From contig PMXD01000377.1 in the NCBI GenBank assembly GCA_003165895.1, positions 20,327-55,407 of the forward strand: a stretch of DNA of 35,081 bases. Reading direction: 5' to 3'. Positions 1 through 35,081 of the stretch are shown in pieces. Source of the stretch: Bacteroidota bacterium. Lineage in GTDB: Bacteria > Bacteroidota > Bacteroidia > Chitinophagales > LD1. Each line of letters begins with the position of its first letter. Positions within the stretch are counted from its first letter, which is position 1. The translations under genes were made by a program, and so were the position numbers. The notes beneath the pieces were generated by a model. The model was not told the origin of the DNA and made no database searches. It was given only the letters and a program-made list of their open reading frames with translations.

Positions 1-35
1 GTTCAGTTCATTTAAAATTCATCAAAACCTGCCAC

Positions 36-60
36 TTTGTCAGGTAAAATTTTATCTTTG
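36..60 (+). promoter_or_regulatory. Bacteroidota-type promoter of miaB
   Basis: A TATCTTTG box at 53-60 matches the TAnnTTTG -7 consensus of Bacteroidota housekeeping promoters and lies 17 bases before the miaB ATG. The only TTTG upstream (36-39) is 13 bases away, closer than the usual spacing of about 19, so the -33 element is weak or absent. The predicted leader is very short. Confidence 0.55.
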
Positions 61-77
61 CTGGCCAATTTTAAAAA

Positions 78-1562
78 ATGAGCGAAGAGTTGTATAATAA
101 TGAGGTAGCCTTTGAACTTCAGCCCAAGGTAATTGACGAATCGCGTCAGGGCGAAGCGCTGGCTTCAGCACACCCCAAAAATGTTAAATCTAACGGAAAG
201 AAATTTTATATAGAAAGCTACGGCTGCCAGATGAACTTTGCCGATAGCGAAGTTGTGGCCTCCATCCTCAACAGTGCCGGGTTCCATGCTACAACCGAGT
301 TTATTGATGCCGACCTGATACTGATTAATACCTGCGCCATCCGCGAAAATGCCGAGCAAAGAATAAGGCACCGGCTGCAACATTTCAGAGGAGTGAAGAA
401 GAGAAAAAAAGGAGCATTGATAGGCGTTTTGGGATGCATGGCAGAGCGTTTGAAAGAGCAATTTTTAGAGCAGGAAAAAATAGTAGACATTGTTGCAGGC
501 CCCGATGCTTATCGTGCTCTTCCCGGTTTAATTGAAGAAGCTGGCAGTGGCCAGAAAGCGGTGAACGTTTTATTGAGCCGTGAAGAAACCTATGCCGAGA
601 TAAGTCCTGTTCGCCTTAACAGCAATGGCATTACTGCATTTATAAGCATTATGCGGGGTTGCGATAACATGTGCGCCTTCTGCGTAGTGCCATTTACCCG
701 TGGACGTGAACGCAGCCGCGATTGGAAAAGTATAGTGGCGGAAGCCAAAGATTTATATGAGCAGGGATACCGTGAAGTAACTTTATTGGGCCAGAATGTG
801 GACTCGTACAGATACTCTGACGACCCTACTTTAATAGGTAAAAAATTACTGGAGGCCAAATACCATGAGGGGGTGGTAAACTTTGCCGGGTTAATGGAAA
901 AGGTGGCCCTGGTGGCTCCCGATTTGCGGGTACGTTTCAGCACCTCGCACCCTAAGGATATGACCGATGATGTATTGCACATGATGGCGAGGTATCCGAA
1001 CATCTGTAAATACGTTCATTTACCGGTTCAATCAGGCAACAGCCGTATTCTGGAAATGATGAACAGAACTTACGACCGCCAGTGGTATATACAGCGCATT
1101 GAAGCCATTAAACGGATTGTGCCGGATGCTGCAATTTCAACTGATATTATCTCAGGCTTTTGTTCTGAAACAGAAGAAGAACACCAGGATACTTTAAGCA
1201 TGATGGAGTATGTAAAATACTCAATGGCCTATATGTTTGTTTACAGTGAGCGGCCAGGCACTGTTGCGGCAAAAAAATATAAAGACGATGTGCCTGAAGA
1301 AGTGAAAAAACGCAGGCTGCAGGAGATCGTTGACATCCACCGCATCCACGCATTGGAATTGAATAAAGAAGACGTAGGTAAAATATTTGAAGTATTGATT
1401 GAAGGGGTTTCTGCCAGAAATAATATGGAATTATACGGCAGAAACACTCAGAACAAAGTAATTGTATTTCCGAAAGGCGATTTGAAACCGGGCACTTATG
1501 TAAACGTGCTTGTAACATCTTGTACATCGGGAACATTAATTGGAACAGTTGTTAAGGACTAA
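78..1562 (+). CDS. miaB: tRNA-2-methylthio-N6-dimethylallyladenosine synthase MiaB
   Basis: Radical-SAM methylthiotransferase that converts i6A37 to ms2i6A37 in tRNAs reading UNN codons. The 494-residue protein has the three-part family layout. The N-terminal UPF0004 domain carries the cysteines for the auxiliary 4Fe-4S cluster (C50 in SYGCQMN, C86 in [11 protein letters not shown]120 in GCMAERL). The radical-SAM core has a CxxxCxxC at C195, C199 and C202 within [23 protein letters not shown]-terminal TRAM domain covers roughly residues 425-494. About 40 poorly conserved residues precede the first domain, which is common in Bacteroidota. The gene opens a co-directional block; the next gene starts 12 bases after its stop. 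In related genomes I recall miaB being followed directly by the sigma-54 activator found here at 3468. Confidence 0.97.
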
Positions 1563-1574
1563 TAAGTAAATAAA

Positions 1575-2945
1575 ATGATTATTTATATTAATAACTTTAG
1601 GGGATTCAACAATACTTTCATACCTATTAAGGATGTTAACTTTTTGGTAGGGGAGAATAGCACAGGCAAGACTTCTGTTTTGAAGTTGATTAAGCTATTG
1701 AGTAGCCCCGAATTTTGGAATGAACAAAGATTTGAAACCGAAGATTTTAAATTTGGCACCTTCAATGAAATTTGTTCCGATAAGGATGGAAAGAGTTTTG
1801 AAGTAGGCATTTATGCAGATGAAACCGCTGAAGGCGGTGGGATTCCATTGCTTTTTAAGTTTACCAACGACAGGGAGTCGCCAAGAATCAAAAATATAAG
1901 ACTTAAATTCTTTAATTATCACATTGAATTTCAATTGGATAATGAGGAAAAAGAAAACAAGGAAATAACTAAAGCAAACTATCGCTACTCAGTTACAAAT
2001 TCAATAGAACCAAAAAAATTTAATTTCGAATCTTGGGTTGAAGTAAATAGCCTCGGTAAAAAACCATTTCTGAATATCCAACCGAACGGCTTAGGTTTTA
2101 ACAGGAGCTCCCTTTTCCATACGATATCTAATTTAGTTGACTCCATTGAATCAAGTGATAAAAGCGTCTTTCATAAGTTAGCTTTTGTATTAACCCCGTC
2201 AATTTCTGCCCAGTACACCGGCTTTGAAAATGCTGTGGTCTGGTTTGCCCCTATTAGAACCGAACCACGCAAAACGTATGACAGCTATAATATGCAATTT
2301 CGAGCTGATGGAAGCCATATCCCATACCTGCTGCGAGAAATATTTGCAATGGCTGCGGATAATAAAAATGTGGGTGTAGGTGAAATTAGTAACCTGATAC
2401 ATCTCTTGCAAGCATTTGGAAAAGCAAGTGGATTATATGATAGTATCTCGATCAAGAAATTTGGCGAAGAAAGATCTGCCCCGTTTGAATTACAAGTAGA
2501 ACTTAATAACAGGAAACTAAACCTTATTAACGTTGGTTATGGCGTTTCGCAGGTGTTGCCCATACTTATTGAAATATTATTTCCTAAGCTGGATACCAAG
2601 TTTGCCCTTCAACAACCTGAAACTCATTTACATCCTAAAGCACAAGCAGCTTTAGGCGAGTTCTTCTATGAGTCATGGCTAAGGGAAAGTAAAAAGTTCT
2701 TTATTGAAACTCATAGCGATTACCTGGTAGATAGATTTCGTATTACTATGCTAAAGAATAAAAAGAATCGTAAAAAACATTTGGATAAATGTCAGGTTCT
2801 CTTCTTTAGTCGAGACAAAACGGGCAATAAAGTTTACCCAATACATATAGCCGAAGACGGTAAATATGAAAGTGAATTACCGAAAGAGTTCGGGGACTTC
2901 TTTGTAAAAGAAGAATTGGATTTTTATTCGTTAAATTTTGATTGA
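1575..2945 (+). CDS. AAA/ABC-type ATPase (OLD/RecF-like, DUF3696-related)
   Basis: Soluble 456-residue ATPase of the OLD/RecF-like group (COG4938/DUF3696-like by motif). Walker A is GENSTGKT at residues 26-33, directly after a beta-hairpin start (NNFRGF) typical of the group. An ABC-signature-like segment NVGYGVSQ lies at 319-326. The Walker B region LQQPETHLHP is at 345-354, and a switch histidine lies in IETHSD (H380). The first acidic position of Walker B is Gln (QQPE rather than EQPE or EEPE). I recall a subset of this family with that change, so ATP hydrolysis is probable but not certain. No nuclease (Toprim) domain follows; the protein ends in a DUF3696-like tail. The PIN-like gene starts two bases after the stop, so the two are almost surely co-translated. 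Base composition is AT-richer than both neighbours. Function is inferred: the ATPase or sensor half of a two-gene system. Confidence 0.85.
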   Translation: MIIYINNFRGFNNTFIPIKDVNFLVGENSTGKTSVLKLIKLLSSPEFWNEQRFETEDFKFGTFNEICSDKDGKSFEVGIYADETAEGGGIPLLFKFTNDRESPRIKNIRLKFFNYHIEFQLDNEEKENKEITKANYRYSVTNSIEPKKFNFESWVEVNSLGKKPFLNIQPNGLGFNRSSLFHTISNLVDSIESSDKSVFHKLAFVLTPSISAQYTGFENAVVWFAPIRTEPRKTYDSYNMQFRADGSHIPYLLREIFAMAADNKNVGVGEISNLIHLLQAFGKASGLYDSISIKKFGEERSAPFELQVELNNRKLNLINVGYGVSQVLPILIEILFPKLDTKFALQQPETHLHPKAQAALGEFFYESWLRESKKFFIETHSDYLVDRFRITMLKNKKNRKKHLDKCQVLFFSRDKTGNKVYPIHIAEDGKYESELPKEFGDFFVKEELDFYSLNFD

Positions 2946-2947
2946 CA

Positions 2948-3466
2948 ATGTGTATAGTAATTGATACTAATGTATTTCAAAGGGTGTTTGACATAACTAA
3001 CATGGATCATTCAAATTACTCGGTAATAAGGGATTGGATTTATAGCGGTAAAGGAAAAATTGTATTTGGTGGCTCTACTTATTCAAAAGAAAATATTGTC
3101 AGTAGTCGTAGAAACAGAAGCTTATTAGCTGTTTTGAAAAGTCTTGATAAAGTGCATGAAGCTGATTCGAAAATAGTTGATGAGCATGAAATCAGGATTA
3201 AAAATATGATTAATAAGGCGGATTTTGATGACCCGCATATTGCTGCAATTATTTGCACTTGCGGTTGTAAACTGGTAGCAACTTGGGACAAGAACTCTTT
3301 AAAATACCTTAAACTGGCCAAAATATATAAAGGTCATTCTGATGTTCCAAAATTCTATTTGTCCGAAAGAAATGCGGACTTATTGGTTGATAAAAATATA
3401 GCGGATTGTTGTACGCCGTCAAAAAAGACAACCAAAGCGCAAAAAGAAAAATTGAAAGGATTGTAA
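2948..3466 (+). CDS. PIN-like domain protein, probable RNase partner of the ATPase
   Basis: A 172-residue protein counted from the ATG at 2948. An in-frame TTG at 2942 would overlap the ATPase stop, but the ATG is the better start. It opens with CIVIDTNVF (D6), the first acidic site of PIN nucleases. It also has DFDDPHIAAI (D92, D94, D95) and an ATWDKNS segment (D114) matching the later acidic sites. The order D-x-TN, DxxD, then D near a beta-strand fits a metal-dependent PIN-like RNase, although overall identity to VapC cannot be judged by eye. The lysine-rich tail could bind nucleic acid. There is no antitoxin gene next to it; its only partner is the ATPase immediately upstream. Its stop lies one base before the sigma-54 activator start, so the end of this gene also carries that gene's ribosome-binding region (GAAAGGA). 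Confidence 0.75.
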   Translation: MCIVIDTNVFQRVFDITNMDHSNYSVIRDWIYSGKGKIVFGGSTYSKENIVSSRRNRSLLAVLKSLDKVHEADSKIVDEHEIRIKNMINKADFDDPHIAAIICTCGCKLVATWDKNSLKYLKLAKIYKGHSDVPKFYLSERNADLLVDKNIADCCTPSKKTTKAQKEKLKGL

Positions 3467-3467
3467 C

Positions 3468-4697
3468 ATGGATATAATCAGCATAAAAAACAGGTTCGGA
3501 ATAATAGGTAATGCACCGGCATTGAACCATGCCATCAGCATTGCAGAGCGGGTATCAAGCACCAGCTTAACAGTATTGATAACCGGTGAGAGCGGAGTAG
3601 GTAAAGAGGTTTTCTCGCACATCATCCATCAGTTGGGGGTGCGCAAGCACAATCCTTTTATTGCGGTTAACTGCGGGGCCATACCTGAAGGAACCATTGA
3701 CTCGGAATTATTCGGACACGAAAAAGGCTCTTTTACCGGTGCACACGAAGCCCGCAAAGGTTACTTTGAAAGTGTAAACGGAGGAACCATCTTTTTAGAT
3801 GAAGTGGGTGAATTACCTTTAGGCACACAAGCCCGTCTGTTACGGGTCTTGGAATCGGGCGAATATATCCGTGTAGGGTCTTCAAAAGTGATTAAAACGG
3901 ATGTGCGTTTAATAGCTGCTACCAACGTTAATTTGCAGGAAGCAGTACGGGCAGGCAAATTCAGGGAGGACCTTTATTATCGCCTGTCAACGGTGCCTAT
4001 TTATATTCCGCCGTTGCGCGAGAGGGGTGAGGACATTTACCTGTTGTTCCGCAAATTCTGCATTGACTTTGCCGAGCGCAACAAAATACAACCGGTTAAG
4101 CTGGTAGATGATGCCAAAGAGCTGATATTAAAATACCCATGGCCCGGTAACGTAAGGCAATTAAAGAACGTTGCTGAACAGGTGTCTATTCTGGCCATGG
4201 AAAAAGATGTTTCGGCTAACGAGTTGAAACAGATTGTACCTGATATTACAGATAATCGCTTGCCGGCTTTAGCTGAGGCCCGGTACCAAAGCGGCGGTAG
4301 TAGTTTTACTGAAAGAGAAATTCTTTACAAACTTATTTTCGACCTGAAAAAGGATTTGAACGACCTTAAACAGTTTGTTTATGATGTTACCAAAAACCAG
4401 GTCAACGGTGGCGAGATGCCGTCTTACCGGGAGCCTATGGCCAATAACAATACAAGCTCAGAAAAGCCGTTACTGATTGCACATCCGGCCAACCAGCCGG
4501 TAGTGTTGCAGGACAAGAAGGCTTATGACGATTCGGAAACTATTGAAGAGTCGCTTTCAATTGCTGATAAGGAGAAAGAACTGATTGTTAAGTCGCTGAG
4601 GAAACACCGGAATAAAAGAAAAGATGCAGCTACTGACCTTGGTATTTCAGAAAGGACTTTATACCGGAAGATAAAAGAGTACGGAATTGAATTATAA
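3468..4697 (+). CDS. Sigma-54-dependent Fis-family transcriptional activator
   Basis: Activator of RNA polymerase-sigma-54, 409 residues. The AAA+ domain begins almost at the N-terminus, so there is no receiver, PAS or GAF sensor domain. Walker A is GESGVGKE at residues 40-47, the sigma-54 contact loop is GSFTGA at 87-92, and Walker B is IFLDE at 108-112. The LYYRLSTVPIYIPPLRER segment carries sensor and arginine-finger residues. A linker of about 90 residues precedes a Fis-type helix-turn-helix at about 370-409 (DLGISERTLYRKIKEYGI). With no sensor domain, activity is probably set by expression or by a partner protein. The ATG follows the PIN gene stop by one base, so the gene is read in the same transcript as miaB and the inserted cassette. 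Its targets are not visible here. Confidence 0.95.
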   Translation: MDIISIKNRFGIIGNAPALNHAISIAERVSSTSLTVLITGESGVGKEVFSHIIHQLGVRKHNPFIAVNCGAIPEGTIDSELFGHEKGSFTGAHEARKGYFESVNGGTIFLDEVGELPLGTQARLLRVLESGEYIRVGSSKVIKTDVRLIAATNVNLQEAVRAGKFREDLYYRLSTVPIYIPPLRERGEDIYLLFRKFCIDFAERNKIQPVKLVDDAKELILKYPWPGNVRQLKNVAEQVSILAMEKDVSANELKQIVPDITDNRLPALAEARYQSGGSSFTEREILYKLIFDLKKDLNDLKQFVYDVTKNQVNGGEMPSYREPMANNNTSSEKPLLIAHPANQPVVLQDKKAYDDSETIEESLSIADKEKELIVKSLRKHRNKRKDAATDLGISERTLYRKIKEYGIEL

Positions 4698-4704
4698 AAA
4701 TAGC

Positions 4705-4935
4705 CGTCATTGCGAGTAACAACGCTTGGGGCAAGGGAAAAAATCGTGGTGACGCCAAAAAGACCTTCCTCGCAGAGTCTCCCTTCCGAAGGTTGGGGAC
4801 TCTGCGTTAGGGTAGTCCGCCCACACGCAGAGTCCCCCATTCCGCAAAGCCGGAAAGGGGAGATTCTGCGAGGAAGGTCTTCATTTTGAAGTTGCTACAA
4901 CGAGGTCATTGTAAGGCTTTGCGAAGCAATCCCGG
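4705..4935. repeat. Palindromic intergenic element between sigma-54 activator and lptE
   Basis: The 288-base gap after 4697 is mostly one structured element. AGACCTTCCTCGCAGAGTCT begins at 4761 and is answered by its reverse complement ending at 4880; the arms are 23 bases with one G/T difference. A second inner pair (GGGGACTCTGCG near 4795-4806 and CGCAGAGTCCCC near 4826-4837) gives a cruciform-like fold. The right half, from CACACGCAGAG at 4822, recurs at 13321-13377 within the biotin cluster. It is flanked by GTCATTGCGAG at 4706 and GTCATTGTAAGG..GCGAAGCAATCCC near 4906-4932, a word pair that is widely dispersed in bacterial genomes. It looks like a non-coding mobile palindrome; the frame crossing it on the minus strand is not a gene. 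Confidence 0.75.
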
Positions 4936-4985
4936 AACTACTTGCGGCAACCAGATATATTGAACTGTAAAGAGACTGTTTTATT

Positions 4986-5495
4986 ATGAAAAAGATTATT
5001 TCCATAACCCTGATTTTTGCCGCTTTAATTTGCAGCCAATCCTCCTGTAAGGTCTATTCTTTTACCGGAGCCAATATTCCGACTGATATTCATAACTTTT
5101 CAGTAGACCTTTTGCAAAACAGGGCAAATAACGGCCCGGCCTCTTTGGCGCAGGTAATGACGGATAAGTTAAAAGCAAAATTTCAGACAGAAGCCAACCT
5201 TAAACAGGTAGCATCTGATGGCGACCTTCAGTTTAAAGGTGCCATTACCACCTACACCATTACCAGCGATGCCCCTGTTTCGGGGGCCAGCAGCGGCCTA
5301 ACCAAACTGACTATTACCCTGCAGATTGATTTTCTGAATAGCAAAAACGATAAAGACAAGTGGACTGAATCATTTACCCGGTTTTCTCAGTTTTCCAGCA
5401 GCATTAACCTTACTACTATTGAAGACCAATTGGTAAACGATATAGGGAATCAATTAATGGATGATGTTTTTCAAAAAGCATTGGTAAAATGGTAA
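4986..5495 (+). CDS. lptE: LptE-family outer-membrane lipoprotein (LPS assembly)
   Basis: Predicted plug lipoprotein of the LptD-LptE complex that places lipopolysaccharide in the outer leaflet. It has a lipoprotein signal peptide: a KK n-region, a hydrophobic core and a QSSC lipobox with the modified cysteine at C21. The mature part begins KVYSFTGANIP, the start I know from Bacteroidota LptE proteins. It has the length (169 residues) and mixed alpha/beta character of the family, ending in an amphipathic helix (IEDQLVNDIGNQLMDDVF). Its place between the sigma-54 activator and secG fits the usual Bacteroidota neighbourhood. A 288-base palindromic gap separates it from the activator, so it may have its own promoter. 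Confidence 0.9.
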   Translation: MKKIISITLIFAALICSQSSCKVYSFTGANIPTDIHNFSVDLLQNRANNGPASLAQVMTDKLKAKFQTEANLKQVASDGDLQFKGAITTYTITSDAPVSGASSGLTKLTITLQIDFLNSKNDKDKWTESFTRFSQFSSSINLTTIEDQLVNDIGNQLMDDVFQKALVKW

Positions 5496-5563
5496 TTTTA
5501 ATATCTGGACGCTGATCAGTTATGATGATTATGATTAAACAAATAAGCAAAATAAACGAGTTG

Positions 5564-5600
5564 CACTTGAACACCTGAACACTTGAACACATTAACACCC
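5564..5600. repeat. Short tandem TGAACAC words
   Basis: Four imperfect copies of a (CT)TGAACAC word lie in a row just before the ATG at 5602. The same word, in both orientations, fills the gap at 16213-16330, and a weaker trace occurs after 21705. It is a dispersed intergenic repeat rather than a gene-specific site. Confidence 0.55.
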
Positions 5601-5601
5601 A

Positions 5602-6711
5602 ATGCTTCAGCAAATAAATACAGAAAATTTCCATCAAATGTTATCGCAGTTCAGTACTACTGAACTGGAGGGCATGGTTGAGAAGTTTCCGTATTTCCAA
5701 CAGGCACATCTTTTATTAGCTAAAAAATATCAGCAGGAGAACAGCCCGAAGTTTGACCAGCAATTACAACTGGCGGCGCTATATATTCAAGACCGCGAAT
5801 TACTTTATTCGCTTTTCAATGAAAAAAATGCATTTAAGTCTGCACCGGTAGCCGGCATAGAAATCAAGGAAGAAGAGAAGGCAGTAATTGAACCGGTAAA
5901 AGCCGTAGAGGAAACAGAAGTGCAACAGGAAGCGGTTGTAACCCAGGAATTGATTGCACCGGTTACGACAAATGACGATTCAACTCCTGAATCAATATCC
6001 TTTGCCCTTAGCGAAATAAAGCAGACAATAGAGGCCATTCAGCAAATTTCGGAAGAAGCCAAAACCGAAGAACCGTTGCAGACCGTAGAAATGGCAGCGG
6101 TTGTTGGTATAGATTCGGGCATAGAAGAAAAAACTCTGACTACCGAAAACCCAGTTGCAGAACTTTCAGCCGTTAGTCTTGAAGTGCCTCAATCTGAGAC
6201 AGAAGAGAAAGTGGAAACCGCTGAGATGGAAACTTCAGAGGAACCACAAGTAGCAGACGAGGCCCTGCTTGAAGTATTTTCGCGCATTGAGCCCCATACC
6301 TTTGACGAATGGTTAAATGCTTTTAATAACAAATCGGCATCCTCAAAACCTGAAACTCCGAAAGTGCCAGTACAAGAACCGGCTGCTGATGAAGAGTTAA
6401 CCCAACTTTTTGCACAAAACATTACCGTTGACTACCTGCATGGCCTTGTAAAAGAGGAAACCAATTATGCTAAAGGCCTGGAAAGATTTATTGACGAACA
6501 GATACAAAAGCACAAACAACCTGAAATTAAGAAGAAAGTGGCTGAAAATGTGCCTGAACCTGAGCTGGTTACCGAAACAATGGCCAAAGTTTACGAAATG
6601 CAGAAGAAATATACCAAAGCAATTGAGGTGTATGAGGCACTTGCTTTGAAATTTCCCGAAAAAAGTAGTTTATTTGCCGCCCGAATCAATTTTTTAAAAA
6701 ATATTCTCTGA
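5602..6711 (+). CDS. Hypothetical TPR-containing cytoplasmic protein
   Basis: Protein of 369 residues without signal peptide. The first 75 residues are helical (QFSTTELEGMVEKFPYFQQAHLLLAKKY), reminiscent of a TPR-like hairpin. The middle, about 80-300, is very acidic and low-complexity, rich in E, V, T and A and probably disordered. A TPR-like motif closes the protein (TMAKVYEMQKKYTKAIEVYEALALKFPE, then SLFAARINFLKNIL). Proteins of this shape are common in Bacteroidota between lptE and secG, but I know no assigned function. The stop lies one base before the secG start, so it is very probably co-transcribed with secG and may connect to secretion or envelope work. That link is inference from position only. 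Confidence 0.8.
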   Translation: MLQQINTENFHQMLSQFSTTELEGMVEKFPYFQQAHLLLAKKYQQENSPKFDQQLQLAALYIQDRELLYSLFNEKNAFKSAPVAGIEIKEEEKAVIEPVKAVEETEVQQEAVVTQELIAPVTTNDDSTPESISFALSEIKQTIEAIQQISEEAKTEEPLQTVEMAAVVGIDSGIEEKTLTTENPVAELSAVSLEVPQSETEEKVETAEMETSEEPQVADEALLEVFSRIEPHTFDEWLNAFNNKSASSKPETPKVPVQEPAADEELTQLFAQNITVDYLHGLVKEETNYAKGLERFIDEQIQKHKQPEIKKKVAENVPEPELVTETMAKVYEMQKKYTKAIEVYEALALKFPEKSSLFAARINFLKNIL

Positions 6712-6712
6712 T

Positions 6713-7087
6713 ATGTACGTATTTATAACTATCCTGATAATTGTTGTTTGTGTGCTGCTGGGTGCAGTGGTTCTAATCCAAAATCCAAAAGGCGGTGGCC
6801 TTAGTGCTTCGTTTGGTGGTGTAGGCCAGCAACTGCTTGGCGCAAAGCGCTCAACCGATGTTGTTGAAAAACTTACCTGGGGCCTTGCGTTTGCATTAAT
6901 TTTCCTTTGCCTTTCAACCACTCTTTTTGTTGGCAAAAAAACATCGGCTAAAAAAGAAGCTCTTCCTAAATCTGAAATTGAACAAATGCAAATGGCAAAA
7001 CCAGGGCAGTTCCCTTCTCAACCAAGTACCCCTCCGGCTGGCGGTGGCCAGGCACCTGCAGCACCTCAGCAAAGCCCAAACAAATAA
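6713..7087 (+). CDS. secG: Preprotein translocase subunit SecG
   Basis: Small inner-membrane subunit of the SecYEG channel. Of its 124 residues, the first 23 form a transmembrane helix (YVFITILIIVVCVLLGAVVLIQ). These are followed by the family loop NPKGGGLSASFGG with a GVGQQLLGAKRSTDVVEKLTW stretch, and then a second helix (LAFALIFLCLSTTLFVG). The cytoplasmic tail is rich in Pro, Gln, Gly and Ala, as often in Bacteroidota. The ATG follows the previous stop by one base, and the block ends with a strong terminator at 7101. Confidence 0.95.
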   Translation: MYVFITILIIVVCVLLGAVVLIQNPKGGGLSASFGGVGQQLLGAKRSTDVVEKLTWGLAFALIFLCLSTTLFVGKKTSAKKEALPKSEIEQMQMAKPGQFPSQPSTPPAGGGQAPAAPQQSPNK

Positions 7088-7100
7088 GCTATTTATATCC

Positions 7101-7130
7101 AAACGGCTACTTTTTAGGTAGCCGTTTTGT
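7101..7130 (+). terminator. Rho-independent terminator after secG
   Basis: Perfect 10-bp inverted repeat AAACGGCTAC (7101-7110) / GTAGCCGTTT (7118-7127) with a 7-base loop and U-rich flank, 13 bases after the secG stop. Confidence 0.9.
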
Positions 7131-7136
7131 TTATAG

Positions 7137-7144
7137 TATCTTTG
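7137..7144 (+). promoter_or_regulatory. TAnnTTTG -7 box upstream of the 7245 gene
   Basis: TATCTTTG matches the Bacteroidota -7 consensus just after the secG terminator. It would give a leader of about 95 bases holding a small hairpin (TTTCGG 7202-7207 / CCGAAA 7217-7222). No well-spaced -33 TTTG is evident. Confidence 0.5.
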
Positions 7145-7244
7145 CTTTCGAAAGGGGCTAAACGGTATGGAATTTGTATTTTGCATGCTATATAGCCCTC
7201 ATTTCGGGTTATGACACCGAAAATGGCTTATTAAATCCCAGACT

Positions 7245-7598
7245 ATGTCAAAAGAATCAGGCACAAGCATTACCAATAGTAACTGGAGTTACAACGAGTT
7301 CCTCGCCTTTTTAATGGTTTACGGGGCAGAAATGAACCAGCGTCTTACGCAAGGCGAACTCGATTTTATTAAAACCAGGACAGGCATACTGGATATTGGT
7401 GAAATAAAAGAAAAGGTAGATGGCATGTCGGACGCAGAAGGCATTGAGTTAATAGATAGCTACAAACTGAAATATCTTTCAACAGCGGATAGCAAGCTTA
7501 AAGTAAAAAGCGACCTCGAAGGCCTGTTACATACACCGGGTAGCCACACCCAGTTTGAAAAAGTAGTGGTGCACTTAATGGAGCGCCTGCTTAAATAA
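7245..7598 (+). CDS. Hypothetical small cytoplasmic protein
   Basis: A 117-residue, mostly helical, charged protein with no signal peptide or membrane segment. Readable features are an N-terminal helical region (WSYNEFLAFLMVYGAEMN) and an LDFIKTRTG..IGEIKEKVDGMSDAEGIELI part. The overall pattern of paired helices recalls TerB-like or EF-hand-like small domains, but no metal ligands stand out and I do not recognise the family. It is transcribed alone from its own promoter, between the secG terminator and the convergent xerD, whose stop is only five bases away. Codon and base use match the surrounding core genes, so it is probably native. Confidence 0.75.
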   Translation: MSKESGTSITNSNWSYNEFLAFLMVYGAEMNQRLTQGELDFIKTRTGILDIGEIKEKVDGMSDAEGIELIDSYKLKYLSTADSKLKVKSDLEGLLHTPGSHTQFEKVVVHLMERLLK

Positions 7599-7603
7599 TT
7601 TAT

Positions 7604-8506
7604 TTACCGGTACCTTGGGTGAAATTGCATGATTGTGCTTCGCAAATAATCCCGGTCTAAGTGTGTATATATTTCAGTTGTTGTAATAGATGCATGGCCC
7701 AGCATTTCCTGCACAGCGCGTAAATCGGCCCCGCCTTCAATTAAATGGGTGGCAAATGAATGACGGAAAGTATGGGGCGAAATTATTTTTTGCAGGCCAA
7801 TCTTTTCAGCACATGCTTTAATGACGGTAAACACATACATGCGTGTTAACCGCTTACCGCGCCGATTTAAAAAAAGCATATCCTCCTCTCCTTTTTGCAC
7901 GGGTACATGCACCCTTACATTATCTATATAAAGCCTTATTTGCTTAATAGCCTGCGAGCCAATGGGCACCAGCCGTTCTTTATTGCCCTTACCAATCACC
8001 TTAATAAATTCAACATCCAGAAACAGGCTTGATATTTTAAGATTTATCAATTCGCTTACCCGCAGGCCCGAACTATATAAAACTTCCATCATTGCGCGGT
8101 TACGGGCGCCTTCCTGCGTGCTAAGGTCAATAGCGGCCAGCAATGCATTTATTTCCTCTATAGAAAGTGTATCGGGCAATTTTCTCGCCAGTTTGGGTGC
8201 CGAGAGTAATTCGGCCGGATTAACCGAAACAATATCTTCTATCATTAAATACTTATAGAAAGCGCGGATACCTGAAATAATCCGGGCCTGGGAATGAGCA
8301 TCAAAACCCAACTCGTGGATGGTTTTTACAAAGCCTTCCAGGTGCTCCAGCTTTATTTCATCAACATTCAACAAAAGCTTTTCAGCATCCAGGTAATTTA
8401 CCAGTTTGCCTATGTCGCGCAGGTATGCCTCAACGGAGTTTTGAGAAAGCGATTTCTCTAACTGCAGGTAGCTTTTAAAACCTTTTATGTACGACTGCCA
8501 CGACAT
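7604..8506 (-). CDS. xerD: Tyrosine recombinase XerD
   Basis: Site-specific recombinase that, with its partner, resolves chromosome dimers at dif before division. The 300-residue length is typical. The N-terminal SAM-like core-binding domain covers about residues 1-95. The catalytic domain shows all active-site residues: R149 (SGLRVSEL), K173 (IGKGNKER), H245 and R248 (PHTFRHSFATHL), H271 (MLGHAS) and the nucleophile Y280 (TEIYTHL). XerD rather than XerC is chosen from the overall pattern and from the adjacent aroQ, a common Bacteroidota neighbour; the two paralogues cannot be separated with certainty by eye. The gene converges with the 7245 gene. A 14-bp inverted repeat element separates its start from aroQ. 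Confidence 0.93.
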   Translation of the reverse strand: MSWQSYIKGFKSYLQLEKSLSQNSVEAYLRDIGKLVNYLDAEKLLLNVDEIKLEHLEGFVKTIHELGFDAHSQARIISGIRAFYKYLMIEDIVSVNPAELLSAPKLARKLPDTLSIEEINALLAAIDLSTQEGARNRAMMEVLYSSGLRVSELINLKISSLFLDVEFIKVIGKGNKERLVPIGSQAIKQIRLYIDNVRVHVPVQKGEEDMLFLNRRGKRLTRMYVFTVIKACAEKIGLQKIISPHTFRHSFATHLIEGGADLRAVQEMLGHASITTTEIYTHLDRDYLRSTIMQFHPRYR

Positions 8507-8523
8507 GTTTAAATACGTTTACT

Positions 8524-8645
8524 ACTAAGGCACTAAGAACACAAAGAAACACTAAGATTAATAAAGAAGAAATCAAGGCAATTCAGGCATTCCGGCTAAA
8601 ATTCTCCTTAGTGCAACTTAGTGAGCTTAGTGCCTTAGTGGTTAA
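8524..8645. repeat. CACTAAG/CACAAAG-word palindrome
   Basis: ACTAAGGCACTAAG at 8524-8537 is exactly the reverse complement of 8626-8639, enclosing further CACAAAG, CACTAAG and CTTAGTG words. A related element lies at 24363-24463. It fills the divergent gap between xerD and aroQ, so promoter elements may be embedded in it. Confidence 0.75.
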
Positions 8646-8722
8646 TTTCCCTAAAATACCTTGGATTCAGTGATTAAAATTTCCGAGTTTCGGTTTTCGA
8701 AACTGAAATCTAAGCTGAAAAT

Positions 8723-9148
8723 ATGAGCGCAAAGAAAATAATCATCATCAACGGTCCTAATCTTAATTTGCTGGGCAAACGCGAACCGGATATTTATGGC
8801 AACATGAGTTTTGAAGATTTCTTTGCCGAGCTTAAAGAAATATACAGTGCCGAAATTCAGTTAAGTCAGTACCAAAGCAATGTGGAAGGTGAGCTGATTA
8901 ATAAAATACAGGAGGTAGGTTTTAGCTATCACGGTATAATACTTAACGCCGGAGGATATACGCATACCAGCGTTGCCCTTAGAGATGCCGTGGCAGCCGT
9001 TAAAACGCCTGTAATAGAAGTGCATATCAGCAATCCTTATGCGCGCGAGGAGTTCAGGCAACATTCGCTTATCAGCGGAGTTTGCAAAGGGATTATTGCA
9101 GGATTTGGGTTGGAGAGTTATGTGCTGGCGCTGGATAGCTTTTTGTAA
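8723..9148 (+). CDS. aroQ: 3-dehydroquinate dehydratase, type II
   Basis: Third step of the shikimate pathway: reversible trans-dehydration of 3-dehydroquinate by a dodecameric flavodoxin-like enzyme. Length is 141 residues, normal for type II. The signature INGPNLNLLGKREPDIYG holds the catalytic Y25 on its flexible lid. YQSNVEGELINKI gives the conserved SN.EGE loop, LNAGGYTHTSVALRDA binds substrate (N76, H81), and EVHISNPYAREEFR supplies catalytic H101. It is single and complete, with its own start after the repeat element, and convergent with the next gene. Confidence 0.97.
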   Translation: MSAKKIIIINGPNLNLLGKREPDIYGNMSFEDFFAELKEIYSAEIQLSQYQSNVEGELINKIQEVGFSYHGIILNAGGYTHTSVALRDAVAAVKTPVIEVHISNPYAREEFRQHSLISGVCKGIIAGFGLESYVLALDSFL

Positions 9149-9254
9149 TGTGATAATTAGCCAATGTGATGATGTGATAATGAACAGCCGCCAACTTAGA
9201 TAAAGAAGGCCAACCGCAATTATCACATTGGCTAATTGTCACATCATCACATTA
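9148..9254. repeat. AATGTGAT-word inverted repeat
   Basis: AATGTGATAATTAGCCAATG with GATGTGATAAT follows the aroQ stop codon. It is mirrored by ATTATCACATTGGCTAATTG and CACATCATCACATTA at about 9219-9254. The whole convergent gap is one imperfect palindrome and could end transcription from both sides. Confidence 0.7.
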
Positions 9255-9974
9255 TTTTTCCAACCCACTCAACCTGATATACTTCTTATAGTCGGTAGTA
9301 ATGGTCTTCATAATCTCGTAATCTGAATGGTTTTTCAGGTAATCGAGTGGCAGGTTGCAGAATTTGATAAAATCGTCAAAGTTCTTCTCCGGAAGGTCTG
9401 TTATTTTCTTTTCGTTGTAGTAAGTCAACAGTTCTTTAAACACTTTTTGCCGGTCATCTTCCTGTATCTGTCCTTTTAGTTTCTCGCGCTCCTTGGCCCT
9501 TGCGCTGAACACTTCGTACAAGGCGCTGATAGGGCTGGAAAAAGGCTGAATTTCGGGCCTTTCCAGTTCTTTAGGTGTAATACCCAATCTTTTCCTTTCC
9601 GCTTCTATCTGCTCCAGGGTTTTAGGCGCTTTTACCACCACATCATGCAAGCCAATGGCAAAGGGGCTAAGGAAAATAAAGAGGGCATATTCACTTTTCC
9701 CCACTGAATCTGTTACCGAAACCTGTATAGTTTTATAACCCGGAAAAAAAACAAAAAGGGTATCGTGCTGATATATCAGGTGTTCGGCAAAGCCACTGGC
9801 ATCCGTTGCAAAGGTTTCACTTATTTTTGGGTCAATAATGTTAACACCTGCCAACGCCCGGCGCGAATAGCCATCAAAAACCGACAACTTAATTTTCACC
9901 TTATCTGACTGTGAAAAAGAGGATAGAAAGGAAAGAGATAACAACAATAAAATTACAGGCCGGATGAACCTCAT
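9252..9974 (-). CDS. Exported carboxypeptidase-regulatory-like domain protein
   Basis: The start is placed at 9974 (MRFIRPVILLLLSLSFLSSF), which gives a clean Sec signal peptide. The open frame continues 27 codons further upstream but with no recognisable protein sense. After cleavage near SFSQ comes a beta-sandwich of about 90 residues (KVKIKLSVFDGYSRRALAGVNI..TFATDASGFAEHLIYQHDTLFVFFPGYKTIQVSV). This is the carboxypeptidase-D regulatory-like fold used in Bacteroidota surface proteins and TonB-dependent receptors. The second half, from about residue 130, is helical and highly charged (EQIEAERKRLGITPKELERPEIQPF). This shape is shared by a family of small periplasmic proteins in Bacteroidota with no function I can name. 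It converges with aroQ. Confidence 0.8.
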   Translation of the reverse strand: MRFIRPVILLLLSLSFLSSFSQSDKVKIKLSVFDGYSRRALAGVNIIDPKISETFATDASGFAEHLIYQHDTLFVFFPGYKTIQVSVTDSVGKSEYALFIFLSPFAIGLHDVVVKAPKTLEQIEAERKRLGITPKELERPEIQPFSSPISALYEVFSARAKEREKLKGQIQEDDRQKVFKELLTYYNEKKITDLPEKNFDDFIKFCNLPLDYLKNHSDYEIMKTITTDYKKYIRLSGLEK

Positions 9975-10053
9975 GCCGCGAATATAACTAAGATTTGAAG
10001 TGGACAAAGTTTTAGGAAACACGCATAAATGAATAAAAAATTTGAATTGAAAC

Positions 10054-10100
10054 ACCGGCTTTTAGGGCACTTTAACACCCTATGCCTCAAAAACGCCGGT
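10054..10100 (-). terminator. Probable terminator of the biotin cluster
   Basis: ACCGGC (10054-10059) / GCCGGT (10095-10100) with inner TAGGG (10063-10067) / CCCTA (10078-10082) forms an interrupted hairpin downstream of bioA. The minus-strand flank is only moderately U-rich, hence the low confidence. Confidence 0.4.
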
Positions 10101-10153
10101 AAAGCAGTTTTATTATAACAGGAAGAATGAAATCCAGGTTATGGTTATCGCAA

Positions 10154-11440
10154 TCACCCACGAGTATTTAAAAACTCATTAATAGCAGCATATACCTTCT
10201 GCATATCATCAGCAGAAGTGCAAAACGGAGGGAGGATATAAATGATATTGCCTAAAGGGCGCAGTATTATCTTCCTCTCCATAAAAAACGCATACGCCCG
10301 GTCGCGGATATTACTGAGGTAGCCGCCGGTATCTTCAGTATTTAATTCTATAGCTAAAATGGTTCCCCGGCAACGAACGTCCGTTATAGAAGGGTTTTCT
10401 TTTATTTCGTTAACAAAAGACCTGTGCAATTTTTCTATTTCCGCCACTTTATCAAGCGTTCCTTCTTTCTCAAATAATTCAAGGCTTGCAATGCCCGCAA
10501 CACACCCCAGCGGGTTGGCGGTATAACTGTGTCCATGAAAAAACATTTTAGCCTTGTCGTTTGAAAGAAAGGCCTCGTAAATATCCTGAGTACAGGTTGT
10601 GGCAGCAAAGGGTAAAAACCCACCGGTAATGCCCTTCGATAAACAAATAATATCAGGCTTGTTTTGGCAATAATCGGTAGCCAGAAACTTTCCTGTGCGG
10701 CCAAAGCCGGTCATTACCTCATCGGCTATAGTAATGATATTATTCGTCTTGCAAACCCCCATTAATTCGCCTAAAACCTGTTCAGAATACATGAGCATAC
10801 CGCCGGAGCCTAATACCAGCGGCTCAAAAATAAAGCCTGCAATTTCTTTATGCCCATAGCGCTGAATCAAAGCGTTTAATTCATCCAACGCCAGTTGCTC
10901 CTGTCCCGGAACCGGTGTAGGAATAAACTCCACATCAAACAACAGGTTCTGAAACGGGGCCGTAAAAACACCTCTTGCGCTTACGCTCATGGCCCCAAAT
11001 GTATCGCCGTGATAGGCATCTTTAAACGCAATTATCTTTTTTCTTTCCTGGCCTTTGTTCCACCAAAACTGCAGCGCCATTTTAATAGCCACTTCAACCG
11101 CCGTAGACCCATTATCTGAATAAAATATTTTTTGGTGAAATGGAATGCGCTTCAATAACATTTCAGCCAGTTGAACAGCTGTTGGATGCGTGAAACCAGC
11201 AAAAATAACCTGCTCTAATTTTTGCGCCTGCGCGTAAATAGCTGCGGCTATATATGGGTGGCCGTGGCCATGTATATTTGTCCACCAGCTTGAAACGGCA
11301 TCCAGGTATTGTGCTCCGTTTTCGTCATATAAGTAACTTCCCTCTCCCCGAACCATAGGGATGAACGGCAAAGCATCCTTCATCTGGGTGTAAGGGTGCC
11401 AGATTAGTTCCCGGTCTTTATTTTGAAGTGTTGAATCCAT
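10154..11440 (-). CDS. bioA: Adenosylmethionine-8-amino-7-oxononanoate transaminase BioA
   Basis: PLP enzyme that transfers the amino group of S-adenosylmethionine to KAPA, giving DAPA, the third step of the biotin ring assembly. The 428-residue length is normal. Signature parts are LIWHPYTQM near the start, the substrate-site SSWWTNIHGHGHP, PLP phosphate-binding YSDNGSTAVEVAIKMA, IADEVMTGFGRTGK, and the Schiff-base lysine K269 in LSKGITGGFLPFA. The Trp-Trp and Tyr pattern near the N-terminus separates BioA from ordinary class III aminotransferases. It is the last gene of the cluster; a 102-base gap with CGCAAAG words separates it from bioD. Confidence 0.97.
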   Translation of the reverse strand: MDSTLQNKDRELIWHPYTQMKDALPFIPMVRGEGSYLYDENGAQYLDAVSSWWTNIHGHGHPYIAAAIYAQAQKLEQVIFAGFTHPTAVQLAEMLLKRIPFHQKIFYSDNGSTAVEVAIKMALQFWWNKGQERKKIIAFKDAYHGDTFGAMSVSARGVFTAPFQNLLFDVEFIPTPVPGQEQLALDELNALIQRYGHKEIAGFIFEPLVLGSGGMLMYSEQVLGELMGVCKTNNIITIADEVMTGFGRTGKFLATDYCQNKPDIICLSKGITGGFLPFAATTCTQDIYEAFLSNDKAKMFFHGHSYTANPLGCVAGIASLELFEKEGTLDKVAEIEKLHRSFVNEIKENPSITDVRCRGTILAIELNTEDTGGYLSNIRDRAYAFFMERKIILRPLGNIIYILPPFCTSADDMQKVYAAINEFLNTRG

Positions 11441-11474
11441 TTAATACAATTTTACGACCAAGCTTAAATACAGA

Positions 11475-11519
11475 ATACATTTTATCGCAAAGGCGCGAAG
11501 GATGCAAAGAACGCAAAAA
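11475..11519. repeat. CGCAAAG-word repeat
   Basis: ATACATTTTATCGCAAAGG followed by CGCGAAGGATGCAAAGAACGC. The first 18 bases recur with one change at 34273-34290 before paiB. It lies between bioD and bioA. Confidence 0.55.
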
Positions 11520-11542
11520 TCAGATACAACAGTTTAATTCAC

Positions 11543-12175
11543 TTAAAGCATGGCAGTTTTTAGTTTCTGCGCCTGTAGATGTATAAACTCATTGTTGATT
11601 ATTGTTGCTTCGTCTATCCGTGCAAGTATTTTTGTTTGGCCAAAGTGCCGGATGACTTCTTCGTTATCAAGGAAATTATCGCCGCTGAAAATAAGGCCTG
11701 ACAATTGAATACCTCTTTGCTTCAATAATTCAATACTAAGCAGGGTGTGATTGATGCTACCCAGATAGTTTTTGCAAACCAACACTACCGGGGCCCGTAA
11801 CGCGCTTATGAGATCCGCTACACACTCTTTGTCGTTCAATGGCACAAGCAAGCCTCCTGCGCCTTCTATTATTAAATGGCGTGTAGTAACAGGGGGAATG
11901 CATTTTTTCAACTCAATCTGAACTCCTTCCAGCTTGGCGGCGTAATAGGGAGAGGATGCTGTTTTCAAACGATAGGCCTCCGGATGAATTTTGGAAACAG
12001 GATTTGAGATTAAAGACTTAACGGTAACCGTATCGCTGATATCAAGATTACCACATTGAATGGGTTTCCAGTAATCAGCTTTTAAAGCTTCTACCAAAAC
12101 TGCTGAAGCAATAGTTTTACCAACACCGGTTCCAATACCGGTTACAAAAATATTTTTGGGTAGCGTTTGCATCAA
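11543..12175 (-). CDS. bioD: Dethiobiotin synthetase BioD
   Basis: ATP-dependent carboxylase that closes the ureido ring of dethiobiotin from DAPA and CO2. The 210-residue P-loop protein has FVTGIGTGVGKT with Walker A at 13-21. It also has YWKPIQCG (switch I lysine), the YRLKTASSPYYAA substrate region and LIIEGAGGLLVPL, the family's Walker B/EGAGG motif. Its ATG overlaps the bioF stop by four bases (ATGA), so the two are translationally coupled. Confidence 0.96.
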   Translation of the reverse strand: MMQTLPKNIFVTGIGTGVGKTIASAVLVEALKADYWKPIQCGNLDISDTVTVKSLISNPVSKIHPEAYRLKTASSPYYAAKLEGVQIELKKCIPPVTTRHLIIEGAGGLLVPLNDKECVADLISALRAPVVLVCKNYLGSINHTLLSIELLKQRGIQLSGLIFSGDNFLDNEEVIRHFGQTKILARIDEATIINNEFIHLQAQKLKTAML

Positions 12176-13302
12176 AGGGAATTAATTACTTCAGCAAGTT
12201 TAATCACTTCCTGTTGGGTATTAAAACTATGAATGCAGATTCGTATCCTCTCTGTGCCTTTGGCCACCGTTGGATAAAGGATAGCGCGCACATCAAAGCC
12301 TGCTTGTTGAATATTAAAAGCTATTTGCTTGGCTTGTTCGTTGCCCTGCACAATTAAGGATTGAATAGGGCTTTTGCCACCACTCAGTTTAAACCTGGTT
12401 CCGCCCATGAATTGCTGCTGAAAGATGTCTACCAACGCAAATAAGTCTTTCCTTTTCGAATCGGCCTCCAATAAAAACCGGTGCGCACATTTAATTGTTG
12501 CCAGCGAATGAAAAGGCAACGCGGTAGAGAAAATAAACGGGCGGCAATAGTTAATCATAAATACCTTCAGGTCTTCGCTGCAAAGCATTACAGCGCCGTG
12601 CGCGCCAAGTGCTTTGCCAAAAGTATTAATCCTTACCAGGCATTTGTCTTCCAGTTTTAAATCGGCAACCACTCCCCTGCCTTTATCTCCGCAAATACCC
12701 ACCGCATGTGCTTCGTCAACAATTAATCCCGCATCATATTTTTCGCAAAGCGCAGCTATCTCTTTCAACGGAGCAAAATCCCCATCCATAGAGTATACCG
12801 ACTCAATTACTACATATTTTAAGCCCTTAGCAGCAGCAAGTTTCTTTTCAAGGTCTGTTACATCATTATGGGCAAAGCCTGCTGAACCGGCGCGGCTATT
12901 GCGTATACCATCGTGGATAGAAGCATGCACCAATTCGTCGTAAACAATAGTATCTCCCCGGTAAGGCAGGCTTGAAAGCACACCATAATTAGCATCAAAA
13001 CCGGAATTGAAAATCAAAGCAGATTCAGCGTTGTAGAACTCTGCTAAAAACCATTCTACCGATTCTGCATATTCGCTGTTACCGGATAGTAATCTTGAAC
13101 CGGTAGAACCCAAAAAGTATTCCTCTGCAGATTTTGTTTCAAGTTCAACACGCCATTTCAATTCTTCATCGCGAGCAAAGCCAAGATAGTCGTTGGAATA
13201 AAAATCCGTGAGGCCTTTAATTACTTTAAGGGAACGAATGTTGTTTTCGCTGTGCCGCTGCTGGATTTTGGCTTTAATATATTGTTGGATAGGAATGCTC
13301 AT
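12172..13302 (-). CDS. bioF: 8-amino-7-oxononanoate synthase BioF
   Basis: PLP-dependent alpha-oxoamine synthase joining pimeloyl-thioester and alanine to KAPA. Of its 376 residues the key ones are visible: FYSNDYLGFA near the start, STGSRLLSGNS, FNSGFDANYGVLSSL, the ring-stacking histidine in DELVHASIHDG, DEAHAVG, and the internal aldimine K230 in TFGKALGAHGA. KBL (threonine catabolism) is the main alternative, but overlap with bioD and the cluster settle the call. A palindromic repeat lies between this gene and bioB, so the transcript probably folds there. Confidence 0.96.
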   Translation of the reverse strand: MSIPIQQYIKAKIQQRHSENNIRSLKVIKGLTDFYSNDYLGFARDEELKWRVELETKSAEEYFLGSTGSRLLSGNSEYAESVEWFLAEFYNAESALIFNSGFDANYGVLSSLPYRGDTIVYDELVHASIHDGIRNSRAGSAGFAHNDVTDLEKKLAAAKGLKYVVIESVYSMDGDFAPLKEIAALCEKYDAGLIVDEAHAVGICGDKGRGVVADLKLEDKCLVRINTFGKALGAHGAVMLCSEDLKVFMINYCRPFIFSTALPFHSLATIKCAHRFLLEADSKRKDLFALVDIFQQQFMGGTRFKLSGGKSPIQSLIVQGNEQAKQIAFNIQQAGFDVRAILYPTVAKGTERIRICIHSFNTQQEVIKLAEVINSL

Positions 13303-13320
13303 TGCTAAATTAGTTTATCC

Positions 13321-13377
13321 CACACGCAGAGTCCCCATTCCGCAACGCCGGAAAGGGAGACTCTGCGGAGAAGTCTG
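13321..13377. repeat. Second copy of the CACACGCAGAGTCCCC element
   Basis: Matches the right half of the element at 4822-4880 (CACACGCAGAGTCCCC..ATTCCGCAA.GCCGGAAAGG..GGAGA.TCTGCG) with a few small changes. It is self-complementary: CGCAGAGTCCC pairs with GGGAGACTCTGCG. It sits between bioB and bioF. Confidence 0.75.
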
Positions 13378-13423
13378 ATTATTATTGCTTCCTGGCAAGG
13401 TTTCACCCGAATGGCGGATTTTT

Positions 13424-14413
13424 TTAATTAGCAGCCACCTCTTGCTTTTCGGCTTTGAAAGATTCTCGGGGTTTTAAGCCCAGTAATTCAAACATTTGGC
13501 GGTCGGCATCAAAATCGGGGTTGGGAGTTGTTAGTAGTTTCTCGCCGGTAAATATGGAGTTCGCTCCTGCTAAAAAGCACAAAGCCTGTTGCTCGTAGCT
13601 CATTTCATTTCTTCCGGCAGATAGCCGCACCATTGCTTTAGGCATAATGATGCGCGCGGTGGCAATCATACGTACCATTTCCCAAACATTCACGCGTTCC
13701 CTGCCTTCCATAGGCGTTCCCTTTATAGATACCAGGGCGTTAACGGGTACGGATTCAGGATGTAAAGGACGTGTTGCCAGCGTATATAAAAGTTTAATTC
13801 TGTCTTCATTAGTTTCGCCCATGCCTATGATACCGCCACAGCAAACGCTCAAACCGGCTTTCTCAACGTTATCTAAAGTTTGCAGTCTGTCTTTATATGT
13901 TCGGGTGGTAATCACGTCACCATAATATTCATCCGATGTGTCAAGATTGTGGTTGTAAGCATACAGGCCGGCTTCTTTTAAGCGGGCGGCCTGCTCTTCA
14001 GTAAGCATGCCAAGCGTGCAGCAAACTTCAAGGCCAAGGGCATTTACTCCTTTCACCATATCAATTACCTTATCAAAGTCAGAGTTATCACGAACGCTGC
14101 GCCATGCAGCGCCCATACAAAACCGGGTTGAGCCACCATTTTTCGCATTCAGGGCTTTGTCAATCACTTCTTCATAGGTCATCAGCTTATGAGCATCAAC
14201 CCCGGTATTATAACGGGCGGCCTGAGGGCAATAACCACAGTCCTCTGAGCAACCACCGGTTTTAACCGATAGCAAAGTGCAAACCTGCACCTCACCGGTG
14301 GCCTGATATTTCTTATGCACGGTAGCACCTTTAAATATTAATTCAAGCACGGGTTGGTTATATATCACCCTTATCTCATCCAGGGTCCAGTTGTTTCTTA
14401 TTTCGCTTTTCAT
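13424..14413 (-). CDS. bioB: Biotin synthase BioB
   Basis: Radical-SAM enzyme inserting sulfur into dethiobiotin in the last step. The start is set at 14413 (MKSEIRNNWTLDEIRVIYNQP), the usual N-terminus. The open frame runs 51 codons further upstream, but only through a repeat element, so those residues are not part of the protein. From this start it has 329 residues, with the 4Fe-4S triad at C55, C59 and C62 (GGCSEDCGYCPQ). The 2Fe-2S-cluster region has cysteines in RFCMGAAWR and EVCCTLGM, and an arginine ligand in VRLSAGRNEMS. It is first in the bioB-bioF-bioD-bioA order. No bioC, bioH or other pimelate-forming gene is in the window. Confidence 0.97.
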   Translation of the reverse strand: MKSEIRNNWTLDEIRVIYNQPVLELIFKGATVHKKYQATGEVQVCTLLSVKTGGCSEDCGYCPQAARYNTGVDAHKLMTYEEVIDKALNAKNGGSTRFCMGAAWRSVRDNSDFDKVIDMVKGVNALGLEVCCTLGMLTEEQAARLKEAGLYAYNHNLDTSDEYYGDVITTRTYKDRLQTLDNVEKAGLSVCCGGIIGMGETNEDRIKLLYTLATRPLHPESVPVNALVSIKGTPMEGRERVNVWEMVRMIATARIIMPKAMVRLSAGRNEMSYEQQALCFLAGANSIFTGEKLLTTPNPDFDADRQMFELLGLKPRESFKAEKQEVAAN

Positions 14414-14432
14414 AATATCAGTTTTTAATACA

Positions 14433-14552
14433 ATCCTCATCCTAAATCCTTCTCCGAGGAAGAAGGACTTTGAAATCCACCCCAAAAGGGCTGTTTTATA
14501 CCCAACCTGGAAGCCTTGGAAGCCTCTCCTTCGGAGAGGGCAGGGTGAGGAT
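14433..14552. repeat. Palindromic element between bioB and the SGNH hydrolase gene
   Basis: A 120-base block bounded by ATCCTCATCC (14433-14442) and GGGTGAGGAT (14543-14552). Inside are hairpins CCTTCTCCGAGGAAGAAGG and CCTCTCCTTCGGAGAGG. It resembles in build, though not in sequence, the elements at 22827 and 33646. Open frames on both strands pass through it, including the false N-terminal extension of bioB. Confidence 0.7.
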
Positions 14553-14575
14553 GTATTTCTTAGCAAATATAATTG

Positions 14576-15520
14576 CTAATGCGAAAGAATATAGTCTGTC
14601 ATCATTTTATGTCCGGCTTCGGAAAAATGAATTTCATCGGCAAAAAGGTATAAATCCTTCGGATTAGCGGATTTTGAGCAAAAGTCTATGGGGTCAGCAA
14701 AAGGGATATGTTGCTTAAAACAAAATTCCTTTACCATATTTTGTGGGTTTCTGGTGGCATCGTCATTTCTAACCAACTGCGACCTATAAGGCATCATCAC
14801 TACATTCATTTGCACGCCGGCCTTTCGGCAAACCTGGTTGCATTGTTCCAAATAACCCATCGATCTGATAAAAAGCCTGCCATTAGCAACATAAAGCCTT
14901 GAATCGTACCGAAAGTAACTATCGGAATTTTGGTAGAAAAACAACTTTATCAATTTGTAAGTGGCATAATCATCCTGAAGCAGGCTATTGATTCTGCCCA
15001 GTAAATTTGGCCGCATCATGCCGGGTAACTCTGATGGCCTGTTTCTTCCATACACATCATTCAGGCAAAAAAAGATAGTGACTTTGCTAATAGAAGAATC
15101 ATTATTGGATAAAAGAGTTTTTAATATATCCAGATATTCGCCATCGGCATAACCAATTAGCGAGTAGTTCATAATGTTGAAAGAATCAGATTTAGCCGCC
15201 ACAAAAGCAGCAAAAGTTGAGGAATCATCCATCCCTACTCCTTCTGTTACTGAGTCACCAATAAAAAGCCATTTTTTCTTTTTAGATGAATAGGGCTTTG
15301 GCCCCTTGCGGCATGCAAACTGATCGGTGTGAAATAGTTTGCCCCAAACCATGCCGGTAGCGTTTTCTTTGAGGCCGGGAGATTTGAAATACTTGTTGTC
15401 TACTATGAGCGAGGAGTCGAATTTGCGGTTGTAGATGCGGTTTAAAATGAGCCGCGATGCTATCTCAAGTATTGCAAGTAAAACAACTACAACAATTGCT
15501 GTAAAGAATCGCCTTTTCAT
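14576..15520 (-). CDS. SGNH/GDSL-family hydrolase, membrane-anchored
   Basis: Protein of 314 residues with an N-terminal membrane anchor or uncleaved signal (RFFTAIVVVVLLAILEIASRLI) and an SGNH hydrolase domain. Block I is WLFIGDSVTEGVG with nucleophile S90. An asparagine of block III is in FCLNDVYGRN (N154), and the C-terminal DEIHFSEAGH gives D295 and H298. The oxyanion glycine is probably in the LIGYADGEYLD segment. Such proteins act as esterases or acetyl-esterases on glycans or lipids in the periplasm; the substrate cannot be told. It lies upstream of bioB in the same direction, but a 120-base repeat element separates them. A role in pimeloyl-ester cleavage (as BioH) is only a thought: a periplasmic location would argue against it. 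Confidence 0.8.
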   Translation of the reverse strand: MKRRFFTAIVVVVLLAILEIASRLILNRIYNRKFDSSLIVDNKYFKSPGLKENATGMVWGKLFHTDQFACRKGPKPYSSKKKKWLFIGDSVTEGVGMDDSSTFAAFVAAKSDSFNIMNYSLIGYADGEYLDILKTLLSNNDSSISKVTIFFCLNDVYGRNRPSELPGMMRPNLLGRINSLLQDDYATYKLIKLFFYQNSDSYFRYDSRLYVANGRLFIRSMGYLEQCNQVCRKAGVQMNVVMMPYRSQLVRNDDATRNPQNMVKEFCFKQHIPFADPIDFCSKSANPKDLYLFADEIHFSEAGHKMMTDYILSH

Positions 15521-15530
15521 GAGATAAAGT

Positions 15531-15653
15531 ATTGCCTTCTGCTCTAGCTGACAAATGGCTTATTATTTAGATTCCAGCTTTAGGCAAAAAGAGAGATTTG
15601 GCTAAAGCCAGTTCTCTGATCAATTGCTTCCGTCAGCTAAAGCAGACGGTAAT
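15531..15653. repeat. MITE-like element with 22-bp terminal inverted repeats
   Basis: ATTGCCTTCTGCTCTAGCTG starts at 15531 and its inverted partner GTCAGCTAAAGCAGACGGTA starts at 15632; 19 of 22 positions pair. The inner part has TTTGGCTAAAGCCA-type words. A second copy begins at 35020 and runs off the window end. It spans the divergent gap between the SGNH gene and paaD, so it may carry or disturb both promoters. Confidence 0.75.
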
Positions 15654-15671
15654 ATGCTTCAAAGAAATAAG

Positions 15672-16211
15672 ATGGACACCGCTTTAACAAACAGCACACT
15701 CGAAATATCTAAAACATCTTTAGATGTTAAGGCTGTTTGGGCTGCGCTGGAAAATGTAAAAGACCCTGAAATACCCGTGCTGAATGTTATTGACATGGGT
15801 ATTATTTATAACGTTGAAATTTCCGGAATTGAAACCGACAAGCCTGCCTGCACCGTTACCATGACCCCTACTTTTGTAGGCTGCCCTGCTATTGACCTGA
15901 TTAAAAAGTCAGTTCTTGAAGAAGTGATGAAACTTGGTTTTGATTCCGTAGAAGTAAAGGTTGACTTTGAAAACACCTGGACCAGCGACAGGATGAGTGA
16001 GGAGGCCAAAATTAAATTGGAAAAATTCGGCCTGGCACCTCCAGTAGTAATAGAAGGGGAGTTAACTGAAGCTCAACTTAACAACGTGCGCTGCCCGCAT
16101 TGCCATAGTACTGATACCACGCTCCGGTCTGCGTTTGGCTCTACGCTATGCAGGGCTATCAGGTTTTGCTTTAACTGTAAGCAGGGGTTTGAGCAGTTTA
16201 AACCAGTTTAG
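15672..16211 (+). CDS. paaD: Phenylacetyl-CoA epoxidase assembly subunit PaaD (MIP18/DUF59 family)
   Basis: PaaD-type protein, 179 residues from the ATG at 15672. An upstream in-frame TTG and ATG lie within or next to a repeat element and are less likely starts. The N-terminal MIP18/DUF59 domain shows VKDPEIPVLNVIDMGIIYNV and the conserved TPTFVGCPA with C71. Then DFENTWTSDRMSEEAKIKLEKFGLAPP, a stretch characteristic of PaaD, and a C-terminal zinc ribbon C141-x2-C144 ... C166-x2-C169 (CPHCHSTDT..FCFNCKQGFEQFKPV). PaaD is thought to help mature the metal centre of the PaaABCE oxygenase. No paaABCE gene lies within this window, so it is either a stray member of that pathway or an iron-sulfur/diiron assembly helper. 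Confidence 0.88.
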   Translation: MDTALTNSTLEISKTSLDVKAVWAALENVKDPEIPVLNVIDMGIIYNVEISGIETDKPACTVTMTPTFVGCPAIDLIKKSVLEEVMKLGFDSVEVKVDFENTWTSDRMSEEAKIKLEKFGLAPPVVIEGELTEAQLNNVRCPHCHSTDTTLRSAFGSTLCRAIRFCFNCKQGFEQFKPV

Positions 16212-16212
16212 G

Positions 16213-16330
16213 GTGTTCAGGTGTTTAAGTGTTCAAGTATTTAGGTTAAATACAGCATGAAGATGACAGTATTTTTACGACAACTTTTGTATTACCTGAA
16301 CACATGAACACCTGCGCACCTGAACACCCC
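16213..16330. repeat. TGAACAC-word inverted repeat
   Basis: GTGTTCAGGTGTTTAAGTGT starts at 16213 and is answered by CCTGAACACATGAACACC and CACCTGAACACC ending at about 16330. It is the same word family as 5564-5600 and could act as a terminator for paaD. Confidence 0.6.
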
Positions 16331-16387
16331 ATTATTTCCACTTGTGCTTTTTATGTTTTAAGTTTATCTTAACATAAAGTTCTGTGG

Positions 16388-18283
16388 ATGAAGAAATTTT
16401 ACCTTGCCTTTTTTTGCAGCCTGTTAGTTGCGTTTAGCGTACGTGCTCAAACCCCGGCTGAAATTGATAAGCAGAATGACACCGCAGAGTCTGCATTGAA
16501 TCAAAACCCTAAAGACGTACTTATCCAGGCTGAGAAAATAAAAGCCGTGGCCGAAGCAATAGGTTACAAAAAAGGGATGGCTAAAGCAATTGCCATTATG
16601 GGCGTAGCCAATTACAAAATAGACGACTATGCCAAGGCGAAAATACTGATAAGCGATGCCGTCACTATCAATCAGCAAATAAGCGATACCAGCAACCTGG
16701 CCTTTTGCAAATACTGGCTTGGCAATATTGAGCTGAACCAAAGCAAATACAATAATGCACTGGACCTTTTTCAAGCGACGTATGAATTAGCCGAAAAAAT
16801 AAACGACAAAAAAAATATTGCCCGTAGCCTGGACGGTAAAGCCTCTATTTACGAAGCGCTGGGCGAAGATGATAAAGCGCTGACCCTTTACCAGGCAGCG
16901 CTTGAAGCGGCAAAGCAGGGCAATTTTAATGTTTGGTATCCGGGTGTTATGCAAAGCATGGGTAACCTGGCCTACAAAAAGGGAAAGGTTGACTCAGCAA
17001 TCAAAATATATAATGAGGCTATTATAGCATCAGACGAAGTAGGTAACCTGAATAACAAAGCCAATTGTTACCAAAAGCTGGCAGAAATATATTACGGGAA
17101 AAAGCAGTCGAAAAGAGCGATGGAATATATCCAGCAGGCCATGGCGCTTTTTCAGCAAACAGGTTCGATGTCATCGTTTAGCTATAGCCGCCTGCTGATG
17201 AGCTATATATTGCTTAGCGACCGTGCCTACAAAGTAGCCATTGATTTAGCCGAAATGTCGCTTGAGGAAGGCAAATCTACGGGTGAGATTCAGCTGCAAA
17301 AGGATGCCGCCCAGGTGTTGTATTATGCCTACCTGGGTATGGGCGATAAAGGCAAAGCATTGGATTACCATATTCTCTTCCACGAGCTTTCTGAGGCTAA
17401 CAATAATGAGACCCTTACAAAAAAACTGGTCAGTATGGAGCTTGAGGCCAACTTTGAAAAAGAGCGGCAAATTGCAAAAGTAGAAGAGGCCAAAAGAGAT
17501 GCTGAACTGGGCGCACAGATTGACAAGCAAAGACTGGTTAAAAAATTTGCTATTATCGGCATCTTTCTGTTTGCCATTATTGCGGGCCTTGCAATTTTTG
17601 CTTTTAATCAAAAACGAAAAGACAGCAGTTTGATAGCCCGTGAAAAGAAGCGCACTGATGCCCTGTTGTTAAATATTTTGCCCGAAGAGATTGTAAACGA
17701 TTTAAAAAAGGCCGAATACAAGGTAAACGGCCAGGCAACGGTGTTGTTTGCCGACATTAAAACACAGGCCGGCAAAACCCCGGGCAATCCTTTTGTTAAA
17801 CCTATAGTGTCTGAGCTTGATTATTATTACAGGGCGTTTGACGAAATAGCTGCGCGGCATAAAATTGAAAGAATAAAAACAGTGGGCGACGCTTACCTGT
17901 GCATTAGCAGCGCCGCTGTATCGGAGGAAGATAATGCCTATAACGTAACAAATGCCGCACTTGAAATAATCAGGTTTGTAAAACAGGCCCAACAGCCTAA
18001 AGCCGATAACGGCGAGTCATTTTTTGAGATAAGCATAGGGATTCACACCGGACCGGTTATTGCGGGCATTATTGGTATCCGCAAATTTTCGTACGATGTT
18101 TGGGGCGATACTGTAAACATTGCTGCGCGAATGGAGCAGCACGGCGAAGAGGGCAAAATCAATATTTCAGGAGGAACCTATAAGCTGGTCAAAAACCGGT
18201 TTATCTGCGTTTTCAGAGGGGAGATGGAAACTAAAAAGAAAGAGAAAATAGACATGTATTTTGTAGAGCGGGCGGCCGTTTAG
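16388..18283 (+). CDS. Membrane TPR protein with class III adenylate cyclase domain
   Basis: Predicted sensor that makes cAMP. Of 631 residues, 1-20 form a signal peptide (FYLAFFCSLLVAFSVRAQ). TPR-type helical repeats fill about 60-330 (for example YWLGNIELNQSKYNNALDLF), followed by a coiled coil at about 335-385. A transmembrane helix lies at 387-407 (FAIIGIFLFAIIAGLAIFAF). The cyclase domain spans about 430-631: ILPEEIVNDL, metal Asp D456 in VLFADIK, K497 and D501 in RIKTVGDAY, D570 in DVWGDTVN, N577 and R581. The K497/D570 pair is the adenine-selecting pair of adenylate cyclases. The TPR part should therefore be periplasmic and the cyclase cytoplasmic. The ligand of the TPR part is unknown. 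It converges with the DUF4442 gene. Confidence 0.9.
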   Translation: MKKFYLAFFCSLLVAFSVRAQTPAEIDKQNDTAESALNQNPKDVLIQAEKIKAVAEAIGYKKGMAKAIAIMGVANYKIDDYAKAKILISDAVTINQQISDTSNLAFCKYWLGNIELNQSKYNNALDLFQATYELAEKINDKKNIARSLDGKASIYEALGEDDKALTLYQAALEAAKQGNFNVWYPGVMQSMGNLAYKKGKVDSAIKIYNEAIIASDEVGNLNNKANCYQKLAEIYYGKKQSKRAMEYIQQAMALFQQTGSMSSFSYSRLLMSYILLSDRAYKVAIDLAEMSLEEGKSTGEIQLQKDAAQVLYYAYLGMGDKGKALDYHILFHELSEANNNETLTKKLVSMELEANFEKERQIAKVEEAKRDAELGAQIDKQRLVKKFAIIGIFLFAIIAGLAIFAFNQKRKDSSLIAREKKRTDALLLNILPEEIVNDLKKAEYKVNGQATVLFADIKTQAGKTPGNPFVKPIVSELDYYYRAFDEIAARHKIERIKTVGDAYLCISSAAVSEEDNAYNVTNAALEIIRFVKQAQQPKADNGESFFEISIGIHTGPVIAGIIGIRKFSYDVWGDTVNIAARMEQHGEEGKINISGGTYKLVKNRFICVFRGEMETKKKEKIDMYFVERAAV

Positions 18284-18291
18284 GTGTTTTA

Positions 18292-18807
18292 TTAGTTGCC
18301 GGCATTCCTCGCCGCTAATTTCTTTTTGTAAAACTCCTTACTTGCGGCGTAAATAGTTTTGTTGAATACGGCATAAACATTCCCTTTGTCGTCCTCGTAT
18401 TTTAAAGGCAGGTCGAAAGTATATTCTCCCTGTTCGCTTATTTTTCGTTTCACCTCGCTCACCAGTTCGTCGGGAATCAGGAACCTGCACTTTACCGCAT
18501 CTACAATTGGCCTTACGAATTTTACCGAGGCGGCTTTATCCCACACCACATAATCTTTACCCAGTATTTGCATAAACATCAGCATGTAATATGGGTCTAC
18601 AGAGCTATAGATACTTCCGCCGAAAACTGTGCCCACCTTGTTGCGGGTGCGGATGTTGAGTTTAAGGCCTACGTGCATTTCGCTATGGTCGGCTGCAATA
18701 AACTGAACCTTACTACCGGTACACCAAATGCAGGGCCAGAAATTAAATCCCCAGCGCATCAGCATAGATTGCCGCGATTCGGTTTTTGTGGTTTCGTATA
18801 ATTTCAT
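18292..18807 (-). CDS. DUF4442 hot-dog-fold protein (thioesterase-like)
   Basis: Protein of 171 residues recognised as DUF4442, a hot-dog fold family related to PaaI-type thioesterases. Visible marks are the N-terminal helix WGFNFWPCIWCTGSKV, the strand block MHVGLKLNIRTRNKVGTVFGGSIYSSVDPYYMLMF (the GG-S-x(4)-D-P helix that forms the active cleft) and VVWDKAASVKFVRPI. Enzymatic activity is not proven for this family; acyl-CoA hydrolysis is the usual guess. It is a single gene, convergent with the cyclase and divergent from the aminopeptidase. Confidence 0.85.
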   Translation of the reverse strand: MKLYETTKTESRQSMLMRWGFNFWPCIWCTGSKVQFIAADHSEMHVGLKLNIRTRNKVGTVFGGSIYSSVDPYYMLMFMQILGKDYVVWDKAASVKFVRPIVDAVKCRFLIPDELVSEVKRKISEQGEYTFDLPLKYEDDKGNVYAVFNKTIYAASKEFYKKKLAARNAGN

Positions 18808-18895
18808 GTTCCACGGTTTAGTTTTATTTCAATGCCAGTAAGCAGATGTACTATAAGGGTATTTTATATTTTCACAGCACAAAACAAAGTCTTTT

Positions 18896-20020
18896 ATGTC
18901 AACCATTGTTCGGGATAACCAGGCCATCCAGGTAAAGTATGCCAATCTGTTAGTCAATTACTGCCTTGGCGTAAAAAGGGGCGATAAGGTTTATATAACA
19001 GCCTCAGCCCTGGCTGAGCCGCTTATCAGGGAAGTTGTGAAAGCGGTTTATATAGCCGGCGGTATACCGGTGCTGAATGTTGAGTTGAATGGACTCGGCG
19101 ATTTGGCACTGAAGTATGCTGAAGCAGACCAGCTAGGGTGGGAAAACCCCATGAAAAAATACATTATGGAGAACTTTGATTGCTACCTGGTTATCAGGGC
19201 GCCTTACGAAAAAGGCGATGATGAAAAGGAGCCGGAAGATGCTGAAAAATTCAAAATTCTGCAGCAGGCGCAGAAGGAAACCAACCAGATATACTGGAAC
19301 CGCATTGGTAATGGTTCTATGCGCCGCGGCCTTTGCCAATATCCTACCAAAGCCGCCGCTGCTGATGCCGAATTAAGCCTGGAAGAGTACGAGCATTTTG
19401 TATACCAGAGCTGCTACCTGTATGATGAGGACCCCGTTGCAAAGTGGCTTGAAGTGCGCAAAAAGCAGCAGGTGTACGTAGACTACCTGAACAAGGTTGA
19501 GTTTGTGCAATATAAGGGGCCTAATATTGATATTTCGTTTTCGGTAAAAGGCCGCACCTGGATAAACAGCGATGGCCGTGCCAATATGCCCAGCGGAGAA
19601 GTGTTCAGTGCCCCGGTAGAAGACAGTGTTAATGGCAAAGTATATTTCAGTTACCGGGGGCTGTATATGGGCAAAGATGTTGAAGGCGTATCGCTGGAGG
19701 TAAAAGACGGCGAAGTAATTAACTGGAATGCTGAAAAAGGGAAAGATGTTTTAGATAAAGTTTTTGCAATACCGGGAGCGCGCCATTGGGGCGAGGTAGC
19801 TATTGGCACCAACTATAATATTCAGCGCACTACCCGCAATATTTTGTTTGATGAAAAAATAGGGGGCAGCATACATATGGCGGTAGGGCAATCGTATAAA
19901 CAATGCGGCGGTAAAAATGAAAGCAGCGTGCACTGGGATATGATAACGGATATGAAGAACGGAGGAGAAATCTGGGCCGATGGGGTGAAGATTTATGAGA
20001 ATGGTTTGTTTTTGATTTGA
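18896..20020 (+). CDS. M29-family aminopeptidase (thermophilic metalloprotease family)
   Basis: Cytoplasmic two-metal aminopeptidase of the AmpS/PepS/AmpT (M29) family, 374 residues, complete. The six metal and catalytic residues of the family appear in order: E235 (MPSGEVFSAP), E300 (WGEVAIG), H327 (SIHMAVGQ), Y334 (GQSY), H346 and D348 (SVHWDMI). The N-terminal domain (ANLLVNYCLGVKRGDKVYI..PLIREVVKAVYIAGG) matches the alpha/beta domain of the family, which lines the enclosed cavity of the dimer. It should release N-terminal residues from small peptides with broad specificity. Composition is like the core genes. Confidence 0.95.
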   Translation: MSTIVRDNQAIQVKYANLLVNYCLGVKRGDKVYITASALAEPLIREVVKAVYIAGGIPVLNVELNGLGDLALKYAEADQLGWENPMKKYIMENFDCYLVIRAPYEKGDDEKEPEDAEKFKILQQAQKETNQIYWNRIGNGSMRRGLCQYPTKAAAADAELSLEEYEHFVYQSCYLYDEDPVAKWLEVRKKQQVYVDYLNKVEFVQYKGPNIDISFSVKGRTWINSDGRANMPSGEVFSAPVEDSVNGKVYFSYRGLYMGKDVEGVSLEVKDGEVINWNAEKGKDVLDKVFAIPGARHWGEVAIGTNYNIQRTTRNILFDEKIGGSIHMAVGQSYKQCGGKNESSVHWDMITDMKNGGEIWADGVKIYENGLFLI

Positions 20021-20129
20021 TAATTAAGTTCTTGCATTCGTAAATAATTTTCCCAGGGACGACGATTACCGGAAAGATGGAACATCCCGCGCCGCGCTTT
20101 TCGACATTGCTGACCCGCATAAATGTTTT

Positions 20130-20435
20130 ATGTGCGATGGTTTTGTACCGGATGAGGTCGTTGAATGCCCCGGCTGTAGCTTTCCGCAAAATGGTGATGA
20201 AACGAGCCAATGTCGTTTCTTAGGAGAACTTAGGCTCGAAAAAAGATATGAGGCACTGGCTGCTTTCAGGGTAGGAGATGCCTTTCAGTTTTTGCTCGGG
20301 CTGGCGATTGGTTTCTTCGTAGTGGCCTATTCATTCTGGCAACATGATAAAACAAAACAGCCCCGTTTATGGGGCTGCAAGCAGATGGGGTGGGAACCTG
20401 AAATTTGCGATAACCTATTCTTAACCTACTGCTAA
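20130..20435 (+). CDS. Small zinc-ribbon/membrane protein or 5'-truncated remnant
   Basis: From the only in-frame ATG the frame encodes 101 residues: FVPDEVVECPGCSFPQNG, a charged helix, then a hydrophobic segment (FQFLLGLAIGFFVVAYSFW). The frame is open back to 20028 but has no ATG, GTG or TTG there. Those codons read ..FDIADPHKCFMCDGF and supply the missing half of a C-x2-C ... C-x2-C zinc ribbon (CFMC..CPGC). The pattern resembles small Bacteroidota zinc-ribbon plus TM proteins. The last 35 codons run through a hairpin (20358-20377) and look meaningless. Either a rare start (such as ATT at 20106) is used, or this is a decayed gene. I lean to a remnant. Confidence 0.35.
   Translation: MCDGFVPDEVVECPGCSFPQNGDETSQCRFLGELRLEKRYEALAAFRVGDAFQFLLGLAIGFFVVAYSFWQHDKTKQPRLWGCKQMGWEPEICDNLFLTYC
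20358..20377 (-). terminator. Hairpin with terminator character on the minus strand
   Basis: CAGCCCC (20358-20364) / GGGGCTG (20371-20377), loop GTTTAT. The plus-strand flank upstream is AAAACAAAA, so only a minus-strand transcript would see a U-tract. No minus-strand gene ends here, so it may be a remnant or part of the degenerate gene. Confidence 0.4.
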
Positions 20436-20498
20436 ACCACTTGCGTGGCCATTTCTTTATGTTGGGACAAATAGTTTACCCTTATACTCTGATAACGA

Positions 20499-20540
20499 AA
20501 ATGAGGCCCATAAGTTGCCAAATAAGGCCTCGTTTACTTT
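20499..20540 (+). terminator. Probable rho-independent terminator before the 20631 gene
   Basis: AAATGAGGCC (20499-20508) pairs with GGCCTCGTTT (20526-20535) including one G-U pair, followed by ACTTTAATT. It would insulate the next gene from upstream reading. Confidence 0.6.
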
Positions 20541-20550
20541 AATTAACTGT

Positions 20551-20613
20551 CTTTTTGACACTTTAATGGGCAGTTTGTTTAAAATATTATATTTGTATTA
20601 CCCTTTTTGACAC
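20551..20613 (+). promoter_or_regulatory. Promoter region of the 20631 gene with direct repeat
   Basis: TATATTTG at 20588-20595 is a full TAnnTTTG -7 box. It lies between two copies of CTTTTTGACAC (20551-20561 and 20603-20613), 52 bases apart. The TTTG units upstream (20554, 20574) do not give standard -33 spacing. The repeated word on both sides suggests a regulator site. Confidence 0.5.
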
Positions 20614-20630
20614 ATTAAACTCTCGACTCA

Positions 20631-21089
20631 ATGCAAATCAATTATTTCCGCAGGGCTATAACGCTGGGCGTTTTATGCCTGTTATGTGCAATAACATTTG
20701 GCCAATCCAGAACTGATGGCGATAAGTTTCTTAACGCTTTAGGCAAAGGCGCCCAGGCTTCGGAGGTTAGCGACCTTAAAGCTGGCTACAGTTTTCAGAT
20801 GGCTAACGAGAACCACTATTTATCAAAAGATGGCATTGAGTTATTGCTGCAAAACTCCATGCTTAGCGAAATCCGTATTTACAAAGATAGCCCCGTATAT
20901 GGCAGTTTTAAAGGCCATTTACCCCGCGGGCTCAATTTTAACCTTACCAGCGCCGAGGTAAAAAAGCTATTAGGTAAACCTTCAGTAAGCTACAATACCG
21001 GCTACTGCGAGTTTGAAGTGCAGGGCCAGGTAATTTCGTGCTGGTTTGATAAAGACCGCCTTAGCCAGGTTGACCTGGGAACAAAATAA
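20631..21089 (+). CDS. Hypothetical exported protein
   Basis: A 152-residue protein with a Sec signal peptide (RRAITLGVLCLLCAITFGQS, cleavage near residue 25). The mature part is a small mixed alpha/beta domain: a helix DKFLNALGKGAQASEV, then YSFQMANENHYLSKDGIELLLQN. The repeat-like line LNFNLTSAEVKKLLGKP is a pattern I associate with small periplasmic or lipoprotein domains, where a helix with a LGKP turn precedes beta strands (YCEFEVQGQVISCWFDKDRLSQVDL). No family name can be given with confidence. It has its own promoter and precedes another unknown envelope protein by 76 bases. Confidence 0.7.
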   Translation: MQINYFRRAITLGVLCLLCAITFGQSRTDGDKFLNALGKGAQASEVSDLKAGYSFQMANENHYLSKDGIELLLQNSMLSEIRIYKDSPVYGSFKGHLPRGLNFNLTSAEVKKLLGKPSVSYNTGYCEFEVQGQVISCWFDKDRLSQVDLGTK

Positions 21090-21165
21090 CACAGTGACTG
21101 TAAGCTGGTTAGCGTTTCGGACAAAACTATAAACCGGTTATTGCCGTTGTAGTTTAAAGTTCTTT

Positions 21166-21705
21166 ATGAAACGATTAGCCGGGTTTTCTTTACTGATTAT
21201 ATTCCTTTCATTGTTTTCATGCAAGGCTATTAAGAAACTCGGGCAATTTTACGTAGATTATAATACTCAGGCTGTATTTCCAGCCAATATTCCTGTCAAC
21301 GTTCCGCTTACCATTTACTCGCCTGAAATTGCTACCAACTCTTCGCAGGTATTTCAAAACAATAACACGGCAGCCAACCTTATACAAAGCGTTACGCTTA
21401 ACCAGTTAACGCTTACCATAACCTCGCCGCAAGGTCAAACATTTTCTTTTCTTCAGAATGTAAGCGTTTATATTTCTACCGATAGCCTGCCCGAAATTGA
21501 AATTGCCAGCAGGCAAAATATACCCGCTAACGTAGGCGATACCTTATCGTTAAATGTAACCAATGCCGATTTGGAAAATTACATTAAGGCCAGCCAGATA
21601 ACACTACGGGTATCAGGTACTACCGACCAGCTTACAACTACCAATATAAACGTCAATGTTTATGCGCAGTTTTTTGTGCAGGCTAATTTGCTTGATTTGC
21701 TTTAA
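21166..21705 (+). CDS. Hypothetical lipoprotein
   Basis: A 179-residue predicted lipoprotein: signal peptide KRLAGFSLLIIFLSLF with lipobox LFSC, modified C19. The mature protein is nearly all beta, rich in Thr, Asn, Gln and Ile (for example VTLNQLTLTITSPQGQTFSF). It has a SVYISTDSLPEIEIASRQNIP section and a repeated strand near the end (TNINVNVYAQFFVQANLLDLL). It reads like a single Ig- or LEA-like beta sandwich at the outer membrane; I do not recognise a named family. It follows the 20631 gene in the same direction, perhaps in one transcript. Confidence 0.75.
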   Translation: MKRLAGFSLLIIFLSLFSCKAIKKLGQFYVDYNTQAVFPANIPVNVPLTIYSPEIATNSSQVFQNNNTAANLIQSVTLNQLTLTITSPQGQTFSFLQNVSVYISTDSLPEIEIASRQNIPANVGDTLSLNVTNADLENYIKASQITLRVSGTTDQLTTTNINVNVYAQFFVQANLLDLL

Positions 21706-21749
21706 ACAGGTGTTATAGTGCGCAAGTGTTTAGATTAATGCAACCAGGT

Positions 21750-22751
21750 TTATTCCTCGTAAAGCCTGACAATGCGCGTTGCCGACTCTTTCAATTCCTC
21801 AGCCAGTTTTTGGGGCTTCAGCACTTTTACTTTATCGCCGTAACTAAGTAATTGCATTTTAAGCTCGGTATTGATAACCAGCTCCAGCGAAATGCGCAGT
21901 TCGGTTTTGGTGTCCTTAATTATCGTTTGAGAAAGGTGTAGTGGAATTGTTTTTATATAGTTGCCCTGTTGTGGAGAGAAAGAGAGCAGAACCTTTTCCG
22001 GCGCGCCGCCACCCACGGTTACGCCCAGCACATTTTTGTAAAAATTCTTCCTGTCAATTTTATCATCGCTGAAGGTTTGATTGGTTAGCTGAAGGTCAAG
22101 TATCCGGTCCAGCGCAAAGGTCAGTATCTTATGATCCTTTTTACTGATGCCGTTGCCGATTACATACCAAAAGTTTTTCGACTCGCGGATTAAATAAGGC
22201 TCCAGCAGGTTCTGCGATACGGTGTCGCTGCCATGGCGCTGGTAACTGAATTTTAAAACCTTCCTTTCTGAAATGGCCTTTAAAATCGGCTCAACAAACT
22301 CAATGCCTTTAATAATAAAGGGCTTATCCAGTTGTATGTGGTCGCTCTCGCCACGCGCTTCTTTATTCAGTTTTACGGTAGAGGCGATTTTGTGTATGGC
22401 TTCTTCAAATTCTTTAATGGCAGGCAGGTGCTTAAACTGGTCTAAAATGCTAATGGCAAAATCAAGGCCATGTAACTCGTCGGCGCTTACCGGCAGGTTA
22501 TGGATGGAATAGTTCTCGTCGGTATACCGGTAGGTGTGCTCCTTTTTACTAAATGCAATAGGCGCATTAAAATTAAGCGATTGATTATAGCGCATTTCCT
22601 GCAAATCAAGCTGCATGGTGCGTTTTGAGACCTGCCTGTCCAGGTTTGCGCTTACAAACTTCATTAACTCCTCTAAACGCGGATAAGGGCGCTTGCGCAG
22701 CCGCATATCTATCAGTTTGTAGCGGGTGTAAGCATCTCTGTTCTGGGGCAT
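21750..22751 (-). CDS. WYL-domain transcriptional regulator
   Basis: A 333-residue regulator. The N-terminal winged helix covers about residues 1-60 (RYKLIDMRLRKRPYPRLEELMKFV, then VSKRTMQLDLQEMR as recognition part). A WYL ligand-binding domain lies at about 140-225 with the core strand KVLKFSYQRHG..LLEPYLIRESKNFWYVIGN. A C-terminal WCX extension follows. WYL proteins sense nucleotides or nucleic acid and often control DNA repair or defence loci. It is transcribed away from the 23150 gene. The spacer of 398 bases between them holds a MITE-like element and a palindrome next to that gene's promoter. Confidence 0.93.
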   Translation of the reverse strand: MPQNRDAYTRYKLIDMRLRKRPYPRLEELMKFVSANLDRQVSKRTMQLDLQEMRYNQSLNFNAPIAFSKKEHTYRYTDENYSIHNLPVSADELHGLDFAISILDQFKHLPAIKEFEEAIHKIASTVKLNKEARGESDHIQLDKPFIIKGIEFVEPILKAISERKVLKFSYQRHGSDTVSQNLLEPYLIRESKNFWYVIGNGISKKDHKILTFALDRILDLQLTNQTFSDDKIDRKNFYKNVLGVTVGGGAPEKVLLSFSPQQGNYIKTIPLHLSQTIIKDTKTELRISLELVINTELKMQLLSYGDKVKVLKPQKLAEELKESATRIVRLYEE

Positions 22752-22826
22752 GGGTTCTTTTTAAAGCTCAATTAATCAATACTGCTCCTCTTAACAACCA
22801 GGCATTTTTTCAACTCAATGGTCGCC

Positions 22827-22981
22827 CAATACAGGCCTCTCCCGCCCTTCGCTTCGCTGGGGCGCCCTCTCCATTCTTCGAATAGAGAGGGAAAAGACAC
22901 CTAAATCGGCGCATTTTCCCTCTCTATCGCTTGCAATGGAGGGTGGTCGCACGAAGTGCCGACCGGGAGAGGCCTGTATTG
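22827..22981. mobile_element. MITE-like palindromic element, copy 1
   Basis: A 155-base element bounded by CAATACAGGCCTCTCCC and its perfect reverse complement ending at 22981. Inside are two hairpins, CCTCTCCATTC..GAATAGAGAGG and CCCTCTCTATCGC..GCAATGGAGGG, separated by an unpaired loop. It is the same element as 33646-33797, which lies in the opposite orientation. Non-coding; it occupies much of the gap between the WYL regulator and the 23150 gene. Confidence 0.85.
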
Positions 22982-23088
22982 CGTTGCGCAACGAGCCCTA
23001 AGCGAAATACCAGAACCGGCCCTGGTTTCCCCTTTAAGGGACGGAAGGGGCGGCTGTTTAATCCTGCAATATCCGAAAAATAAATTTT

Positions 23089-23126
23089 ACTGCGCAAATA
23101 CATTGCGCAGTGCCGGCCCACCTTTG
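23089..23126 (+). promoter_or_regulatory. Palindromic operator candidate and promoter of the 23150 gene
   Basis: ACTGCGCAA (23089-23097) and TTGCGCAGT (23103-23111) are perfect 9-bp inverted arms around a 5-base spacer. CACCTTTG at 23119-23126 resembles a -7 box, so the palindrome would sit between -33 and -7, where a bound repressor would block polymerase. The WYL regulator is the natural candidate to bind it. Confidence 0.55.
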
Positions 23127-23149
23127 TGTTATTAATTAAAACAAACGAT

Positions 23150-23596
23150 ATGCTAACAACGCCAACCATACCCTTTGCAAAGCACGAGCTTTATGTAAAT
23201 GAAATTGAGTTTACGCACAAGGATGAAGTATCGCTTTTCGGGTTTCTGCAGGATTGTGGAAAATTCTTCGAAACCCAGTATGTTATCTCGCGTAAAGACT
23301 TACAGATATTGTTAAGCCAGAACAAAGCGGGAATTGAAATACTGTGGCAGATTGAGCATCTTTTTGCCGGCCCCCATGCAGCACCGGCCTCGCTTAACCT
23401 TATAGACCTGTTTGGTACCACGCAGGTTTTTGATACTTGTGAAATAAAACTGGAGGTGCCCTTTTACCAGGATGAGCAAGGCAACCTGAAGCCCAGCCGG
23501 AGTAAAGAATTGTTTTTTATTGAAAAAGTGACCCCGCTGAACCGCATTGGTGAAGCCATAGGCGCACGCCCATCAAGAATCTCTACCACTATTTAA
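23150..23596 (+). CDS. Hypothetical protein, first gene of WYL-associated pair
   Basis: A 148-residue cytoplasmic protein from the ATG at 23150; an upstream in-frame TTG lies in the promoter and is not used. Readable parts are FAKHELYVNEIEFTHKDEVSLFGFLQDCGKFF, then VISRKDLQILLSQNKAGIEILWQIEHLF. It ends with KELFFIEKVTPLNRIGEAIGARPSRISTT. No membrane segment, signal peptide or known catalytic motif is seen, and I do not recognise the family. It lies opposite a WYL regulator, behind a palindromic operator candidate, and 23 bases ahead of a second unknown small gene, so the three probably form one regulated unit. Confidence 0.7.
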   Translation: MLTTPTIPFAKHELYVNEIEFTHKDEVSLFGFLQDCGKFFETQYVISRKDLQILLSQNKAGIEILWQIEHLFAGPHAAPASLNLIDLFGTTQVFDTCEIKLEVPFYQDEQGNLKPSRSKELFFIEKVTPLNRIGEAIGARPSRISTTI

Positions 23597-23619
23597 ATCA
23601 TGTTATAAAAACCAAAACC

Positions 23620-23817
23620 ATGCAAGTACTAAAGTATAACCTTATTAACGGCCCCAAACAAACCGTTACCGATTACCTGCAATCGCTCAATAACGACGAT
23701 TTACAGAACAATTTTAACTCTTTATTGGTTTATGGCATCAGGATGCCTGACCTGGTAAGAAAAATGCGCGATGAACTGCGTAAAAGAAAAATAGACACCC
23801 AGGCCATTCTTTTTTGA
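23620..23817 (+). CDS. Hypothetical small protein, second gene of WYL-associated pair
   Basis: A 65-residue, charged, helical protein (TVTDYLQSLNNDDLQNNFNSLLVYGIRMPDLVRKMRDELRKRKI). The basic C-terminal helix could bind nucleic acid or a protein partner. No recognised family. The start is an ATG 23 bases after the previous stop, preceded by an A-rich stretch, and a strong terminator follows at 23958. Confidence 0.6.
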   Translation: MQVLKYNLINGPKQTVTDYLQSLNNDDLQNNFNSLLVYGIRMPDLVRKMRDELRKRKIDTQAILF

Positions 23818-23957
23818 CGATTGTGGAAAATCACCGGTTGGCAGGATGGAAAAAGGCGCTTAATATCGCCCCGCGCTTTGCGTAAGCGCAGTGAAATTTT
23901 GAAATAACCCGGTTTGTGGAATAAGATCTGATTTTGTTTTTGTTGCCTTGGTTTCTT

Positions 23958-23993
23958 AGCCCTGAGTTCGTGGATGTTCTCAGGGCTTTTTTA
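23958..23993 (+). terminator. Rho-independent terminator after the 23150-23817 pair
   Basis: Perfect 9-bp stem AGCCCTGAG (23958-23966) / CTCAGGGCT (23979-23987), 12-base loop and a run of T to 23992. It overlaps the last codons of the convergent gene ending at 23980. Confidence 0.9.
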
Positions 23994-24336
23994 TACTTAA
24001 ACTGCCCTGTTTCCATATCCAAACCCCAATCAGCGGCATCAGCACCACTACCAGTATGCAAACCGGGCTTAGTTTACCCTGCAAGGTATAATGCCGGTAA
24101 GCGCAATTAGCATGATAAAGGAAAGGGTAAACCGCCGCCAATACATAAATCAGCGTTCTATATGGTATTGGCCGTAAAAGGGCATACAGGCAAACGCAAT
24201 AGCTCATCAGGTGAATAACGTGCGAATACACCGGTTCATCGCTATAATGCGTTGCCAAACCTGCAACATGCACCCCAATGCAGATTAAAAGAAAGAGCGT
24301 AAACAGGATATTAATGGTAAGGCTAAGTGCTTTCAT
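23980..24336 (-). CDS. Small four-helix membrane protein, unknown
   Basis: A 118-residue integral membrane protein with four predicted helices: LTINILFTLFLLICIGVHVAGL, VIHLMSYCVCLYALL, LIYVLAAVYPFLYHANCAYR and VCILVVVLMPLIGVWIW. Histidines lie in or near helices (H23, H30, H39, H42, H94, H101). Similar small membrane proteins occur widely in Bacteroidota without assigned function. The stop lies within the terminator of the convergent pair. Confidence 0.7.
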   Translation of the reverse strand: MKALSLTINILFTLFLLICIGVHVAGLATHYSDEPVYSHVIHLMSYCVCLYALLRPIPYRTLIYVLAAVYPFLYHANCAYRHYTLQGKLSPVCILVVVLMPLIGVWIWKQGSLSIKKP

Positions 24337-24362
24337 ATTTTGAAGGTATAAAAACTAACTAA

Positions 24363-24463
24363 TACCACTAACCACAAAGAACACAAAGAAAATACAGCAC
24401 AAAGGCCACAAAGAATATCAAAACTTTGTGGCCTTTGTATAAGCCTTAGTGCCCTTTGTGGTA
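24363..24463. repeat. CACAAAG-word palindrome before the SDR gene
   Basis: CACAAAGGCCACAAAG (24398-24413) pairs with CTTTGTGGCCTTTGT (24424-24438). Outer ACCACAAAGAACACAAAG pairs with CCCTTTGTGGT. It is related to the element at 8524-8645. The first ATG of the SDR frame touches its right edge. Confidence 0.75.
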
Positions 24464-24537
24464 AAATGCATTTAAGTTATTATCTGCCAGTCAAAAATTT
24501 CCTTAATTCACACTCTCAAAATAAAACCACACCCAAC

Positions 24538-25359
24538 GTGAATACAGTATTCAAAACCGGACTCTTTGAAGGAAAAACGGCCATCATAACCGGTGGCGGA
24601 ACAGGCATTGGTTTACGCATAGCCCGAGAAATGGCTTACCTGGGCGCAACCGTTATCCTGGCAAGCCGCAAAATGGAAAACCTGCTTAAAGGTGTTGAAA
24701 TGATAACCGCCGAAGGCGGCAAAGCACACGCCGTGGAGTGCAACATCCGCCAGGAAGAAAGCATAAAAGCCTGCGTAGCCAAAACCATCGAACTAACCGG
24801 CCGTATTGATTACCTGGTAAACAACGGCGGCGGACAATTTCCCTCACCGGCTGAAACGATAAGTTCTAAAGGATGGCATGCGGTTATTGAAACCAACTTA
24901 ACGGGCACATTCTTTATGTCGCAGGAGGTGTTTAACCGGCAGTTTATAAATACAGGTGGCGTAATAGTTAATATTATAGCCAACATGCGCAATGGCTTTC
25001 CTATTATGGTGCACACCGGTGCCGCAAGGGCAGGCGTTGAAAATATAACCAAAACCCTGGCCACCGAATGGGGCAAGTACGGTGTAAGGGTTAACAGCGT
25101 AGCCCCCGGCATTATTGGCAGCAGCGGACTTGATAAATACGACCCCGCTTACCGCGATTTTATTTATTCTTTCGCCAAAAACAACCAGACTACGCGCCTG
25201 GGCACTGAGGCTGAGGTATCCTCTGCCGTGGTGTTTCTGCTTTCACCTGCAGCTTCATTTATTACCGGCGTTACCCTGGCCGTAGATGCCGGTGAATCAT
25301 TGTTCTCACCCGTAATGCCACCGGCAGAGAATGATAAGAACCCGGCGTTTGAGGGGTAA
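24538..25359 (+). CDS. SDR-family enoyl-CoA reductase-like oxidoreductase
   Basis: Rossmann-fold NAD(P)H oxidoreductase, 273 residues from the GTG at 24538 (NTVFKTGLFEGKTAIITGGG). An in-frame ATG at 24466 adds 24 unconserved residues and abuts a repeat. TGGGTGIG (residues 18-25) binds the cofactor, and an R in ASRKM suggests NADPH. VNNGGGQFPSPAE is the NNAG-equivalent. The usual YxxxK is not present: the line reads HTGAARAGVENITKTLATEWGKYGVRVN, with E where Tyr would be and the Lys kept. This is the pattern of 2,4-dienoyl-CoA and some trans-2-enoyl-CoA reductases, which use another Tyr or Asn. A role in fatty acyl-CoA reduction is therefore the best guess. It stands alone. Confidence 0.85.
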   Translation: MNTVFKTGLFEGKTAIITGGGTGIGLRIAREMAYLGATVILASRKMENLLKGVEMITAEGGKAHAVECNIRQEESIKACVAKTIELTGRIDYLVNNGGGQFPSPAETISSKGWHAVIETNLTGTFFMSQEVFNRQFINTGGVIVNIIANMRNGFPIMVHTGAARAGVENITKTLATEWGKYGVRVNSVAPGIIGSSGLDKYDPAYRDFIYSFAKNNQTTRLGTEAEVSSAVVFLLSPAASFITGVTLAVDAGESLFSPVMPPAENDKNPAFEG

Positions 25360-25376
25360 GGAGATGGAAAGGGGGA

Positions 25377-25459
25377 GGGGGTGGTTTCCACTTTTTAAAT
25401 TACCTAATTGATTATCAATATATTAATCTCTCAAGACCCGTTTCCCGGAAACCACCCCC
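25377..25459. repeat. Long-loop inverted repeat after the SDR gene
   Basis: GGGGGTGGTTTCC (25377-25389) and GGAAACCACCCCC (25447-25459) are perfect 13-bp arms around an AT-rich 57-base loop. It may end SDR transcription. Confidence 0.65.
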
Positions 25460-25508
25460 TTTCATTTTGAAGGCCCTCTAACTCGTCATCGTTTATAACG
25501 AGGATGTT

Positions 25509-26487
25509 GTGGCTTATGCATTTTTAATGCGTGTGTATTAAAATGAAATACAGGCGTTACAAATGCCAATGCCTGAGAATCCTCGTTGCAAACGAGAACC
25601 AGTTGGATGGAATGAATGTTGAAATACAAAAATACACTAGCGTGACGCTAGAAACATAGCAGAGCGAAGCAAGATGCTTCGCTCAAGGCTTACGCTATGC
25701 GCAAGAGGGGGAATATGCAACGGGCACAAAGAAGTTGTTTGTATTAAGCCCTGAAAGGGCGACAAGACAATAGCACCGGGTGCAGCCCGGTGTAGACAAA
25801 TGGCCGGATTAACAGCCCTGCAAGGGCGCAAGATTAATCCCACACATACCGCTCATCATATTCAACGCGGTACTTTTTCAGGAATGCACGGTATTCATCC
25901 TGAAATGTTTTTTTGGCGTGATGCTCTTTTTGATTGGAGATATATTTTACAACTGTCTCAACTTCGGTAGGGTTTACCGAAAAGGCACCGTAACCATCCT
26001 GCCAATAAAAATTACTGAACTCCTCACCTTTAAGTTTCATCCATTTAGATGAGTGCGATTTCAATTCTTCTAAAAGCTTTACAAGCGCAATCTTTTTTGA
26101 TAACAGGCAAAGGAGGTGAACGTGGTCGGTGTAGCCTCCGGTTTTAATTGGATAGCAGTCCAGGTTATTACAAATACCGCCCAAATATGCGTGTAAATCA
26201 TCTTCCACATTATCCGTTATTAGCGGCATGCGGTTTTTAGTGCTGAACACGATATGCAGGTAATTTTGAACGAGCGATTGTCCCATATTCTTGCGCCCTT
26301 TCAGGGCTTTATGTTTGGTTTTTCTATTTACACCGGGCTTACACCCGGTGCTATTGTCTTACCGCCCTTTCAGGGCTTAATACACGGCAATGTATAATGG
26401 TGGAAGCTATTTTGCAAATGTGGCTTACGCATTTTTAATGCGTGTGTATTAAAATAAAATACAGGGATTACAAATGCTAATGACTGA
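25509..26487. mobile_element. RAYT/IS200-like element with nested repeats
   Basis: Unit of 979 bases bounded by 68-bp direct repeats (25509-25576 and 26420-26487; 62 of 68 positions equal by eye). Inside are inverted repeats around the transposase gene: a pair of about 55 bp at 25742-25796 and 26327-26382, and a 20-bp pair at 25814-25833 and 26289-26308. The inner arms themselves are hairpins (GCCCTGAAAGGGC and CACCGGGTG..CAGCCCGGTG). The left side also holds CTCGTTGCAAACGAG (25582-25596), CTAGCGTGACGCTAG (25637-25651) and a 10-bp-stem hairpin (25662-25684). Such clustering of palindromes with a Y1 transposase gene is the hallmark of REP/RAYT systems. Confidence 0.8.
25834..26286 (-). CDS. 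REP-associated tyrosine transposase (Y1_Tnp, IS200-like)
   Basis: A 150-residue single-domain HUH endonuclease related to TnpA of IS200/IS605. The metal-binding HUH motif is H55-V-H57 in YTDHVHLLCLL. The nucleophile Y115 lies in VVKYISNQKEHH, the YIxNQxEHH form common in Bacteroidota RAYT-like proteins. Start and typical opening (SLVQNYLHIVFSTKNRMPLI) are complete, so it may be active. It should cut single-stranded DNA at hairpin ends. No TnpB gene accompanies it. Its start and stop lie within 10 bases of inverted repeats that are themselves palindromic, consistent with recognition of its own flanks. Confidence 0.92.
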   Translation of the reverse strand: MGQSLVQNYLHIVFSTKNRMPLITDNVEDDLHAYLGGICNNLDCYPIKTGGYTDHVHLLCLLSKKIALVKLLEELKSHSSKWMKLKGEEFSNFYWQDGYGAFSVNPTEVETVVKYISNQKEHHAKKTFQDEYRAFLKKYRVEYDERYVWD

Positions 26488-26496
26488 TTGGGGGAA

Positions 26497-26850
26497 TTAT
26501 TTGCTGCCCCTTGAAAAACCTAATTTTCGCACAACGGATTCTACCTCCTCTACGAAATTCATTCTGTGTTTTCGATGTCCTTTAAATATGAAGGCATATT
26601 TACCGTCTTCATCAGTAGCTACTTTAGATATAGTAAACCTTAGACCACTTCCAACATTATCATGCAAGATATTTTCCCAGGTTTCTAATGGTCTTTGTTT
26701 ACTTGTTTCAAAGTAAATTGTTGATGCTACAAAAGATTTTAGTTTTAATGCGCCGTTAGTCAATAAGACCTCTATAAGGGCTTTTCTAAAATTGCTTATT
26801 TCTTCGTAGTTTTCTTTTGGAGCATCATATGATAAGGATAATAGTGCCAT
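26497..26850 (-). CDS. Hypothetical small protein downstream of the PDZ protein gene
   Basis: A 117-residue cytoplasmic protein, AT-rich. Readable parts: ALLSLSYDAPKENYEEISNFRKALIEVL, then SFVASTIYFETSKQRPLETWENIL. A positively charged C-terminal half follows (GKYAFIFKGHRKHRMNFVEEVESVVRKLG). No family recognised. Alternating strands and helices suggest a compact alpha/beta fold of ferredoxin-like type; that is a guess. It begins six bases after the PDZ gene stop on the same strand, so co-transcription is likely. It ends beside the right direct repeat of the transposase element, so it could have arrived or been preserved with it. Confidence 0.7.
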   Translation of the reverse strand: MALLSLSYDAPKENYEEISNFRKALIEVLLTNGALKLKSFVASTIYFETSKQRPLETWENILHDNVGSGLRFTISKVATDEDGKYAFIFKGHRKHRMNFVEEVESVVRKLGFSRGSK

Positions 26851-26856
26851 AGTTAT

Positions 26857-28131
26857 TTAAGGGTTATTTTCTAAGTATTTTATTTGTTCGGGAGATAATT
26901 TATACTCGTACACCAGCATTTTTATTTTAGGGCTGTCAGTCTGAATATTAAACCCGCTTACAAAATCTAATGGCATTGTTGATATAGGGTAGCTTCCTAT
27001 ATTAATATTGTAAATCGCCCCAACTATTGAAAGATTATCCAAAGTGCTTAGAATATAGCAATCAGTAGAATCGTTTTGGCCGATGTCTCGTTTAATATCA
27101 AAATAATTGACTGGTATCAGATTATCTGATTTAAGGTATATCGCAGCTTTTGTGGTATAAGCAGATTCAGTCGTTAGCTTAATAACCCTCCAAAAAAACC
27201 CGTTAGGTACTGTTTTGCATTTATCGGAGATATAAAGTTCTCTGACCTTAGTTTCTTTGCCCCATAAACCACCGTAATATAAGGTAAGCATGTCTGAAAA
27301 GGTAGTTCGGTAATTGCTATGCAGACGTGTATAAGCCTCTGCTTTTTCTACACTATCAAGGAATAGTTTAATATCGTTTTTTAAACTGTATTCTATTCCA
27401 CAGGAACCATCACGCGCGCCATCTCGCTGAAAAACTGTAAGGGTGCTAAAACTATCTGAAAAAGCCATGTAATCTGCGTAATCCTCATAATTTTTCGGGT
27501 ACGTATTATTAGGAAACCTCTTTGCCGCCAATTTTGCAATTACTTTATACCTATCTTCTGGGAACCTTAAAAAAGCACTTTCTAATTTTTCATTTAAAAA
27601 AGTAAATCGTGAATTAACTTTAATTTCCCATCCTTGAATATTTATAGACTTTAGTAGTTCAAAGGTTTTCGTAAGCCCTTTATGCTTGCGATCTTTACTA
27701 TAATCGTCCTGTATTCTATTAACGTCTGTTTTAAGCACGTCTTTTGGGTGAAGTGTTTTAAGAATGCTTAAAATGTTTGTTGAATCTGGTGTATTGTTTG
27801 ATTGGGAAAAACTGTTGATGTTTTTTCGCATTATTTGAAACGTCAACAGTTTGTCGCCTCTCAATAGTTCTATCGTAACAGGAGTATTTACTTCACCTCG
27901 TATGAAATTACTTAAAGTAACCATTGTTAAACCAATAGCCGTTACGTTGTCAACGCTTAAAATTTTGTCTCCCACTTTAATACCCACCATATCGGCTGGG
28001 CCGCCTTTGAATACCTCTGTTATTGTAGCAGTATCTTTTATAATTGAAAAGTTAACCACTATGCCGCCAAGATCTTGCGCGGCAATTCCTGTAAAAAGGA
28101 GTAGTGCTATAATTGTAATTGTCTGCTTCAT
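26857..28131 (-). CDS. Exported PDZ-domain protein, unknown function
   Basis: A 424-residue protein with a signal peptide (KQTITIIALLLFTGIAAQ). A PDZ domain covers about residues 20-105 (GGIVVNFSIIKDTATITEVF..GGPADMVGIKVGDKILSVDNV..LLRGDKLLTFQIMR), similar to that of S41 C-terminal processing peptidases and HtrA. No catalytic Ser-Lys pair or HtrA triad follows. The C-terminal 300 residues are a unique, lysine- and tyrosine-rich region that I cannot assign. It probably binds a peptide ligand in the periplasm. Together with the downstream small gene it forms a two-gene unit with its own promoter (28211-28239) and palindrome (28180-28194). Confidence 0.85.
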   Translation of the reverse strand: MKQTITIIALLLFTGIAAQDLGGIVVNFSIIKDTATITEVFKGGPADMVGIKVGDKILSVDNVTAIGLTMVTLSNFIRGEVNTPVTIELLRGDKLLTFQIMRKNINSFSQSNNTPDSTNILSILKTLHPKDVLKTDVNRIQDDYSKDRKHKGLTKTFELLKSINIQGWEIKVNSRFTFLNEKLESAFLRFPEDRYKVIAKLAAKRFPNNTYPKNYEDYADYMAFSDSFSTLTVFQRDGARDGSCGIEYSLKNDIKLFLDSVEKAEAYTRLHSNYRTTFSDMLTLYYGGLWGKETKVRELYISDKCKTVPNGFFWRVIKLTTESAYTTKAAIYLKSDNLIPVNYFDIKRDIGQNDSTDCYILSTLDNLSIVGAIYNINIGSYPISTMPLDFVSGFNIQTDSPKIKMLVYEYKLSPEQIKYLENNP

Positions 28132-28179
28132 AAAGTTGCATTGTTACCCACTACATCTAAACTCGTCCGTTTATAATTA

Positions 28180-28239
28180 GACGATTCAATCGTCCGAAAC
28201 CATCATAGTGCAAATATATGTTTTTGCAGGATAATCAAA
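28180..28239 (-). promoter_or_regulatory. Promoter and operator candidate of the PDZ gene pair
   Basis: On the minus strand, TTTG (28239-28236), 17 bases, then TATATTTG (28218-28211) fit the -33/-7 consensus of Bacteroidota well. Just after the expected start point lies a perfect 15-bp palindrome with 7-bp arms GACGATT/AATCGTC (28180-28194), a good operator candidate. A CGTCCG half-site occurs at 28164-28169 and again at 28191-28196. Confidence 0.6.
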
Positions 28240-28264
28240 CACAAAAGCCACCCAAAGGTGGCTT
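28236..28264 (-). terminator. Terminator of nrdJ
   Basis: Stem AAGCCACC (28245-28252) / GGTGGCTT (28257-28264), 4-base loop. On the minus strand it is followed by TTGTGTTTGATT, about 40 bases after the nrdJ stop. It overlaps the -33 side of the PDZ promoter. Confidence 0.8.
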
Positions 28265-28303
28265 CCGCATTTATTCATCATTCAAAAATCTCAATTCAGA
28301 AAT

Positions 28304-31300
28304 CTACGAACATCCCATGCTGTTACCGCAGTTAATGCACTTGTAACAGGTGCCGCTGCGGATGGTGATGTTGCCGCATACGCTGCAGGGTGGGGCATCG
28401 CCCATCATATCCTGGGCCATTTTGTTGAAGCCTTGCATAGATGATTCGGCGAGGGTTAGTTTTTTCATTTCAGTTTTCTTTACCGTGTCTTTGCTGGTTT
28501 TTGGTGTCTCCTGCATTTCAGGGTGGTTGCTTGCCGGGCGCTTTTCAATAAACGGCTCTTCCGAAATTTCGGTAGTCAGGTCGGCGGTAGATTGAGAGCG
28601 CATAGCCAGTTCTGATGGTGTTACATGCACCAGGTCTGTGCGGCCTAAATATTCAAACGCCAGTAAGCGGAAGATGTAATCTACAATTGAGCTTGCGTTT
28701 TTAATATTCGGGTGGTCAACCATACCGCTTGGTTCAAAGCGGGTAAAGGTGAACTTGTTAACGAACTCTTCCAGCGGCACACCGTACTGCAGGCCTATGG
28801 AAACCGATATAGCAAAACAGTTCATCAATGAGCGGAACGAAGCGCCTTCTTTGTGCATATCCACAAATATTTCGCCTAAGGTATTGTCGTCATACTCGCC
28901 GGTGCGAACGAATACGGTCTGCCCGCCAATTTTTGCTTTTTGGGTGAATCCTCTGCGTTTGTGCGGCAATTTCTTTCGCTCTACAATGCGGCTCAGTTCG
29001 CGCATAAAGTGGGTATCGGTACTTTCCTGCATTAAAACGCGGGCAGCTTCCAATACTTCTTCTGGCGTAAGCCTGCTGAATCTTTCTCCTGCAGGCTGAA
29101 CCGGTGCTGCAACAACTTTGGTTTCTTTTTTGTCTTCCTTCTCCTCGTCTTTTTTGTTGCTGAGCGGCTGAGATAATTTGCATCCATCGCGGTAAAGCGC
29201 GTTGGCTTTTAAGCCCAGTTTCCACGAAAGCTCGTAGCATTTCTGAATGTCTTCAACCGTTGCTTCGTTAGGCAGGTTAATGGTTTTAGAAATTGCCCCG
29301 CTGATGAAAGGCTGAACTGCCGCCATCATGCGTATATGGCCATGCGGGTGAATAAAACGAACGCCCTTGGTGCCGCATTTATTAGCACAGTCAAACACCG
29401 GTAAGTGCTCGTCTTTTAAGTAAGGTGCGCCTTCAATGGTCATGGTACCACAAACGTACTCGTTGGCAGTATCCATTTCTTCCCTGCTGAATCCTAACTC
29501 ACGCAGCAGGTTAAAGTTTGGCGCTTTATATTGGTCAGGGGTAAATCCTAATTTTTGCAGGGTCTCTTCGCCCAGGCTCCAGTAGTTAAATGCAAAGCTG
29601 ATATCGAAAGCCGCAGGTAATTGCGCCTCTATTTTATCCAAATCAACATTGTTGAAGCCCTTTGCACGTAAAGTATCGGCATTGATATGCGGACAACCGG
29701 TTAATGACGCGCGGCCCTTGGCATATTTAACCATCGCATCAATCTGGCCCGGTGTGTATCCCAGGTTTTCCAGCGCAGCCGGCACACATTCGTTTACAAT
29801 CTTAAAATATCCGCCACCCGAAAGTTTCTTGAATTTAACCAACGCAAAATCAGGTTCAACACCGGTGGTATCGCAATCCATTAATAAACCAATAGTGCCG
29901 GTTGGGGCAATTACAGTAGCCTGTGCATTGCGGTAGCCGTATTGCTCACCTAGCTGCAAAGCCTGGTCCCATGCGCTGGTAGCGGCAGCCAGTAAATAGC
30001 TTGGGCAATCTTTAGGGTTAATACCGCAAGGTTTAATTTCAAGGCCTTCGTAGCTGCTTGCATCGGCATTATAAGCCGCCAAACGGTGGTTGCGCATTAC
30101 GCGCAGCATATTTTTCTTATTTCTTTCGTACCCAACAAACGGCCCTAAAACCGAAGCCATTTCAGCCGAGGTTTTATAAGCAGTACCGGTCATGATTGCA
30201 GATAATGCCCCGCCCCATGCACGGGCTTTATCGCTATCGTAAGGTATACCCGAAACCATCAGCACCGAGCCCAGGTTAGCATATCCCAATCCCAGCGTTC
30301 TGAATTCGTATGATAGCCTTGCCACTTCTTTAGAAGGGAACTGGGCCATTAAAACAGATATTTCAAGCACCACAGTCCAAATGCGGCTCATGTGCTCAAA
30401 TCCTTTTACATTAAACTCCAGCGTTTGGTCGTTAAAGAATTTACGCAGGTTAAACGAAGCCAGGTTGCAGGCCGTGTTATCCAAAAACATATACTCGCTG
30501 CAAGGGTTGCTGGCGCGTATAGGGCCATCCTCAGGGCAGGTATGCCACTCGTTAATGGTAGTATCAAACTGAATACCGGGGTCAGCACAACGCCATGCGG
30601 CCTTGGCAATTTTATCCCACAGTTCAGTTGAGGATATTGATTTCATTACGCGGCGGTCAGTCCTTGCAAGCAAATCCCAGTTTTCACCTTTTTCCAGCTT
30701 GTGGAAGAACGAGTTAGGGATACGGACGGAGTTGTTAGAATTCTGACCGGCAATAGTGCGGTAAGCCTCGCCTTCGTAATGCGAATCGTAACCGGCATTA
30801 ATCAAAGCAGCAGCCTTATCTTCCTCCTTCATCTTCCACTCAATAAAGTCTACAACTTCAGGGTGGTCAAGGTCAAGACAAACCATTTTAGCAGCCCTGC
30901 GTGTTGTTCCGCCCGATTTGATGGCGCCGGCAGCTGCATCCCCAATTTTCAAAAAGCTCATTAAACCTGATGAAGTTCCACCACCCGAAAGCCTTTCGCC
31001 TTCGCCGCGGATATTTGAGAAGTTGGTACCAACCCCCGAACCGTATTTGAATATGCGCGCTTCACGAATCCAAAGATCCATGATACCGCCTCCGTTCACT
31101 AAATCATCGTCAACTGAAAGTATAAAACATGCATGGGGTTGAGGTCTCTCATAGGCAGATGTTGATTGTTCTAAAACTCCGGTGTCAGGGTTTACAAAAT
31201 AATGGCCTTGTGGTTTGCCGGTAATGCCGTATGATGAATACAGCCCGGTATTAAACCATTGCGGCGAGTTAGGCGCAGCCATCTGGTCAAGCAACGAAAA

Positions 31301-31666
31301 TACCAGCTCGTCGTAAAATACGTCAGCGTCTTTTTTGCTGGCAAAATATCCATAGCGTTCGCCCCAGCTTCTCCAGCAGTCGGCCAGGCGGTGTGTAACC
31401 TGCTTTATTGAACGCTCGCCGCCCACAGAGCCATCGGCCTGTGGTACCCCGGCTCGCCGGAAATATTTCTGGGCAAGAATATCGGTAGCAACCTGGCTCC
31501 AGCCTTTAGGCACTTCAACGTTATGCATTTCAAACACCGCGTCTCCTGCCGGATTGCGAATAACTGATGAGCGGAACTCATACTCAAAAAGGTCAAAAGC
31601 CGTAGCACCTTCTTTGGTATAGAGGCGGTCGACCTTTAATCCTTTCTTCTCATTTTTCTTTGCCAT
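28304..31666 (-). CDS. nrdJ: Adenosylcobalamin-dependent (class II) ribonucleotide reductase
   Basis: Reduces ribonucleotides to deoxyribonucleotides with a B12-derived radical, independent of oxygen. The 1120-residue length fits the long NrdJ form. The N-terminal parts [16 protein letters not shown] and SDDD-like [27 protein letters not shown](VGT)NFS are family marks. Radical-site residues N387, C389 and E391 are in SNPCSEY. A TSCPD domain lies at about 920-1040 ([23 protein letters not shown]). The tail (about 1094-1120) has a CxxC..CxxC zinc ribbon ([14 protein letters not shown]) and a final cysteine for re-reduction. No class I genes are in the window. No cobalamin riboswitch is seen upstream. 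The transcript ends at the 28236 terminator. Confidence 0.97.
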
Positions 31667-31964
31667 AGTGCTATGTTTGTAGGGTATTTTAAAATCGCCT
31701 TTGCGTTGTGTGGAATGACGTAGGCGAATTTATTCTTGTTAAAAAAATAAACCATCCTATTTTATCAACAGAAAATGTGAAAAGAGGTTTTGTTTTTTTA
31801 ACATCAGAGGTGGGGAGTGATTTCGTTGTGTGGAAAAATGTTTTTCCAATTTTATTAGCGTAAATTTCGGAAAAAATTTCCAGTTTTTTTGTCTGATTTA
31901 TTGAGCAGATGATTTAACCCATAAATGCCCTAAAAGCCATAATACAAAATCCACGTTGTAACAA
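31667..31964. promoter_or_regulatory. Divergent control region nrdJ / GGGP synthase
   Basis: The gap of 298 bases is AT-rich and gene-free. CGTTGTGTGGAA occurs exactly twice in the same orientation (31704-31715 and 31824-31835), 120 bases apart. A TGGAAAAA/TTTTTCCA hairpin lies at 31831-31848, and TTATCAACA at 31762-31770 is one base off a DnaA box. No clean TAnnTTTG box for either gene is found: TATGTTTG at 31672-31679 points toward the GGGP synthase gene but is far from it. There is no B12-box-like sequence. Confidence 0.45.
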
Positions 31965-32705
31965 ATGATTTATAAAAAAATTAAAACCAGTAAACAGGCC
32001 AGGCTCGCAGTTCTTATTGACCCCGACAAGCACAATGCCGAATCTTTATTAAGGCTTACAGAGATATCGGCCAATTGTAAAGTTGACTTCTTTTTTATAG
32101 GCGGAAGTCTGCTAATGGAAAGGAATTTTGAGAATACCATTAAGATAATTAAGGCTCATTCAGGCATTCCGGTAATCATCTTTCCGGGCAGTAATTATCA
32201 GCTAAGCGGCAAGGCCGATGCTATCCTGTTTTTAAGCCTGATATCAGGCCGCAACCCCGAGTATCTGATAGGCCAGCAGGTAGTGGCCGCACCTATGATT
32301 AAGAAGATGGGGCTGGAGGCTATCTCTACGGGTTATATTTTGGTAGATGGGGGGCGCATTTCTTCTACCTCTTATATAACGCAAACCATCCCTGTTCCGA
32401 ATACTAAAATTGATATAGCAGTAGCCACCGCCCAGGCAGGCGAAATGCTGGGCATGAAAATGATTTACCTGGAAGCCGGAAGCGGGGCAAAAAACACAGT
32501 AAGCGCCGAAATGATAGCTGCGGTTAAGCAAAAAATTACAATCCCACTAATAGTAGGCGGCGGTATACGCTCTGCCGAACAAGCTGAAGAGATTTGCAAA
32601 GCCGGGGCAGACGTAATTGTGGTAGGCAATGCGCTGGAAGAAACCCCCGGTTTATTGATGGAAATTTCGCTGGCTGTGCATGGCGTAAACAAGGCAAGGG
32701 CATGA
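31965..32705 (+). CDS. Geranylgeranylglyceryl-phosphate synthase family protein
   Basis: TIM-barrel prenyltransferase of the GGGPS/PcrB family, 246 residues, Bacteroidota-type (group II). It joins a polyprenyl diphosphate to glycerol-1-phosphate, making an ether lipid precursor as in archaea. Visible family marks: DPDKH (19-23, metal/diphosphate), FFFIGGSLLMERN, IIFPGSNYQLS and YILVDGGRISS. The glycerol-phosphate site is in the YLEAGSGAKN..VGGGIRSAEQAEE..VGNALEE stretches. Prenyl chain length and physiological product are not known for most Bacteroidota members. It shares an ATGA overlap with rsgA, so both are co-translated. Confidence 0.93.
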   Translation: MIYKKIKTSKQARLAVLIDPDKHNAESLLRLTEISANCKVDFFFIGGSLLMERNFENTIKIIKAHSGIPVIIFPGSNYQLSGKADAILFLSLISGRNPEYLIGQQVVAAPMIKKMGLEAISTGYILVDGGRISSTSYITQTIPVPNTKIDIAVATAQAGEMLGMKMIYLEAGSGAKNTVSAEMIAAVKQKITIPLIVGGGIRSAEQAEEICKAGADVIVVGNALEETPGLLMEISLAVHGVNKARA

Positions 32706-33640
32706 AGGGAGTAGTTATAAAATCTACTGGCAGTTGGTACGAAGTAAAAGCCGAAAACGGCGAGGTAATTAAATGCCGTTTAAAAGGGCTTTTCAGATTA
32801 GACGAAAGCAAAGATAAAGACAGTAACCCCATTGCGGTTGGAGATAAAGTTACTATAAACAGTGCCGAAGGAGATGACTCGTGGATGATTGAAGCCATTG
32901 AACCCAGGGAGAATTATATAGTCCGCGTATCACCCAAACACAAAGGGGCGCGCCAGATTATAGCCGCCAACCTGGACCAGGCTTTGCTGATAGTTACCAT
33001 GGCTAACCCCCGCACTTCCACAGGGTTTATTGACCGTTTTTTAGTTACTGCCGAAGCTTACCACATACCCACCATTATAGTTTTTAATAAGCAGGATATG
33101 CTGGACGTAAAGTCCCAGAAGAAGCAGGATTTTGTGGCAGATATTTACAAGAAGATTGGATACAAAACTTTGTTTGTTTCGGCCCTGCAATCTGAAACTT
33201 TAGATGTGGTAAAGGCGGAGTTAAAAGATAAAACTTCGCTTATTGCCGGGCACTCAGGCGTAGGTAAATCAACCTTGCTAAATGCCCTTCAACCAAGCCT
33301 GAATTTACGTACAGAACAGATATCAAAAATGCACGCCAAAGGCATGCACACCACCACCTTTGCCGAGATGCATTTTCTCGATTTTGGAGGGGCCGTAATT
33401 GACACCCCCGGCGTAAAAGAATTCGGCATCCTCAACTTTAAAACCGAAGAAATATCGCATTACTTTATTGAAATGCGCGAGGTGCTGAACAACTGCAAAT
33501 TCAATAATTGCGTGCACGAGAAAGAGCCGGGCTGTGCCGTAAGGCAGGCCTATTATGACGGCAAAATTTCGGAGGAGCGGTATGTGAATTATTTAGGGAT
33601 TTTAAATGATTACAGAGCGAATTATAAGCATTGGGAGTAA
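32702..33640 (+). CDS. rsgA: Ribosome small-subunit-dependent GTPase RsgA
   Basis: Circularly permuted GTPase acting late in 30S subunit maturation. The start is the ATG at 32702 (MKGVVIKSTGSWYEVKAENG); the upstream frame is inside the previous gene. Of 312 residues, an OB fold covers about 1-75. The permuted G domain has G4 FNKQD, then G1 GHSGVGKS at 183-190 and G3 DTPG. A C-terminal zinc finger has C265, C270, H272 and C278 (CKFNNCVHEKEPGC). The gene overlaps the GGGP synthase stop by four bases and is followed by the second MITE-like element. Confidence 0.96.
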   Translation: MKGVVIKSTGSWYEVKAENGEVIKCRLKGLFRLDESKDKDSNPIAVGDKVTINSAEGDDSWMIEAIEPRENYIVRVSPKHKGARQIIAANLDQALLIVTMANPRTSTGFIDRFLVTAEAYHIPTIIVFNKQDMLDVKSQKKQDFVADIYKKIGYKTLFVSALQSETLDVVKAELKDKTSLIAGHSGVGKSTLLNALQPSLNLRTEQISKMHAKGMHTTTFAEMHFLDFGGAVIDTPGVKEFGILNFKTEEISHYFIEMREVLNNCKFNNCVHEKEPGCAVRQAYYDGKISEERYVNYLGILNDYRANYKHWE

Positions 33641-33645
33641 ACAGC

Positions 33646-33797
33646 CAATACAGGCCTCTCCCTGGCTTCGCTTCGCTGGCCATCCCTCTCCATCGCAAGC
33701 GATAGAGAGGGCAATTTTCGAGCATCAAATCTCCCTCTCTATTCGAAGAATGGAGAGGGTGCCCCAGCGAAGCGGAGGGCGGGTGAGGCCTGTATTG
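33646..33797. mobile_element. MITE-like palindromic element, copy 2
   Basis: A 152-base copy of the 22827 element with the same CAATACAGGCCTCTCCC end and a matching TGAGGCCTGTATTG end. It is in the opposite orientation: the GAATAGAGAGG-type hairpin is now on the right. Both stems are kept and the loop is different. It lies in the rsgA-dtd gap, six bases after the rsgA stop and 20 bases before the dtd start. Confidence 0.85.
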
Positions 33798-33817
33798 AGA
33801 ATTTTAATTGACCAAAC

Positions 33818-34273
33818 ATGAGAGTTATAATACAACGTGTTTCCGAAGCGTCAGTAACCATTAATGGGGTAATAAAATCCTCCATCAAAAAAGGCTATTT
33901 AGTGCTTGCCGGTTTTGAAGAAACCGACACCCCTGAAGACCTTGAATGGACTGCCAACAAACTGGTTAACCTCCGCATATTTGATGATGAAAACGACCAG
34001 ATGAATTTGGCTTTAAAAGATGTAGGGGGCGATGTAATTATAGTATCGCAGTTTACGCTTTATGCGCTTACTAAAAAAGGTAACCGCCCTTCTTTTATAA
34101 AAGCCGCAAAGCCCGAAATTGCCATTCCGCTTTACGAAAGTTTTGTGCAACTGGTTAGCTTTAATTTAGGGAAGCCGGTGGGTACAGGCGAGTTTGGCGC
34201 TGATATGAAAGTGGCCTTAATTAATGATGGCCCGGTTACTATTCAAATTGATTCAAAGGATCCCAATACATAA
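33818..34273 (+). CDS. dtd: D-aminoacyl-tRNA deacylase Dtd
   Basis: Homodimeric proofreading enzyme that frees tRNA from D-amino acids (and glycine from tRNA-Ala). 151 residues, full length. It begins MRVIIQRVSEASVTING, has SQFTLYA at 77-82 and the cross-subunit Gly-cisPro motif in NDGPVT (G138-P139). These two motifs build the active site and block L-amino acids. The RPSFIKAAKP loop is also typical. Confidence 0.97.
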   Translation: MRVIIQRVSEASVTINGVIKSSIKKGYLVLAGFEETDTPEDLEWTANKLVNLRIFDDENDQMNLALKDVGGDVIIVSQFTLYALTKKGNRPSFIKAAKPEIAIPLYESFVQLVSFNLGKPVGTGEFGADMKVALINDGPVTIQIDSKDPNT

Positions 34274-34309
34274 TACATTTCATCGCAAAGACGCAAAGAG
34301 GGCAAAGAA
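34273..34309. repeat. CGCAAAG-word repeat before paiB
   Basis: ATACATTTCATCGCAAAG followed by ACGCAAAGAGGGCAAAG. It matches 11475-11492 at 17 of 18 positions. Confidence 0.55.
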
Positions 34310-34337
34310 ATACAAAAGTTTAAAATCAAACCAACAT

Positions 34338-34958
34338 ATGTACATCCCCAGGTTTTACGAAGAAAAAGACTGGAACGAGATAGAACAGTTAATCAGGGAG
34401 TTTGGCTTTGCCATTCTGGTAAGCGCGCAAAACCAGGTTCCCATTGCTACGCACGTGCCCCTCGAATTATCAAAAAATGAATCGGGAGATTGGATACTGG
34501 TCGGTCACATTTCAAGGGCAAACCAGCAATGCAAAAATTTTGATAACCACAGCACCCTCATGGCCATTTTTACCGGCCCGCATGCTTACGTTTCACCAAG
34601 CTGGTATAATCATAAAAACGTGCCTGCCTGGAATTATAAAGCGGTGCATGTTTATGGAAAAGCACGGATTATGGAGGGGGAAGAACGGATAAAAGCTTTA
34701 AGTAAAATGATGGATCGGTATGAGCATTTGCACGCCGCAAATCCAACCAAAATAGAGGAGGTTCCTGATTCTATACTTGAAGGAGATTTTCGCGGCCTGG
34801 TTGCCTTTGAAATTAAAATAGAGCGTTTTGAAGCCGCCAGCAAACTAAGCCAAAACCGCGATGCGGAAAGTTACCAGACTGTAATTGACAATTTAAAAAC
34901 TTCAGATTCTTACGACTCGAAAAGAATAGCTGAAGAGATGGAGAAAAGAAAAAAGTAG
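34338..34958 (+). CDS. paiB: FMN-binding PaiB-family protein
   Basis: A 206-residue protein of the PaiB family (split-barrel flavin-binding fold). The start is set at 34338 (MYIPRFYEEKDWNEIEQLI); the longer frame upstream runs through dtd and a repeat. Typical parts: FAILVSAQNQVPIATHVPLEL, VGHISRANQQCKNF, IFTGPHAYVSPSWYNHKNVPAWNYKAVHVYGKARI and GLVAFEIKIERFEAASKLSQNR. In Bacillus PaiB was linked to repression of sporulation and protease genes; in most bacteria the role is unknown and probably flavin-dependent redox or binding. Confidence 0.93.
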   Translation: MYIPRFYEEKDWNEIEQLIREFGFAILVSAQNQVPIATHVPLELSKNESGDWILVGHISRANQQCKNFDNHSTLMAIFTGPHAYVSPSWYNHKNVPAWNYKAVHVYGKARIMEGEERIKALSKMMDRYEHLHAANPTKIEEVPDSILEGDFRGLVAFEIKIERFEAASKLSQNRDAESYQTVIDNLKTSDSYDSKRIAEEMEKRKK

Positions 34959-35019
34959 CTTACAGTGAATGGTAGATTGGATTCGGACAGTTATACTTAT
35001 AGCGAACATATTGCATCTT

Positions 35020-35081
35020 ATTGCCGTCTGCTTTAGCTGACGGTTAAAAAATTACCCTAAAAATGGCTTTAGCCAAAAGGC
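35020..35081. repeat. MITE-like element, second copy, cut by window end
   Basis: ATTGCCGTCTGCTTTAGCTG begins at 35020 and matches the terminal inverted repeat of the 15531-15653 element, followed by an inner GGCTTTAGCCAAA word also found there. The right end lies outside the window. Confidence 0.65.

What the first reader, a model, noticed from the sequence alone, without database searches (positions are those of the whole stretch)
1575..3466. Two-gene ATPase + PIN-like nuclease cassette, candidate undescribed defence system
Seen: an OLD/RecF-like ATPase (Walker A 26-33, LQQPETHLHP, H380) is followed two bases later by a PIN-like protein with D6, D92-95 and D114. Known: several anti-phage systems pair an ABC/OLD-like ATPase with a nuclease or Toprim effector (AbiL/RloAB, PARIS, Gabija, Septu). 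A PIN effector without antitoxin is not one of the named pairs I can recall. Inference: the ATPase senses infection or damage and holds or activates the PIN RNase.
Basis: partly seen in the sequence, partly recalled or inferred. Interest (0 to 1): 0.8.

Follow-up and report, generated by a model that had tools for sequence, protein, structure and literature searches.

The report
Mobile ATPase plus PIN-nuclease defence pair
A bacterium carries a horizontally acquired two-gene cassette, an ATP-binding sensor-like protein and a VapC-like RNA-cutting toxin, that recurs as a pair in many phyla, sits among known anti-phage genes and inside phages, and is most likely an unnamed anti-virus system.

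Summary
In detail: an ABC/OLD-like ATPase (1575-2945) is followed two bases later by a 172-aa protein (2948-3466) whose AlphaFold2 model (pLDDT 94) matches VapC PIN toxins. The pair is foreign cargo: 33-36% GC against 44% in the flanking genes, missing from 17 congeners, wedged between miaB and an ntrC-type gene that are otherwise adjacent. A PIN-led scan of about 85,000 species found 53 loci in more than ten phyla, plus one viral contig; 52 of these 54 have the ATPase directly upstream (gap -1 to 23 bp). An ATPase-led viral scan found that contig again and a second phage-borne pair. ATPase and PIN distances are congruent (Mantel r 0.93). Neighbours include Hma, HerA/SIR2, AbiEi, type IV restriction and QueC genes; control regions show far fewer defence models. 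New here: the ATPase Walker B is QQPE in 54/54 family members, while related ATPases without this PIN keep E[EQ]PE, predicting an ATP-binding, weakly hydrolysing clamp. Best reading: a PARIS-like abortive-infection module with a PIN RNase instead of the Toprim effector. Phage defence, trigger and RNA target are untested. I found no name for it in PADLOC 2023 or the searchable papers. New variant of a known kind.

The parts
1575..2945 (+). ABC/OLD-like ATPase (456 aa), no Toprim domain; putative sensor/holder
   Evidence: AAA_15 1.3e-23, AAA_21 3e-15; PADLOC best NsnB 2e-41; family alignment A5
1650..1673 (+). Walker A GENSTGKT (residues 26-33)
   Evidence: G31 and K32 invariant in 54/54
2535..2552 (+). 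ABC signature-like motif GYGVSQ (residues 321-326)
   Evidence: G321, Y322, G323, Q326 invariant in 54/54
2610..2621 (+). Walker B region QQPE (residues 346-349); both usual acidic residues are Gln
   Evidence: QQPE in 54/54 family members; OLD and GajA have EEPE, PtuA DQ-E at the same columns; related ATPases without this PIN have EEPE/EQPE
2712..2714 (+). H-loop His380
   Evidence: invariant in 54/54
2948..3466 (+). PIN-domain nuclease (172 aa), putative RNase effector
   Evidence: AlphaFold2 pLDDT 94.4; VapC matches; PIN_3/PIN hits in family members
2963..2965 (+). PIN active-site Asp6
   Evidence: 56/56; partly selected by the scan pattern, but also present in the 7 independent whole-protein hits
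3089..3091 (+). PIN active-site Glu48
   Evidence: 56/56, not part of the scan pattern
3230..3232 (+). PIN active-site Asp95
   Evidence: 56/56, not part of the scan pattern
3287..3289 (+). PIN active-site Asp114
   Evidence: 52/56, Glu in the other 4
1563..3467 (+). extent of the inserted cassette between two conserved housekeeping genes
   Evidence: miaB and ntrC-type gene adjacent in relatives, about 38 bp apart in the closest one; GC 35.7/33.1% against 44.4% in both flanks
78..1562 (+). flanking host gene: miaB-like radical SAM/TRAM protein (not part of the system)
   Evidence: Pfam
3468..4697 (+). flanking host gene: sigma-54 activator/Fis regulator (not part of the system), starts 1 bp after the PIN stop
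   Evidence: Pfam; found in 61/61 relatives

Best explanation
A mobile two-gene anti-phage module of the sensor-ATPase plus toxin kind. The ABC/OLD-like ATPase binds ATP and keeps the PIN RNase inactive in a complex; a phage product, or a fall in nucleotide level during infection, changes the ATPase and frees or activates the PIN domain, which cleaves an essential RNA (a tRNA or rRNA, as VapC toxins do) and stops growth before phage release. Shown here: PIN fold with four acidic residues, obligate gene pairing and co-evolution, insertion and sparse spread across phyla, defence and phage neighbourhoods, loss of the Walker B acids. Inferred: physical complex, inhibition, trigger, RNA target, and abortive infection itself.
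For: PIN fold and catalytic residues. 52/54 PIN-led loci have the ATPase immediately upstream; ATPase-led searches find the PIN beside close relatives (2 of 2 close viral hits; 6 of 7 high-scoring Bacteroidota hits, one of these with a decayed PIN). Tree distances congruent: Mantel r 0.93 overall, 0.69 and 0.91 within the two clades, no permutation as high. Absent from congeners and empty site; low GC; cross-phylum kin. Defence neighbours: HerA, SIR2, AbiEi, type IV REase, QueC, DolB, HEC-01B; HmaB/HmaC, DUF1156 methylase, DrmC, SoFic, PD-T4-4_A, reverse transcriptase; 57 and 90 PADLOC models hit against 14 in control regions of the same contigs. In four distinct loci the pair lies between a large methylase and an AAA+ protein of Hma type. 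Two phage contigs carry it, one between portal and terminase genes. Precedent: in PARIS the AriA ATPase holds the AriB tRNase inactive until a phage trigger (PMC12409363); GajA uses ATP binding, probably without hydrolysis, as a brake (PMC12796447).
Against: No functional data. In the window the pair is isolated among housekeeping genes. The linked ATPase-PIN AlphaFold model (pTM 0.73) does not settle whether the two proteins bind. Model counts in the neighbourhood test are not independent proteins, because overlapping PADLOC models hit the same protein. The PIN-led scan was seeded by an N-terminal motif.
Confidence: 0.62

Rival explanations
1. A plain toxin-antitoxin or addiction module: the ATPase is only an antitoxin for a VapC-like toxin, kept for its own maintenance or for general stress, with no phage sensing.
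For: Best fold matches are VapC toxins; two-gene operon with overlapping or near-touching genes; sparse, mobile distribution.
Against: VapB antitoxins are small DNA-binding proteins; here the partner is a conserved 430-500 aa ATPase with intact Walker A, signature and H-loop. No match in 72,556 plasmids for the window pair or two relatives, where addiction modules abound. Strong defence neighbourhoods.
Confidence: 0.15
2. A DNA-targeting system of Septu type: the ATPase recognises foreign DNA and the PIN domain cuts DNA rather than RNA.
For: The ATPase model is structurally closest to GajA, PtuA (retron Ec78), Rad50 and SMC heads, which act on DNA.
Against: The PIN model matches RNA-cutting VapC toxins. 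The ATPase carries no recognised DNA-binding addition.
Confidence: 0.1
3. The pair is one module of a larger system, joined to a QueC-type protein-modification cassette (MGSTG protein, PfkB/deoxyribosyltransferase, QueC, OGG-like glycosylase).
For: Five Bacteroidota loci from different families carry this four-gene cassette 9-32 bp behind the PIN gene.
Against: Only 5 of 52 pairs have it; the window genome gave no match to its QueC. The pair stands alone in most loci, including the window.
Confidence: 0.08
4. A housekeeping or repair role, as for the archaeal OLD-family ATPase Cran1, which acts in the cell cycle rather than in defence (PMC12796447).
For: The window copy lies in what looks like a miaB-ntrC operon among housekeeping genes.
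Against: Sporadic presence (7 of 395 Bacteroidota genomes), absent from congeners, foreign composition, phage carriage.
Confidence: 0.05

Closest known systems
PARIS (AriA ATPase + AriB Toprim tRNase)
   Same: Two adjacent genes; an ABC/OLD-like ATPase without its own nuclease domain plus a small separate nuclease likely to cut RNA; phage carriage; PF13175/PF13304 ATPase domain.
   Different: Effector is a PIN domain, not Toprim. Walker B is QQPE. PADLOC AriA models match at 6e-24, but their lengths (373, 304) are those of the general Pfam AAA_15/AAA_21 models, so this is not a specific AriA match.
Menshen (NsnA, NsnB, NsnC)
   Same: NsnB is the best PADLOC match of the ATPase (2e-41; 8 of 8 members tested).
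   Different: Menshen is described as holding a DUF262 protein and a predicted OLD-type nuclease (PMC10952713). Here there are two genes, one a PIN, and no PADLOC match of the PIN.
Septu (PtuA ATPase + PtuB HNH) and retron Ec78 PtuAB
   Same: Two-gene ATPase plus separate nuclease; PtuA also lacks the usual Glu after the Walker B acid (DQ-E).
   Different: HNH DNase against PIN; only weak overall sequence match.
Gabija GajA / OLD family
   Same: ABC head with LHP and THS motifs; structural match. GajA is thought to bind but not hydrolyse ATP (PMC12796447).
   Different: GajA/OLD have a fused Toprim nuclease and EEPE at Walker B; here no Toprim is present.
VapBC toxin-antitoxin
   Same: PIN fold, D-E-D-D active site, likely RNase.
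   Different: No VapB; partner is an ATPase; the profile of this PIN family finds one to a few copies per genome and only weak, non-paired PIN genes besides.
DS-3 and DS-5 PIN-containing defence systems (DefensePredictor, PMC13092281)
   Same: PIN nucleases shown to be needed for phage defence without being a classical TA pair.
   Different: DS-3 is one protein with a split PIN; DS-5 pairs PIN with a DUF5830/AcrIF4-like protein; neither is described with an ATPase partner.

Membership tests
PIN-domain nuclease superfamily | PIN fold (three-layer alpha/beta/alpha) | tested here: met
   AlphaFold2 pLDDT 94.4; VapC matches at Foldseek prob up to 1.00, TM-score (target length) about 0.6
PIN-domain nuclease superfamily | Conserved acidic active site (D, E, D, D/N) | tested here: met
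   D6, E48, D95 in 56/56, D114 in 52/56
PIN-domain nuclease superfamily | RNase activity | not testable with these tools
   needs biochemistry
OLD-family nucleases | ABC ATPase head with LHP and THS motifs | tested here: met
OLD-family nucleases | Toprim nuclease domain (fused, or separate as in class 4) | tested here: not met
   no Toprim in either protein; partner is PIN
PARIS | AriB Toprim effector | tested here: not met
   partner is PIN; no PADLOC hit
PARIS | ATPase hexamer sequesters the effector until a phage trigger | not testable with these tools
   linked-chain model inconclusive, pTM 0.73
Menshen | Three genes, with a DUF262 protein and an OLD-type nuclease | tested here: not met
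   two-gene cassette between miaB and ntrC; PIN matches no PADLOC family; gene content of Menshen from PMC10952713
Septu | PtuB HNH endonuclease partner | tested here: not met
   partner is PIN
VapBC | Small VapB antitoxin next to VapC | tested here: not met
   neighbours are the ATPase and ntrC
Anti-phage defence system (general) | Enrichment next to known defence genes | tested here: met
   against control; counts are of models, not proteins
Anti-phage defence system (general) | Protects cells from phage | not testable with these tools
   needs a plaque assay

The most novel reading that the evidence does not exclude
The PIN-coupled ATPases are a distinct sensor class that has given up hydrolysis (QQPE at Walker B) and works as an ATP-loaded clamp on a VapC-like RNase, so that nucleotide depletion or a phage trigger opens the clamp: a sensor-effector pairing not represented among the named systems I could check.
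Probability: 0.3. Interest if true: 0.75.

Novelty: new variant of a known kind. Interest (0 to 1): 0.62.

Why it matters
It adds a PIN RNase to the set of effectors that OLD/ABC-type sensor ATPases control, beside Toprim and HNH, which supports the view that one sensor scaffold is paired with interchangeable nucleases. The family-wide loss of the Walker B acids, kept by relatives without this PIN, is a specific, testable hint that ATP binding rather than hydrolysis is the switch. PADLOC 2023 has no model for the PIN partner, so annotation with that library would miss the pair. The five loci joined to a QueC-type cassette also place an uncharacterised QueC cluster in a defence setting.

Tried and rejected
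Fixed housekeeping pair: rejected, the locus is empty in congeners. Membership in PARIS, Septu, Menshen or Gabija: rejected on partner identity. PADLOC AriA hits taken as specific: rejected, those models have the lengths of Pfam AAA_15/AAA_21. Weak TATA-binding-protein and MetOD2 hits of the PIN: low-scoring chance matches, not supported by the fold. Plasmid carriage of the window pair or of two relatives' PINs: none found in 72,556 records. Phage-record search with the window PIN: none; with the ATPase only distant P2-like hits whose partner is a different 333-aa gene. A strict N-terminal Met-Cys as a family feature: dropped, since the scan pattern selected for it and phage locus L166 starts MTIVVDVN. 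ATPase-PIN interface from a linked AlphaFold2 model (stop codon of L087 read as Gly, giving an 8-residue linker): pTM 0.73, inconclusive. BFVD fold search with the PIN: no significant match.

Full report
What is there. The window encodes a 456-aa ATPase at 1575-2945 and, two bases later, a 172-aa protein at 2948-3466, both on the + strand. The ATPase matches AAA_15 (1.3e-23) and AAA_21 (3e-15) in Pfam. It has Walker A GENSTGKT, a signature-like GYGVSQ, LQQPETHLHP and an H-loop THS, and no Toprim domain. The small protein alone gives only a marginal PIN_3 hit (E 0.017), but relatives of it reach 4.4e-7 for PIN_3 and 2.8e-6 for PIN. An AlphaFold2 model from 56 relatives has pLDDT 94.4, and its best PDB matches are mostly VapC toxins with Foldseek probability up to 1.00 (a cyclodehydratase, RohQ, appears among them at lower probability). 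Active-site positions D6, E48 and D95 are invariant in 56/56 and D114 in 52/56.

It was inserted. The flanks are a miaB-like gene and a sigma-54 activator; the activator is found in all 61 genomes searched. In the nearest congener (97% identity in that protein) the two genes lie about 38 bp apart with nothing between, and other congeners show the same junction. The PIN is missing from 60 relatives by single-sequence search. With a profile of the family, among 100 genomes only the window genome and one genome of the same order have a strong match; four others have weak, divergent PIN hits. GC is 35.7% and 33.1% against 44.4% in both flanks. The cassette fits tightly: 12 bp after miaB, 1 bp before the activator, so it may be read from the host operon (inference).

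It is nearly always a pair. A search of 395 Bacteroidota genomes found 7 carriers, all with the ATPase next door. A scan of about 85,000 species genomes with the PIN alignment gave 53 loci in Bacteroidota, Pseudomonadota, Chloroflexota, Nitrospirota, Acidobacteriota, Poribacteria, Planctomycetota, Actinomycetota and others, and a viral scan gave one. In 52 of these 54 the ATPase sits directly upstream with gaps of -1 to 23 bp; of the other two, one PIN lies at a contig edge and one has unrelated sequence upstream. Searching from the ATPase side gives the same picture: 6 of 7 high-scoring Bacteroidota loci have the PIN, one of them decayed, as do both close viral hits. Distances in the two gene trees agree (Mantel r 0.93; 0.69 and 0.91 within the two clades; 0 of 2000 permutations as high). 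The window PIN has its nearest kin in Nitrospirota and Pseudomonadota, though branch support there is modest.

Defence and phage context. Genes within three positions of the pair match PADLOC models of QueC (5 loci), HerA, SIR2, AbiEi, type IV restriction, DolB and HEC-01B, and HmaB, HmaC, DUF1156 methylase, type III methylase, DrmC, SoFic, PD-T4-4_A, HEC-05 and a reverse transcriptase. At the same cut-off 57 and 90 models were hit, against 14 in 122 genes taken far away on the same contigs. This compares model counts, not independent proteins. In four distinct loci (L090, L092, L088/L046, L044) the pair lies between a 991-998-aa methylase and a 903-921-aa AAA+ protein that are homologous across those loci. 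These are very likely the HmaB and HmaC hits, although the batch search does not name the members. Two phage contigs carry the pair: L102 between a portal and a terminase gene on the opposite strand and L166 at the end of a 42-kb contig.

A new structural clue. The Walker B stretch reads QQPE in 54 of 54 family ATPases, whereas OLD (6p74) and GajA read EEPE and PtuA reads DQ-E at the aligned columns. Related ATPases found in the same searches without this PIN family beside them read EEPE or EQPE; the divergent pair L157, which has the PIN, reads QQPE, and so does the lone ATPase L133. Loss of both acids with Walker A, signature and H-loop kept predicts ATP binding with weak or no hydrolysis. 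This is an inference from sequence: in Cran1, mutating the Walker B acids had no effect (PMC12796447), so the motif alone is not proof. GajA is held to have lost hydrolysis while using ATP as a brake (same source).

Mechanism. The best-supported model is PARIS-like: in PARIS the AriA ATPase assembly holds AriB, and a phage protein triggers release of this tRNase (PMC12409363). Here the ATPase would hold the PIN and free it on infection. Shown: gene pairing, fold, residues, mobility, context. Inferred: binding, inhibition, trigger, RNA target, abortive outcome. A linked-chain AlphaFold2 model of the L087 pair reached pTM 0.73 with a disordered linker and does not settle the interface; its ATPase part matches GajA, PtuA, Rad50 and SMC heads.

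Novelty. PADLOC 2023 holds no model for the PIN; the best ATPase match is NsnB of Menshen, a system with different partners. PIN effectors are known in defence (DS-3, DS-5, PMC13092281), and ATPase-nuclease pairs are a known kind, so this is a new variant. The ABC-ATPase survey of Krishnan et al. 2020 was not readable here and may list the arrangement, and the paper searches cover only open-licence text.

Noticed in passing
L060 7637-10617, L061 8529-11532, L065 8513-11492, L067 8529-11529, L069 8493-11477: A conserved four-gene cassette directly behind the PIN gene in five Bacteroidota loci: a 123-aa protein starting MGSTG, a PfkB-like/deoxyribosyltransferase protein, a QueC-family protein and an OGG-like HhH glycosylase. 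QueC cluster 4 with PfkB-NDT neighbours is reported without a known role (PMC13329287), and MGTS/MGGS N-termini are QueC substrates in qatABCD and type IV CBASS (PMC13279940), so this may be a protein-deazaguanylation defence module.
   Followed up: partly
window 2610-2621; alignment A5: QQPE in place of the usual acidic Walker B in all PIN-coupled ATPases; related ATPases without this PIN keep EEPE/EQPE.
   Followed up: partly
L090 4512-8468: Two diverged ATPase-PIN pairs in tandem between Hma-type methylase and AAA+ genes.
   Followed up: no
L102 6487-8537: The pair sits on the opposite strand between a phage portal gene and a terminase gene.
   Followed up: partly
L134 2189-2689: A frame-broken, decayed PIN next to an ATPase that still has an open reading frame.
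   Followed up: no
L150 830-2661: A more distant pair: AQPE ATPase followed by a longer PIN-like protein, a possible further branch of the same design.
   Followed up: no
window 4700-4960: Intergenic stretch with apparent inverted repeats around 'ccttcctcgcagagtctccc', which may be a small repeat element (seen by eye).
   Followed up: no
window 16388-18283: TPR protein with a C-terminal adenylate/guanylate cyclase domain.
   Followed up: no

What the first reader, a model, noticed from the sequence alone, without database searches (positions are those of the whole stretch)
25509..26487. RAYT transposase within nested inverted repeats and a 68-bp outer direct repeat
The transposase gene is bounded by a 20-bp inverted pair, then by a pair of about 55 bp made of two hairpins, and finally by 68-bp direct repeats about 91% alike. 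Y1 transposases usually have subterminal hairpins and no inverted or direct repeats of this size. This could be a composite REP unit, with the direct repeats as remnants of a target, recombination between two REP clusters, or a distinct transposon type.
Basis: seen in the sequence. Interest (0 to 1): 0.7.

Follow-up and report, generated by a model that had tools for sequence, protein, structure and literature searches.

The report
Jumping gene with hairpin-pair ends
A small bacterial transposase gene sits between mirror-image copies of its own two-hairpin DNA repeat, inside debris of two other transposases, and that repeat is the same thing that RNA databases list as a mystery small RNA (Acido-Lenti-1), which suggests the 'RNA' is really the end of a mobile element.

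Summary
The repeats are real, but the layers have different owners. The gene (25834-26286, -) is a Y1 transposase with the signature DHVH / WQ / YISNQKEHH. That is TnpA-Y1 subclass 1.2, not a RAYT (class 2). The inner inverted repeats (h1-h2-h1' hairpins, about 100 bp per end) are its own ends. The 69-bp direct repeats are parts of a paired REP of another transposase (subclass 2.6 RAYT); they occur without this gene, and the right copy is missing from the same gene's ortholog in a sister genome. A third transposase's REP lies at 25631-25704.

Two results go further. (1) Subclass 1.2 was published as lacking REPs. Here inverted repeats around 50 of 78 related genes beat all 391 controls, and all 15 genomes with the close clade carry the hairpin unit, against 22 of 281 without it (P=1.5e-15). 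(2) The unit is Rfam RF01687, 'Acido-Lenti-1 RNA', function unknown, read on the opposite strand. It also occurs as gene-less inverted pairs of roughly constant spacing. Acido-Lenti-1 is therefore best read as a DNA element end, at least in Bacteroidota. Three restriction-modification islands in this genome lie between such units. Mobility and mechanism are inferred.

The parts
25834..26286 (-). Y1 (HUH) transposase gene, 150 aa, TnpA-Y1 subclass 1.2 (DHVH, WQ, YISNQKEHH)
   Evidence: Pfam PF01797 88 bits; NCBIfam NF033573 65.6 bits, cut-off 55; motifs compared with Table 1 of PMC6006769
25738..25836 (+). left end of the element (3' side of the gene): h1 25748-25760, h2 25774-25792, h1' 25815-25827
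   Evidence: inverted with the right end; covariance model R1 hit C347:46073-46121; Rfam RF01687 26.7 bits on - strand, 25747-25792; folds, z -4.2
26286..26386 (-). right end of the element (5' side of the gene): h1' 26295-26307, h2 26331-26350, h1 26364-26376; h1' sits just upstream of the start codon
   Evidence: Rfam RF01687 35.6 bits (gathering 37) at 26331-26377 +; folds, z -5.8
25480..25606 (+). B-type unit: inverted pair of REPs of a different transposase (subclass 2.6-like RAYT); holds the left 69-bp copy 25508-25576
   Evidence: full 127-nt fold z -5.3
26419..26487 (+). right 69-bp copy: truncated core of a B-type unit, 91% like the left copy, outer hairpins missing
   Evidence: absent beside the ortholog in the sister genome
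25631..25704 (+). C-type REP of a third Y1 transposase (family of G000:C227)
   Evidence: 87.8% over 74 nt to the C unit; C units flank the C227 Y1 gene as an inverted pair

Best explanation
A small REP-associated element: a subclass 1.2 Y1 transposase gene between two inverted copies of its own end unit (h1-h2-h1'), which lies among REPs of two other Y1 transposases (B, C). Most likely working: the HUH enzyme binds the hairpins on single-stranded DNA (for example at the replication fork), is guided by the conserved [TC]A[AG]C foot of h2, and cuts and rejoins ends, so that end units spread alone or as gene-less inverted pairs, like REPs and REPINs of RAYTs; h1' just before the start codon may also dampen translation. 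Shown: anatomy, ownership, dispersal, conservation in relatives, co-occurrence, presence/absence between sister genomes. Inferred: that the enzyme acts on these units, the single-strand route, the guide role, the translation effect. The unit is Rfam Acido-Lenti-1, so that 'RNA' is, at least in Bacteroidota, best read as a DNA end unit. The outer direct repeats are two diverged copies of a B-type unit and not part of the element.
For: Subclass 1.2 motifs; 79/80 relatives have Y---Q--HH. Inverted flanks in 50/78 relatives beat all 391 controls. Hairpin units: 155 in 71 kb near the genes, 25 in 598 kb elsewhere. Units in all 15 genomes with the close clade vs 22/281 without, P=1.5e-15; in the genus 21 and 7 copies in the two genomes with the gene, 0-4 in 16 others. 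Independent model RF01687: over its gathering score beside such genes in L078, L102, L103 (and 370-560 bp upstream in L086) and at solo copies in the window's genome; 32/37 positive genomes have a subclass 1.2 gene vs 106/259, P=1e-7. Gene-less inverted pairs with steady spacing: G157 (158-163 nt), G060, G084, G182. Orthologous element in a sister, without the right-hand direct repeat. B units only in genomes with the B transposase, but for one weak 28-nt match.
Against: No transposition was observed, and no clean empty site with exact ends was found for the gene-bearing element. 28 of 78 relatives do not pass the strict inverted-repeat test. 22 genomes have units without the close-clade gene; 5 RF01687-positive genomes have no detected subclass 1.2 gene. 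The base-pair covariation is partly circular because hairpins were used to pick the units. The Acidobacteria and Lentisphaerae where the 'RNA' was first described could not be checked. Transcription of the unit is not excluded.
Confidence: 0.82

Rival explanations
1. The whole nested structure, with its 69-bp direct repeats, is one transposon type, the direct repeats being its ends or target duplications.
For: The two 69-bp copies are more like each other (91%) than like the other copies compared (about 80%) and bracket the gene.
Against: The direct repeat belongs to a family of 17-29 places in the genome whose owner is a different transposase; the sister genome has the same gene and inner ends but no right copy; a C-type REP lies between the left copy and the element; distances to the two ends differ (163 and 34 bp).
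Confidence: 0.04
2. The hairpin unit is a functional small RNA (Acido-Lenti-1, as filed in Rfam) that happens to lie near transposases.
For: Curated Rfam family with covarying stems; listed as 'probably RNA' in PMC2864571.
Against: Units lie on both sides of the gene in opposite orientation, occur as inverted pairs and solo copies, and follow the transposase gene across genomes. Hairpins with compensatory changes are equally expected for single-stranded DNA recognised by Y1 enzymes.
Confidence: 0.1
3. A classical IS200 insertion sequence (subclass 1.1) with ordinary subterminal hairpins.
For: NCBIfam IS200/IS605 model over cut-off; closest solved structures are IS608 and related TnpA, E about 0.002.
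Against: Y---Q--HH signature, two diverged copies in the genome (77% identical) instead of many near-identical ones, ends inverted to each other, and many solo end units.
Confidence: 0.08

Closest known systems
TnpA-Y1 subclass 1.2 (Quentin et al. 2018, PMC6006769)
   Same: All listed protein motifs, length (150 vs 148 aa), low copy number, occurrence in Bacteroidota.
   Different: Published as without REPs and generally without typical IS200 end structures; here it has conserved inverted two-hairpin end units that are dispersed in the genome.
REPtron / RAYT (TnpA-REP, class 2) with REPs, BIMEs, REPINs
   Same: Transposase gene bordered by its own hairpin repeats, solo copies and inverted pairs elsewhere, one repeat family per transposase (papers; here).
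   Different: Protein is class 1 (Y---Q--HH, not Y---NP); the repeat has two or three hairpins and a [TC]A[AG]C foot, not GT[AG]G.
Rfam RF01687 Acido-Lenti-1 RNA (Weinberg et al. 2010, PMC2864571)
   Same: Same two hairpins, same CUA-n-UAU linker, opposite strand; copies over the gathering score in the window's genome.
   Different: Filed as a small RNA of unknown function in Acidobacteria and Lentisphaerae; here a DNA repeat tied to a transposase in Bacteroidota.
IS200/IS605 insertion sequences (IS608, ISDra2)
   Same: HUH Y1 fold family, hairpins near the ends.
   Different: No TnpB in the element, ends inverted to each other, solo end copies, low copy number.
TIRYT / TIRtron (PMC3733652)
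   Same: Y1 gene between long terminal inverted repeats that are members of dispersed repeat families.
   Different: TIRYTs are mostly subclass 2.1 with a C-terminal HTH and GGGG-type repeats; not so here.

Membership tests
TnpA-Y1 subclass 1.2 | HuH motif DH[IV]H | tested here: met
   DHVH at residues 54-57
TnpA-Y1 subclass 1.2 | Y motif Y---Q--HH (YIKNQKEHH) | tested here: met
   YISNQKEHH; 79 of 80 relatives
TnpA-Y1 subclass 1.2 | short protein, about 148 aa, WQ motif, low copy number | tested here: met
   150 aa, WQDGY, two gene copies of the close clade in the genome
TnpA-Y1 subclass 1.2 | described as lacking REPs (a published remark, not a defining trait) | tested here: not met
   units found at 65 of 80 loci; strict inverted-repeat test passed at 50 of 78 and by 16 of 26 diverse genus members at score above 26
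RAYT / TnpA-REP (class 2) | Y motif Y---NP | tested here: not met
   YISNQKEHH
RAYT / TnpA-REP (class 2) | REPs with a 5' GT[AG]G foot (most subclasses) | tested here: not met
   foot of h2 is mostly [TC]A[AG]C
RAYT / TnpA-REP (class 2) | gene flanked by dispersed hairpin repeats (REPtron arrangement) | tested here: met
IS200/IS605 (subclass 1.1) | curated IS200 profile | tested here: met
   NF033573, 65.6 bits over cut-off 55
IS200/IS605 (subclass 1.1) | many near-identical full copies | tested here: not met
   only one further close copy, 77% identical
IS200/IS605 (subclass 1.1) | transposition through a single-stranded circle, no target duplication | not testable with these tools
   needs an assay
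Rfam RF01687 Acido-Lenti-1 | score at or above gathering (37 bits) | tested here: inconclusive
   window copies 35.6 and 26.7; other copies in the same genome 37.6-38.6, over the cut-off
Rfam RF01687 Acido-Lenti-1 | acts as an RNA | not testable with these tools
   no expression data

The most novel reading that the evidence does not exclude
Subclass 1.2 transposases move any DNA bracketed by two inverted, outward end units, including whole restriction-modification systems. In this genome three such islands are bracketed as the transposase gene is: a type I system (hsdR, hsdS, ATPase, hsdM; G000:C9), a two-methyltransferase island (C42), and a type IIG island (C245/C43) present where two sister genomes have the neighbours directly joined.
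Probability: 0.2. Interest if true: 0.8.

Novelty: new variant of a known kind. Interest (0 to 1): 0.62.

Why it matters
It gives a likely role to a subclass of Y1 enzymes that had none: they look REP-associated, like RAYTs, but come from the other half of the family, so the REP lifestyle may have arisen twice. It also explains a 2010 'RNA' of unknown function that is still used to annotate genomes; a 2026 paper (PMC13298647) suggested it might regulate virulence proteases in Tannerella. And it shows how to read such loci: each repeat layer belongs to a different transposase.

Tried and rejected
Target-duplication reading of the 69-bp repeats: rejected (sister genome, distances, other owner). 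An exact empty site of the window's element: not found; G013 and G011 carry the upstream gene without the transposase, but the neighbourhood downstream differs. Reading exact ends of solo copies from orthologous intergenic regions: two loci differ (the hsdM side of C9, and the X-Y site), but divergence blurs the exact ends. Looking for a subclass 1.2 gene within 1.5 kb of the best RF01687 hit per genome gave only 3 of 30, as expected if most copies are solo, so adjacency from that side is weak evidence. A first alignment with L073 failed because that gene has a stop codon. A literature search for the repeat sequence itself found nothing.

Full report
WHAT IS THERE. The window (G000:C347:20327-55407 of a 5.65-Mb, 388-contig assembly) holds a Y1 transposase gene at 25834-26286 on the minus strand. 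On each side lies an end of about 100 bp with three hairpins, h1 (GCCC-TGAAA-GGGC), h2 (CACCGGG..CCCGGTG) and h1' next to the gene; the two ends are reverse complements (95% over 43 bp, 91% over the 23 bp nearest the gene). Both ends fold as single strands better than all shuffles. Outside them are a 74-bp C-type REP on the left only (25631-25704) and the 69-bp direct repeats. The left direct-repeat copy is the core of a 127-bp inverted pair (25480-25606); the right copy has lost the outer hairpins.

WHO OWNS THE OUTER LAYERS. The outer repeat matches 17 places in the genome, most without this gene; its half unit matches 29. B units flank a different Y1 gene (C203, C356) whose protein has NHLH, WQ and YIHDNP, i.e. 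subclass 2.6-like RAYT by PMC6006769 Table 1. Across 18 genomes of the genus, close relatives of that gene occur in G000, G006, G012 and G013, and B units occur there (29, 10, 1 and 7) and otherwise once, as a weak 28-nt match in G016 (Fisher P=0.0016). C units flank a third Y1 gene, C227, as an inverted pair. The two window B copies are 63/69 identical, against about 80% for the other copies compared, so a local duplication of the B unit is the simplest origin of the direct repeat (inference).

SISTER GENOME. G006 carries the same upstream gene and intergenic repeat (84%), and the same transposase (90% protein) with the same inner ends (54 bp, 96%) at the same site. It has no 69-bp copy to the right; two B-type copies lie on the left. 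It also has an unrelated 67-bp direct repeat (91%) bracketing the gene and an extra solo end unit. The outer layer is thus not fixed; the inner one is. G013 and G011 have the upstream gene and no transposase after it.

WHAT THE ENZYME IS. DHVH, WQ and YISNQKEHH in 150 aa are the marks of TnpA-Y1 subclass 1.2 in PMC6006769, which is described there as low copy, in Cyanobacteria and Bacteroidetes, without REPs and generally without IS200-like ends. The NCBI IS200 profile also matches (65.6 bits over 55); the nearest solved structures are IS608 and related TnpA. The genome has six subclass 1.2 genes.

TEST OF THE INNER LAYER. In 80 relatives (59-78% identical; nearly all Bacteroidota bins and isolates) 79 have Y---Q--HH. 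An inverted repeat between the 300-bp flanks exceeds the maximum of 391 same-geometry controls in 50 of 78 loci. A sequence-blind two-hairpin search finds 155 units within 450 bp of the genes (71 kb) and 25 in the remaining 598 kb; 65 of 80 loci have at least one. The consensus is AGCCCTGAAAGGGCG-nn-AT[AC]-nn-[TC]A[AG]C-GATGGGCAACGCCCATCG; stems change by compensatory substitutions in all 12 pairs, with the caveat that stems were used for selection. More distant subclass 1.2 genes of the genus have other hairpin repeats in inverted flanks: 16 of 26 genes exceed all 101 controls (score above 26).

CO-OCCURRENCE. With a covariance model, the two genus members with the close-clade gene have 21 and 7 units, the other 16 have 0-4. 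In 296 genomes of the class, 15 of 15 with the close-clade gene (over 220 bits, next below 185) have units against 22 of 281 without (P=1.5e-15). Counts are lower bounds (at most 20 candidates scored per genome).

ACIDO-LENTI-1. The unit on its other strand is Rfam RF01687: 35.6 bits at 26331-26377 (gathering 37) and 26.7 at the left end. Around relatives it passes the gathering score within 80 bp of the gene (L078, L102, L103) and 370-560 bp upstream (L086); in the window's genome, solo copies at C245, C9, C42 and C43 pass. The consensus shares the 8-bp hairpin, CUA-n-UAU linker and 5-bp hairpin. RF01687 is an independent model (Weinberg 2010, PMC2864571). 32 of 37 positive genomes have a subclass 1.2 gene against 106 of 259 (P=1.1e-7). 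In G157 the gene at C61:13696-14142 has copies in opposite orientation 68 and 55 bp from its ends, and at least six gene-less inverted pairs with 158-163-nt spacing, nearly identical in sequence. G060, G084 and G182 also have inverted pairs of similar spacing (positions, spacings), and G000:C100 has one. This is what non-autonomous pairs (REPINs) look like and not what an RNA gene looks like.

RESTRICTION-MODIFICATION ISLANDS. End units lie next to R-M genes in L046, L050, L051, L053, L058, L059, L064, and L057 through its second gene, i.e. 8 of 14 loci scanned; in none of 13 B-REP loci scanned. These are not independent: six fall on three islands. Each island is bracketed by two inverted outward units: C9 (type I hsdR, hsdS, ATPase, hsdM; the unit starts 9 bp after hsdM), C42 (D12 and N4/N6 methyltransferases), C245/C43 (type IIG). 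At the last, G006 and G013 have the neighbouring genes X and Y directly joined; there the units lie 257 and 786 bp inside the insertion, and the join of the two contigs rests on a 23-bp overlap. So mobilised cargo is possible but unproven; hot spots for gene gain would look the same.

MECHANISM. By analogy with IS200/IS605 and TnpA-REP enzymes (established knowledge; papers), the likely route is recognition of h2 with its 5' foot on single-stranded DNA, cleavage by the tyrosine, and rejoining. h1' lies about 10 nt before the start codon and could limit translation. None of this was tested.

VERDICT.

Noticed in passing
window 25366-25460: Another dispersed repeat of about 95 bp with 14-bp perfect inverted ends (AGGGGGTGGTTTCC/GGAAACCACCCCCT), at least 7 copies in the genome and several in the sister G006; owner unknown.
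   Followed up: no
L249 (G000:C9:6200-15300), L248 (G000:C42:26500-31700), L183/L184 (G000:C245, C43): Three restriction-modification islands bracketed by inverted outward end units of the subclass 1.2 element; no R-M genes found next to B-type REPs.
   Followed up: partly
L231-L239 (G157): Gene-less inverted pairs of the unit, about 230 bp, nearly identical copies, often next to a GGGCGGTTCGCGAACCGCCC palindrome and near TAAATGATGATTTA, which may be yet another repeat or a target.
   Followed up: partly
L065 1581-1647 / 2627-2693 (sister G006): An unrelated 67-bp direct repeat, also 91% alike, brackets the orthologous transposase in the sister genome; whether two such brackets are chance is open.
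   Followed up: no
L018, L019, L022, L165, L169, L172: Other subclass 1.2 genes have their own, different inverted hairpin repeats (e.g. GGGCTAAAGCCC with CCCCACGCTAAAGCGTGGGG), hinting at repeat-enzyme co-evolution within the subclass.
   Followed up: partly
PMC13298647 (literature, no window coordinates): A 2026 pangenome paper reads Acido-Lenti-1 copies next to Tannerella KLIKK proteases as possible regulators; they may be element ends.
   Followed up: no
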